64,000 nt of DNA, from positions 62,001 to 126,000 of the forward strand of contig CAMLPV010000006.1 of assembly GCA_946482005.1 (NCBI GenBank), read 5' to 3'. Below the pieces are notes generated by a model. It searched no databases. It was not told the origin of the DNA and saw nothing but the letters and a program-made list of their open reading frames with translations. A program made the translations under genes and the position numbers. The stretch is from an uncultured Gilliamella sp. GTDB lineage: Bacteria; Pseudomonadota; Gammaproteobacteria; Enterobacterales; Orbaceae. Below, piece by piece: positions 1 through 64,000 of the stretch (the first letter of the stretch is position 1; every line of letters starts with the position of its first letter).

Positions 1-216
1 TAACACTTAAGTTATATTGAGAAATATCCAAAGGTTTAGAACTACTTGTCATCTTATATGTTTCTTCATATAAGTATCTATGAAAAGATGTAGTTGTAAT
101 ATCTCTTTAGTTTATACGGTTATTTTTGCTTTAGAGTAGGGCAGAGATTATTGTTAATTAATGATTAAACAATATAATTGCAACTAACGTCATGAATTTT
201 AATAATTATAAAAAAT

Positions 217-1089
217 TTATTTATCTCTTATCTCATTAATAAATGTGAGAACATCTTTGCCTGCTTTTTCTTCATTCCATGACACGCCAATTTTCCATTT
301 TGATCCTTTCCCCATAAGTTTTTTATATTTGATGGTTGATTTAAGATTATCAACTAAACTATTGGGTAGTATCGTTACATTCGAATGTAAATTAGCCATA
401 GATATAATGTTGTAAACATTATTTGTGTAATATACATTTGGATAATTTAACGCATTACTAGAAAGATATTTGGTAATTTTTTGTGACAGATCAAAATGTG
501 AATCATAATCAGGTAGACAAAGTGTATTCTTATCCAAAATTTGCTTAACATCATTAAAATCATGTATCTGAAAATTTTCTTTTTGATTGAATATAAAGAC
601 TAAATGATCTGAGCCTATTTCGGTATACTTTATTTGTTTATTCGTCGGTTTTTCCAAAAAAGCGATATCTAATTCGCCTGATAAAAGCTTCTTTTCCTGC
701 TCTGCTGAAGACAACTCATGTAGCTGAATTTTTATCATTGGATGATGTTCAGTATAATTATTTATTATTTCCGGTAATCTGTTTATACAGGAAAATGTAT
801 AGCCGATATTCAAGACGCCCGTTGTACCATTTTTTATTTTTTTTACAACACAGAATAATCTATCTAACTCATTGGCTAAATTAACCGCATATTTGTAGAT
901 TATTTTACCTTCCTCAGTTAGGTAACAACCCTGATTATCTCTAAGAAATAGTTTAAAACCAAATATTTCCTCAAGAAGTTGAATTTGTTTGGTAAGTGTT
1001 GGTTGGGTTATATTCAGTTTCTCAGCAGCATCGCGAAAACTATCACTTGTCGCTAATACAATAAATGATCTTATTTTCTTTACATACAT
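217..1089 (-). CDS. LysR-family transcriptional regulator
   Basis: N-terminal LysR HTH (FIVLATSDSFRDAAEKLNITQPTLTKQIQLLEEIFGFKLFLRDNQG) and a substrate-binding-like C-terminus; 290 aa. Confidence 0.92.
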   Translation of the reverse strand: MYVKKIRSFIVLATSDSFRDAAEKLNITQPTLTKQIQLLEEIFGFKLFLRDNQGCYLTEEGKIIYKYAVNLANELDRLFCVVKKIKNGTTGVLNIGYTFSCINRLPEIINNYTEHHPMIKIQLHELSSAEQEKKLLSGELDIAFLEKPTNKQIKYTEIGSDHLVFIFNQKENFQIHDFNDVKQILDKNTLCLPDYDSHFDLSQKITKYLSSNALNYPNVYYTNNVYNIISMANLHSNVTILPNSLVDNLKSTIKYKKLMGKGSKWKIGVSWNEEKAGKDVLTFINEIRDK

Positions 1090-1533
1090 AAGGAAATCCT
1101 TTTCGTTAATTATTAACTATTATACTTAATTATTCGATATCTATGACCTATTAAGAAAATTTGTTTTAACCAATAAATCTATTTATTTATTCGGTTATGT
1201 AACTAATTATACCTATCATTACAGTAAGATCTGTTAAATACGAAAATTAATGTCAGGCAAGTTCAAGTTCAAAGAACTATTACCAACGTTAAGACTGTGC
1301 TCTAACTGCGTTAACGAAATATGATTTAGTTTTGGCGTGTCAGCTTGACTAAATGAATTAAATTTTTGCTTGCAATGGACTATTTTGCAGAAGGTTAGGG
1401 ATATCATTTAATTTCAATGGATGATTAACAACCTAAACGCAATGGTGTTTTTTATTATAATTAATACGTTAAAGTAACTTAGTTGCTAGTTTTAAAAGAT
1501 TTAATTGAAAAATTGATGTTTATTGTCGATCCC

Positions 1534-2217
1534 TTATATATCAATTAATAATAGATTTAAGCTTTTCCTTCCTTTTTGGGTTATTGTTAATTCACGTTTA
1601 TTATCTTCTTGTTTAAACCATCCTTGTTGTAGCATTGATTGCAGTAGTAAAGTCCCTAAGGTGCCACCAATATGATCCCGATGTTCAGTAAAATCTATAC
1701 AGCGCTTGCCAACACAAGTTGTGTTAGATGTGTTAAATAATAACGTATGTTCATTAAAAAAGATTTTACCTTTTTCAGTAACCACAAAAAAATTGTCTTG
1801 TATAACAATAAATTCATTATTAATAAATGATTGGGTCAGTGCTACAGACCATGAGCCAGCTAAATGTTTATAACATGTTCTTGCCTCTTTAAATTTTTCT
1901 TTAGTTTTAGAATTAGATAAAAATAAGCAATCATTTGGTGGAATAATGTTAAACGTTGACTCTATAAACGTTGCTGTATCTTGATTTTTTATTTCATAAT
2001 AGCGGTGTTTACCACATGTCCTGTGATGGATAAGTGCAACATCTTCTAATTTTTTTAAATGAAAACGCGTAGCTTGTGGTGATAAATTCAGTCGATTTGC
2101 TAACCATGAGGCTGAAAGCGCTCTACCATTCATTAATTCTGTAATAATCATAACTCTACTGACGTCAGACATAGCATCCGAAAATCGTATTAAATCCTCA
2201 CAATATAATTTACTCAC
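1534..2217 (-). CDS. ArsR-like winged-helix transcriptional regulator
   Basis: wHTH motif SASWLANRLNLSPQATRFHLKKLEDVALIHHRTCGKHRYYEI; divergent from an MFS transporter. Confidence 0.8.
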   Translation of the reverse strand: MSKLYCEDLIRFSDAMSDVSRVMIITELMNGRALSASWLANRLNLSPQATRFHLKKLEDVALIHHRTCGKHRYYEIKNQDTATFIESTFNIIPPNDCLFLSNSKTKEKFKEARTCYKHLAGSWSVALTQSFINNEFIVIQDNFFVVTEKGKIFFNEHTLLFNTSNTTCVGKRCIDFTEHRDHIGGTLGTLLLQSMLQQGWFKQEDNKRELTITQKGRKSLNLLLIDI

Positions 2218-2527
2218 TTTTTAGAATCTCCAAAAAAGTCAATGGCATTTTTAGTTATTATTCAATTGGCAACCAACTAAGCAAAGCATATTAATATAAG
2301 CTTTTTTGCTAATTTGTTTAAATTTCTTTTTAAACATAATTTCTAAAAAGTAAATAAACTAATTGGATATTTTCACCAACACAAAAAGAAAGTACATGAA
2401 ACTCTATGAAATAAAATATTTCATTTTTGCAACTTCTATTCTAATGGTTGGTTACTTTTGCATTCACTTTTTTCTGTAGGTAGTCAGTTAAAATAAAAGC
2501 GAAATTTTAGTAAGGTGAGACCTTTAA

Positions 2528-3892
2528 ATGACTCAAGCAGTTAATAGTACTAAACCAATGTATTCTATTTATATTATATGTTTTTTAGGATTATTCTTAT
2601 CAACATTAGATACTGGGATTATAAACTTAGCGTTAAATTCCTTTTCAATCGATTTTGATGTTTCTTTAGAATATATCGGATTATCAATTACTTTATATTT
2701 ATTATTGCTAATTATTTTTCTCGTTCCTAGCGGTTGGCTTGGTGACTTTTTAGGGCAAAAAATAGCGTTAATACTAGGCTTTTTGCTTTTTGGTCTAACC
2801 TCAATGATTGCTGGATTTTCAGATTCTGCTAATCAGCTTATTTTATCTAGATGTGGACAAGGAATAGGTGCCGCATTATTGCAAGCAAATTGTATGGGAT
2901 TGGCTGGTTTACAATCAAGCAAACAAAAAATAAAATTAAATTCTTTCATAATGTTGGCGATAAGTTTAGGGCCAATTCTTGGACCTTCTTTTGGAGGTAT
3001 TATTTTAAAATTATGGGGGTGGCAATTCTTGTTTCTAATTAATGTTCCCTTGTGTATTGTGGGATCTCTTTTTTGTTTGAGAATAAATAAATCAGTAATC
3101 TTACTAAATGAAGAGACTTTCGATTTAAAAGGAATGATACTATTTTTCATAATGTTAGTCGGTTGTGTTTCTCTCATTTATTCTAATAATATAAACCTAT
3201 CGTCGGTTGAAACAAGCTTCATCGGTTTTTCTTCTTTGATCATATTTTTATTTTTTGGGAAGATTGAATCAAAACACTCCAATCCTTTTTTCCCTGTCAA
3301 ATTATTATCAATTTCGTCAATTAGATACATTTCAATTGGCAGTTTGATTTTTGGACTGACCGCGGGCATTATTTTTTCAGCATCACCTATCATATTTACT
3401 AGAGAGACTAGCTATCCTATTGACGAAATAGGATTAATTTGTACTGCTTCACCCATTGGCGTTATTTTAAGTGTGTTTGTCAAAAAAGTAATAAATCCAA
3501 ATTATAAAAAAATTATACTAATTTATGCTTTACCGCTTATGTTATCTGCTTTTGCCTTGCTTTTCTTGGTTAGTTTTAATATTTCAGTCTTTAATTATGT
3601 TATAGCTGCTATGTGCTACGGATTAGGTGGCGGACTGTTTCAAAGTTCATTAATACAGATAGCAATGGATCAAAAAAAAGATAAACAATCCACGATTGGT
3701 GGCTTGTTAAGACTTTTTCAAAATGGCGGAATGATTATTGGAGCGGCATGCTCTTTAGCGTTGTTAGAAATAGATATTTCTCCATTAGAGTACAATTCTA
3801 ACTATCAAACATTATGGGGTATCACTTTAATCGTACTTACTATCATGTTTGTTTATTCATATGTGTTTTTAGTTAGGATGAAAAATAATTAA
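2528..3892 (+). CDS. MFS transporter (DHA2-like drug efflux permease)
   Basis: Multiple hydrophobic TM segments, N-terminal FLSTLDTGIINLAL motif and GWLGDFLGQK loop typical of MFS. Confidence 0.88.
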   Translation: MTQAVNSTKPMYSIYIICFLGLFLSTLDTGIINLALNSFSIDFDVSLEYIGLSITLYLLLLIIFLVPSGWLGDFLGQKIALILGFLLFGLTSMIAGFSDSANQLILSRCGQGIGAALLQANCMGLAGLQSSKQKIKLNSFIMLAISLGPILGPSFGGIILKLWGWQFLFLINVPLCIVGSLFCLRINKSVILLNEETFDLKGMILFFIMLVGCVSLIYSNNINLSSVETSFIGFSSLIIFLFFGKIESKHSNPFFPVKLLSISSIRYISIGSLIFGLTAGIIFSASPIIFTRETSYPIDEIGLICTASPIGVILSVFVKKVINPNYKKIILIYALPLMLSAFALLFLVSFNISVFNYVIAAMCYGLGGGLFQSSLIQIAMDQKKDKQSTIGGLLRLFQNGGMIIGAACSLALLEIDISPLEYNSNYQTLWGITLIVLTIMFVYSYVFLVRMKNN

Positions 3893-4345
3893 AATCTTAT
3901 TAGTTAGCAATTCAATGATGACAGCTGATTCCGTATTAACCATATTTTTCATAAAAATCTTCATAAACAAATAACAGCGCAACCATTCAACCGTAAAAAC
4001 AAAATCCACATAACCAAAAAATATCATTTTGTTTTAATTTATTCTTAAAAAATGAGAGTTAATAATCATCAAAGCTACCAAATACATACAATAAGATGAT
4101 TAGATTGTTTGGTGGCAATAAATTGACGTTTTATTCAGGTTATTTATAAGGAATAATGATCTTTGTCAGGTAAAATAATAAAAAATAGACATAGAACTAC
4201 AAAATTACGCTAATTTAATCAATACAGTTTATATTTGCGTTATAAATAGTTAATTGAAAATATAATTAACATTGATATGATAATTAATCGATTAGCTTAT
4301 ATGTTAGGAAATATTCTTTGAGTTTAAATTTTAAAAGAAGTTTTT

Positions 4346-4698
4346 ATGAGTATCGAGCAAATGCGCCATTATCAAGAAAAATTATCTTTTGAATTAGACT
4401 CAACAGATTTATGCACGTCCATCATAAAGCAAGGAAATATAACCATCATTGATGCTCGAATAAAAAGGGAAATATATCAGGAGCGGTAAATTTATGGCAT
4501 AAAGATATGTTATTTCATACAACCGAGCATTTAGATAAAAATAAAATTTATATTTATTATTGTGACGGTATTGGCTGTAATGCCTCAACTAAAGCTGTGA
4601 TTAAACTTTTAATGCTAGGATTTAAAGTAAAAGATCTAATAGGCGGTCTTGATTGGTGTAAACGAGATGGTTATACAACAGAAGGGGACGAATCTTAA
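4346..4698 (+). pseudogene. Rhodanese-like domain protein, frameshifted
   Basis: ATG at 4346 opens MSIEQMRHYQEKLSFELDSTDLCTSIIKQGNITIIDARIKRE..., which stops early; another frame continues with GNISGAVNLWHKDMLFHTTEHLDKNKIYIYYCDGIGCNASTKAVIKLLMLGFKVKDLIGGLDWCKRDGY (rhodanese active-site-like loop CDGIGCNAS). Confidence 0.75.
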
Positions 4699-4924
4699 AG
4701 CGGTCTTGAAATCAATTGTGGCTGTTAAATGTAAATTTACACAGTGGATATAATTATAGCAAAATATCTAAATTTTATTATTGTTGAAGCAAAAATTGTG
4801 GGGTGAACTGTTGCTATTATGGTAAGAAGTAGTGATTAAGTTACGTTAATGGAACTATCTGAATTTGAGATTAAACTATTCAATCATCTATCATAACCAG
4901 TAGGGGTATTATAAGGGACATAAG

Positions 4925-7900
4925 ATGGCTTTAGAAGCAGGTGGCTATGCTGAAAAATTTGGTAATAGATATGAAGCTAATTGGGTTGCCTACCAATTAC
5001 TTCGTCTACTTGAAGAAAAGATCACATGGATTGTCGTCGAACCTATTGGGGATGATGAAGTTGGTGTTGATGTAATAATTGGTATCGATCAAGATTATAC
5101 AGAGCATCATCAATGTAAAGTTGGTGTAGGTAATAATGAGCATTGGACATTATCTCAACTCAATGAATCCAAAATTTTTCGCAATGCTTTACGTCAAATT
5201 GAACGTGGAGTTACCGAGTTTCATCTTGTATCACCCTTACCCAGTAAAAAAATGAGTGATCTCAGCGATAGTGCACTTAATAGCAACATGAACCCTAATG
5301 ATTTTATGGAAAACCAAATTAAGGTTAGCCAAGAACGCGATAAAGATTTTACTGCTATTTGTAATTATTTGGGATTAAATATTACTGACCAATCAGATAT
5401 AAAAAGAGCCATTTACTTTCTTCAAAAATTCAAAGTTACCCCCTATATTATTAATCGTTATACCCAAAGTGAGCTTGAAGATAAGGCTTCTGCATTATTT
5501 TCAGATGAGCCAGTAAAACTATTAAGTTTTCTTAAAAATTATCCAGTAGAGTTTAATAAACTAAGGAAGAAAATAACATTATCTGAGTTATTGACCGATT
5601 TAAAAACAAGTGGTTTTGAACAAAGAATTGTACCAGATGACCACAGAATATCGACTGTGCTAGATACGCTTTCCACAGAGTTTGAAGAGTCAATCAAACC
5701 GTTCCTCATTTCCAATACATTAATTCCGCGGAATGAACTAAACGCTATTATTAATTCAATTCAAGATAACGCAGTAACCTTAATTAAAGCCGAGGCAGGA
5801 ACAGGAAAAAGTGCTTTACTTTTGGAGTTGCATAACCATTTAAAAGCCAACAATATAATTTCGGTTCCTATTAGATTAGATAGAAGACATCCTCAAGATA
5901 ATTCAAAAGAATTTGGAAGGTCTCTAGGGTTTCCTTATTCTCCTGTACATAGTTTAATTAAATTTACATCACAACAAAAAGTTGTGTTTATTCTTGATCA
6001 ACTCGATGCCATAAGATGGACTGCATCACATTCAAGTAATGCATTAGATATTTGCAGAGAAATAGTTCGGCAAATTATTAGGTTAAGAAAAGAAGGGAAA
6101 GATATCTGTATTGTTCTAGCATCAAGAGAATTTGACTTAAATGAAGATATTGCCTTATCTAGTTGGCTACAAAGCATTAACGATAATCGTTTAGATATCA
6201 CATTATCTTCTTTAGATGAAGACACAATAACCCTTTTAGTTAAACCATATGAAACTTATTCTTCTTTAGCAAAGGAAAAAAAAGAGATACTTAAAATTCC
6301 TTTATGGTTAGGCATCTACTTATCTATTGCACAACGCACCCAAACAGCTCCTCAATTTAATAATAAATTAGAACTAGTAAGAACGTTCTGGGAAGATAGA
6401 CTAAAACAAATTACCGATTGTAAGGTAACAGAGCAAGAGGCAGCCATTTTTATTGATCATATTGTGACATTGATGATTAATCAATCACAACTATCAATTT
6501 CTGAAAGTGCACTACAAATAGGGACCAAAAAACAGCTAGAGGCACTAATTTCTGTTGGGGTACTCAGTAAACAAAACCAAAGAATCAGCTTTCGGCATCA
6601 AGCTTTATTTGATTATCTAGTGGGCACCAAACTTTTTAAAGCAGGTAGTGAATCACCAGAAAAACTCTTATTTGAAATTGGTCCTTATGAAACACAAACC
6701 TTAGCCAAAAGAGAGCATCTCAAATATGCGCTAAATATACTATTGGATTCAGGGCAAGATCTCTTTTGTAACTGCGTTGAGGCAATCTTATTTAATGATA
6801 ATATTAGATTCCATCTAAAATACTTAGTTTTAAACTCAATTAAAGAAATCAAAGATATTAAAAAACCTGCAAAATCACTCATTGATAAAATCATCGAGTC
6901 CCAAGCGCTTTGTAAAAAGTTTTTAATGATAAGTTGTGACTCAAATAGGGCTATTATTCACTATTTAAGTGAAAATCAGTATATTTCAAAATGGCTACAC
7001 AGTAGCAATGATAGTCTAATTGATCTAGCTATTAGCTTACTCAGATCCATAGCGACAAATGAATCAGAATTAATTATCAAAGAGCTATCTGACTTCGTTG
7101 GTCAATCAGAACTATGGAATCTAAGGGTATATTATGCACTACCTTTGAAAATAAAAGATGATACCGATGATATTTTTGAGCTTCGAAAGAGATTACTTAA
7201 TTTAGGTGGTACGGTATATTTAATTATTTGGAAGTCTCTTAGCAAAACCCATCCATTACGAGTACTATCTTTAATTGAATCAATATTAGAGCAGTATAGA
7301 AACGTTATCTGCGAATCTCCATACTCATCAAGTAAAAAAAACATTGACAAGATAGCTAATTGGTATCGTTGGCGTGATTATGAACTTAAAGATATTAAAC
7401 AATTAGCTACAGCGATTCCCACAGAAACTATTAAGCTTTTGTTAAAATATATAGACCGTGTTTTTAACTCAGAACAAGATAAATACGCTATTCATGAATG
7501 GTTTTATCGATATTGGTATAGCAACTATCAAGATGTAAGTAGTATTCAACATGGGCTATTTACCCTCATTGAGTTGGCAGGCCAACAGCTAAAAGCCGAT
7601 CCAGACATATTGTTAAGCATTATTGCACCTTATATGCAAAAATCAAATGCTGTGATAACACATTTGATTGCAACACTTTTATTAAATTTATCAAATCAAC
7701 ATGCCGATCAGGTCATTAACTGGCTATTGGCTGCTCCTAAAACACGTTTAGCCTGTGGCAATAAGTATATTGAACCTGCTTGGATTTTATCAGGAAAACT
7801 TATCACTAAATTCTCCCCGCATTGTTCAGATGCGTTATTTTGGCAACTGGAGAAAATAATTTATTTTTTCCCACCCTTAATAGATATTGAACAGATAAAG

Positions 7901-9595
7901 AGAGATTTAGAAGCGAGAAGAAAAAACGAATATTATAGTTATTGGGGTGAACCCCAACATTTTTTATTACCGACATTGGATCAGCAGCGCATATCGTGTA
8001 AATCAAAAAATTTAATTCCAGTACTAGAGCGCAAATTTAATTTATATTCTAACTCTGATTTCTATCAGGCGGATAACAGTTTTGGAGGAAATGTCATCTC
8101 GCCCTTACGTGGAAAAAATAAACTCTCTAATAAAGCATGGCGCAACTTAATATTAACACCAGCATCTGCATTTACCCCTCGTAAGTTGACTCAAATAGAT
8201 AATGATACTGCTTCAAGAGCAGATATTAAGCAATTTGCTCGTGATTTGCAGTCAAGTGTAAAAAACGAGCCAATTCGTTTTGCTCAATTAGCGCTTTCAC
8301 TCCCTCAGAACATTCATACAGAATATATTGATGCTTTCTTCTATGGCTTAGCAGAATCTAATGACATACCAGCTAGTGATAATTATAAAGAGCAAAGGGA
8401 AACTTGTCCTACTGAATTAATAGAGCAAGTGATTCTTCATTTTAATAAGGAGGCTTGCGAAGATTCGTTAGCTAGCTTATTAGCAAGCAGAGCTGATAAC
8501 TGGTCTAAGAAGATCATTGATATATTAATAAACCTTGCAAAATATTCAACTAACCCTGAATCAAATCAATTAACTGTTTGGGACACCAAAAAAGGGAAGT
8601 CAACAGATTGTGCAGATGCTAAATCATTGCTTGAAACAACGATTAATAGTATTCGAGGCAAAGCTTATCGAGGCATTTCTGACATTTTTTGGCGTAACCA
8701 GACATTTGCATTGGAAAACCTTGAACTAGTCGATTGTGCAATTAATGATGAGCACCCTTCCGTTAAAATGGCTGCCTTTTTTCTTTTAACACCACTACTT
8801 AATTATCAAAATGATTATGCGCATGAAAAATTTATTGAATTGTGTCATAAAGATTTACGTATGACGTGTGGAAATTATGCTTATCATTTTTTTAATCAAG
8901 GTTTTGAAGGAAAATATCAACAACAATATATAGCTTTAACCCTATCAATGCTAGCGTCAACCAACGATGAAATAAAAAAACAAGCCGCAATACAAATATA
9001 CGCACGTTGGTTTTTTAATGGTTTATTTGAGGAACAACTTAACGCGGTGCTTCAAGGGGATAATATTTTAAAAGAGGGGTGCGTATCTGTTATTAGTCAG
9101 TTGCTTCGTGAGGATAAATATAACGATAAGATAGATAAAATAGAACATGCCTATCAGTTATTAATTAATGATGATGATAAAGAAATAGTAAGGAAACTAG
9201 GAACATGTGTTATGTATAAAAACTATTGGTTAAAACCTAACGTTGATAAATTATTCAGCCTATTTGTCGTGTCAAAGGCGGCTGTGCATTGTTTATCGGA
9301 ACTATTTGAGTCATTGGAAGAATATCCTGGAAATTTATCCAATTTAAGCGATCCTATTTTACAATTAGTAGAAAATATTACGGGTAATTATAATGAAAAT
9401 AATCAACCATCAAGAATAGGTCGTCTAGAATTAAGTCTACTTGCTGTTCTTCAAAGACTTTATGATGAAGCCACAGAGGATATGGATAAAGAGGCTATTA
9501 ATACCTGTTTAGATATATGGGATAAATTACTACAATCTGATATTTATTCAGCTATGGAAGCAATAGATCGATTAGATGGCGGTCTACTTAGTTAA
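4925..9595 (+). CDS. Large NTPase with N-terminal PD-(D/E)XK/Cap4-like nuclease motif; candidate Avs/STAND-type anti-phage protein
   Basis: 1556 aa; N-term E17...GVD49...Q63CK65 nuclease-like motif; Walker A AGTGKS (about aa 291-296) and Walker B VVFILDQLD (about aa 353-361); long helical C-terminal region. Confidence 0.75.
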   Translation: MALEAGGYAEKFGNRYEANWVAYQLLRLLEEKITWIVVEPIGDDEVGVDVIIGIDQDYTEHHQCKVGVGNNEHWTLSQLNESKIFRNALRQIERGVTEFHLVSPLPSKKMSDLSDSALNSNMNPNDFMENQIKVSQERDKDFTAICNYLGLNITDQSDIKRAIYFLQKFKVTPYIINRYTQSELEDKASALFSDEPVKLLSFLKNYPVEFNKLRKKITLSELLTDLKTSGFEQRIVPDDHRISTVLDTLSTEFEESIKPFLISNTLIPRNELNAIINSIQDNAVTLIKAEAGTGKSALLLELHNHLKANNIISVPIRLDRRHPQDNSKEFGRSLGFPYSPVHSLIKFTSQQKVVFILDQLDAIRWTASHSSNALDICREIVRQIIRLRKEGKDICIVLASREFDLNEDIALSSWLQSINDNRLDITLSSLDEDTITLLVKPYETYSSLAKEKKEILKIPLWLGIYLSIAQRTQTAPQFNNKLELVRTFWEDRLKQITDCKVTEQEAAIFIDHIVTLMINQSQLSISESALQIGTKKQLEALISVGVLSKQNQRISFRHQALFDYLVGTKLFKAGSESPEKLLFEIGPYETQTLAKREHLKYALNILLDSGQDLFCNCVEAILFNDNIRFHLKYLVLNSIKEIKDIKKPAKSLIDKIIESQALCKKFLMISCDSNRAIIHYLSENQYISKWLHSSNDSLIDLAISLLRSIATNESELIIKELSDFVGQSELWNLRVYYALPLKIKDDTDDIFELRKRLLNLGGTVYLIIWKSLSKTHPLRVLSLIESILEQYRNVICESPYSSSKKNIDKIANWYRWRDYELKDIKQLATAIPTETIKLLLKYIDRVFNSEQDKYAIHEWFYRYWYSNYQDVSSIQHGLFTLIELAGQQLKADPDILLSIIAPYMQKSNAVITHLIATLLLNLSNQHADQVINWLLAAPKTRLACGNKYIEPAWILSGKLITKFSPHCSDALFWQLEKIIYFFPPLIDIEQIKRDLEARRKNEYYSYWGEPQHFLLPTLDQQRISCKSKNLIPVLERKFNLYSNSDFYQADNSFGGNVISPLRGKNKLSNKAWRNLILTPASAFTPRKLTQIDNDTASRADIKQFARDLQSSVKNEPIRFAQLALSLPQNIHTEYIDAFFYGLAESNDIPASDNYKEQRETCPTELIEQVILHFNKEACEDSLASLLASRADNWSKKIIDILINLAKYSTNPESNQLTVWDTKKGKSTDCADAKSLLETTINSIRGKAYRGISDIFWRNQTFALENLELVDCAINDEHPSVKMAAFFLLTPLLNYQNDYAHEKFIELCHKDLRMTCGNYAYHFFNQGFEGKYQQQYIALTLSMLASTNDEIKKQAAIQIYARWFFNGLFEEQLNAVLQGDNILKEGCVSVISQLLREDKYNDKIDKIEHAYQLLINDDDKEIVRKLGTCVMYKNYWLKPNVDKLFSLFVVSKAAVHCLSELFESLEEYPGNLSNLSDPILQLVENITGNYNENNQPSRIGRLELSLLAVLQRLYDEATEDMDKEAINTCLDIWDKLLQSDIYSAMEAIDRLDGGLLS

Positions 9596-9683
9596 AGGTG
9601 AATCAACTTTACTTATGATTATAGCTTAGACTTCTACTACTCATTTCCTATGTATATTACGAGTGGTACTGGATATTATAAAT

Positions 9684-9759
9684 TGGAGCGGGAAACGAGG
9701 TTCGAACTCGCGACCTCAACCTTGGCAAGGTTGCGCTCTACCAACTGAGCTATTCCCGC
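9684..9759 (-). tRNA. tRNA-Gly(GCC)
   Basis: Reverse complement GCGGGAATAGCTCAGTTGGTAGAGCGCAACCTTGCCAAGGTTGAGGTCGCGAGTTCGAACCTCGTTTCCCGCTCCA folds as a cloverleaf, anticodon GCC, encoded CCA. Confidence 0.97.
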
Positions 9760-9776
9760 ATAAGAAGTGTTTTAAA

Positions 9777-9864
9777 TGGTGCCCGGGGCGAGACTTGAAC
9801 TCGCACGGCCAAAAAGGCCGAGGGATTTTAAATCCCTTGTGTCTACCGATTTCACCACCCGGGC
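9777..9864 (-). tRNA. tRNA-Leu(TAA)
   Basis: Reverse complement GCCCGGGTGGTGAAATCGGTAGACACAAGGGATTTAAAATCCCTCGGCC...GGGCACCA; long variable arm, anticodon TAA. Confidence 0.96.
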
Positions 9865-10083
9865 TCAAAACTTAGTACCGAAAGGTAACTGCGCTTTGGA
9901 TGCTGTGCATTTTACCTATCTTATCATTTCAGTCAATAAAAATTTCAAATTAATCGTTTGATTGCTCAATGTTTGACTGATTAGTTGTTAAATTAGGCTA
10001 TTTTGCCTATTTTTGCAAAATTATTTAGCGAACTTAATTATTAAGGCACTGTATAGATAATTTTGCCATTTTTATAAATATGT

Positions 10084-10638
10084 TTAATCTTCGTCTAATA
10101 AATCACTGTGAGCAACCCAAAGATATTGCAACATAGATAATAAAGTTAATACAGTTGCAATAAATAGGGCTGCTAGCCCTGCATATATAACCAGATCGCA
10201 AGGACGCCAAAGTAACCAAGTTAATGCTGTCATTTGGGCAATAGTTTTAATTTTGCCAATTGATGAGACGGCAACATTATTGCGTTTGCCAATTTCAGCC
10301 ATCCACTCTCTTAATGCAGAGATAATGATTTCTCGAGAAACGATGATGATAGCCGGAATAGAAATCCACCACGCTTGATAATATTGGGTTATGAGTACTA
10401 AGGCGATTGTTACCATTATTTTATCGGCAACAGGATCTAAAAATGCACCAAATTTAGTTGTTTGACCTAATCGGCGGGCAAGATAACCGTCAAAAACATC
10501 AGTAACAGCAGCAATTAAAAATAGCAATGCCGAAAAAAAACCGGACCATTCATGAGGAAATAGATAGAATGCCAACACAAAAAATGGAATCAGTATGACT
10601 CGAAATAACGTTAAGAATGTAGGTAAATTAATTTTCAT
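10084..10638 (-). CDS. pgsA: CDP-diacylglycerol--glycerol-3-phosphate 3-phosphatidyltransferase
   Basis: CDP-alcohol phosphatidyltransferase motif [27 protein letters not shown]. Confidence 0.97.
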
Positions 10639-10745
10639 GTGACATTAGCTCATATTGTTTTATTAATCAAATGGTTAGTGATAATTAAAAAAACAGGGTT
10701 TTCTGCTTGCTTATGTTGCCTGAAAAATGTTAATTTTTCAATGTG

Positions 10746-12581
10746 TTATTGCTGTAAATTTAGATAAATTTTTTCAGCTAATGATTTTGAAATGCCTTGT
10801 ACTTGGGCAATTTCATCAATACTGGCATTTTTTAACTCTCTAAGCCCACCAAAATGCTTAAGTAATGCTTGGCGTCTTTTGCCTCCAACGCCTTCAATAT
10901 GCTCTAAAGCGCTGTCGGTTAACTGCTTAACGCCTTTCTTCCTTTGACCAACTATCGCATGATCATGTGATGCATTACGGATCTGTTGGATCAATAGTAA
11001 AGCAGGGGAGTGATAATCTAAATAATAACCTTTACCATGCGCTTCAAAGAAAAGTGTTTCTAAGCCTTCTTTACGTTCAGCACCTTTGGCGACACCAATT
11101 AAAATAGGGTGATTTTTATCCCAGTTTACTTGTAAATTATCAAAAACTCTCAATGCTTGGTTAAGCTGGCCTTTTCCGCCATCAATAAAAATGATATCAG
11201 GCACTTTATCTTCAGGAAGATCTTTCTTACTATAACGGCGAGTTAGAACCTGTTCCATTGCTGCATAATCATCACCTGGAGTAATACCGGTGATATTATA
11301 GCGACGGAACTCAGATTTAACCGGGCCTTTATCATCAAAAACCACACAAGAGGCAATGGTGTTTTTACCCATAAAATGGCTGATATCAAAACATTCCATT
11401 CTATTGATTTTATCAATGCCCAAAAAGGCTTTTAATGCATCATATCTCTGTTTAATGGTTGAGTTTTCTAGTAATTTATTTTTAACTTCAGTTTGTGCAT
11501 TAACTGTTGCGATATTTAGTAATTTTAGATTATCACCTTTGGGCTCATCGACTAGTTTAACTTGATGTTCAGCAACGAGTGATAAAGTGTCTTCCATTGC
11601 CTGTTTATCAGACAATGAAAAATTGAGAAGAATTTTCTTCGGAATATTTCTATTTTGATTGCCTTGTAGATAAAATTGCCCTAAAAATGTCTCGATCACT
11701 TCTTCAAGTTCGGTATTAGACGGCACTTTCGGAAAATAAGAACGATGCCCGAATGTTTGACCATTTCGAATAAAGAGTACATAAATACAGGCTAAACCAA
11801 GTTCATAGTGGAAGCCAATCACGTCTAAATTATCATTATTATTGTATATCGCCTGTTTTTCATTAATGTGTTTAATTGCTTGTAACTGATCACGCAGTGC
11901 GGCCGCTTTTTCAAAATTAAGTTCACTACTGGCTTTTTGCATATCTGCAGTAATTTTTTGCAAAATCTGGTCTGATTGTCCGGAAAGAAACAATCTAACG
12001 TAATTAACTTGTTCATTATAATCTTCATCACTGACTAAACCCGGTACACATGGGCCTAGACAGCGTTTGATTTGATACTGTAAACAAGGACGCGTTCGAT
12101 TTCGATAAGTACTATTTAGACATTGTCTTATCGGAAAGGTTTTTTGTAATAAAGCTAAAATTTGTTTAACCGCATAACCACTAGGATAAGGACCAAAAAA
12201 CTCATCCTTTTTACGATTAACCGCCCCACGATACAACGACAATTGTGGATGTCTTTCTTTACTTAATTTGATAAAAGGGTAGCTTTTATCGTCTTTAAGC
12301 AAAACATTGTATTTTGGTTGATATTTTTTGATATAAGTTTGTTCAAGTAATAGTGCTTCGGTTTCAGTATTGGTGATAGTAAATTCTACACGATGAATAT
12401 GGCTCACCAATCGATCCGTTTTGATGGTTTTTTTACTACTATTAAAATAACTTTTTAAACGATTGTTTAGATCTTTCGCTTTTCCCACATAGATGATGGT
12501 ATCTTTATCATTAAACATTTGATAGATACCAGGTTTATGTGGGACTGTTTTTAAGAAAGTTGTTGAATCAAATTGGCTCAT
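10746..12581 (-). CDS. uvrC: Excinuclease ABC subunit C
   Basis: GIY-YIG N-terminus ([30 protein letters not shown]), UVR motif and HhH C-terminus; native start probably [13 protein letters not shown] at 12581 rather than the ORF-track start 12593. Confidence 0.97.
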
Positions 12582-12582
12582 T

Positions 12583-13260
12583 TTAGTTTTCAAAGGTGAG
12601 GGCTGTTTTCTCTATTATCCTCATAATGGTGCTTAAAATGCCATTTATCAAGAGGTAAATAAGCCCCGCGACCACAAAAATTGAGAAGTCATAGTATTCA
12701 CCATTTAGTGCATTACTATAACCCATTAAATCCATAACCGGAATCATTGACGCCAATGCTGTTCCTTTAACCACAAATACGACTTCATTAGAATAAGTAG
12801 AAAGCGCTCGTTTTAATGCATATGGCATCAAAATTTTAAGAGTCTGTCTTTTATTCATCCCTAAAGCACTACATGCTTGCCATTGCCCTTGTGGTATAGA
12901 TTTTAATGCACCGTAAAAAATTTGGGTGGTATAAGCGGCACTATTAAGGGTTAATGCTATATAAGCGCAAAACCAAGGTGACGAAATAAAATCATAAAAC
13001 GCAGGATACTTGCTTAAGAATTCACCAAATTGTGACGGTCCATAATAGATTAAAAATAACTGCACTAATAATGGTGAGCCGGTAAAAATAATAATATAAG
13101 TCCGAATTGTTTTCGTTAACAACTTAGAATTCAATGATAAAAGACATGAAAAGACAACAGCCAAAATACCAGCCGATAATATTCCAAAAATACTCAGGCT
13201 TAATGTATCAGGTAGACCTTGAAGAATGATTTTAAGATAGAAAATAAAATTATCAGACAT
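12583..13260 (-). CDS. artM: Arginine ABC transporter permease (ArtM-like)
   Basis: His/Glu/Gln/Arg-type amino-acid permease; operon context with ArtQ-, ArtJ/I- and ArtP-like genes. Confidence 0.88.
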
Positions 13261-13269
13261 AAAATGACC

Positions 13270-14034
13270 TTACTGACTATTGACTGATGGTTCAAAATGG
13301 GTAGCACGTTTTTCAATACGTGAAATAACTTTTTGACTGAAAATTGATATCACTAAATAAACAATCATCGCAATAAAGTACCATAAAAAAGGTTGATTGG
13401 TTCTAGCAACAATTGTTTTGGTTTGCATCATTAAATCATCTATCGCAATTGCGGAAACAAGCGCGGTGTCTTTTAATAAAATTAACCACTGATTGCTTAA
13501 ACCTGGTAATGCATGTCGCCACATTTGCGGCATGATAATGCGAAAAAAGGTACGAGATTTACTTAATCCTAACACTTGAGCCGCTTGTTTTTGACCGCTG
13601 GAAATCGCTTTGAAGGCGCCACGTAATGTCTGTGAGGCATAAACGGCATAAAGTAAAGATAAAGCAAAAACACCACATAAAAATGGATCGGGCTGAGTAT
13701 TTTCAATATTCATTTTAATGGTGATTGATGTTAGCGGAATAGTAAAACCATCATCTAGTGCCATTAATAACAGAGGTAAACCGGTATAGATTGCAACTAC
13801 AATTAATAATTCCGGTAATGCCCGGATGGTTAAATTGAACAACGACATTAGCCATGCAACAGGTTTGAATGGTACCGCTTCTAAAATAGTAAAAATGAAC
13901 GCAAAAAACATTCCAACGACTAATGATACTAACGCTAATGATAACGTAATCGCGGTTGCTTTCGTAAGCGGCAAAATATACCCATCCATAGAAGGGAGTA
14001 ACAACTCCATACTGTGTGCAAAAAAGTCTGACAT
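13270..14034 (-). CDS. artQ: Arginine ABC transporter permease (ArtQ-like)
   Basis: Amino-acid ABC permease with EAA-like loop (QVLGLSKSRTFFRIIMPQMWRHALPG); operon context. Confidence 0.87.
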   Translation of the reverse strand: MSDFFAHSMELLLPSMDGYILPLTKATAITLSLALVSLVVGMFFAFIFTILEAVPFKPVAWLMSLFNLTIRALPELLIVVAIYTGLPLLLMALDDGFTIPLTSITIKMNIENTQPDPFLCGVFALSLLYAVYASQTLRGAFKAISSGQKQAAQVLGLSKSRTFFRIIMPQMWRHALPGLSNQWLILLKDTALVSAIAIDDLMMQTKTIVARTNQPFLWYFIAMIVYLVISIFSQKVISRIEKRATHFEPSVNSQ

Positions 14035-14064
14035 AAAAAAACCGTAGTTAAATTAAAAAATAAA

Positions 14065-14087
14065 CTCGCCGCAAGATTTGCGGCGAG
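14065..14087 (-). terminator. Intra-operon hairpin between art binding-protein gene and artQ
   Basis: Perfect inverted repeat CTCGCCGCAA-N3-TTGCGGCGAG, followed on the minus strand by a T-rich tract (TTTATTTTTTAAT). Confidence 0.75.
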
Positions 14088-14117
14088 ATCTCAAAGAACA
14101 GATTTTGTAATTAATGA

Positions 14118-14852
14118 TTATTTGCTAAACCATTTTTTATATATAGCATCCAATTCACCATTTGCTTTTAATTTATCAATTGCTTGGTTAAATTGTTCAA
14201 GTAATTGATCATTACCTTGACGTAGAGCAATACCTAAACCTTCACCAAAGAATTCATGATCGGTGATCTTATCGCCTAAAGGAACGATCTCAGTATCTTT
14301 TCCTAACCATTCCCCCGCAACAAAAGAGCTTGATACAATGGCGTCAATACGTTTAGCTTTTAAATCAAGGAAAGCAAATTGATAGCTGTCATAACTTACC
14401 GCTTTAACATCAGGATATTTTTCGGTTAAGTATTTCAAGTAAGTGGTACCTTTTTGAATACCTACTTTTTTACCTTTTAATTGGTCAAGGTTAGTTAATG
14501 TATCTTTCAAGGTAATAAATTGGATTGAACTATCATCATAATAGATTTTAGTAAAAGCAACTTGTTTTTGACGTTCTGGGGTCACATCAATACCGGCAAT
14601 AGCGGCATCAATTCGACGGGTTTTTAAACTAGGAATTAAACCATCAAATGATTGATTAACAATCTTACAAGATACTTTCATTTCGTCACAAAGTTTATTC
14701 ATAACGTCTATATCAAAACCGATAATTTCATTTTTATCATTAGTGAATTCGAAAGGCGCATAAGTTGCTTCGGTACCAATGGTTAAAGTTTCCGCTGCTT
14801 GAGCAGCAAATGCAGATCCTGCAAGTAAAATAGCTAGTAATGTTTTTTTCAT
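14118..14852 (-). CDS. Arginine-binding periplasmic protein (ArtJ/ArtI-like)
   Basis: Signal peptide MKKTLLAILLAGSAFAAQA; SBP_bac_3 motif TIGTEATYAPFEFTNDKNEIIGFDIDVMNKLC. Confidence 0.92.
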   Translation of the reverse strand: MKKTLLAILLAGSAFAAQAAETLTIGTEATYAPFEFTNDKNEIIGFDIDVMNKLCDEMKVSCKIVNQSFDGLIPSLKTRRIDAAIAGIDVTPERQKQVAFTKIYYDDSSIQFITLKDTLTNLDQLKGKKVGIQKGTTYLKYLTEKYPDVKAVSYDSYQFAFLDLKAKRIDAIVSSSFVAGEWLGKDTEIVPLGDKITDHEFFGEGLGIALRQGNDQLLEQFNQAIDKLKANGELDAIYKKWFSK

Positions 14853-14881
14853 ATATCCACCCAATCAGATTTTTATAAATA

Positions 14882-15610
14882 TTAATGTGATAAATAAGCT
14901 TTGAACTCTTCGGTTTTGGGATGAGCAAAACACTCGAGTTGTCCCTGCTCTATAATTTTACCATGTTCCATGTAAATCACTTGTGAAGCCACTTTACGCG
15001 CAAAATCGACTTCGTGAGTAACAATAATTTGTGTAATGCCGGTTCGTGAAAGTTCATTAATAATTTCGGCAACTTGCGATGTGATTGCTGGATCTAATGC
15101 CGCAGTCGGTTCGTCAAATAACAAAATTTTAGGTTCCATCATTAATGCTCTAGCAATCGCGACGCGTTGTTGTTGTCCACCTGAAAGATGGAGAGGGTAG
15201 CGATGAGCCATTTCATCAATTTGTAGACGAGCTAAAATTGACATCGCTTTATAACTAGCTTCTTGTTTCGATAATTTTAATACTTGGCATGGTGCTTCAA
15301 TTAAATTTTCCAACACGGTTAAATGTGGCCATAGGTTGTAATTTTGAAAAACCATACCAACATTTTTGCGTAGCGACCGAATCGTTGATTCACTTATCTT
15401 TTGCGAAAAATCGAAATGTGAATCAGCAATCGTCATTTCGCCTGATGATGGAATTTCAAGTAAATTAAATACTTTCAACAAAGAACTTTTACCTGCACCG
15501 CTTTGACCTAGTAAAACAATCGTTTCACCTAAAGGGTAACATAAAGAGACATCATTCAATGCCTGATGTTTACCATAAAAACAGTTAATATGGCTTAATT
15601 CAATATTCAT
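14882..15610 (-). CDS. artP: Arginine ABC transporter ATP-binding protein
   Basis: Close match to the recalled E. coli ArtP sequence ([48 protein letters not shown]); native start MNIELSH at 15610. Confidence 0.94.
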
Positions 15611-15932
15611 TATTTTTTTGATAAATTGTTTAAATTTTAATTGACTAAATATTACTTTTTTCTGCATAAAAATGCAATCTAAATTATTAGACAAACGTGT
15701 TTTAGTCTGATATTTATGCTATAAAATTCTGTTCCTCACCTTTTTTATGCTCATAATATTAACGCTATATAAATTTATCTTTATGATTATAAAGAATAAT
15801 ATCATAGATAATCATCTAAATTGTAAAAAAAGCATAAAGATACTATAGCTCTTATAAGTTAGTTCTTATAATTTAATCGTATATAAGCTCTAAAACGGCA
15901 TTCCTCAACTTGTTTTAGTCGCTTAATCTTTA

Positions 15933-17267
<1,335 letters not shown>

Positions 17268-17271
<4 letters not shown>

Positions 17272-17711
17272 GATTGTTTTTCCTTATTGTCAGACGCTTT
17301 AGCTACTGGCTTATGTAAATGCTCAGTTAAATAAGCTGTTAAATATAGGACAATAATCGAACCACCAACACTAGCAAAGATAATCGGGATCCAATTAGCT
17401 AAAAGTAATGAATAATTATCCATAATACCCATTGCAGCTGGAATAAAGAGTATAGTCATGTATCGCATGAAAAGATTACAGCTATTTTTGATCCAACAGG
17501 TTGGTATTAATTGAAAAGCTAATAAAAAAAACAAAATCAATAAACCAATAATGCTGCCAGGGATCATGATCGGCAATATTGCAGAAACAATATTACCAGC
17601 CCATAGACAGAGAGTTAAAATAAGTAGGCCTCGACCATAACTAAATAGTGTGTAATATAAAGAATAGAGTCGATGCTTAATTGTTGCATGTTTGGCTAAA
17701 AAGTGTTTCAT
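17268..17711 (-). CDS. LrgA/CidA family membrane protein (YohJ-like)
   Basis: LrgA-like motif LPIMIPGSIIGLLILFFLLAFQLI; overlaps the LrgB partner. Confidence 0.9.
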
Positions 17712-17817
17712 AAGTTAAATGCTAGATATTTTAAGCTAAAATTTTGGCTGTTAGTTATTGATTGAAAAATGACACAGAACTCCGAACAGAATTATATGAT
17801 ACGCTCCTCAGATTCAA

Positions 17818-19254
17818 TTATCCAACTAAATAATGACAATATTGGTATAGCTGCTTTAATAAGCCCAACTTTTCAGGCTGTTGTATATAAATTTCTGCAA
17901 ATTGTTCAAGGGTTTGTAAGTAATCTTGAATCTTATGCGGATTTAATTTGTCGCGACAATGATCTTGCCAAATACGCAGCTCTTGTTCAGTTAATGTTTG
18001 TAGGTAGTTTCTTGCTTTATAACGAAAAAATAATTTTGCTAATCGTGAATCGTCAAAATTTAGAGATAAGCTGTCTAATAAATGGGGGGGAGTGGATCGT
18101 ATTGTCTCACATTTCAACAGATCTTGACCATTTAAAAAATCCGCATAGATTTGCGCATCAACATCAATATTATTGTTAGAATATTCATTGCTCACATTAA
18201 ATAGTTCATACATTTTACTTTGCAATGCATTTTGGTTTTCTAACAATTTTTGTTGGTTGATTAGGCATTTTTGTTTATCAAGATTGAAACGTTTAGCATT
18301 ATCAGGTAGAAGAGTGCTCAATGGTGCGACTATTGGGCATTTATTAATATGAATTAATTTCAATGGAATCCGCTGTTCATCAATTTCAAGATCTTCGGTT
18401 TTGGTGTAGAGTTTCTCCCGAATAGTTTCAACTGGTAGCGTTATAAGCGAATCAATATCACCGCTGAGATCACAAACAATCACAGCATTTTTTTGCATCG
18501 GGTGCCAAGCAATAGGACTAACTAATGTCATGTTACCACGATGACTACCTAGCATGCCTGACACATGAATGATTGGTGTCATATTGGCAATATCAATCAG
18601 TTCGGCAACTCTATTTTTATTGCGTAGATTAAAAAAATAGTTGAACAATTTGGGTTGTGCTTGTTTAATTAATTTTGCCATCGCAATTGTGGCATAGACA
18701 TCAGACATAGCATCGTGCGCATGCTCATGTTCTATATTGTTAGCTTTAGTAAGATCTTCTAACCGAAAACTAGGAAAACCTGAATCATTTGTTGGCCAAT
18801 TAATTCCTTCTGGCCTTAAAGCATAACAGGCACGAACGACATCAAGCAGGTCCCATCTGGAATTGCCATTGCGCCAACTATAGGCATAAGGGTCATAAAA
18901 GTTGCGATATAAGATGTTGCGAGTAACTTCATCATCAAAACGAATATTGTTATAGCCTAAGATACAGGTATTTGGTCGGCTAAATTCTTGATGAATTAAT
19001 TTGGTGAATTCAGCTTCGCAAATACCATTTTGATTCGTTTTTTGGGGTGTTATTCCTGTTATTAGCACGGCTTCAGGATCAGGTAAATAATCTTGAGCTA
19101 TCTGACAATAAATGACTAAAGGTTCTTCAATAATATTAAAGTCACTGTCAGTCCTTACGCCAGCAAACTGGGCGGGGCGATCTAAAGCAGGATTTATGCC
19201 AAATGTTTCGTAATCGTGGAAGTAAAAAGTAGGTTGATTTGTGCTGTTTTCCAT
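17818..19254 (-). CDS. sbcB: Exodeoxyribonuclease I
   Basis: Exonuclease N-term FYFHDYETFGINPALDRPAQFAGVRTD and C-terminal RYKARNYLQTLTEQELRIW. Confidence 0.96.
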   Translation of the reverse strand: MENSTNQPTFYFHDYETFGINPALDRPAQFAGVRTDSDFNIIEEPLVIYCQIAQDYLPDPEAVLITGITPQKTNQNGICEAEFTKLIHQEFSRPNTCILGYNNIRFDDEVTRNILYRNFYDPYAYSWRNGNSRWDLLDVVRACYALRPEGINWPTNDSGFPSFRLEDLTKANNIEHEHAHDAMSDVYATIAMAKLIKQAQPKLFNYFFNLRNKNRVAELIDIANMTPIIHVSGMLGSHRGNMTLVSPIAWHPMQKNAVIVCDLSGDIDSLITLPVETIREKLYTKTEDLEIDEQRIPLKLIHINKCPIVAPLSTLLPDNAKRFNLDKQKCLINQQKLLENQNALQSKMYELFNVSNEYSNNNIDVDAQIYADFLNGQDLLKCETIRSTPPHLLDSLSLNFDDSRLAKLFFRYKARNYLQTLTEQELRIWQDHCRDKLNPHKIQDYLQTLEQFAEIYIQQPEKLGLLKQLYQYCHYLVG

Positions 19255-19758
19255 TATTGTTTTTTGATCTCATCTGTTCATTTATTAATCTTCGATTAAT
19301 TATTGATTTGTTTAATTTTACTCATTTTAGTTTAAATATTTTTTCATTTTTTGATTTGCAGCTGTGTACATAATTATGCTCTTAGTTTTTTCCTGAAGAT
19401 AAAAAATAAAATAGCACTTTAAGAGTAACTCTTAACATTATTAAAGAGATTACCTGAGATTATAGATGACAATTTTAGGTTTAAGAATATCACAAAAAGA
19501 GACTATTGAATTCTAATTTCGTTATGGATGTAAGGGAAATGGTCAAAAATTAACAATTGGGATATATTGTTTTTTTAATTTAAGCAACACAATATTATTA
19601 TAGATAAAAGTTAATTTTTTCCTTTAGATATTGGGATATTAACCGTCATGTAGCTAGTAATAAAACTCATCATCAAAATTCATTTACTCGCAATGCATTC
19701 TTTTTATTGCTCAGATTTTTTAAATAACTTACCATTATTTAAAAGTTACGAGGATAAT

Positions 19759-20238
19759 ATGAAAAGAATAATTTTAGTTGGCTTGATTGGTTTTGCGTTA
19801 TCTGGTTGTGGAGATAATGAGGATACAATTAATTCAGATAAGTACCTTGTTGGTAAGTGGGAATGTAAATTAGAACAATTTTCTGCAAAAGATAATAATG
19901 GCAAACTATCTAACTATACAAAAGAAAATGAGGTTATTTCGATTGAGGAATATAAGTTAGAAGAAGGTAAATTATATTTTAAACAAGATAATGCTAAAGA
20001 TTGGGTATACAAGGATAATGTTAGTACTATTAATAAAATTAATAAGTATTTAGGTAAAACTGATACTAATAATGACAAATTAGGGTCGATAGTTATAATA
20101 ACATCAATGTTTATAAGTTCAGATAAACATTTTTCAATTAAAGAAGAATTATTTTTCAAGAAAAAAGATATCGCTAATAAAAATGAACATATATATTCGA
20201 AAATAAAATCAGAAGGTTATTGTACAAAAATGGAATAA
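19759..20238 (+). CDS. Hypothetical lipoprotein
   Basis: Lipobox signal MKRIILVGLIGFALSGC at an internal ATG of the longer ORF. Confidence 0.7.
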   Translation: MKRIILVGLIGFALSGCGDNEDTINSDKYLVGKWECKLEQFSAKDNNGKLSNYTKENEVISIEEYKLEEGKLYFKQDNAKDWVYKDNVSTINKINKYLGKTDTNNDKLGSIVIITSMFISSDKHFSIKEELFFKKKDIANKNEHIYSKIKSEGYCTKME

Positions 20239-20391
20239 TTGCAAAGTGGATCAATTCTAAATTAAAAACCTCAAATGTTTTTTGTTTTTTTCAGATTGAA
20301 AAAATAATTACAAAAAGTAGAAAAATTTTGGGGGAGAGGATGAAGAATATCCTCTTCTCCGTTTTATAGTTACTTATGTAACAAACTTAAA

Positions 20392-21453
20392 TTAATAATA
20401 AGCATCAAGTTCTTTTTGAAATATTTTTAACTCTTCTATCCATAATTTAGCATTCATTGTTGTGCCATGACCACTGGTTTTGTCACTGGCTGGGATAAGA
20501 TAATATTTGGCTGCTACAATATCTTTCAACGCTTTTTGCATCACACCAGTATTTGGCGGATTTCTTTCATCATCTTCTGAGTTAATAACTAAAATAAACG
20601 CCTTAATCTTAGTTAAATCTGGTGTTGGATCAAAGTTTCTTGCGGCATCCCATTGATATAAAAAATCATTGGCATCCATATTAATTCGTTCTTTTAACTT
20701 ATTTGACAATATTTCTTCTGTTTTTTCAGTATTGTAGGCTCTATTTTGCCAAGCAATATCACCACCATTAGTTGCTATATCGTAATAATTATAGATAGTT
20801 TGGAATTTTTCTGGTTGTTGGCTATAAAAACCGTTGTTCCAATCAGGATCATCTTTAATTGAATTAATGATCATTTTTCTCATAATCCAATTTCGGCTAG
20901 ACATTGGGGCAGGGGTTGCTGCCATTGGAATTGCCGCGGTCATATAGTCCGGGTACTTAGTGATCCATAACCAAGTATTCATGCCCCCCATCGAATTACC
21001 AATAATAAGTTCAAGATGATTTATACCTAATCCATTTTTCAAAAGTTGATATTGTGCGTTAACCATGTCTGAATAATCATAATGAGGAAAGTTACCTTTC
21101 ATGCCATCTGAAGGTTTTGATGATTTACCTGTGCCAATTGCGTCAGGTAATATAATAAAATATTTTTCAGCATCTAATGGCATACCTTTATCAAATAAGA
21201 CATGGCCAAAAGTGTCATTAAGCATTGAAACCCCATTACTAGCCGTACCATGTAAAACTAATACGGGTTTTCCTTTGGGATTGCCGATTGTGACATAATG
21301 AATTTTTAAATTTTCAATGGTATTACCATCATTAAATTTAAAATTCTTAATAATATAATCACCTTCATATTGGTTGTAAAATTCGTTACAAAATCCTGGT
21401 ACAGCAAATGTTAGAAAAATAAAAAATAGTAGTACTTTTTTCATAGTATTCAT
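20392..21453 (-). CDS. Exported alpha/beta hydrolase, MetX (homoserine acetyltransferase)-like fold
   Basis: Signal peptide; VLHGTASNGVSML, nucleophile elbow GNSMGGMNTW, DAIGTGKSSKPSDG. Confidence 0.82.
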   Translation of the reverse strand: MNTMKKVLLFFIFLTFAVPGFCNEFYNQYEGDYIIKNFKFNDGNTIENLKIHYVTIGNPKGKPVLVLHGTASNGVSMLNDTFGHVLFDKGMPLDAEKYFIILPDAIGTGKSSKPSDGMKGNFPHYDYSDMVNAQYQLLKNGLGINHLELIIGNSMGGMNTWLWITKYPDYMTAAIPMAATPAPMSSRNWIMRKMIINSIKDDPDWNNGFYSQQPEKFQTIYNYYDIATNGGDIAWQNRAYNTEKTEEILSNKLKERINMDANDFLYQWDAARNFDPTPDLTKIKAFILVINSEDDERNPPNTGVMQKALKDIVAAKYYLIPASDKTSGHGTTMNAKLWIEELKIFQKELDAYY

Positions 21454-21709
21454 AAGTGACGCTCTCCATCATAATTATGTTATGAAACATTTGTGTAAGA
21501 GATAGATAAGGAAGGTAATATCAACGTTGTAGTATTCTAATCAACGTTAGCAAGCATAACAGAAACGGCTGTTATCCAATAAAAAGTCCGTTTATATACA
21601 TTAAATAATTAAATTCAGAAATAAATTTATCAAGCTTAAATCTAGATGTTTTCGTTATTAAAAAAGAGAATATATTATTCTCTTTCTTATATAGATTTGA
21701 TCTAGCTAT

Positions 21710-22216
21710 TTAGTTTTTAGGTGCACTTTCAATAATGTCAGCTAACTTTTCCAGAGTTAATCTTAAGAATTTAGGCATAGCTTCTATTTCAATTGAGTCC
21801 ATTAAGTTTTTTACATAAAGACCTAATTCAGTATCACCTTCAACAATTAATCGACGTTGGAAGAATAAGGTATCAGGATCTTGTCGTCTAGTCGCAATCA
21901 TAATTAAATCATTAGCATTACCGATGAAGCTCACATCTGGTATTTCCTCGCGACTAACCACAAGTTTGTTATCAATCAAACTGACAAACCAAACCAACTG
22001 AAGATCTGTAACTTGAATTTTAAGCCAACGATTTTCTAAAAAATCTAAGTCACCATCTTCAAGTGAGTGTTTGAATTGTAATTGTAATAATTGTTCGATA
22101 GTTCGTTTTTTTAAGTTGAAGGGGATACAGCGTAGTGTCATCCCCAACATTTTTGGCGCTTTCTCGACAAATTGTGAATGAATTGTGCCAAGAAATTGGT
22201 GTTTATTGCCAATCAT
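21710..22216 (-). CDS. ubiT: Ubiquinone biosynthesis accessory factor UbiT (SCP2 domain)
   Basis: SCP2-like protein with FIGNANDLIMIATRRQDPDTLFFQRRLIVEGDTELGLYVKNLMDSIE. Confidence 0.85.
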   Translation of the reverse strand: MIGNKHQFLGTIHSQFVEKAPKMLGMTLRCIPFNLKKRTIEQLLQLQFKHSLEDGDLDFLENRWLKIQVTDLQLVWFVSLIDNKLVVSREEIPDVSFIGNANDLIMIATRRQDPDTLFFQRRLIVEGDTELGLYVKNLMDSIEIEAMPKFLRLTLEKLADIIESAPKN

Positions 22217-23845
22217 TTAGGCATCTCCAGAGATCATCTTCTCATAAATATCTAAATCAGTATTTAGATGCTCATAAACCTCTTCACTAACTTCATCACG
22301 AATTTTCATTTGCAGCAATGCTGTACGTTCCGCACCAATTGCCACTAAACGCATACGTCTTTCAAGATTTTCAGCCTCAAGTGCTTTTTGTTCCAAATCT
22401 TTAAGACCAGTTCGGCGTCTCAATGAACCAATAACCCGGGAACCAACTTCATGAATAATTTCTTGATCTAAACCTGCTTCAGACGTTTCTTGTAAAAGAC
22501 TAGACTGCATTTTTTCTAGACTAACAATAGCTTCTTCGGCCATTTGTCCTTTAACAGTTAAAATCTCGTTTTCTTGCTCGGAATTATCCAAAATCACACT
22601 ACCGCGTAATAAGATAGGTAATATAATAATAGCGGATATTAAAGATATCAAGATGATACCCGCGGCGATAAATACTAATTGATAGCGCCCAGCAATGGTT
22701 ATTGGAATAGATAATACCCCAGCTAGTGTGATTGCTCCGCGAACTCCAGCAAAAGTTGAGATCCAAAGATCACGTGTTGTATATGAACTAAATGCTAATG
22801 AACGTTTAGTACCAAAAGGCATTGCAGGCATCTTTTTCATTGCCCAAAGCCAAGCAAATCGAGTCCCCATTAATACTACAAAAACGAATAATACAATTAG
22901 ACATAGTTGCCATAATTCAATGGATGTATCGGTTTGATTTTCAGCAAATGTATTAGTCAAAATACTTGGTAATTGAATACCTAATAAAACGAAGACAAAA
23001 CCGTTAAATACGAAAGTTAACATTGACCAGGCACTATCTGATTGTAAGCGCGTTGTTAGAGGTGCATTACGCATCATTCCTGAATGATTAACTGTCATAC
23101 CTGCACTTACTGCGGCTAAAATGCCTGAACAGTGACACTCTTCAGCAATGATGTAAGCTGCAAATGGTAGTAGGAATAACAGTACAATTTGGATTGCAGG
23201 GTCATTATTGGTTAGTTGGTTTATTTTACGTAAAATACGCGCATATAACCAAGTGAATATAACCCCAACAGCTAAACCACCGATAGCAACCACAAAGAAA
23301 GATATACTGATTTGTAATAAGTTGAATTCAAATGCACCAGCAGCAATTGCAAGTGCAAATTTTAAGGAAACCAGACCAGAAGCGTCATTCATTAAGGCTT
23401 CACCTTCAATGATTTCCATCTTCTCTTTTTCAATTCTTCCTTTACCAACAATACCACTTAGTGCAACGGCATCAGTAGGTGATAATACTGCCGCTAAGGC
23501 AAATACGGCTGCCATTGAAATATCTGGTAACATCCAATGGAGAAAATACCCCAAAGCAACAATGGAGATAACGACAAGAACAAGGGCTAATCCAACAATT
23601 TCTCTTACGTTATGTACAAAGTCTTTTACTGAAGTTTTTCGACCATCAGCAAAAAGTAGAGGGGGAATGAATAAAACAAGAAATAAATCTGAATTAAACT
23701 CCAAATAAATGCCTAGAGCAGCAAGAATACTACCTAGTAATATTTGCATTAGTGGTAATGGGATTTGTATTGGTAACATTTTTATAATGACACCAGAAAG
23801 TGATACAATTAATACAATCAGTAATATTGTTGAAAATAGTTCCAT
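22217..23845 (-). CDS. CPA1-family Na+/H+ antiporter
   Basis: NhaP/NHE-like core (LSPTDAVALSGIVGKGRIEKEKMEIIEGEALMNDASGLV) and GVRGAITLAGVLSIP. Confidence 0.92.
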   Translation of the reverse strand: MELFSTILLIVLIVSLSGVIIKMLPIQIPLPLMQILLGSILAALGIYLEFNSDLFLVLFIPPLLFADGRKTSVKDFVHNVREIVGLALVLVVISIVALGYFLHWMLPDISMAAVFALAAVLSPTDAVALSGIVGKGRIEKEKMEIIEGEALMNDASGLVSLKFALAIAAGAFEFNLLQISISFFVVAIGGLAVGVIFTWLYARILRKINQLTNNDPAIQIVLLFLLPFAAYIIAEECHCSGILAAVSAGMTVNHSGMMRNAPLTTRLQSDSAWSMLTFVFNGFVFVLLGIQLPSILTNTFAENQTDTSIELWQLCLIVLFVFVVLMGTRFAWLWAMKKMPAMPFGTKRSLAFSSYTTRDLWISTFAGVRGAITLAGVLSIPITIAGRYQLVFIAAGIILISLISAIIILPILLRGSVILDNSEQENEILTVKGQMAEEAIVSLEKMQSSLLQETSEAGLDQEIIHEVGSRVIGSLRRRTGLKDLEQKALEAENLERRMRLVAIGAERTALLQMKIRDEVSEEVYEHLNTDLDIYEKMISGDA

Positions 23846-23998
23846 AGCGACTCTTTTTTTAGTTATCCCATATATAACTATCTATTATATAGGATTTTTA
23901 ATATAAATTCAGGTTAAAATTACACAAAATTATTCAAATTTTAACCAACCTCTATTTTTGATCAAAAAAACTAATAATTTAATTGACAGGCAGTGTAG

Positions 23999-24691
23999 AT
24001 GGAAAATTGGCGAAGAGCATTTGTACTTCATACCAGAACATATAGTGAAAGTAGTTTATTAGTCGATTTATTCGTTGAAGATGGCGGAAAGGTAACCATC
24101 TTAGCAAAAGGTGCAAGGCGTAAGCGATCGGCACTAAAAGGTATTTTACAACCTTTTACACCATTAATAGTTCAATATTCCGGAAAAGGTGAAATAAAAA
24201 CTTTACGCCAAGTAGAAGCTATATCGCTTACCTTGCCGCTAGTTTCTGTTTTTTTATATAGTGCTTTCTATTTAAATGAGTTATTACATCGAGTGCTAGT
24301 TGCCGAAACAGAAATTACCACGCTATTTGATGATTACCTGACGAGTATACAGCAATTAGCACAACAAGTTCCTGCTGAAAACGTACTGCGAGCATTTGAA
24401 TTGGCTTTACTTGATAATTTGGGGTATCACGTTGATTTTTTTCATTGCAGTGCAACGGGCGATGATATTGTTAAAACCATGCATTATCAATATCAGTCAG
24501 AAAAAGGTTTTATTAGTAGTTTGTTACAAAATAGTACCAGTTTTACTGGCGAGCAAGTTTTAGCCTTAGGTAATAGGCAGTTTCATAACACCGATACACT
24601 CAAAGCCGCAAAGCGCTTTACTCGAATGGCTTTAAAACCTTATGTTGGTTCGAAACCTTTTAAAAGCAGGGAGTTATTTCTAAAAATTTAG
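23999..24691 (+). CDS. recO: DNA repair protein RecO
   Basis: RecO N-terminal OB fold ([50 protein letters not shown]). Confidence 0.96.
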
Positions 24692-24762
24692 TTTTCGATT
24701 TAGCTATCCCACCAATAACTATTGGTGGAATATTCTACAAACTATCATTTAGTAATTCATAT

Positions 24763-25377
24763 TTAGTATCTTGGCGGTTTAGCATGTTTACTATCGTGAC
24801 TATCGACAGGAAAAGCGTTAGGGTTTGATAATTCCTTATGTTCATAACTAGTTTCCAATAGGAAGATTGCTGTACCAATTACTCCAATATTGTTTGCTGA
24901 AACTTCATCGGTATGATTTGCATAAGCTTTTGATGCTTGCGAAAAAGTAAATGCAGCAACTTCACTATCATTTTTTGGAAACCTTTTAATTGATAGCGTC
25001 CTAAATGGCCTTAAGATATAACCATTATTGTTCAATGAACCTGCTTTTCCGTTGATAACATCTAATCCATTAACAGTTGCTACAACTTCATAAGTATTTC
25101 TTGAATAATTGATATAATAAAGTTGATATTTTTTGCCCACTTCACCAAGCATATTGATTTCATCATCCTGTTTGAAAAGTGACCATTTATTATTGTTATC
25201 ATCCATTATTGACATACCAACATCGCTATTGAGCTTGAGTTCTTGAACTGCTTTTCCATTCATAAATGCTTTATTAGAATAGTGAATTACCGCAACATCT
25301 ATTGGTGTATCCTTAAGGCACGCTAATTCAACTTTACGAACATGAGATTCGACTCCGTCACCCCATTGTGTTCCTAT
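24763..25377 (-). pseudogene. Hypothetical protein, reading frame apparently truncated at the 5' end
   Basis: ORF-track frame (24763..25263) extends upstream without a stop to 25377 (IGTQWGDGVESHVRKVELACLKDTPIDVAVIHYSNKAFMNGKAV...) but has no start codon or signal peptide there before an in-frame TGA. Confidence 0.5.
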
Positions 25378-25580
25378 TCATCTATAATTTGAGGCTTTGT
25401 ATTGATTGATTGTTAACATCACCTTAAAATTAAACTGATTAAACCAATCACTAATAAATTATATATGTTGTAAAATTTATTCAGTAATATTTCCTTTTCT
25501 AAATATGTCCATTAATTATTTTTAATTTTATATATTAATTTCTTTGGATGTCTTTTATCAGTTAATCATTTAGCTTTTTA

Positions 25581-26675
25581 TCATGCTCCACTTGATGCTC
25601 GGATAACTAATTCACCATTTACGTATATAGTACGAGTCGGTAAGGTTGGATTATTTCTTCTTTGGATTAAAGTTTCTACCGCAGTCAAAGCTATACTTGC
25701 TAACGGTTGTTTATAAGTAGACAGCGGGGTAGATAGATGACCAGCATAATCAGCATCATCAAAGCTGATCGTAAATAATTTTTGTTTTGGATTTATTCTT
25801 TGATTCAATGAGATCAATTGCATTGCTGTAAAGTCGTTACCACAAACAACGTGCTTGATGTTTAATTTTGCTAAATGATTGATGACTGTTTCATCTATTT
25901 GTGGCACTTGAATTATCCAATCATTAATTTTTGTAATACCTGCATCATATAGTGCTTGTTTATATCCTATTATTCTTAAAGCAATGGTATTAGCCGAATC
26001 ACTTTTTGAGAGAAAAGCAATTCGCGTATTTTTCTGTTGAATGAAATGGTTTGTGACAATGTAACCGGCGGCAATATTATCAATACTGACTAAGTCAGCA
26101 TTACCACGACAAGGAAAAACACAGTAGTCTCTCTCTAATAATATGCAAGGTATCTTATAAAGTGATAGATAATCCATTATTTTTTGATTTATGATATTGG
26201 CGTAAGGATGAAATTCTAAAGGAGTAAAAAATATGCCGTTAATGTTATTCTTAGTATAATTAATGATGACTTTTTCCACGTCATTTAAAATCGATTGAAT
26301 ATCTTGGCTTTTAGTCAACATTCCAGCCCATAAAAGAGAAAATTGATAGTCATTAGCCAAACTAGCAATCTCTGAATACAAACTATCAAGAATCATTCTA
26401 CTCTCATCTTGTTCCAATCTTGGGGCCAAAATACCAAAAATATATTTACTTACTTGTTGATCTTTAGGTGGTTTAACATAGAACTTACCACCTTGCTTAC
26501 CTTCGATAAAACCTTCATTTTTTAATTTTGAAAATACTTTGCTTATTGTTGGTCTAGATGTTTTATATATCAAACTTAAATCAGATGAAGAGGGGAGAGC
26601 ACTATTGCAGTTTAAAACTCCATTTTTGATCTGCAATACTATTTCTTGATATATCTGCTCACTCTTATTTGCCAT
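25581..26675 (-). CDS. GntR-type HTH regulator with LacI-like sugar-binding domain (AraR-like architecture)
   Basis: N-terminal GntR HTH (LPSSSDLSLIYKTSRPTISKVFSKLKNEGFIEGKQGG) and periplasmic-binding-like C-terminus; divergent from a sugar ABC operon. Confidence 0.9.
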   Translation of the reverse strand: MANKSEQIYQEIVLQIKNGVLNCNSALPSSSDLSLIYKTSRPTISKVFSKLKNEGFIEGKQGGKFYVKPPKDQQVSKYIFGILAPRLEQDESRMILDSLYSEIASLANDYQFSLLWAGMLTKSQDIQSILNDVEKVIINYTKNNINGIFFTPLEFHPYANIINQKIMDYLSLYKIPCILLERDYCVFPCRGNADLVSIDNIAAGYIVTNHFIQQKNTRIAFLSKSDSANTIALRIIGYKQALYDAGITKINDWIIQVPQIDETVINHLAKLNIKHVVCGNDFTAMQLISLNQRINPKQKLFTISFDDADYAGHLSTPLSTYKQPLASIALTAVETLIQRRNNPTLPTRTIYVNGELVIRASSGA

Positions 26676-26926
26676 GTTGCTACCTATTAGACTTTTAATA
26701 ATATGTTTAGTATGACATAACCTGCAAACTTGATAAATTAAATTTTACAGCTTTTAAAAAAAAGTGACATTGATATCATAAATCACAAAAATTATAGATT
26801 AATATTGTTTAGATTATTGCAGATAATTAGACTGAATTTGCGCAAAATATTTGGTAGATATTTTTGATGCTTTTACATAATTAGTAAATTATTTCTATAA
26901 ATCATTTAATTATCTGAGGTGTCTTT

Positions 26927-27871
26927 ATGAAAAAATTCATAGCAACATGCTTAACAATTACAATTATATTTTTTACAGGTTGTTTTCAACTTGTAAATGC
27001 TGATGAAAATAAGCCTATTAAGTTTGCTTTTATCACTTCAACTTTAAACAACTCTTTTTTCACAGCTATCTCTGATACGTTTTCTGAAATAGCTAAACAA
27101 AATGGTGATCACTATATACTCATTGATCCCCAATATGACCAAGCTAAACAAATATCTATGATGGAAGATGTGATTAATCAAAAAGTAGATATTATTTATT
27201 TAATTGCGGTGGATTCTGAGGGGATCAGACAAGGTTTACTGGCAGCTAAACAAAAACAGATCCCTGTGGTAGTTATTGATAATCCGATTAGTGATGATGA
27301 TTTAGTTGTTAGTACAGTGGCGTCTGATAATTTCTTAGCCGGTAAAATTAATGGTGAACAGATGGCTAAAGATTTTCCTAATGGCGCCAAAATTGCTGTG
27401 ATCGATTGTCCTTTTAATCGTGCTAGTGTGTTAAGAGCTGATGGTTTTTATGCTGGATTAGGTGACAATAAAAGTAAATTTAATGTGGTATCCCAGCAAA
27501 ATGGTAAATGTGCATTAGAAGTGACGATGCCAATTGCTGAAGATATCATTCAAGCTCACCCTGATTTACAAGCATTTTTTGCAGTTAACGATCCTTCGGC
27601 TTTAGGGGTAGTTGTTGCATTGAAAGCTTCGAATAAACTGAAAAATGTCAAAGTATACACAGTTGATGGTTCTCCTGACGGTAAAAAAGCTTTCAGTGAC
27701 GGTGACTTAACCTTAACTGTCGCCCAAGCACCTATTCAATTAGCGAAAGAAACCTATAAAGTCGGCAAAAAAGTATTAGCAGGAGAACCGGTCGCGAAAG
27801 AAATCTTAGTACCAACTTTTCCTATCACCAAAGAAATGATTGAAAAAAATGGCGTAAAAGTTTGGCAATAA
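26927..27871 (+). CDS. Sugar ABC transporter substrate-binding protein (RbsB-like)
   Basis: Signal sequence; Peripla_BP_4-like KFAFITSTLNNSFFTAISDTFSEIAK... and FAVNDPSALGVVVAL. Confidence 0.92.
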   Translation: MKKFIATCLTITIIFFTGCFQLVNADENKPIKFAFITSTLNNSFFTAISDTFSEIAKQNGDHYILIDPQYDQAKQISMMEDVINQKVDIIYLIAVDSEGIRQGLLAAKQKQIPVVVIDNPISDDDLVVSTVASDNFLAGKINGEQMAKDFPNGAKIAVIDCPFNRASVLRADGFYAGLGDNKSKFNVVSQQNGKCALEVTMPIAEDIIQAHPDLQAFFAVNDPSALGVVVALKASNKLKNVKVYTVDGSPDGKKAFSDGDLTLTVAQAPIQLAKETYKVGKKVLAGEPVAKEILVPTFPITKEMIEKNGVKVWQ

Positions 27872-27922
27872 TAATCTGCTTAACCCGGTTATAGCTATTG
27901 CAATCAATAAGGTGATATAGAT

Positions 27923-29413
27923 ATGGAACAAGTTGTATTACAACTATCTCATATAGAAAAGAAATTTGCTGGTGTTCATGCTCTGAAAGATATGCATTTT
28001 AATTTAAAACCATGTGAGGTGCATGGATTATTAGGTGAGAATGGCGCTGGCAAATCAACCTTAATTAAAATTATCGGCGGCATCTATAAACCCGATGCCG
28101 GTGAAATTAAAATTAATGGAAAAACTGAGATAATCAATGGTATCAAAGATGCGCAATCCAGAGGAATTAATGTCATTCATCAAGAAATTGTCTTAGTTCC
28201 TTATATTAGCGTGTATGAAAATATATTTTTGGGACGAGAACCAAAAACGAGGTTAGGTTTTAAAGATCATCGACAGATGATCACCAAAGCCAAAACTATG
28301 ATGGAAAGTATGGGGCTAACTATTGATGTCTTACGCCCTGTAAATGAGTTAACCATAGCTCAACAACAGCTTATTGAAATCGTTAAAGCGATTTCCTTTA
28401 ATGTCCGCATTTTAATCATGGATGAACCAACTTCTTCTTTAACCGATAAAGAAGTAGAACAACTTTTTGTTATGATTAAAAGACTAACTGAACATAACGT
28501 TAGTATCATCTATATTTCCCATCGTATGGATGAACTATTTACCATCACTGACCGAATTACTGTGATACGTGATGGTAGTTATGTTGATACAGTCAATACA
28601 AAAGAAACGAATATTGATGAGTTAGTCAAAATGATGGTGGGGCGTAATTTAAATAATTATTATCAACGCCATTATCAATTAGATGGAGAATGTCTATTAG
28701 AAGTTAAAAATCTGTCAAAAAAAGGCGTTTTTCATAATGTTAATTTCAAATTAAAAAAAGGTGAAATTTTGGGCTTTTCTGGTCTGATGGGGGCTGGAAG
28801 AAGTGAAATCATGCAGGCAATTTTTGGCGCAGACCAATACGATAGTGGTGAAATTTATTTTGATAATAAGTTAGTTAACATCCAATCTCCTCAAAATGCA
28901 ATTGATATCGGCATCGCATTGATACCTGAAGACAGGAAAAAACAGGGGCTTATATTAGGTAATAGTATCGCGTTTAATCTAACAATTACAGTATTAAAAC
29001 AATTTATGCATGGTTGCTTTGTGAATCAACAAAAGCAAAAGGAAATTATTCAATATTATATCAAAAAACTGAATATCAAAACGCCAAGTGCTGACAAAAT
29101 TGTTGGTCAGTTAAGTGGCGGCAACCAACAAAAAGTGGTGATAGCTAAATGGTTAGCGACTAAACCTAAAATCATCATTTTAGACGAACCGACTCGAGGA
29201 ATTGATATCGGCGCTAAAGCTGAAATCTATCAAATTATTGATGAACTATGTGCCAATGGTATTGCCATTATCATGATTTCCTCTGAATTACCCGAAATTA
29301 TTAATATGTGTGACAGAGTTTGTGTCGTCGCTAATGGTCAAATCCAAGGTGAACTATCACGTCATGAACTTACTCAGGAAAAGATTATGAAATTAGCAAC
29401 AGGGAGAGCTTAA
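27923..29413 (+). CDS. Sugar ABC transporter ATP-binding protein (RbsA/MglA-like)
   Basis: Duplicated ABC domains: GENGAGKSTLIKIIGGIY, VGQLSGGNQQKVVIAKWLA, DEPTRGIDIGAKAEIY. Confidence 0.95.
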   Translation: MEQVVLQLSHIEKKFAGVHALKDMHFNLKPCEVHGLLGENGAGKSTLIKIIGGIYKPDAGEIKINGKTEIINGIKDAQSRGINVIHQEIVLVPYISVYENIFLGREPKTRLGFKDHRQMITKAKTMMESMGLTIDVLRPVNELTIAQQQLIEIVKAISFNVRILIMDEPTSSLTDKEVEQLFVMIKRLTEHNVSIIYISHRMDELFTITDRITVIRDGSYVDTVNTKETNIDELVKMMVGRNLNNYYQRHYQLDGECLLEVKNLSKKGVFHNVNFKLKKGEILGFSGLMGAGRSEIMQAIFGADQYDSGEIYFDNKLVNIQSPQNAIDIGIALIPEDRKKQGLILGNSIAFNLTITVLKQFMHGCFVNQQKQKEIIQYYIKKLNIKTPSADKIVGQLSGGNQQKVVIAKWLATKPKIIILDEPTRGIDIGAKAEIYQIIDELCANGIAIIMISSELPEIINMCDRVCVVANGQIQGELSRHELTQEKIMKLATGRA

Positions 29414-29416
29414 AGA

Positions 29417-30433
29417 ATGGTTAGCCAATCTATTAAACAATCAGATGATAGCTGCAATCATCACTCTGCAATAACCCAAAATATCATTATTAGAAGTTTC
29501 AAAAATTTTATTACGCACAATATAGGTATACTAATTGCGCTTTTATTGATAAGTGCCATTTTAACATTTACCACTCCTGTTTTTCTTACTCAAGAAAATA
29601 TGTTATCGGTGTTAAGACAAATCTCTACCAATATGTGCTTAGCATTAGGAATGACGTTGATTATCATATTAGGCGGCATTGATTTATCAGTAGGATCGAT
29701 TGTTGCTATGGCAGGCACGCTTACTGTTGGATTCATATCAATAGGTGAAATGGGCATTATCCCAGCAATTTTTTTAGGATTGTTCATTGGCACACTTTGT
29801 GGTGCAGCTAATGGTATTGCTATTGCTTACACAGGTATTCCACCTTTTATCGTTACATTAGCTATGATGATGATCGCTCGAGGAGTTGGTTTTATATATA
29901 GCGGTGGCCAATCAATTCGTATTTTTGATGAAAGTTTTACCAGTATTGGTACTGGTTATTTGGGAATGATTCCCTACCCAGTGATCTATATGTTGTTTTT
30001 TATCATCATTATGTTAGTTCTGGTTAATCGAACTCGTTTAGGTACTTATATTTATGCTCTGGGTGGCAATCGTGAAGCAGCAAGACTATCAGGTATAGCA
30101 ATTAAGCGTGTTGAAATCACTGTTTACACCATCGCTGGCTTTTTAGCGGCTTTCGCAGGAATCGTTCTTGCGGCAAGAATGTATTCAGGGCAACCTTCTG
30201 TAGCACAAGGTTATGAAATGGACGCGATAGCCGCTTGTGTGTTAGGTGGTATTTCTATGTCTGGTGGTATAGGTCGTATTAGTGGCACCATTTTAGGCGT
30301 CATCGTTATCGGTGTTATTAATAATGGTTTGAATTTATTGGGTGTTAATTCATTTTGGCAATTGGTAGCGAAAGGCGTGATAATTTTTTTAGCCGTTTAT
30401 GTCGATATGTTGAAACGAAAAAGAGCAAAATAA
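29417..30433 (+). CDS. Sugar ABC transporter permease (RbsC-like)
   Basis: BPD_transp_2 features: ITLGGIDLSVGS-like IILGGIDLSVGSIVAMAGT and AACVLGGISMSGGIGRISGT. Confidence 0.94.
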   Translation: MVSQSIKQSDDSCNHHSAITQNIIIRSFKNFITHNIGILIALLLISAILTFTTPVFLTQENMLSVLRQISTNMCLALGMTLIIILGGIDLSVGSIVAMAGTLTVGFISIGEMGIIPAIFLGLFIGTLCGAANGIAIAYTGIPPFIVTLAMMMIARGVGFIYSGGQSIRIFDESFTSIGTGYLGMIPYPVIYMLFFIIIMLVLVNRTRLGTYIYALGGNREAARLSGIAIKRVEITVYTIAGFLAAFAGIVLAARMYSGQPSVAQGYEMDAIAACVLGGISMSGGIGRISGTILGVIVIGVINNGLNLLGVNSFWQLVAKGVIIFLAVYVDMLKRKRAK

Positions 30434-30482
30434 ATTATTTAATCATTTGAATAATAAATAATTTAATTAATAGGACAGTAAA

Positions 30483-31889
30483 ATGAAAAAATGTACTTTG
30501 ATGTTAAATAATCCAGATGGCATTAGTCGACAAAATGAACCGGTAATCACCCGTCTTTTTTTTAAACAACAGCCAATTGATCCTACTCAAGTAAAACTCG
30601 TCGATGAAAAAGGCGATATTGTGCCACATCAACTATTTGATGTGGTCTATGATGAAACCAATCGGTTAATCACTGCCTGTTCAATCGCTTTTATAGTAAC
30701 CAATTTAAATCAATTAGTTGAAAATTATACTTTATATTTAGATTCGCAAGCCCAATTGAATAATTTAAAGGGTATAACACAATTAGATACTACATTGAAA
30801 GATGGAATTAAAAGACTAGATACTGGGCATTATGTTTTAGAATTATGTCGTGGAACTGCTGACGGTACTTCATATGGAAAATGGGGAATTCGTTATTTTG
30901 CAGCTAAAGCAGAAGGGCGTAATTTAATTAAAGATTGTTCTAATGCTATTGGTGGATTTTATGGACCGTTTTTTACGCCAGCAAATGGCTTAATTAATCC
31001 CCCTGAACACACAGTTGTAGATTGTCAAACCGAAGTTGAAGGCCCTATCTATTGTCGCTATCGTTTCAATGGTAAAATTCCAAATGGCTTAGATCCAGCT
31101 TTACACAATAAATCATTTTCAATTGTGTGGGAGTTTTTCTATCAATCACCATGGTTTAGACGTACTTATTATGTTGATGATTTTGAAACTTCTGTTGATG
31201 GTATGCCAGTGATAAATAAGATTACTGTTGGTGATGAGTATGAGAGTGGCCAAAATAATGTGGTATTCTCTCGCTTTGCTAGTTATGGTGGTACTTATTA
31301 TCGGCAGGGAGATCTGTATGCTAACATTCTAGCTGATGAAGTGAATCGAATTTTATCTCAACCGCTTGATAAACTTTCTCCAAATGCAAGACGCTATCGT
31401 GAATCAATAGGCGATAACATCAATGCAGTATCTTGGGATTTCTTTTGGCGGCTATTTTGTGTTAAAGAAGGTATCTTGAGTGATGAAGAAATAAAAGCAC
31501 ATGTTAAAACGATTTTACGTAAAGCACATCATGTAGTTCATAACAGCGATCGAAATAAAGCCGTATTATTCGCCAAAGAGGTCGATGTTAACAGTGTACC
31601 TGAACAGACTATTTTTCCACTTGCGGCAAATAAAACGGCTGAAATTAATCCGGAATCAGGGTATGCTATGGTCTGGTATACGAGCAATATTGTCGGACGT
31701 TATCAAATTGTGCAACGTAAAGATTCAGGTTGGGTGAATTGGGGGACAAATGGTGAAAATGAATACCCTGAATTACCAACCGGATCAACTATATATACGG
31801 CATATGGTCAATTTGATGATTGGCAAAAGCAAGCTGACAGTATGGAAAAAAACATTGATGTCAAACAAGGACTAATTGAAGATGAATGA
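30483..31889 (+). CDS. Uncharacterised cytoplasmic protein in sugar operon; possible carbohydrate-active enzyme
   Basis: 468-aa ORF without signal peptide, between a sugar ABC permease and a PfkB kinase; beta-rich, aromatic-rich; resemblance to RIFT-barrel-like N-termini is impression only. Confidence 0.85.
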   Translation: MKKCTLMLNNPDGISRQNEPVITRLFFKQQPIDPTQVKLVDEKGDIVPHQLFDVVYDETNRLITACSIAFIVTNLNQLVENYTLYLDSQAQLNNLKGITQLDTTLKDGIKRLDTGHYVLELCRGTADGTSYGKWGIRYFAAKAEGRNLIKDCSNAIGGFYGPFFTPANGLINPPEHTVVDCQTEVEGPIYCRYRFNGKIPNGLDPALHNKSFSIVWEFFYQSPWFRRTYYVDDFETSVDGMPVINKITVGDEYESGQNNVVFSRFASYGGTYYRQGDLYANILADEVNRILSQPLDKLSPNARRYRESIGDNINAVSWDFFWRLFCVKEGILSDEEIKAHVKTILRKAHHVVHNSDRNKAVLFAKEVDVNSVPEQTIFPLAANKTAEINPESGYAMVWYTSNIVGRYQIVQRKDSGWVNWGTNGENEYPELPTGSTIYTAYGQFDDWQKQADSMEKNIDVKQGLIEDE

Positions 31890-32769
31890 CATAAAAGTTG
31901 TCGCAATAGGTGAGTTTTTATGGGATTGTTTACCTAACGGAAAAAAAATTGGCGGGGCAGCTGCCAATTTTTGTTATCATGCGAAATCAGCTGGAGCAAA
32001 CGCAATTTTGGTTTCTGCCATTGGTGATGACGAAAATGGTAAAGAATTAAGCAATCAACTTGAAAAACTACAAATTCCCCAACAACTTCAAATATCAAAA
32101 AGTTATCCAACAGGAACGGTATTAGTCAAATTGGATTCAGCAGGGAAACCAACTTATGATATTGTTAATCCTGTTGCTTGGGATGATATTCAGTTAACTG
32201 AGCAGCTATTAGAACTTATTAAACAAGATGATTTAGATGCAATTTATTTTGGTAGTTTAATTCAACGCAATCAACATAACCATGAGTTACTGAAAAAAAT
32301 TATCACTTATCGATCACCAAGAACCAAACTCATTGTTGATATTAATTTGCGTCAAAACCATTATAATAACGCGACTTTACTTTTGTGTATTGAACATGCC
32401 AATATCTTAAAGTTAAATGATGAAGAATTACCAATTATTGCCGATTTGTTAAAAATAAATTCTGAACCAAAAGTACTTTTCGATTATCTAAACCAGCATT
32501 ATCAACTTGAGTTATTAATTTATACTTGTGGTAGTGATGGCAGTCACCTAATCACAAAAAGCGAGCAAAACTATCATCCAGCAGAGAAAATCACTGCGAT
32601 TGATACTGTTGGTGCTGGTGATTCATTTATGGCTATTAGTAGTGTGCTATATTTAAAAGGTAAGGAATTAAAAGAAATTAATAGCAAAGCAAATCATATG
32701 GCTGCTTACGTTTGTACTCAAAGTGGTCCTATGCCAATTATACCAAAAAGTTATTTAGCTGAATTATAA
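31876..32769 (+). CDS. PfkB-family carbohydrate kinase (fructokinase-like)
   Basis: GGAAANFCYHAKSAGANAILVSAIGDDENG and DTVGAGDSFMA signature. Confidence 0.94.
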   Translation: MKMNDIKVVAIGEFLWDCLPNGKKIGGAAANFCYHAKSAGANAILVSAIGDDENGKELSNQLEKLQIPQQLQISKSYPTGTVLVKLDSAGKPTYDIVNPVAWDDIQLTEQLLELIKQDDLDAIYFGSLIQRNQHNHELLKKIITYRSPRTKLIVDINLRQNHYNNATLLLCIEHANILKLNDEELPIIADLLKINSEPKVLFDYLNQHYQLELLIYTCGSDGSHLITKSEQNYHPAEKITAIDTVGAGDSFMAISSVLYLKGKELKEINSKANHMAAYVCTQSGPMPIIPKSYLAEL

Positions 32770-33019
32770 TTTCTATAGGCCTAGCCTTATGTTAAACCAC
32801 TAAAGCTAGGCTATTTAACTTCTTTATTTAATTTCTAATATATAGATTCAATTAATATTGATTTAACTTTCAAAATAAATTCATTTTGACAATTATATTG
32901 CCCTGAAAATAACATCCAATAATAAGATCAATTAAGTCTAATTTTAAATCAAGTTTAAACCTATTTAAAATCCTGATGATAAGTGATAGTATACTCCGTC
33001 TATTTATTTATGTACGCAT

Positions 33020-33040
33020 GTGCGCTTTCGTGTGGCGCAC
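33020..33040 (+). promoter_or_regulatory. thrS operator hairpin mimicking a tRNA-Thr anticodon arm
   Basis: GTGCGCT-TTCGTGT-GGCGCAC: 7-nt loop UUCGUGU with CGU in the anticodon position, directly upstream of the thrS ribosome-binding site. Confidence 0.8.
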
Positions 33041-33060
33041 CACTGTTATAAGGATTTATT

Positions 33061-34986
33061 ATGCCAATTATTACTCTTCCTGACGGAAGTCAACGTCAAT
33101 TCGATAAACCGGTTTCTGTATTAGAAGTTGCTCAAAGTATTGGAGCAGGGCTTGCTAAAGCTTGTATTGCTGGTCGTGTTAATGGCGAGCGTAAAGATGC
33201 GTGTGATGTGATTGATCAAGATGCTACCTTAGCTATTATTACCGCAAAAGATGAAGATGGGCTTGAAATTATTCGTCATTCATGTGCACATTTATTAGGT
33301 CATGCTATTAAACAATTATGGCCAAATACGCAGATGGCGATAGGACCAACAATTGATAATGGCTTTTATTATGACGTTGATTTAGATCACTCTTTAACGC
33401 AGGAAGATCTTGATGCTTTAGAAAAACGTATGCATGAATTGGCCAAAAAAGATTATGAAGTAAAAAAAGAAGTAGTAAGTTGGGAACGCGCTAGAGAAGT
33501 ATTCTGGGAACGTCATGAACCATATAAAATTGCTATTTTAGATGAAAATATTCCTAAAGATTCTACGCCGGCACTTTATCATCACGAAGAATATATTGAT
33601 ATGTGCCGCGGGCCACATGTGCCTAATATGCGTTTTTGTCACCATTTTAAATTGCAAAAAATCGCTGGAGCATATTGGCGTGGTAATAGTGATAATAAAA
33701 TGTTACAACGTATTTATGGTACTGCATGGGCGGATAAGAAACAACTTGATAGCTACTTACAATTTTTAGAAGAAGCGGCTAAGCGCGACCATCGTAAAAT
33801 TGGTAAACAGCTTGATCTGTATCATATGCAGGAAGAAGCACCTGGTATGGTATTTTGGCATAATGATGGTTGGATTATTTTCCGTGAACTTGAAGTTTTT
33901 GTGCGTACCAAACTAAAAGAATACGATTATCAAGAAGTGAAAGGTCCATTTATGATGGATCGCGTATTATGGGAAAAAACAGGGCATTGGGGTAACTATA
34001 AAGAGTTAATGTTTGTTACTTCATCAGAAAATCGTGAATACTGCATTAAACCAATGAATTGTCCGGGCCATGTACAGATTTTTAATCAAGGCCTAAAATC
34101 ATATCGTGATTTACCATTACGTATGGCGGAATTTGGTAGTTGTCATCGTAATGAACCTTCTGGATCTTTGCATGGTTTAATGCGAGTTAGAGGTTTTACT
34201 CAAGATGATGCACATATCTTCTGTACTGAAGGTCAAATTCGAAGTGAAGTTAATAACTGTATCAAAATGGTTTATGATACTTATAGCACATTTGGTTTCA
34301 AAGACATCACCGTTAAATTATCTACTCGCCCAGAAAAACGCATTGGTAAGGATGAAACTTGGGATTTAGCTGAGAAAGATTTAGCTGAATGTTTAACTGA
34401 AAATGGCATTGAATTTGAGTATTTACCTGGTGAAGGTGCTTTTTATGGACCAAAAATCGAATTTACGCTTCATGATTGCTTAGGTCGTGCATGGCAATGT
34501 GGTACTATTCAACTCGACTTTATGTTGCCAGAACGTTTAGATGCAACATATGTTGGTGAAGATAACGAACGTCATGTTCCGGTTATGATTCACCGAGCAA
34601 TTTTAGGTTCCATGGAACGTTTTATGGGAATTTTAACAGAAGATTGTGCTGGTTTCTTCCCAACTTGGTTAGCACCATTACAAGTTGCTGTTATTAATAT
34701 CACCGATAATCAAGCTGATTATGCCAAACAATTAACCGAACAACTACAAAAAATCGGTATTAGAGCAAAAGCAGACTTGAGAAATGAGAAAATTGGGTTT
34801 AAAATTCGCGAGCATACTCTAAAACGTGTTCCTTATATGTTTGTTTGTGGAGACAAAGAGATGGAATCAGGAACAATTTCAGTTCGAACTCGTCAAGGTA
34901 AAGATCTTGGTAGCTTTGAAGTGAAACATGTTATAGAATTATTGCTTAATGAAATTCATAGTCGTTCATTAGAACAGATGAATTAA
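33061..34986 (+). CDS. thrS: Threonyl-tRNA synthetase
   Basis: TGS domain, [16 protein letters not shown], class II motifs; full-length match to the ThrS family. Confidence 0.98.
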
Positions 34987-35013
34987 TGATAAATTACTTT
35001 GGAGGAATGAGAT

Positions 35014-35553
35014 ATTAAAGTCAGTAAACGAATTCAGTCAACACGCGCGCATAAAATCAACGATGAGATTACCGCTCGCGAGGTGAGGTTAACCGGCGTC
35101 GATGGTGAACAGCTCGGTATTGTTAGCTTAGATGAAGCTTTAAAGCAAGCTGAAGAAGCAACGTTAGATTTAGTTGAAATAAGTCCTAATGCAGAGCCAC
35201 CTGTTTGTCGAATTATGGATTATGGCAAGTTCCTCTATGAAAAGAGTAAAGCAACAAAAGAACAGAAGAAGAAGCAAAAGGTTGTTCAGGTTAAGGAAAT
35301 TAAATTCCGACCTGGTACAGACGAAGGCGACTATCAGGTAAAACTCCGCAGCCTGATACGCTTTCTTGAAGATGGCGATAAAGCTAAAGTCACGTTGCGT
35401 TTTCGTGGACGTGAAATGGCTCACCAACAGTTAGGTACTGAAATGCTTGATCGCATTAAAGAAGACTTAGCTGATTTGGCGGTAATTGAATCTTATCCAA
35501 CTAAGATTGAAGGCCGTCAAATGATTATGGTGTTAGCGCCGAAGAAGAAGTAA
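35014..35553 (+). CDS. infC: Translation initiation factor IF-3 (AUU start)
   Basis: Frame extends upstream of the ORF-track start 35083 to ATT at 35014 ([39 protein letters not shown]), behind SD GGAGG. Confidence 0.96.
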
Positions 35554-35636
35554 TGGTTTTGCAAGTTAATCTTTAGTTTTCTAAAAATTACACCATTATT
35601 TTATTTTTATTAACAATGCGAAGTGGGAATTATAAA

Positions 35637-35834
35637 ATGCCTAAAATTAAAACTGTAAGAGGCGCAGCAAAGCGCTTTAAAAAAACAGCTTCTGGTGGCT
35701 TTAAGCATAAACAAGCTAACAAGAGCCATATCCTAACTAAAAAATCAACTAAACGTAAACGTCATTTACGTGGTTTGACTACTGTGTCAAAAGGCGATTT
35801 AGGTTTAGTAGTGGCGTGTGTCCCATACGCTTAA
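35637..35834 (+). CDS. rpmI: 50S ribosomal protein L35
   Basis: [45 protein letters not shown]; native start internal to the ORF-track ORF. Confidence 0.98.
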
Positions 35835-35862
35835 ATATTGATTAATTATTTAGAGGATATAG

Positions 35863-36219
<357 letters not shown>

Positions 36220-36231
36220 TAGCTTTATAAG

Positions 36232-36253
36232 AGCCGAGTTATCTCGGCTTTTA
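36232..36253 (+). terminator. Rho-independent terminator downstream of rplT
   Basis: AGCCGAG-TTAT-CTCGGCT followed by TTTATG. Confidence 0.75.
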
Positions 36254-36286
36254 TGTTTTATAATCTTAATTATTTAAGAGTTGATT

Positions 36287-36343
36287 ATGAATCTAGTTAT
36301 CTTTCGTTTCTTTTTTAGCTTCAGTATTGCTATTCGTTCATGA
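36287..36343 (+). CDS. pheM: pheST operon leader peptide (PheM-like)
   Basis: MNLVIFRFFFSFSIAIRS*: 5 Phe in 18 residues; E. coli PheM is similarly IFRFFF-rich; followed by attenuator hairpin and pheS. Confidence 0.9.
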   Translation: MNLVIFRFFFSFSIAIRS

Positions 36344-36352
36344 GGCAAATGA

Positions 36353-37408
<1,056 letters not shown>

Positions 37409-37424
37409 TTCTGGAGATCAAAAC

Positions 37425-39812
37425 ATGAAATTTAGTGAAAGTTGGCTACGTGAATGGATCAATCCAGAAATAAGTAGCGAAAAACTTGCTGACCAGTTAA
37501 CTATGGCTGGTTTAGAAGTAGATGATATTGAAAAAGTGGCTGGTGATTTTACCGGTGTAGTGGTGGGTAAAGTTGTTGAATGTAAACAACATCCTAATGC
37601 TGACAAATTACGAGTGACCAAAGTAGATATTGGTAAACCAGAATTATTGGATATTGTTTGTGGTGCACCTAATTGTCGTCAAGGTTTAACCGTAGCTTGT
37701 GCCACAGTTGGCGCTGTATTACCTGGTGATTTTAAAATCAAAGCAGCAAAGCTTCGAGGTGAACCATCGGAAGGGATGTTGTGTTCTTATTCTGAGTTAG
37801 GCATTTCCGACGATCATAATGGAATTATTGAATTACCAGAGGATGCCCCTTTAGGACAAGATATACGACAATATTTAAATTTAGATGATGTAATGATTGA
37901 TATTAGTGTAACACCAAATCGTGCTGATTGTTTCGGCATCATTGGTGTTGCAAGAGATATTTCTGCTGTGAATAATATTCCAGTTAAAGAATTGAAAACT
38001 CAAGAAGTTACGCCTACTATTCAAGATACTTTGTCAATACAAGTTAATGAAGCTAAAGCTGCCCCTCGGTATTTAGGCCGAATCATTAAAAATATCAATG
38101 TTGATGCAACCACGCCACTGTGGATGAGAGAAAAGTTACGTCGTGGTGGTATTCGTTCTATCGACGCAATTGTCGATATTACTAACTACGTCTTATTAGA
38201 ACTTGGTCACCCAATGCATGCGTTTGATTTAGCCGAGATAGAAAAGGGCATAGTTGTTCGTTATGCGAATCAAGCAGAAAAACTTGTGTTACTCAATGGT
38301 AATGAAGTTGAACTTAATGAAGAAACATTAGTAATAGCCGATCATCAAAAAGTTTTAGCTATAGCTGGTATTATGGGTGGGGAAAAATCAGGTGTTACTA
38401 ATACTACTAAAGATATCTTCCTTGAATCAGCATTCTTTTCTCCTTTAGCTATAACAGGAAAAGCACGTGAATATGGCTTACATACTGAAGCCTCTCATCG
38501 TTATGAACGAGGTGTTGATCCTTATTTACAATCAGCTGCAATCGAAAGAGCAACTCAATTGATTGTTGATATCTGTGGTGGTGATGTTGGTCCAATCACT
38601 GAAGTTACCAACGAACAACAACTTCCTACTCAAGCTACAATTCAATTACGTAGAAATAAAATAGATCGAATTATTGGTTATTCAATTGAAACTCAAAAAA
38701 TTACCGATATTTTAGTTAGATTAGGTTGTGAAGTTTCTTATAACGAAAACGTTTGGACGGTGAAATCACCTAGTTGGCGATTTGATTTACAAATTGAAGA
38801 AGATTTAGTTGAAGAAGTCGCTCGGATTTATGGCTATAACAACATTCCTAATGTAAATTTGAAGATTGAATCTGTAATGAAGCCAAAACCAGAAAGTATA
38901 ATTCCTTTATCTAGAGTAAAAAATTTATTCGTTGATAAAGGTTATCAAGAGGCTGTGACTTATAGTTTTGTTGATCCTAAAGTTCAACAAGCATTACATC
39001 CACAACAAGCACAAATTACATTACCAAACCCAATTTCGAGTGAAATGTCGGTTATGCGTCTGTCCTTATGGTCTGGATTATTAGATGCAGTGTTATACAA
39101 CCAAAACCGCCAACAATCTCGAATGAGATTATTTGAAACGGGTTTGCGTTTTATCCCTGACAGCTCATGTGAATTTGGTGTTCGCCAAGAATTGATGCTT
39201 TCCGGTGTTGTGACTGGTAGCCTCTATGAAGAACACTGGACATTACCTAAACAACATATCGATTTTTACGACTTAAAAGGGGATTTAGAATTACTATTCT
39301 CTCTTTTAGGTTGTAATGATACAGTCGAATATAGAAAATCAGAACTTGAGGCATTACATCCAGGCCAAAGTGCAGCAATTTACATAAATGACGATCTTAT
39401 CGGCAATTTTGGCGTTTTACATCCAGAAATTGAAAAAAAATTATCTTTAAATAGTAAAACGCTTGTTTTTGAAATAAATTTAGATAAAATTAATGGCAAA
39501 AGAGTTCCTGTTGCTCATGAATTATCTAAATATCCGTCTAACAAGCGTGATATAGCTGTAGTCGTATCAAATACAATACCAGCAGCAGATATTATTACTG
39601 AGTGTAAGCGTGCTGGTGGTGAACAGCTTATAAAAGTTAATTTATTTGATGTCTATCAAGGTGAAAATATCGAAAAAAACCAGAAAAGCCTTGCTATCAG
39701 TTTGATTTTACAAGACAAATCACGTACACTGGAAGAAGAAGATATAACAAACATTGTAAGCAAATGTATTATTGCTTTACAAAATCGTTTTAATGCCCAA
39801 TTAAGAGAATAA
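37425..39812 (+). CDS. pheT: Phenylalanyl-tRNA synthetase beta subunit
   Basis: [34 protein letters not shown]3/B4, B5 and FDX-ACB regions. Confidence 0.98.
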
Positions 39813-39817
39813 TAATT

Positions 39818-40111
39818 ATGACATTAACTAAAGCTGATATTGCAGATCGACTTGCCGATAAATTTGATATTGATCGTCAAGAAGCTAAAGTCCTAGTTGA
39901 ACTTTTTTTCGAAGAAATTCGAGTTGCTTTAGAAAAAGGTGAACCTGTTAAACTTTCTGGATTTGGCAATTTTGCTGTTCGTGATAAAAATTCACGACCA
40001 GGTCGTAATCCGAAAACCGGGGAAAGTGTTGATATCTCAGCTCGACGAGTTGTGACATTTAGACCTGGTATTAAATTTAGAGAACGAATCGAGAAAAATT
40101 TAACTTTATAA
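39818..40111 (+). CDS. ihfA: Integration host factor subunit alpha
   Basis: [35 protein letters not shown]...[22 protein letters not shown]. Confidence 0.97.
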
Positions 40112-40149
40112 ATTAAGTTAGTTCTTAAATTTCGTTTCGTAAGTAATAG

Positions 40150-40190
40150 CCTTTCTGTTGTTATTACACGACAGAAAGGTTAATTTTTTT
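40150..40190 (+). terminator. Rho-independent terminator downstream of ihfA
   Basis: CCTTTCTGT...ACAGAAAGG followed by TTAATTTTTTT. Confidence 0.8.
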
Positions 40191-40245
40191 TATAAAAAAG
40201 TATTGTAATAAATTGCTAATTAAAGCATAATACTGCCTCTTCAAT

Positions 40246-40357
40246 GGAGGCTCTATGGGTCCTCTTGCAACATTTTTTTGCTCATCAGGTCAGGTCCGGA
40301 AGGAAGCAGCCAAAGTAAAAAATATGTGTGTGGGATGTGGCTGATAGGGTCTCCTCC
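40246..40357 (+). ncRNA. ffs: 4.5S RNA (bacterial small SRP RNA)
   Basis: Conserved SRP core CAGGTCAGGTCCGGAAGGAAGCAGCC with terminal complementary GGAGG/CCTCC. Confidence 0.95.
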
Positions 40358-40561
40358 AATAAAGTTAAAACCTGAATCCTAACATTAAGTTACTGCTCCC
40401 CATTGTGGTGTTGGCTATTCAATAGCCATTTAAATTATCCTTTAAAAATTTCCTATCAAAGAGGTTGTAGTAACGAAACATTTTTGCGATCATATTTTAA
40501 ATTTTATTTATTTTATTAAGTAAAATTATTTATTTTAGAAAAAAGTATTGAGGAATTATTT

Positions 40562-41431
40562 ATGATGCGAGTTGGATTATTCATCCTAACTAACTTAGCT
40601 GTTATGTTTGTATTTGGTATAATTTTAAGTATTTTTGGGGTCAATGCTCATAGTACATTAGGATTACTCATATTTGCAGCTATTTTTGGTTTTGGTGGTT
40701 CTTTTATTTCTCTACTTTTATCCAAAACAATGGCTCTACGGGCTGTAGGTGGGAAAATAATTACAGATCCTCGCAACGCTCAAGAACAATGGTTAGTGGA
40801 TATTGTTAGTCGTCAAGCTAATATACTTAAAATAAAAACCCCAGAAATTGCAATTTATCAAGCTAATGATATTAATGCATTTGCAACAGGAGCAACAAAA
40901 AATAATTCATTGGTGGCAGTAAGTTCTGGTCTATTGTCAGCGATGACCCAAGACGAAGCTGAAGCCGTAATAGGGCATGAAATGAGTCATGTAGCTAATG
41001 GTGATATGGTGACTATGACACTTTTACAAGGTGTACTTAATACTTTTGTTATTTTCATTTCACGAATAATTGCTTCAATGGTAACAAAAGTATTGGAAGA
41101 GAAAAGTGAAGGACTATCAACTTTGGCCTATTATGTTATCGTTATGATTTTTGAGACAATATTTGGTATTTTGGCAAGTATTATTGCTATGTGGTTTTCA
41201 CGTTATCGAGAATTTCATGCCGATGCAGGTTCAGCCAAATTGGTGGGCGCAGCTAAAATGATTGCCGCATTAGAGAAACTAAAAATAAGCCATGAACCCA
41301 ACGAAGAGGCCTCAATATTGGCATTTTGTATCAATGGTGAAAAGAAAGCTAAGTTCTCTGAATTATTTTTATCTCATCCACCTTTAGATAAACGTATTGA
41401 AGCACTACGTAATCAATCTTACATTGATTAA
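40562..41431 (+). CDS. htpX: Protease HtpX
   Basis: M48 motif [30 protein letters not shown]. Confidence 0.97.
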
Positions 41432-41529
41432 AAAATTTGATTAAAAAAACACTAATGGCAAATATTTATCCTATTTGCCATTTTTATATTGTAATTATCA
41501 TCTAATGCTATATTTCCAGAGAATTTTAT

Positions 41530-43476
41530 ATGTATCGGCAACATATCACTAACAATAAACTAGAATTACTTAGTCCAGCAAAAAATATAGAAATTGCAAA
41601 AGAGGCTATATTACATGGAGCTGATGCCATTTATATTGGCGGTCCTCATTTTGGTGCTCGTCATAATGCAGGTAATTCAATAGATGATATTGCTAAATTG
41701 GTTGAATTTGCTCATCATTTTTATGTCAAAGTTTTCGTCACTTTAAATACCATCCTTCATGACAATGAACTTGAAGCTGCAAGAAAACTAATTTGGCAGC
41801 TATATAATGCCGGTGTAGATGCTTTAATAGTTCAAGATATGGGCATATTAGCCATGGATATTCCACCAATCGATCTACATGCTAGTACCCAAATAGATAT
41901 TCGAACGCCGGAAAAAGCTAAATTTCTCTCAGATGTTGGTTTTTCTCAAATAGTTTTAGCTAGAGAACTAAATTTAAGCGAAATAGCAAACATCCATCAA
42001 CAAATTGATGCCAATATTGAATTTTTTATTCATGGAGCACTATGTGTTGCCTTTTCTGGTCAATGTTATATTTCTCATGCTCAAACAGGTAGAAGTGCTA
42101 ATCGAGGTGATTGTTCTCAAGCTTGTCGATTACCATTTACATTGAAAGACGATCAAGGTCGAATTGTAGCATATGAAAAGCATCTTTTATCAATGAAAGA
42201 CAATAACCAATCTGACAACTTAATCCAGCTAATACAAGCAGGAGTAAGATCTTTTAAGATTGAAGGTCGGTATAAAGATTTAAGTTATGTGAAAAATATT
42301 ACTGCATTTTATCGTAAAAAATTGGATGAAATTTTAGAAAAGAACACAGATTTTATAGCAGCATCAAGTGGCAAAACTGAACACTTTTTTACTCCTGATC
42401 CAAATAGAACATTTCATCGAGGATCTACCGATTATTTTGTTCGTGGTAGACAACCCAACATTGGTGCTTTTGATTCTCCTAAATTTATTGGTTTACCTAT
42501 AGGTGAAATCATAAAAATTGCTAAACAATCAATTGATATCAAATCAGAAAATACGTTAATCAATGGTGATGGTTTAAATGTATTAATTAAACGAGAAATT
42601 TTAGGTTTTAGAGCAGATAAAGTAGAAAAAATTGCTAATAATCTTTATCGAGTATTTCCTAATGAAATACCTAATGCCTTACATTCCGTAAAATTACCTT
42701 ATCAAATTAATCGTAATTTGGATCATAATTGGCAACAAATTTTATTAAAAGAATCAAGTTCTCGCCGAATCGGTGTGAAGTTTGAGCTTAAAAATAGCGC
42801 AAATAGCATACAATTATTCGCAACAAGCGAAGAGGGTAGTTGCGTTAATATTGAACTAAAAGGCCAATTTGAACTCGCCAAACAACAAGATAAAGCACTT
42901 AATACCATCAGAGACAGTTTATCTAAGTTAGGCCAAACATCATATTATCTATCGGAAATCATTATTAATTTAAAAAGTATCTATTTTATTCCGAGCAGTC
43001 AATTAAACCAATTAAGACGAGATATTATTGATAAATTAACATTAGAACGATTAAATCATTATTGTAGAAATAACCGTAAACCAGAAGTATACCCAGCGCC
43101 AACATATCCAGAACAGCAATTAAGCTTTTTGGCTAATGTTTATAATTATAAAGCTCGTGAATTTTATGCTACACATGGCGTGAAATTGATTGATAGTGCC
43201 TTTGAAGCGCATGAAGTTAAAGATGATGTGCCTTTAATGACAACCAAGCATTGTCTTAGATTTGCGTTTAATTTATGTCCCAAACAAGCAAAAGGCATTC
43301 AAGGAGTTAAAACCAAAGTAACTCCAATGAAATTGGTTCAGAATAATAATGAAGAGTTAATCCTAAAATTTAATTGTAAGGCTTGTGAAATGCAAGTTTG
43401 GGGTAAGATTAAAACACATATTTTTAAACAATCGCCTCCAGGTAGCGAACTGATTTTATTGGTAAAAAATAATTGA
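41530..43476 (+). CDS. rlhA: Peptidase U32 family protein, RlhA/YdcP-like (23S rRNA hydroxylation)
   Basis: LELLSPAKNIEIAKEAILHGADAIYIGG; U32 signature IEFFIHGALCVAFSGQCYIS; ~650-aa size as in YdcP/RlhA. Confidence 0.87.
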   Translation: MYRQHITNNKLELLSPAKNIEIAKEAILHGADAIYIGGPHFGARHNAGNSIDDIAKLVEFAHHFYVKVFVTLNTILHDNELEAARKLIWQLYNAGVDALIVQDMGILAMDIPPIDLHASTQIDIRTPEKAKFLSDVGFSQIVLARELNLSEIANIHQQIDANIEFFIHGALCVAFSGQCYISHAQTGRSANRGDCSQACRLPFTLKDDQGRIVAYEKHLLSMKDNNQSDNLIQLIQAGVRSFKIEGRYKDLSYVKNITAFYRKKLDEILEKNTDFIAASSGKTEHFFTPDPNRTFHRGSTDYFVRGRQPNIGAFDSPKFIGLPIGEIIKIAKQSIDIKSENTLINGDGLNVLIKREILGFRADKVEKIANNLYRVFPNEIPNALHSVKLPYQINRNLDHNWQQILLKESSSRRIGVKFELKNSANSIQLFATSEEGSCVNIELKGQFELAKQQDKALNTIRDSLSKLGQTSYYLSEIIINLKSIYFIPSSQLNQLRRDIIDKLTLERLNHYCRNNRKPEVYPAPTYPEQQLSFLANVYNYKAREFYATHGVKLIDSAFEAHEVKDDVPLMTTKHCLRFAFNLCPKQAKGIQGVKTKVTPMKLVQNNNEELILKFNCKACEMQVWGKIKTHIFKQSPPGSELILLVKNN

Positions 43477-44214
43477 TTTTGTTATTAACATGTTGTTATT
43501 AAAAAGTAATTATTGATGAATATTTAGATGAATAATAAATTAGGTCTTAGTTCGTAATAATGTGCTATATTTAACATAATATACATTATTCTAACCTCAA
43601 CATATTGATTTATATTAATTTATTTTGAAAAGGAAAGGGCGGTAATATTCCTTCTTATAGTAACTTAACAAGGGAATAGAACCATTATAATTATATTTTT
43701 CATTTTATTGTTTTATCGTATTGACCAATATGCGGTATTGGAATTAATAAATAAAGGCAAATACTTATTAATAAAGATTGCCTTTTAAATTTATTCCTAA
43801 TTATCCCTCCATACTTAATATCCACTGAGACATTTTGTTTAAAATTTTATGCTTTAATAATGTCGCTAGCTTTAATGGGGGAATTAACAATTTTACAACA
43901 TTTGTCATAAGGTAAATTTATGCAAATAATAAATTTAGTGACAATAATATTGTATGTTTTTGCTAGTTTAAAAAATAAGGTTAAAAATTGCATTATATAC
44001 AGAAATTTAATTTATCTAATTAGATGATAATTCTATATTTATTTAACTATTATTGATAATAAATTACATAGGAAGAAGATAAAAAACAGTTGAATATCGA
44101 GGTTCATTCAAAAAAGAATTAGAAAACCATCTTGAATTTTGTTCTGAACAAATAGCGTTTTATTTTTTTAGTTAAGTAGATGTATTGTGTAACCATCTCT
44201 TAAAATAGTACATA

Positions 44215-45130
44215 AAAAAGTGGCAAATTCTCGATAATATTTTTAAGGAGAATTTCAGTATGAAAAAAATTATCAGAGCACCAAAATAGTCTAGATATTA
44301 TTAAAAAAAGCTAAAGCAGGTGTTCCTGTTAAAGAACTTTACCGTCAATATACTATGGCAATATATTTGTATAAATGGCGAGATAAATATAGCAGTATGC
44401 ATTTTTCGGATATTAAGCTGTTAAAAACAACTGGAAGCTGAAATCGAAAACTCAAATACATGTATATCTAATTAAGTTTAACTTCTCGGTTTCAGCAAGA
44501 AACAATAAAAAAGCTATAGTGCTACTTCAGCTCGTAAGAACAGATAAGTATTTTGGAAATCAGGAAACTGGGATATACGTGGAATCATAAAGGGGGGTAT
44601 CGGCTTTATCTTTAATAAACAATTGCACAACATTATTCAGAGCCATTATAAGTACCAAGTAGTCTAAGAGAATGTTGGTCAATGGATTTTATGTGTGATA
44701 GTAATGAAAATTTCGTCGATTTATAATCTTTAAAGTTATTTTATCGGCAGGAAGAGTTACCCGTTATTTAGACAACCTAGCGAATACTATGGTTATTATT
44801 AATTAAAAATACACGTTGATAATGGGGCAGAATTTACCTCAAACAGATTCATAAACTCGACATAATCACATGGAGTCCCCCTAGATTAAATTAAACCAGG
44901 TCATCCTTATCAATACGGCTATATAGAATAATTGAACCCAACATATCGAATGGAAGGTATAAAATTTATATATTTAAAGATCTGAACAACTAAGAAAAAT
45001 AACCGAAAAGAAGTTAGAGATGTATAACACAGAAAGACCGCATAAAGTAATAAATAATATGCTAGCAATTAAATAATAGAAACATGATTTTCTACTCGGT
45101 TTGGATACTAACAATAGAGTATTTATAATA
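44215..45130 (+). mobile_element. Degenerate IS3-family element (transposase pseudogene remnants)
   Basis: Broken frames resemble orfA (KAKAGVPVKELYRQYTMA..YKWRDKYSSMHFSDIKLLK) and orfB DDE integrase (ENVGQWILC/WSMDFMCD, VDNGAEFTSNRFI, KPGHPYQYGYIE*LNPTYR, HRKTA) with many stops/frameshifts; boundaries approximate. Confidence 0.8.
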
Positions 45131-45214
45131 TTTTACTTAAATAGCTAAAATAACTAATGTTTATTATAAATTAATGCACATAATAAAAATACATTATTAT
45201 GTGCATTAAAGAAA

Positions 45215-45511
45215 TTAACAATTATGATACTGTTTTTTTCTCTTTGAATTGTGTTTCCAGCTTTTTAACAATTTATATGCGTTTGAACTATAATCATCAT
45301 ACGGATTGGGTAAATTTTTTCCTCTTGATGTTCTAATTTTTAGTTTATAGCGCTTATATTCAATTATATGAAGAAAATAAGCACTTTTTTCTTGTTTGGT
45401 ACTAAAACATTTAAATATATAATTACGAAGATAAGGGTAATATCTTACTGGTTTATCTTTTTCGTTATATGTAATTTCATAATTATTTCGATATTGTTGT
45501 TTAAACTTCAA
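45215..45511 (-). CDS. Hypothetical small basic protein
   Basis: 98-aa ORF with composition distinct from its AT-rich surroundings. Confidence 0.5.
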   Translation of the reverse strand: MKFKQQYRNNYEITYNEKDKPVRYYPYLRNYIFKCFSTKQEKSAYFLHIIEYKRYKLKIRTSRGKNLPNPYDDYSSNAYKLLKSWKHNSKRKKQYHNC

Positions 45512-46241
45512 AATATTTTCTCCTAATGTATTAAAATACTTAGAAGAAAACCTCTTTATAATAATTCATAAAATATTCCTTTATAATTGATTAAAAGTGT
45601 TGGGTTAAAAAATCATAACATAATTGAGTATCTCTCTGTAGAACTTTAATACGTAATGTATCATTAGAAGGACTAATAAATGTCATATTCACACATTATT
45701 AAATGACGGTTATCAATATGAGCAAAATTTACTATCGATTGGTTTAAGTAAGTTTGTTTAAGTAAGCTGCAATTACAGAATCTACAACAACAGAAAAATA
45801 ATGTAATATCGATGAATAGAGTTATTGATATTATTTTTTTTAAACAATGCCCAGCTTGGTATTAAGAACCGATATCATTTTATGATAACAATGAAAACCT
45901 TTTGTTATTTAAATTTGCATCATAACTTTGGCTGCTTATAAATATATATTAGTTCGCATAATGTATATTATGTTAAATAATAAATATTAAATAGAATTCA
46001 TTAAATGAATTATCTTCAATAATCAACTTTAAATCTGTATAACACTATTTTTTTTCAATAAATTGATTTATATTATTTAAATAACTTATTTTAATGACAA
46101 GTTATAAATTTAAAGGTGATTTTCGATTCCTTTTCTTTTTATTGAATTATAAAATAAACAAGAAATGGGTAGTTTTTGTTTTTTCGCAATATATGGTACC
46201 CTTATCACCCCCAAATTTATTGCGTTTATATTTAGGATAAT

Positions 46242-46955
46242 ATGCATAGTATTTATAAGACATTACGTTCCAATAGTTATTCTGTTCCTTGTGAGTTATG
46301 TAGTATTAGCGGACTTTGTGTTCCAAGGTTACTCAACAATACATTAAGTAGTGTTTTAGAACGTAAAAAATCTTATTCCAAGGAAGAAATAATAGTTAAA
46401 GCAAAAACACCATTAAAAAAATTTTTCATCGTTCACTCTGGTGCTCTCAAAACTTTTGTAACAACACCTGAAAATAATGAACAAATTAATGGATTTTATT
46501 TACCCGGAGATATTGTTGGATTAGATGCTATTTCAACAAAAATTCATAATAATAATATTCAAGCGTTAAGCAATACCTTAATCTGTGAACTCGATTATGA
46601 TGAATTGATGAACATGATTGATACTCATAAAGATGTTAGAGATTTAGTATTGAAATTACTAAGTGCTGATATTTATAATTATCAAAAATTGGTTCTATGT
46701 TATTCTCAGAAAAAATCCGATGAACGTCTCGCCACTTTTATTTACTCTCTTTACCTTCGATATCAACAAAGAGGACATACGTCTTTAAGCATAAAATTAG
46801 CAATGAGTCGAGCTGAAATAGCTAATTACTTAGGATTAACCATTGAAACTGTTAGCCGTAATTTATCAAAAATGCAAGAGCAAAATATTTTAACAGCTAA
46901 GGGGAAATATATATATATTAACAATTTGGAAGCTTTAATAGATTTAGTAAATTGA
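46242..46955 (+). CDS. fnr: Fumarate/nitrate reduction regulator (Fnr, CRP-FNR family)
   Basis: N-terminal Cys cluster CELCSISGLCVPRLL plus an internal Cys (TLICELDYDEL); C-term HTH MSRAEIANYLGLTIETVSRNLSKMQ. Confidence 0.93.
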   Translation: MHSIYKTLRSNSYSVPCELCSISGLCVPRLLNNTLSSVLERKKSYSKEEIIVKAKTPLKKFFIVHSGALKTFVTTPENNEQINGFYLPGDIVGLDAISTKIHNNNIQALSNTLICELDYDELMNMIDTHKDVRDLVLKLLSADIYNYQKLVLCYSQKKSDERLATFIYSLYLRYQQRGHTSLSIKLAMSRAEIANYLGLTIETVSRNLSKMQEQNILTAKGKYIYINNLEALIDLVN

Positions 46956-47002
46956 ATTTATTTGTGCTAAAATAATGGAAAATTTATTGTAAGGTTTTTT
47001 AT

Positions 47003-48061
47003 ATGACAAGTTTAAAAAAAACAATTATCGCTACCACTGTCGCGCTTGTGCCTTTTTGTTCTTTTGCTGCCCAGCAATTAACTGAAGAACAAGCCAACAG
47101 TATGCAATCTTTTAAAAGTATCACTATTCGTGGTGCATTTTATACAGATAGCGATTACGTTATGGCTATGTCAAAAGCTGCAGATAACGAGGGAGCAGCT
47201 TCTTTTTATATAACAACAACTAATATTAGTCCTTCTAATGATACATTACGTATTGTTTACGCAAAATTATACAAATCAGATGCACCTAAAGCTGTCGAAA
47301 AAACAGAAACTTTACGTAAATTTGAAGGAGTATATGAATATCCAAAATCAAAAGCTATTCGGTTAGAACCATTTAATATTGTGCGTATTCGTGGTTACTT
47401 TCCAACTGATTATGATATAAATCAAGCTATAGCTAAAGAAGCATCAGCTCAAGGTGCATATGGTTTCTATATCGATTCTCGCTCAGAATTAGGGAGTAAT
47501 TTACAAATAGCTGCTTATTTGTTTAAAAAAGATGCTCCAGAACGTAAGTTACAACCTGAAAATGCAATCCCTTATGATTCTGAGGCTGGTCAATTGGCCT
47601 TAGCTCAAGGCGGTGAAGCTGCAATGCAAGTTGAAAAACCTGGTTATTATTCCCCTTCTGCATTCAATGAAAAATATTATGCAGATAAATTTAATAATAA
47701 AGTTATTGAAAAAAATACAACTACAACCTCAACTACAGCCACAACCACAACGGCTAAAGTTGCAACACCTTCAGATAGTGGAACCACCAATTCTGTCGTT
47801 ACTGAGCCTCAAAGAGTTACTCGTTACACGGTAACTTTGTCTGATGGGCGGAAAATTCAGGAACTTAATGACGCAACTGCTGCTAAGATGGTTGCTTTTG
47901 ATACAATAAAATTCAGAGGATATTATGTGACTGATCAGGAAATTTCCTATCAGGCCGGAAAACGTGCTATTGAAGGCGGAGCAAAATATTACCACATAGC
48001 TCGAATTGCTCACGATTCAAAAGGACCAAATATCACAGTATTTGTTGATCTTTATAAATAA
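47003..48061 (+). CDS. YdgH-like exported protein with three DUF1471/BhsA-McbA domains
   Basis: Signal peptide; three repeats: SITIRGAFYTDSDYVMAMSKAADNEGAASFYI, NIVRIRGYFPTDYDINQAIAKEASAQGAYGFYI, TIKFRGYYVTDQEISYQAGKRAIEGGAKYYHI. Confidence 0.88.
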   Translation: MTSLKKTIIATTVALVPFCSFAAQQLTEEQANSMQSFKSITIRGAFYTDSDYVMAMSKAADNEGAASFYITTTNISPSNDTLRIVYAKLYKSDAPKAVEKTETLRKFEGVYEYPKSKAIRLEPFNIVRIRGYFPTDYDINQAIAKEASAQGAYGFYIDSRSELGSNLQIAAYLFKKDAPERKLQPENAIPYDSEAGQLALAQGGEAAMQVEKPGYYSPSAFNEKYYADKFNNKVIEKNTTTTSTTATTTTAKVATPSDSGTTNSVVTEPQRVTRYTVTLSDGRKIQELNDATAAKMVAFDTIKFRGYYVTDQEISYQAGKRAIEGGAKYYHIARIAHDSKGPNITVFVDLYK

Positions 48062-48067
48062 TAAAAA

Positions 48068-48092
48068 TGGGCGTCTAAACGCCCTTTTTTAC
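48068..48092 (+). terminator. Rho-independent terminator
   Basis: GGGCGT-CTAA-ACGCCC-TTTTTT. Confidence 0.85.
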
Positions 48093-48106
48093 AACTCTAC
48101 TTTTTA

Positions 48107-51100
48107 TCACAATTCAGAAGATACCATTTCGATTTGTTGTTTTATCCGTTTTGCAGAAATTGGAAAAGGTGTTCCCAGTTGCTGAGCAAATAGGTTAACT
48201 CTAAGTTCTTCTATCATCCATCTTATATTAGTAACTTTGCTCAATGATTTTTGATTTTCTGGCAAACTATTCACCCAAGTTTGATATTCACTTTTCACTT
48301 CTTCTATTACGTTCATCGCTTGTCTATCTTTGGCAACATTAGTACCAAGTTTCTCCAAACGTTTTTCAATAGCCGATAAATAGCGATAAATGTCATGCAA
48401 TTTGTCATAACCTGTTTTGGCAACAAAACCTTTATAAATTAATTCACCAACTTGCTGTTTTATGTCTGATAATGCAAATGCTAAGGATAAATCAACTCGA
48501 CCTTTTAATTTCTTATTAATATTAAAATGAAGAGTTAATATTGATTCTACTTGTTTTGCAATATCTACTACGGTTTCATTGATATGATTTTTAGTATAAA
48601 TTAACAGTTGTTGAAATTGCTCTTGATTATGCACTTTCTGATTATTCTTTTCGATTAAATGATCTACTCCGCATGCAATACAATCATCAATGAGATTAAG
48701 TACCGTACCAAACGAATTAAAATATAAACCTAATTTAGATTTATTTGGTAACTTTTCATGTAGATATTTTATCGGTGACGGAATATTTAAAATCAACAAT
48801 CGTCTAATTCCAAGCATTGTCAGTCGCCTTTGTTCTTCAAGTGAATCAACGAGTTTAATGCTAACCGAATTTTGGTTATCAATGATTGCCGGATAAGCCT
48901 TGATCGTGTAATTATTCTGTTTTTCTTCGTAAATACTTGGTAGCACTCCAAAATCCCAATCGGTAATATTACTTTGCTCTATTGGTAAAGATTTTTTTTG
49001 CGTCAATGATGATAAAGCCTTTTGAACTTCGCTTTTAAGTTGTTCTTTAAGCTTCATCAGATCTTTACCAAAAGCAATTTCACGGTTGTGATCTACAATA
49101 CTAAAATTCATCTTTAAGTAATTGGGAATTTGATCTAACTGCCAATCTGTTGGTTTGATTCTTACTCCCGTCATTTTTCTAAATTCATTTTCTAATGTTT
49201 CAAGTAAAGGATGCTCTATCGAATTGACTCTAGTTAAAAATGCATCCGCATAGTTAGGTGCTGGAACTAAACTTTTACGTAATGATTTAGGCAAAGATTT
49301 AATTAAAGCAATAATTAAATCATAGCGAAAACCTGGAACTTGCCAGTCAAATCCTCTATTTTTTATTTGATTTAAGACATTAAGCGGAATAGAAATTGTT
49401 ACACCGTCACGCTCATTACCAATATCAAATTGATAAGTTAATGGTAATTTCAAATTATCCTGATACCAAAAATCAGGATAATCATTAAGTTTTACTGGTT
49501 GTGCTGATTGTTTAATCAGCATATTCTTTTCAACATTCAAAAAATCAGGATCAACATTTTTTTTGTTTTTCCACCAAGTATCAAAATGCTTTGCAGAAAT
49601 AACGGATTTGTCTATTCGTTTATCATAAAAATCATATAGGTCATCATCATCAATTAGAATATCTTGACGGCGAGATTTATGTTCAAGATCTTCTACTTCA
49701 TTAATTAAATTTTGATTTTGTTTATAGAAACTATGATTAGTTTGCCAATCGCCCTCAACTAAAGCATGGCGAATAAATAACGAACGACTTAATATTGGAT
49801 CAATTTTACTATAATTAATTATGCGGCTGGCAACAACTGGTAAGCCAAATAAAGTGACCTTTTCATTAGCAATAGTTGTTCCCTGTTTTTTAGACCACCT
49901 AGGCTCGCTATAACTATATTTTACGAGATGTTTGGCTATTGGTTCGATCCATTCTGCTTCAATTTTAGCCGCCGTTCTGCCCCACAATCGACTGGTTTCG
50001 ACAAGTTCACTAGCAATACACCATTTTGGTTGATTTTTGAAAATGGCTGAATTTGGAAAAATAGCAAATTTAATATTTCGTGCACCAATATATTCATGCT
50101 TTTCAACTTCTTTCATCCCAACATGTGATAACAAGCCACTTAACAGTGCCGTATGTAGCGATCGGTAATCGGCTGATTGGCTATTAATAGGAAATGCGAG
50201 TTGTTTAACTGTTTGCCTAATTTGCGTATAAACATCTTGCCATTCACGAATTCTAAGATAATTAAGGTATTCTTTTTGACATAATCGTCTAAATTGATTA
50301 CCAGATAACTCAGCTTGTTGACTTGCTACATAGTTCCATAAATTAATCAGTGAAATAAAATCAGATTCCTTATCTGCAAATCTACGATGTTTCTCATCTG
50401 AAGCTTGTTGTTTATCAAAAGGCCGTTCTCTAGGATCTTGTATAGATAATGCCGCCGTAATGATCATTATTTCTTTTATACAACCTAATCTTCTTGCTTC
50501 AACTAACATTCTAGCTAATCTGGGATCAATGGGTAATTGCGATAAAATCCGCCCTATTTCGGTTAAATGATAATGATGATGTTTAGTATATATAGCGCCT
50601 AATTCTTCTAATAATCGTACCCCATCACGAATATACCTAGAGTCAGGAGACTCAACAAATGGAAAAGCCGTTATATCACCTAATCCCAATGATGTCATTT
50701 GTAATATAACTGAAGCTAAATTGGTTCGAAGAATTTCAGGGTCAGTGAATTCCGGTCTAGATAAAAAGTCTTGTTCATCATATAGACGGATACAAATACC
50801 ATCGGAAGTTCTACCGCAACGCCCTTTTCGTTGATTGGCTGACGCTTGAGAAATAGGTTCAATCGGTAATCGTTGAACTTTGGTACGATAGCTGTAACGA
50901 CTAATTCTGGCTAAACCCGGGTCGATAACATATTTAATACCAGGAACCGTTAAAGATGTTTCGGCTACATTTGTTGCTAAAACAATTCGCCTTGCAGTGT
51001 GTGGTTGAAAGATACGATTTTGCTCAGATGCAGATAATCTCGCATATAAAGGTAAAATTTCGGTATGCTTGAGCTCTAATTTTCTTAATGTATCAGCCAG

Positions 51101-51976
51101 ATCACGTATTTCTCGCTCTCCTGTTAGAAAAATTAAAATATCCCCGGCACTTTCAGCTGATAATTCATCGATTGCATCAATAATAGGTTGAAAATCATTA
51201 TTTTTATCGTTTTCCGAATCCTCAGTAAAAATAGTTGGGCGGTATCTGACTTCAACAGGATAAGTTCTACCGGATACTTCAATAATGGGCGCCTGATTAA
51301 AATGGTTAGAAAAACGTTCTACATCTATTGTCGCTGAGGTTATAATGACCTTTAAATCAGGGCGTTTAGGTAATAATTGTTTCAAATATCCTAAAATAAA
51401 ATCAATATTTAAACTACGTTCATGAGCTTCATCAATAATAATCGTATCATATTGAAGTAATAATCTATCCTGCTGAATTTCTGCTAATAAAATCCCGTCA
51501 GTCATAAGTTTAACTAAGGTAGTTTCACTGATATGATCTGAAAATCTAACTTTATAACCAACTAATTGCCCTATTTCAGTTTTTAATTCTTCTGCTATAC
51601 GATTTGCAACCGAGCGAGCAGCTAATCTTCTCGGTTGGGTATGACCAATAAGACCTTTGATCCCTAAGCCTAATTCTAAGCATATTTTAGGTATTTGCGT
51701 GGTCTTTCCTGAACCGGTTTCTCCGGCAATAATCACAACTTGATTATTTTTTATTGCTTCGGATATCGTCTGTTTTTTATCGACTACGGGTAAATTTTCA
51801 GGAAAATTAATATGATTAGGTAACGATTTTAATCGGTCATGATAATGTTCAACAGCTTGATTGATAGCTGATTGAATATCGTTAAAATTTGATGTTTTAT
51901 TTGAAAGCTTTCTTATTTTGTATTTATCTAAGAAAGTCATTGATTCTAAAGATTTAATTTGCTGTTGAGTTAACAT
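48107..51976 (-). CDS. hrpA: ATP-dependent RNA helicase HrpA
   Basis: DEAH helicase: IAGETGSGKTTQIPKICLELG, IIIDEAHERSLNIDF, GRCGRTSDGICIRLY; 1289 aa. Confidence 0.96.
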   Translation of the reverse strand: MLTQQQIKSLESMTFLDKYKIRKLSNKTSNFNDIQSAINQAVEHYHDRLKSLPNHINFPENLPVVDKKQTISEAIKNNQVVIIAGETGSGKTTQIPKICLELGLGIKGLIGHTQPRRLAARSVANRIAEELKTEIGQLVGYKVRFSDHISETTLVKLMTDGILLAEIQQDRLLLQYDTIIIDEAHERSLNIDFILGYLKQLLPKRPDLKVIITSATIDVERFSNHFNQAPIIEVSGRTYPVEVRYRPTIFTEDSENDKNNDFQPIIDAIDELSAESAGDILIFLTGEREIRDLADTLRKLELKHTEILPLYARLSASEQNRIFQPHTARRIVLATNVAETSLTVPGIKYVIDPGLARISRYSYRTKVQRLPIEPISQASANQRKGRCGRTSDGICIRLYDEQDFLSRPEFTDPEILRTNLASVILQMTSLGLGDITAFPFVESPDSRYIRDGVRLLEELGAIYTKHHHYHLTEIGRILSQLPIDPRLARMLVEARRLGCIKEIMIITAALSIQDPRERPFDKQQASDEKHRRFADKESDFISLINLWNYVASQQAELSGNQFRRLCQKEYLNYLRIREWQDVYTQIRQTVKQLAFPINSQSADYRSLHTALLSGLLSHVGMKEVEKHEYIGARNIKFAIFPNSAIFKNQPKWCIASELVETSRLWGRTAAKIEAEWIEPIAKHLVKYSYSEPRWSKKQGTTIANEKVTLFGLPVVASRIINYSKIDPILSRSLFIRHALVEGDWQTNHSFYKQNQNLINEVEDLEHKSRRQDILIDDDDLYDFYDKRIDKSVISAKHFDTWWKNKKNVDPDFLNVEKNMLIKQSAQPVKLNDYPDFWYQDNLKLPLTYQFDIGNERDGVTISIPLNVLNQIKNRGFDWQVPGFRYDLIIALIKSLPKSLRKSLVPAPNYADAFLTRVNSIEHPLLETLENEFRKMTGVRIKPTDWQLDQIPNYLKMNFSIVDHNREIAFGKDLMKLKEQLKSEVQKALSSLTQKKSLPIEQSNITDWDFGVLPSIYEEKQNNYTIKAYPAIIDNQNSVSIKLVDSLEEQRRLTMLGIRRLLILNIPSPIKYLHEKLPNKSKLGLYFNSFGTVLNLIDDCIACGVDHLIEKNNQKVHNQEQFQQLLIYTKNHINETVVDIAKQVESILTLHFNINKKLKGRVDLSLAFALSDIKQQVGELIYKGFVAKTGYDKLHDIYRYLSAIEKRLEKLGTNVAKDRQAMNVIEEVKSEYQTWVNSLPENQKSLSKVTNIRWMIEELRVNLFAQQLGTPFPISAKRIKQQIEMVSSEL

Positions 51977-52049
51977 AAAAGTAAAATAATCGTATCCAAT
52001 TTTTAATTAAATTCATTATAACAAATTTAACCTTTTATTAGGAGTTAAG

Positions 52050-52469
52050 ATGAAAAAGACTTTACTATCAGCTGTACTACTTTCAGGAACTCTGATAATG
52101 ACAGGTTGTGATCAATCCAATAAGGTTAAAGCGGAAGATTTGATGCACCACCGCTTTGTGTTAATTAAAGCTAATGGTCAAGATATTTCACCCGATAAAC
52201 ACGCAGAACTTGAATTTGGTGAAAACATGAACATTTCAGGACAAATGTGTAATTATTTTACAACCAAAGTAAGATTAATTGATGATACGATTATAAGTCC
52301 TATATTTAATATAACGCACTTGGTTTGTGAAGATAACCAATTGGATAAATTAGATACTATTATTACTCAATTAATTCAAAATGGAGCATCAGTTAGTTTA
52401 AATAAAGAACAACTAATACTAAAAAATAAAGATAATGAACTAATTTACCAACTTAAGGATCTGATGTAA
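52050..52469 (+). CDS. HslJ-like META-domain lipoprotein
   Basis: Lipobox TLIMTGC; META-like LMHHRFVLIKANGQDISPDKHAELEFGENMNISGQMCN. Confidence 0.75.
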   Translation: MKKTLLSAVLLSGTLIMTGCDQSNKVKAEDLMHHRFVLIKANGQDISPDKHAELEFGENMNISGQMCNYFTTKVRLIDDTIISPIFNITHLVCEDNQLDKLDTIITQLIQNGASVSLNKEQLILKNKDNELIYQLKDLM

Positions 52470-52663
52470 TTTAACTGAATACATTTTAAAACTTCTAAGC
52501 TGAAATTTTATACAAGATTGAAATTTTACTGTTTCTTAAGCAAATGATGTCTAGTTTTTTGATAAAAAACTTTATTTAAAATGTCGATAAGACTATAATA
52601 AAAAAAGTTTTGAGGATGCCGTTTTTGATGAAATTAATTAATTCTTTAAATAAGGTTTTTTAT

Positions 52664-52727
52664 AAGAGTAACTTAAAAAAGTTACTCTTCCCCCTTTTAT
52701 ACCAATGCGCTAGCATTGGTTTTTTTT
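52664..52727 (+). terminator. Tandem hairpins upstream of pykF
   Basis: AAGAGTAACT...GTTACTCTT, then ACCAATGC-GCTA-GCATTGGT-TTTTTTT (canonical terminator). Confidence 0.8.
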
Positions 52728-52798
52728 GTTTAAATATTTTTAATTAAAACCATTTATTCAAATTTGAACATTAACTTTAACAACTAGTAGATAATATT

Positions 52799-54211
52799 AT
52801 GAAAAAGACAAAAATTGTTTGTACTATAGGTCCAAAATCCGAATCAAAAGAGATGTTAACTAAATTATTAAATGCAGGCATGAATGTAATGCGTTTAAAC
52901 TTCTCTCATGGTGATTTTGAAGAGCATGGTAATCGAATTAAAAACTTACGTGAAGTAATGCAAGAAACTGGCTTAAAAGCGGCAATTATGTTGGATACTA
53001 AAGGTCCAGAAATCCGTACTATTAAGCTAGAAGGTGGTAATGATGTATCCCTTGTTGCTGGTCAAACATTTACTTTTACTACTGATGAGAACGTTGTTGG
53101 TAATTCAGAACGTGTTGCTGTTACTTATAAAGGTTTTGCTCAAGATCTTAAACCTGGCAATCGTGTTTTAGTTGATGATGGTTTAATCGCTATGGACGTT
53201 GTTGAAATCAAAGGTAACGAAGTTGTCTGTAAAGTACTAAATAATGGTGATTTAGGTGAAAACAAAGGTATTAACTTACCTGGCGTTTCAATTAAATTAC
53301 CTGCACTTGCTGAAAAAGATAAAAATGATTTAATTTTTGGTTGCGAGCAAGGTGTTGACTTTATTGCAGCATCATTTATCCGTAAACGTTCTGACGTAGA
53401 AGATATCCGTGCTCATCTTAAAGCTCACGGCGGTGAAGAAATTAAAATCATCTCTAAAATCGAAAACCAAGAAGGTTTAGATAATTTTGATGAAATTTTA
53501 GAAGCATCTGACGGTATCATGGTTGCTCGTGGTGACTTAGGTGTAGAAATCGCGGTTGAAGAAGTTATTTTTGCTCAAAAAATGATGATCAAAAAATGTA
53601 ACAAAGCATCAAAACCAGTTATTACTGCGACGCAAATGTTAGATTCAATGATCAAAAATCCACGCCCTACTCGTGCTGAAGCGGGTGACGTTGCTAATGC
53701 TATCATTGATGGTACAGATGCAGTTATGTTATCTGGTGAAAGTGCTAAAGGTAAATATCCATTTGAAGCAGTTAATGTAATGGCGACTATTTGTAAACGT
53801 ACTGATGGTACTATTCCAGCTAAATTAGAGTTAACAACCAAAGAAGAAACATTACGTATTACTGCTGCTGTATGTTGTGGTGCAGTAGAAATCGCTGAGC
53901 GATTAAATGTGCCATTAATAGTTGTTGCAACTCGTAGTGGTAAATCAGCTCGTGAACTTCGCCATTATTTCCCAACGGCTCGTATTTTGGCACTATCTTC
54001 AAGCCAAAAAACTGTTAATCAATTAGCATTATCTAAAGGTGTTGAGCCTATCTTAATTGATGCAATTAATTCAACAGACGATTTCTACCGTTTAGGTAAA
54101 GAAATGGCAGTTAAAATTTGTAATGCGAAACAAGGTGATACTATTGTTATGGTATCAGGTGCATTAGTTCCAAGCGGAACAACTAACACAACTTCTGTTC
54201 ATCGCATTTAA
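52799..54211 (+). CDS. pykF: Pyruvate kinase I
   Basis: [43 protein letters not shown]; full-length PykF-type. Confidence 0.97.
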
Positions 54212-54241
54212 TCATTTTTAATTTTGTTTAAATGAATAATA

Positions 54242-54270
54242 AAAAGCTAGCTATATGCTAGCTTTTTTTT
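54242..54270 (+). terminator. Rho-independent terminator downstream of pykF
   Basis: AAAAGCTAGC-TATAT-GCTAGCTTTTTTTT. Confidence 0.85.
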
Positions 54271-54324
54271 TAACTTCCGCTATTCTGTTATCTATGAAAT
54301 TAGTGGAATGGACATAATAAAAAA

Positions 54325-56382
54325 ATGATAATAGAAAAAGTATATTTACCCAAAGAGTTAAGTTGGTTGTCATTTAATCAACGGGTGTTACAAGAGGCTG
54401 CTGATGAAAGTAATCCTCTTATAGAAAGAATCCGTTTTTTAGGCATTTACTCAAGTAATCTTGACGAATTTTATAAAGTCCAATTTGCAAATTTAAAAAA
54501 ATATGTCCTTATTGAGCAAGAACAAGCTCAATCCACCTCAAATGCTAAACATTTGTTACGTCAGGTTACTCAAAAAGTCATTCAACTTGAGTTACAGTTT
54601 GATCAGCTCTATAACGAGCTATTGTTAGAAATGGCAAGGAATCAGATTTTTTTAATAAATGAAAGACAACTTACCTCTTACCAAGAAACTTGGATAAAAA
54701 ATTATTATAAACAAAATTTGAGGCAGTACATCACCCCTATTCTTCTCGATAGTCATACTGAATTAATTCAGTTTTTAAAAGATGATCATGCTTATTTAGC
54801 CGTTGAAATTATTTGTAAAGACAAAATTAGTTATGCATTACTCGAACTGCCAACCGATAATGCTCCGCGTTTTGTGCTATTGCCATCAGAAGTTTCCACC
54901 AAAAATAAATCAATCATCTTTTTAGATAACATTTTACGTTATTGTTTAGCGGATATTTTTAAAGTTTTTTTTGATGCTGTAGAATTAAATGCTTATTCGA
55001 TTAATATTAATCGTGATGCTGAATATGAATTAAATACTGAACTTGATAGCTTACTTGAACTCATGTCTCAAGGTTTAAAGCAACGATTAACGGCACAACC
55101 GGTACGCTTCACTTATCAAAAAGATATGCCTAAAGCATTATTTGAATTATTGATAAATAAATTAAGATTAACCGAACAAGATGCCATGCCTGGCGGTCGT
55201 TATCCTAACTTCAAAGATTTAGCTAATTTTCCCGATCTTGGTGTTAAAAACTTACTCAATAAACGTTTACCTAGTCTTGCTTATAATCGATTTAAAAAAT
55301 TCCGCAATGCTTTTGCAACCATCAAAGATCGTGATGTATTGCTCTATTACCCTTACTATTCATTTGGTCATGTGCTTGAGATTATGCGACAAGCATCGTT
55401 TGATCCTGCTGTCACTCATATTCGTATGAATATTTATCGAGTTGCTAAAGATTCTCGCTTTATTCATGCGGCAATAAATGCCGCCAATAATGGTAAAAAA
55501 GTGACAGTAGTAGTTGAACTGCAAGCTCGATTTGATGAGGAAGCTAATATAAAATGGGCTAAAAGGTTAATTCGAAGTGGTATAAAAGTTATCTACTCAC
55601 AACCAAAACTTAAAATTCATGCTAAATTATTTTTAATTGATCGAAAAGAAGACGATAGAATTGTTCGTTATGCCCATATAGGTTCGGGTAATTTCAACGA
55701 AAAAACCGCACGAATTTATACCGACTTTTCATTGTTAACCGCCGATCCGGCTATTACTGATGAAGTGATCAAAGTATTTAACTTTATTGAAAATCCTTTC
55801 AAACCAGTTTCATTTAATCATCTACTCGTATCTCCGCAAAACACCCGCCAGCGTTTTTATGAATTCATTGAGCGTGAGATCAATAATGCCAAATTAGGTA
55901 AACCTTCTGGGATCTATTTAAAACTTAATGCTATTACAGATAAAGAGATGATAGATCAACTTTATCGAGCCTCTTGTGCAGGTGTCAAAATTAGGATGAT
56001 TGTCAGAGGAACTTGTGTGTTAGTACCACAAATTCCTAATTTAAGTGAAAATATCTATGTTACTAGTATAGTGGATCAATATTTAGAACATGCTAGGGTC
56101 TATATTTTTGAAAACGATGGTAAAAAAGATACTTATATCTCATCGGCTGATTGGATGCCTCGTAACCTAGATAACCGAATTGAAGTGGGGGTTAAAATTT
56201 TCGATCCCATTTTGAAAACAACTATTCATGATATTTTTAATTTGCAATGTAACGATAATGTAAAAGCTAGAATTATTGATAAAGATAATATGAATAATTA
56301 TGTTCAACGAGGTAATAAGAAAAAAGTAAGGGCGCAACATGCCATTTATGATTATTTAAAACAGATGGAATCATCGGTCTAA
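54325..56382 (+). CDS. ppk: Polyphosphate kinase 1
   Basis: PPK1: [80 protein letters not shown]. Confidence 0.97.
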
Positions 56383-56393
56383 GGATTTTAAAC

Positions 56394-57917
56394 GTGAACA
56401 AATTCAATGAATATGCTGTCGTCGATTTAGGCTCTAATAGTTTTCACATGGTTATAGTCCGTAATATAGATGGGGCTAGGCAAATCATCTATAAAAATAA
56501 AAAAAATATTCATTTAGCCACTGGATTAAATGAATATAATGAATTGAGTGAATCAAGTATTCAGCGAGGAATAGAGTGTTTAGCGCTATTTGCCGAACGA
56601 TTAAACGGATTTCCTCCAGAAAATGTCAGAATTGTCGCCACTTATACCCTACGTATTGCGACCAATAGACACAAATTCTTGAATGAAGCGGCTAAAGTTT
56701 TACCCTATCCTATTGAAATAATTTCTGGACAGGAAGAAGCACGATTGATATATCTCGGTACAATGACCGCCGAGTCAACCAACGAAAATGATACTAAATT
56801 TGTTATTGATATTGGTGGTGGTTCAACTGAAATCGCAATAGGTAAAGGTAATAATCTAAAACCAATACTTGTTGCCAGTCGACCAATGGGTTGCGTAACC
56901 TATACTAAACACTATTTTCCACAAAAAAAAATCGATAAAGATTCCTTTCTACAAGCAAAATTAGCCGCAGAACAACAAGTCGAAAATTTAATTAATATAA
57001 TTAAAAAACAAAATATTACTGCTGCTTTTGGCACGTCAGGTACCATCAAAAGTATCTATAATATTTTACTTGATCTTGGGGTTAATGATGGGATTATCAC
57101 CCCAAAACGTTTAGAAGACTTAATCAGTTATGTTTTAGAATTTAATGATTTTCATGCTATTGACTACCCTTCCTTATCTGATGAAAGAAAGAATGTTTTT
57201 GTCAGTGGGCTTGCTATATTTAGTGGTGTCTTTAATGCATTAGGTTTGCAACAACTGCAATTTAGTCCTTGTGCTTTACGTGAAGGTGTATTGTATGAAC
57301 TTATCGGTGGTCCAAATTATCGTGACATACGAGAAACCACCGCCGAGTCACTATCACAACATTATAATATTGATGAACGTCATGCAAAACAAGTTGTAAA
57401 AACGGCAGAGTATTTTTTCTCTCAATGGAAAGATCAAACCTCAATGATGGTACCGCATAGTGTGGAGTCAATCTTATATTGGTCGGCTCAGTTACATGAA
57501 GTTGGTCTGAAAATAAACTTTTCCTCTATTCATAAACATTCGAGTTATATATTAAAAAATAGTAATTTACCCGGATTTAATGAAGAACAGCAGCTGTTGT
57601 TATCCACCTTAGTTCGTTATCATCGTAAATCGATTAACATCGAGGAATTCCCTTATTTTAGCTTGTTTGAATTCAAACATATTATGGCAATGTTACAAAT
57701 TTTAAGGTTATCAATCCTGATTAATAACCAACGCAATACTGATTTAGACTTAAATGCTTTTCAGTTAATTTTATCCAAAGAAAAATCAACCAAAGTAACG
57801 TTAGCCATTAATAAACAATTTGTTGAAAATAATCGTTTGATTTTATTAGATTTAGAACAAGAAAAAAAATATTGGAAAGCGGTTAATGATTGGAAGTTAT
57901 CAATTGAAACCTTCTAA
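56394..57917 (+). CDS. ppx: Exopolyphosphatase
   Basis: AVVDLGSNSFHMVIVRNIDG, FVIDIGGGSTEIAIG; adjacent to ppk. Confidence 0.96.
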   Translation: MNKFNEYAVVDLGSNSFHMVIVRNIDGARQIIYKNKKNIHLATGLNEYNELSESSIQRGIECLALFAERLNGFPPENVRIVATYTLRIATNRHKFLNEAAKVLPYPIEIISGQEEARLIYLGTMTAESTNENDTKFVIDIGGGSTEIAIGKGNNLKPILVASRPMGCVTYTKHYFPQKKIDKDSFLQAKLAAEQQVENLINIIKKQNITAAFGTSGTIKSIYNILLDLGVNDGIITPKRLEDLISYVLEFNDFHAIDYPSLSDERKNVFVSGLAIFSGVFNALGLQQLQFSPCALREGVLYELIGGPNYRDIRETTAESLSQHYNIDERHAKQVVKTAEYFFSQWKDQTSMMVPHSVESILYWSAQLHEVGLKINFSSIHKHSSYILKNSNLPGFNEEQQLLLSTLVRYHRKSINIEEFPYFSLFEFKHIMAMLQILRLSILINNQRNTDLDLNAFQLILSKEKSTKVTLAINKQFVENNRLILLDLEQEKKYWKAVNDWKLSIETF

Positions 57918-57945
57918 TTTGACTTATTATTCGAACAACTAATTA

Positions 57946-57972
57946 AAAACCGCCATTACTTTGGCGGTTTTG
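57946..57972 (+). terminator. Bidirectional terminator between convergent ppx and DASS transporter gene
   Basis: AAAACCGCCA...TGGCGGTTTT inverted repeat. Confidence 0.75.
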
Positions 57973-57985
57973 GTTATCGAATATA

Positions 57986-59446
57986 TTAACCTAATCCAAT
58001 AATTTTCCACCATAATATACCGATGGTAAAGACAATAATTAGGTTAACCACACTACAAATAAATCCAACTTTCCACCAAGTTTTTACTGGTACAAAACCT
58101 TCAGCAAAAAGTAATGGGTTTCGAGCATTAGCAAATTGCGTAATTGAACCGAAATAGTTAGTACAAATTACCAAAGCAAAAATAGCTATCATTTGTGGAA
58201 CTCCTAATGCAATTGCTACAGATAAAAACACTGGGAACAATGCAGCAATATGCGCGTTACCACTTGCGAAGAAGTAATGCAAATAAACATAAGCGATGCA
58301 TAAAATTACAATAACTAAAACCCAGCTACTATCACCCAAATGACCTTTTACTGCATTTCCGATGGTATCGCCTAGCCACTTAGTTACGCCAAGTTTATTT
58401 ACTTGACCAGCCATCATTAACAGTGCGGCGAACCAAATTAAGGTATCCCATGCAGCTTTTTCACCTTTGATATCATCCCAGCTCAATACACCAGTTAAGA
58501 TTAAAATGGTTAAACCGATAAATGCTGTTGTAGTTGAATCAATACCGACATTTTTACCGAAGATCCAAAGTGCTAAAAGTAGAATCACGGTAGAGCCCAT
58601 AATGATCTCTTTAATAGTGATTGCCCCCATTTTTTTAAGTTCTTCAGCAGCTAATTTTGGCGCTTCAGGGGTTTTCTTTAACTCTGGGTTGGTTAAGAAA
58701 TAAATTACTAAAGGAATAACAATAAATGAAACCAAACAAGGAACTATAGCTGCTATAAACCATTGTCCCCACCCTAAGGTGATCCCAAGAGATGAAGTGA
58801 CTAATTTTGCTGCTAATAAATTTCCGGTAAAAGCAGTTAAAAACATTGCTGAAGTAATGTCATTAACGTGACTAATGGTTAACATCAAAAATGTCCCAAT
58901 CCGGTTTCTTGATTCATCTTTCGGGTTGGATTTGAAGTTTATCGCTAAAGCTTCTGCTATTGGATAAATAACCCCACCAGCTCGAGCAGTAGTACTCGGA
59001 ATTGCTGGCGCTAAAGCCACATCGGTTACTGATAGTCCATAAGCTAAACCTAGAGTGTTTTTTCCTAGAATTTTAACTAAAAAATAAGCAATACGTTTGC
59101 TTAAACCAGTCTTGATAAATCCTCTAGCAATCATAAAGGCGATAACAATAAGCCAAATTAAACTACTATTTAATTCACTTAAAGAAATTTTGATTGCATC
59201 CGTAGCTGTTTCAGCACCTGATGGTCTTAATACAGCAAAAACCGTAATGGCTAATAAACCAATAGCTCCAATAGGCATAATTTCGGCCACAATACAGGCG
59301 ATGGTTGCAACAAATATAATACTGGTTCGCCAACCTTGTAAACTAATACCCTCTGGTGGGGATACAAAAAGCCACAATAATGCAGATATCCCCGCAATAA
59401 TGAGAAGTGGAAGCCATTTTACTGGCGGTTTCTTTGCTATATTCAT
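57986..59446 (-). CDS. DASS-family anion/C4-dicarboxylate transporter
   Basis: DASS/CitT-type: AIPSTTARAGGVIYPIAEALAINFKSNP; NAHIAALFPVFLSVAIALGVP. Confidence 0.88.
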   Translation of the reverse strand: MNIAKKPPVKWLPLLIIAGISALLWLFVSPPEGISLQGWRTSIIFVATIACIVAEIMPIGAIGLLAITVFAVLRPSGAETATDAIKISLSELNSSLIWLIVIAFMIARGFIKTGLSKRIAYFLVKILGKNTLGLAYGLSVTDVALAPAIPSTTARAGGVIYPIAEALAINFKSNPKDESRNRIGTFLMLTISHVNDITSAMFLTAFTGNLLAAKLVTSSLGITLGWGQWFIAAIVPCLVSFIVIPLVIYFLTNPELKKTPEAPKLAAEELKKMGAITIKEIIMGSTVILLLALWIFGKNVGIDSTTTAFIGLTILILTGVLSWDDIKGEKAAWDTLIWFAALLMMAGQVNKLGVTKWLGDTIGNAVKGHLGDSSWVLVIVILCIAYVYLHYFFASGNAHIAALFPVFLSVAIALGVPQMIAIFALVICTNYFGSITQFANARNPLLFAEGFVPVKTWWKVGFICSVVNLIIVFTIGILWWKIIGLG

Positions 59447-59524
59447 AGTATTTTCCTTTTAATTAAAAATTAATTTGTTCAAATTCATAATGAAATGTTG
59501 TAAACAATATCTTATTGAAAATAT

Positions 59525-60502
59525 TTATTTTATTTGATATGTCTCATTAAGAAGTTGAAAAGCAAAATTGTCAGGGTTTACCAATTTTATTGTTTTGTTT
59601 TTCAATAAAAAAATACCCGACAGATTGCGATGTTTTTTTAAATACTCACATCCTTTAATTGAACCAAAACCGTACAAAAGTGTTGAATAAATATCACCCT
59701 CAAGTGAGGTATCAGAAATCACCGTCACACTTTCTAATTCGTTATCTAAAGGATAACCGGTTTTAGAATCGAGAATGTGATGATAAAGATGATGATTTTG
59801 AATAAAGTAACGTTCATAAATTCCAGAAGTAACGATAGATTTATTTTTAACTTTAATTAAACCAACTAGTTCATTTTGAATTGAGGAAAAAGGTTTTTTT
59901 AGTCCAATATGCCAATAACCTTGGCTATCAATCGGCGATTCACCTATTGTTAACACATTCCCGCCCAAATTAATTATTGCTTGATGGATATCATTTTGTC
60001 GTAAAACTTCTTTAATCACATCAGCAATATAACCTTTAGCTATCGCACCTAGATCTATTTCCATTCCCTCTTTTTTCAAAAAGACTGAACATGACTTAGC
60101 ATCAAGTTGAATATCATTAGGATCAATCAATGATCTTTTATTCACTATTTGATCGCTATTGGGTACTTGATGACCATTAAAACCTATCTTCCAGAGTTTA
60201 ACTAATGGACCAATAGCGACATTAAAACAACTGTTTGGCATTAAGCTTATTTTACAAGCTTGCTCGATAAGCGAATAAACGGCATGACTAACCCTTACCG
60301 GATGCTTTCCAGCTGCATTATTAATTAACATCACTTCGGATATTGGTCGATTAACAGTCAACCTATCTTCAAGCTGATTAATGGTTTTAAACACAAGTTG
60401 AACAACGAAATCATTTGGCTCAAAAAGCATTAATGATACCGTTGTTCCCATCATCGCTTGAGTATATTCATAACGTGAATTAACCATGTTAAATAGACTC
60501 AA
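59525..60502 (-). CDS. ApbE-family FAD:protein FMN transferase (no signal peptide)
   Basis: ApbE motifs: MEIDLGAIAKGYIADVI, INLGGNVLTIGESP, HHILDSKTGYPLDN. Confidence 0.92.
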   Translation of the reverse strand: MSLFNMVNSRYEYTQAMMGTTVSLMLFEPNDFVVQLVFKTINQLEDRLTVNRPISEVMLINNAAGKHPVRVSHAVYSLIEQACKISLMPNSCFNVAIGPLVKLWKIGFNGHQVPNSDQIVNKRSLIDPNDIQLDAKSCSVFLKKEGMEIDLGAIAKGYIADVIKEVLRQNDIHQAIINLGGNVLTIGESPIDSQGYWHIGLKKPFSSIQNELVGLIKVKNKSIVTSGIYERYFIQNHHLYHHILDSKTGYPLDNELESVTVISDTSLEGDIYSTLLYGFGSIKGCEYLKKHRNLSGIFLLKNKTIKLVNPDNFAFQLLNETYQIK

Positions 60503-60517
60503 GAAATATTTGGCAAT

Positions 60518-63289
60518 TTATTGATGGATATAGTCTGTAGCTTGCCTTCCAGCCTGCATACCAAAAATGATGATATCCGCTACGGCGTTACCACCTATAC
60601 GATTAGCACCATGAACCCCACCAACAACCTCACCTGCGGCAAATACACCTTGGATAACGTTTTTAGCAGTGTCGAGTACCTGCGTATGAGTATTGATAGT
60701 CACACCACCCATTGTATGATGAACACCAGGAGCAATCTTAATTGCATAGTAAGGGGCTTTATTTATTGGATGACGCATTCCCGTTGTTCTTCCATAATCT
60801 TCATCTTGTTTGGTATTAACAAATTGATTATAGCGTTCAATGGTGTTCGATAGCGTATTTGCATCAATTGAGAGTTTTTGTGCTAACTCATTGATCGAAT
60901 CAGCTTGTACCACGAGATCGTGGGAAACATATTCTTCAACAGCCTTGTTTTCATCCCGAACTTGTTGGTCAAATAAAATATAAGAATAGTGTTCTGGTAA
61001 TTTGATAATTTCGGCCGACACTTTGTCTCGAGTATCTAATTCATTAACAAAACGTTTGCCTATTTGTGATACCAAAATAGCACCACCGCCACGAATTGAT
61101 TCAGAGATTAAATAAGAAGTCGTTTGTTCCACTGTTGGGTGAATTTGTATTTCTTTCATATCCACCGTGCCAGCACCTAATTTTTCCAAGATCATGATCC
61201 CCGAACCAGTAGCGCCTTTGTGATTAGTCGTGACAAATCCTTTGAGGTCAGGACGATATTTTTCAACCATTTCACGGTTAGCACTAAATCCACCAGTTGC
61301 AATAATCACGGCTTTAGCTTTAATGGTTTGAATCGAACCATCTTCTTCGGTAACTTTAACGCCAACAACTTTATGATTTTCAGTAATAATTTCAGTCACA
61401 TTGCTATCAAGCATGACTTCGATACCTCGACGATTAATATTTTTAACTAAACCACTAATTAAATAACCGCCAACTGCTGCGCCACTGGCTGGACGATGCG
61501 TACGATCGACACTCATACCACCCGTTGTCGTAATCCCACTAAGTTCAATCCCATTATTGTCTAACCAATCAATGGCATCAGGGGCATTTTCAACGAAATA
61601 TCGTAATAATTCAGGATTATTTTTATTTTTACCACCGGTCATGGTTTCGTTATAAAATAGATCTTTACTATCCACGATGCCTTTGAGTTTTTGGAATTTT
61701 GTTTCAGCGGCATTCATACCTGCTGAAGCTTTATTAGTATTTCCACCAATAACTGACATCTTTTCAACCACAACTACACTTGCACCAAGATCGTGAGCTT
61801 GAATAGCCGCGGCCAAACCTGCACCACCACTACCGACAACCACAACATCATAGGCTTTAGTATTAGGATCACCACCTTCGGCAATAATAGCTTCTTTGTT
61901 GGATTGAGCCATAGCCTTGGTTACGGCCTTTTTGAAAGCTTCACATTGTGATGTTGCCCCTGAAATGGCATCCACATGAGGACTGTTTGAATCAATGATG
62001 CGATGTTTGATTTCCGAAAAGTTATTTAAAACTTCACTATCATAATTAGTCGGGTTGACTAATTGCATATCTTTAATGAAATCTTTACCAAGTTCAACAT
62101 TAATAACATAATCATAAGATTCATCATTGACAGTTTCTTGATAATTACCCGGTTTGAATTTTTTAACATTTAAATTTACATCTCGAATCAAGCTTTCAAC
62201 CAATGAAAAATGCCATAAAGGTTCAGGAATATTAAGTTCTTCACGTTTATCACTGTTGATATAGAGTTCAAGTTTTTCGCCTTTTTTAATACGATCTGTC
62301 CAATCAGGATAAGCAATACAAGCTCGCCCAACAGCTACTAAATCAAAACCATTTTCTAACGCAGCTTCAACATCTTTCTCATTTACCACATTACCAACAC
62401 CAACAACCGGTATTTTAGCTAAGGTTGCCGAACGCATTGCCACATATTTATTAATTAATGGTGTCGGATCTTGGGTATCAACGATTGATGGTCTTAATAT
62501 TGCTCCCATTGAAAAGTGAATGTAATCTAAGCCTTTTTCGGCCAACTTTTCAAGCAGATACATAGAGTCGTCAAAACGAATACCGGGAACTTCCAACTCT
62601 TCTGGTGAAAAACGATAGCCGACAATAAATTCAGGATTTGCGTAGCGTTTTACCATCTCATGAGTAATATCTAAGATTGCTAGTGGAAACAGTGCTCGGT
62701 TATCGCGACTTCCTCCCCACTTATCATTTCGTTGGTTAGAATTAGGTGAATAGAATTGTTGAATGAGATAAGTGTTAGCGCCATGAATTTCGACTCCGTC
62801 AAATCCAGCTTGAATAGCACGGCGAACCGCTTGACCAAACTTATCTATCATCTGCTCTACTTCTTCAGCGGTTAATTCTATAGGGGTAGCTGCACCGGGT
62901 CTTGGTGCCGCTATTGCACTTGGTCCTACAGGACTTTGGCCACCGATGAGTTTAGGCTCAACCATTCTACCACCGTGATAGACTTGAATAACCGCTTTCG
63001 AGCCTTTTTCTTTAATAGCTTTGGCGACCTTAGCAAGGCCTTCAATCTTATCGTCATTATCTAAACCAATAGCACCTGGAAAAGCTAATCCCTTATTATC
63101 TACAAAACCACATTCAACAATTATTGTGCCAATTTCACCAGCTCTTGCTCGATAATATTCGATTAAGTCATGAGTGACTGAACCTTCATAAAATCCCGAA
63201 CATGTGGTCATTGGTGCCATCATAATGCGATTTTTTAGAGTAATACCATTGGGTAACAGTACTGGTTTAAAAATATCTTTGTTTTTCAT
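60518..63289 (-). CDS. Soluble OYE / FMN_bind / FAD_binding_2 flavoprotein reductase (NADH:fumarate-type oxidoreductase-like)
   Basis: N-term OYE-like (KPVLLPNGITLKNRIMMAPMTTCSGF, YHGGRMVEPKLIGGQSPVGPSAIA), middle FMN_bind motif DAISGATSQC, C-term flavocytochrome c-like FAD domain (DVVVVGSGGAGLAAAIQAHDLGASVVVVEK); 923 aa. Confidence 0.93.
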   Translation of the reverse strand: MKNKDIFKPVLLPNGITLKNRIMMAPMTTCSGFYEGSVTHDLIEYYRARAGEIGTIIVECGFVDNKGLAFPGAIGLDNDDKIEGLAKVAKAIKEKGSKAVIQVYHGGRMVEPKLIGGQSPVGPSAIAAPRPGAATPIELTAEEVEQMIDKFGQAVRRAIQAGFDGVEIHGANTYLIQQFYSPNSNQRNDKWGGSRDNRALFPLAILDITHEMVKRYANPEFIVGYRFSPEELEVPGIRFDDSMYLLEKLAEKGLDYIHFSMGAILRPSIVDTQDPTPLINKYVAMRSATLAKIPVVGVGNVVNEKDVEAALENGFDLVAVGRACIAYPDWTDRIKKGEKLELYINSDKREELNIPEPLWHFSLVESLIRDVNLNVKKFKPGNYQETVNDESYDYVINVELGKDFIKDMQLVNPTNYDSEVLNNFSEIKHRIIDSNSPHVDAISGATSQCEAFKKAVTKAMAQSNKEAIIAEGGDPNTKAYDVVVVGSGGAGLAAAIQAHDLGASVVVVEKMSVIGGNTNKASAGMNAAETKFQKLKGIVDSKDLFYNETMTGGKNKNNPELLRYFVENAPDAIDWLDNNGIELSGITTTGGMSVDRTHRPASGAAVGGYLISGLVKNINRRGIEVMLDSNVTEIITENHKVVGVKVTEEDGSIQTIKAKAVIIATGGFSANREMVEKYRPDLKGFVTTNHKGATGSGIMILEKLGAGTVDMKEIQIHPTVEQTTSYLISESIRGGGAILVSQIGKRFVNELDTRDKVSAEIIKLPEHYSYILFDQQVRDENKAVEEYVSHDLVVQADSINELAQKLSIDANTLSNTIERYNQFVNTKQDEDYGRTTGMRHPINKAPYYAIKIAPGVHHTMGGVTINTHTQVLDTAKNVIQGVFAAGEVVGGVHGANRIGGNAVADIIIFGMQAGRQATDYIHQ

Positions 63290-63702
63290 ATATCAATACC
63301 TAATCATTAATATTTAAATGTTAATATGGATCATAGCATCCGAAATTTTTCTTCTCCACTTACATAAGTTTCATTAGTCGCTAAATATCATTTTTTCGAC
63401 AAAAAATTCCTTATATTTATTAATAATTTATAAAGCAATTTGCTAATACAGCTTTAAATGGTTGTCTATTTTTTATTACTTTGAAATCATCAGCCTATTA
63501 TGAGAGGTATACTAGTCTAAAAAAAAACACTGTAACTATTTCATTTACTTAGAATTTTTTTAATATCTATCACTTGTAGTTTATTTTTATTCAGCTAGAA
63601 TGCTTATCAAATTTAGAAAAGAGAATTTGATTATGCTTGTGGTGCAAACAAAAAAACCAATAACAAAAGTAAAATTAAATTGTCTTTTTATTTTGAATAT
63701 GG

Positions 63703-63726
63703 ATCCTCCTTTATGGAGGATTTTTT
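63703..63726 (+). terminator. Rho-independent terminator/attenuator upstream of right-edge gene
   Basis: ATCCTCC-TTTA-(T)GGAGGAT-TTTTT. Confidence 0.8.
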
Positions 63727-63808
63727 ATATCTATAAATTTTACCTCTCAATTTTATATCAAATTATTAATCAATACCACTTCAAGTACAGCCATAAACAG
63801 GAGATAGC

Positions 63809-64000
63809 ATGAAACCTTTGATTCCTTTTTATAATCCAACTATCAGTTATGAAGATAATTATGCCAAAGGTCCTTTTGGCCTTTTTGCCGAATTAGACAA
63901 GGCAGAACAAGTTTCTACTAAACCAAGCAAATTCTTAAATGTTGAAGTCAATCTTCCATTTGGTCAGCCTGCCGGACCGCTATTGAATGCAAATTATATT
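63809..64000 (+). CDS. 5' end of a dihydroorotate dehydrogenase-like protein (truncated by window edge)
   Basis: MKPLIPFYNPTISYEDNYAKGPFGLFAELDKAEQVSTKPSKFLNVEVNLPFGQPAGPLLNANYI...; PFG.PAGPLLN resembles DHODH-like proteins; behind SD CAGGAG. Confidence 0.55.
   Translation, partial: MKPLIPFYNPTISYEDNYAKGPFGLFAELDKAEQVSTKPSKFLNVEVNLPFGQPAGPLLNANYI

What the first reader, a model, noticed from the sequence alone, without database searches (positions are those of the whole stretch)
4925..9595. Candidate Avs-like anti-phage protein: PD-(D/E)XK-type nuclease motif fused to a STAND-like NTPase and a >1000-aa sensor-like C-terminus
Seen: 1556-aa single ORF; N-terminus MALEAGGYAEKFGNRYEANW...PIGDDEVGVDVIIG...HHQCKVG carries E17, D49 and Q63-x-K65 in PD-(D/E)XK order; Walker A AEAGTGKSALL and Walker B VVFILDQLD follow; the rest is helical and repeat-like with no obvious enzymatic motif. 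Established: Avs (antiviral STAND) proteins have an N-terminal effector (often Cap4/DUF4297 or Mrr-type nuclease), a central STAND NTPase and a C-terminal phage-protein sensor, at similar lengths. Inference: a stand-alone phage-sensing nuclease, possibly a divergent Avs subtype, placed beside tRNA genes.
Basis: partly seen in the sequence, partly recalled or inferred. Interest (0 to 1): 0.75.

Follow-up and report, generated by a model that had tools for sequence, protein, structure and literature searches.

The report
Phage-sensing nuclease receptor in bee symbiont
The gene encodes a large one-protein bacterial immune receptor, built like animal NLRs and bacterial Avs proteins (DNA-cutting front, ATP-driven switch, long sensing tail), carried on an accessory insert in a bee-gut Gilliamella and belonging to a widespread family for which I found no published test.

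Summary
Bases 4925-9595 encode an intact 1556-aa protein: a predicted PD-(D/E)XK nuclease (pLDDT 90; E17, D49, Q63-x-K65), a STAND/NACHT NTPase (invariant GxGK and DQLD), then about 980 residues of HEAT-like solenoid. The front half's best structural matches are Avs3, Avs4, NLRC4, NLRP9 and Avs5. Sixty-nine near-full-length homologues from about 14 phyla keep the architecture. No PADLOC Avs model matches it; the unvalidated candidate PDC-M54A does, partially. A distant relative is solved (PDB 9n00, 'AAA family ATPase'), but I found no paper. In Gilliamella the gene is accessory: the closest relative has an empty site ending at the 3' end of tRNA-Gly, and the protein is more like Providencia's (75%) than core proteins are (60-64%). 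Homologues neighbour restriction-modification and PD-Lambda-4 genes. A 58% paralogue in the same genome shows exchanged solenoid segments between orthologues (53-61% divergent at residues 781-900, 0-3% in the NTPase). Most likely it is an Avs-like abortive-infection receptor of a divergent family outside Avs1-5. Trigger and defence activity are untested.

The parts
4925..9595 (+). Single-gene STAND nuclease, 1556 aa, intact
   Evidence: full-length alignment with homologues
4913..4918 (+). Shine-Dalgarno-like AAGGGA
   Evidence: read directly from sequence
4925..5494 (+). N-terminal PD-(D/E)XK (Cap4/DUF4297-type) nuclease domain, residues 1 to about 190; E17, E39, D49, Q63, K65
   Evidence: model with alpha-beta-beta-beta-alpha-beta order; conservation; Cap4_nuclease weak but recurrent
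5708..6244 (+). STAND/NACHT NTPase core, residues about 262-440
   Evidence: nSTAND3, AAA_16, nSTAND5, NACHT all below gathering cut-off; Foldseek Avs3/Avs4/NLRC4
5789..5812 (+). Walker A, residues 289-296 (AEAGTGKS)
   Evidence: GxGK invariant in 69 homologues
5978..6007 (+). Walker B VVFILDQLD region, residues 352-361
   Evidence: D358, Q359, D361 invariant
6245..6649 (+). Helical and winged-helix-like region, residues about 441-575, with invariant H558 and D563
   Evidence: model; nSTAND_NTPase4 weak at 529-566; PDC-M54A at 478-573
6650..9592 (+). C-terminal HEAT-like alpha solenoid, presumed sensor, residues about 576-1556
   Evidence: model pLDDT 87.5; Foldseek importin-beta/Kap123/CAND1 class
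7085..7804 (+). Segment (residues 721-960) aligned with the exchanged, hypervariable part of the sibling-locus orthologues; core 781-900 at 7265-7624; candidate recognition surface
   Evidence: measured in L002/L003/L004, not in the window copy itself
3910..9680 (.). Interval absent from G. apicola ESL0177 (G032), which has 357 bp of unrelated sequence there; accessory insertion
9684..9759 (-). tRNA-Gly(gcc); shared synteny resumes at its 3' end
9777..9864 (-). tRNA-Leu(taa)

Best explanation
The gene is a stand-alone innate immune receptor of the Avs/NLR type. In the resting cell it is probably autoinhibited (inferred). The HEAT-like solenoid binds a protein made by an infecting phage (inferred; ligand unknown). 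Binding lets the STAND NTPase bind ATP and oligomerise (inferred from the NTPase class). Oligomerisation brings the N-terminal Cap4-like PD-(D/E)XK domains together so that they cut double-stranded DNA, destroying phage and host DNA and ending the infection by cell death (inferred). Shown here: the three-part architecture (by confident prediction), conserved catalytic and Walker residues, structural match to Avs3/Avs4/NLRs, accessory and horizontally moved status, defence-gene neighbours of homologues, and concentrated divergence in the solenoid between orthologues.
For: Confident AF2 models of both halves. Foldseek: Avs3 8dgc E 3.8e-14, Avs4 8dgf E 3.1e-12, NLRC4 2.7e-10, Avs5 9jap 3.2e-8. 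Invariant NTPase and >=93% E17/Q63/K65 conservation in 69 homologues. PDC-M54A hit in 56 of 61 family members. The distant homologue 9n00 carries an LmuA (Cap4-type) nuclease N-terminus. Neighbours of homologues include PD-Lambda-4, SoFic, type I/II/IIG/IV restriction-modification and integrases, against two PADLOC models among 41 window ORFs. Patchy distribution: 3 of 35 Gilliamella, 4 of 296 in the order. Transfer: 75% identity to Providencia rettgeri against 60% UvrC and 64% PheT. Empty site at tRNA-Gly. A different effector (caspase) joined to a related NTPase in Nostoc/Tolypothrix. Sensor-segment exchange with high dN.
Against: No experiment. Pfam Cap4 and STAND hits are below the curated cut-offs, and a profile-profile test against three Cap4 domains was inconclusive (probability 5%, template Neff 2.1). 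No Avs1-5 model matches the protein. The solenoid resembles no solved Avs sensor among the top 50 hits. The defence-neighbour control is small and counts models, not proteins. Ligand and oligomeric state are unknown.
Confidence: 0.83

Rival explanations
1. The same receptor architecture, but the trigger is foreign DNA, plasmid conjugation or DNA damage rather than a phage protein, so that it is mainly an anti-plasmid or anti-mobile-element nuclease.
For: HEAT-like solenoids can bind many partners including nucleic acids (fold class). The ligand is unknown. Homologues on plasmids show the gene itself travels on such elements, which neither supports nor excludes this.
Against: The closest structural relatives with known ligands (Avs3, Avs4) bind phage proteins, and defence-type neighbours are common.
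Confidence: 0.12
2. A selfish stabilising or inter-element exclusion module of the integrated element: the nuclease kills cells when the element is lost or a competitor arrives.
For: It lies in a tRNA-abutting insertion, and the Providencia homologue sits directly beside a tyrosine integrase.
Against: No antitoxin-like partner recurs among neighbours; the size and conserved sensor architecture suit recognition, and the distribution spans many phyla and contexts.
Confidence: 0.04
3. A housekeeping AAA ATPase with a degenerate nuclease domain.
For: The D49 position is only 72% conserved.
Against: No full gene in 32 of 35 congeners; K65, Q63 and E17 conserved at >=93%; horizontally acquired.
Confidence: 0.01

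Closest known systems
PDB 9n00/9n01/9yix, 'AAA family ATPase', 1523 aa
   Same: Homologous in sequence over the nuclease, NTPase and winged-helix region (profile E 2.8e-50, residues 8-668) and part of the C-terminal solenoid (E 1.6e-10). N-terminus matches LmuA.
   Different: Low identity; a different subfamily, closer to the Nostoc proteins. No paper found in the library, so its function and naming are not known to me.
PADLOC candidate PDC-M54A
   Same: Profile hit in 56 of 61 members; similar length (1621 positions).
   Different: Only partial coverage in this protein (478-573 best stretch). Defined as a candidate only; no partner gene was seen here.
Avs3 (DUF4297/Cap4-STAND) and Avs4 (Mrr-STAND)
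   Same: Same order of parts, PD-(D/E)XK effector, best structural matches.
   Different: No Avs1-5 HMM match and no Avs3/Avs4 chain among the profile hits shown. HEAT-like solenoid where Avs sensors are TPR-like (general knowledge).
Avs5 (SIR2-STAND)
   Same: STAND core related: profile hit to 9jap at 253-314 and nSTAND3 (PMC12931631).
   Different: SIR2 NADase effector instead of a nuclease; shorter.
Animal NLRs (NLRC4, NLRP9)
   Same: NACHT-type core fold and switch layout.
   Different: Different effector domains and LRR sensor; eukaryotic.
Cap4/DUF4297 nuclease (CBASS), LmuA of Lamassu
   Same: N-terminal GxxYE...E...D...QxK...W motif pattern; weak Pfam Cap4_nuclease hits in register in 5 of 10 members.
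   Different: Those effectors are activated by cyclic oligonucleotides or by a partner protein (general knowledge); here the activating switch and sensor are fused in the same chain.

Membership tests
STAND/NACHT NTPase superfamily | P-loop NTPase with Walker A GxGK(S/T) and Walker B hhhhDxxD, NACHT-like fold followed by winged-helix region | tested here: met
   Invariant residues in 69 sequences; model and Foldseek to Avs and NLR structures; Pfam STAND/NACHT hits sub-threshold
PD-(D/E)XK nuclease, Cap4/DUF4297 type | alpha-beta-beta-beta-alpha-beta fold with E, D and (D/E/Q)xK | tested here: met
   Topology H7-29, E35-38, E50-55, E58-64, H76-92, E97-103; residue conservation
PD-(D/E)XK nuclease, Cap4/DUF4297 type | Pfam PF14130 at gathering threshold | tested here: not met
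   18.7 bits against cut-off 26.2, E 0.0021
PD-(D/E)XK nuclease, Cap4/DUF4297 type | Profile-profile similarity to Cap4 domains | tested here: inconclusive
   hhalign probability 5%, motifs roughly in register, only three template sequences
Avs (AVAST) | N-terminal effector, central STAND, C-terminal repeat sensor in one chain | tested here: met
   definition from PMC12931631
Avs (AVAST) | Sequence membership of Avs1-5 by profile | tested here: not met
   No Avs model at E<=1 for the full protein; only 6 of 61 relatives touch Avs2 and 1 touches Avs4, weakly
Avs (AVAST) | TPR-like sensor domain | tested here: not met
   HEAT/importin-like solenoid, no Avs chain in top 50
Avs (AVAST) | Activation by a phage protein and phage protection | not testable with these tools
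   needs experiment
PADLOC PDC-M54 | PDC-M54A profile match | tested here: met
   E 1.7e-15, partial coverage; 56 of 61 relatives
PADLOC PDC-M54 | Conserved partner gene, if the 'M' denotes a multi-gene system | tested here: inconclusive
   No recurrent neighbour family among the top 25 families of 131 neighbours; no adjacent intact gene in the window

The most novel reading that the evidence does not exclude
A widespread family of bacterial NLR-like receptors outside Avs1-5 uses a HEAT-like solenoid as phage sensor and changes specificity by exchanging a solenoid segment (around residues 721-960) between alleles at a fixed locus, while nuclease and NTPase stay nearly constant; one Gilliamella genome keeps two such receptors of different specificity.
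Probability: 0.35. Interest if true: 0.7.

Novelty: new variant of a known kind. Interest (0 to 1): 0.52.

Why it matters
If it works as proposed, it adds a cross-phylum nuclease-STAND family to the bacterial NLR-like receptors, one that standard Avs profiles miss, with a sensor scaffold (HEAT-like) not known to me for Avs. The natural alleles at the sibling Gilliamella locus, nearly identical in the NTPase but very different in a stretch of the solenoid, offer a ready-made way to map phage recognition by swapping segments.

Tried and rejected
PDB search with the single sequence found nothing; only the profiles reached 9n00. NCBIfam gave no match. The phage collection held no homologue. Three viral-contig scans failed because the machine gave no answer, so carriage by viruses in IMG/VR is untested. 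The first genome-contig scan with the single sequence found none; the alignment query found 230. A paper for 9n00 or PDC-M54 was sought and not found; two Avs papers looked up by DOI are not held. GiPD474 was considered as the 9n00 protein and rejected, because it is ParA-like. Cap4 profile-profile comparison was inconclusive. A direct repeat of the tRNA-Gly 3' end at the far side of the insertion was sought by exact match and not found, so integrase-made att sites are not shown. A housekeeping role was rejected on distribution.
Full report
What is there. The window contains one intact ORF at 4925-9595 (+), 1556 aa, with a plausible ribosome-binding site. The window belongs to a Gilliamella genome: the congener G032 has a contig of 1,011,596 bases holding the related gene at the place where record NZ_QGLP01000004.1, Gilliamella apicola ESL0177, of the same length, has it, and the search tool marks G032 as the same genus as G000. 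G000 is 81% complete.

Anatomy. Single-sequence searches give only sub-threshold STAND/NACHT hits at 265-566, a PADLOC candidate-defence hit, PDC-M54A, E 1.7e-15, and nothing in NCBIfam. A profile made from seven relatives found 230 encoding loci in GTDB genomes, of which 80 were kept. In a 69-sequence alignment the whole length is conserved. Walker A G292/G294/K295 and Walker B D358/Q359/D361 are invariant, as are R401, H558, D563, Q591 and R596. In the N-terminus E17 (93%), E39 (96%), Q63 (94%) and K65 (94%) are nearly invariant and D49 is 72%. AlphaFold2 on residues 1-700 (61 sequences) gives pLDDT 90 with the order helix 7-29, strands 35-38, 50-55 and 58-64, helices 76-92, strand 97-103. 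This places E17 in the first helix, D49 just before the second strand and Q63-x-K65 at the end of the third strand, as expected for PD-(D/E)XK. Foldseek ranks Avs3, Avs4, NLRC4, NLRP9 and Avs5 at the top. TM-scores are low (0.2-0.4), which I attribute to different domain placement, so E-values, not TM, carry this match. Residues 640-1556 are predicted (pLDDT 87.5) as a nearly all-helical solenoid with a small beta insertion that matches importins, CAND1 and similar HEAT-repeat proteins.

Nuclease type. PF14130 (Cap4_nuclease) is the only Pfam family that recurs among ten N-termini, always starting at residue 5 or 6, but below its cut-off. The distant homologue 9n00 has an N-terminus that matches LmuA, E 8e-8. 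A profile-profile test against three Cap4 domains was inconclusive. Cap4-type is therefore the best reading, not proven.

Relatives. The only full-length relative in the PDB is 9n00 (also 9n01, 9yix), deposited as 'AAA family ATPase', E 2.8e-50 over residues 8-668 and 1.6e-10 over the solenoid. I found no paper and it does not appear in the fold-library results. Related NTPase cores occur with other front ends: a caspase domain in Nostoc/Tolypothrix plasmid proteins, and in Segatella a NACHT protein with its NTPase close to the N-terminus. This is the modular behaviour of STAND receptors, although those proteins are distant (about 25% over residues 262-657).

Surroundings and mobility. Only 3 of 35 Gilliamella genomes have a full gene, and one has a 39-residue remnant. 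In the order, 4 of 296 sampled genomes match. The G. apicola relative with 94-96% identical flanks shares the neighbourhood up to window base 3909 and again from 9681, with 357 bp between instead of 5.8 kb. The right boundary is the 3' end of tRNA-Gly. Another congener has two integrase-like ORF pieces at the same tRNA (L124:17374-18354; identified by eye). No direct repeat was found at the left side, so the insertion mechanism is open. The protein is 75% identical to one in Providencia rettgeri, while UvrC and PheT of the two species are 60% and 64% identical, and in the tree the window copy groups with Providencia, apart from the other Gilliamella copies. That indicates horizontal transfer. 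In Providencia the gene lies between PD-Lambda-4 ORFs and a tyrosine integrase; in Motilimonas it is near what look like type III restriction-modification genes and several recombinases (by eye; PD-Lambda-4). Across 131 nearest neighbours, 173 PADLOC models match at E<=1e-20, including type I, II, IIG and IV restriction-modification and SoFic, against 2 models among 41 ORFs of this window. These are model counts and many models are redundant, so this is supportive rather than a formal enrichment test.

Second copy and diversification. The same genome has a 58% identical full-length paralogue on contig 17, at a locus where G032 also carries it. Between L002 (own) and L003 (G032) the NTPase region (241-660) differs by 0-3%, but residues 781-900 differ by 53-61%, with 721-960 and 1141-1260 also raised. 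In 781-900 dS is 0.51-0.62 and dN 0.41-0.47, whereas in the NTPase both are near zero. Raised dS suggests that the segment was exchanged by recombination; the high dN relative to dS suggests relaxed or diversifying selection there. L003 against L004 shows other raised segments (961-1020, 1441-1556). With three alleles this is suggestive, and it was not measured in the window copy, whose comparison with Providencia shows only mild peaks in the same stretch.

Mechanism. Most likely: recognition of a phage product by the solenoid, ATP-dependent oligomerisation, activation of paired nuclease domains, degradation of DNA and abortive infection. The steps after architecture are inferred from Avs1-5 and NLR biology (PMC12931631; 8dgc and 8dgf entries).

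Verdict. It works like an Avs by every feature that could be computed, but it is not a sequence member of Avs1-5: new variant of a known kind. The strongest open points are the trigger, the identity of 9n00, and whether sensor exchange changes phage range.

Noticed in passing
L002 (G000:C17:20003-24628): Second full-length family member, 58% identical, in the same genome, at a locus shared with G. apicola ESL0177 (L003).
   Followed up: yes
window 4346-4698: What reads as a broken rhodanese-like gene (two frames) just upstream of the nuclease gene; judged by eye only.
   Followed up: no
L124:17374-18354: Two integrase-like ORF pieces next to the same tRNA-Gly in a congener (G030), suggesting that the tRNA is an insertion hotspot.
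   Followed up: partly
L006 (G015:C30:33952-34068): 39-residue C-terminal remnant with a stop, about 10 kb from the same tRNA-Gly/pgsA junction in G015; possible relic of a lost copy.
   Followed up: partly
L012:3763-7619: PD-Lambda-4_A in Providencia rettgeri RB151 is split into two ORFs beside the homologue; either broken or a natural split.
   Followed up: partly
L010:4744-9771: Cyanobacterial plasmid protein with a caspase-like front end fused to a related STAND core.
   Followed up: partly
L011:1-10993: Segatella plasmid locus: related NACHT protein between a DUF2971 gene and an unknown gene, close to an annotated AAA ATPase plus UvrD-like pair (Gabija-like by annotation only).
   Followed up: no
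L015:4-6537: Open frame of 2177 aa directly upstream of the Snodgrassella homologue, not identified.
   Followed up: no
L017:8001-12663, L037:7971-12676, L074:8001-12618, L084:7932-13868: Homologues interrupted into two or more frames, so gene decay (or assembly error) is not rare in the family.
   Followed up: no
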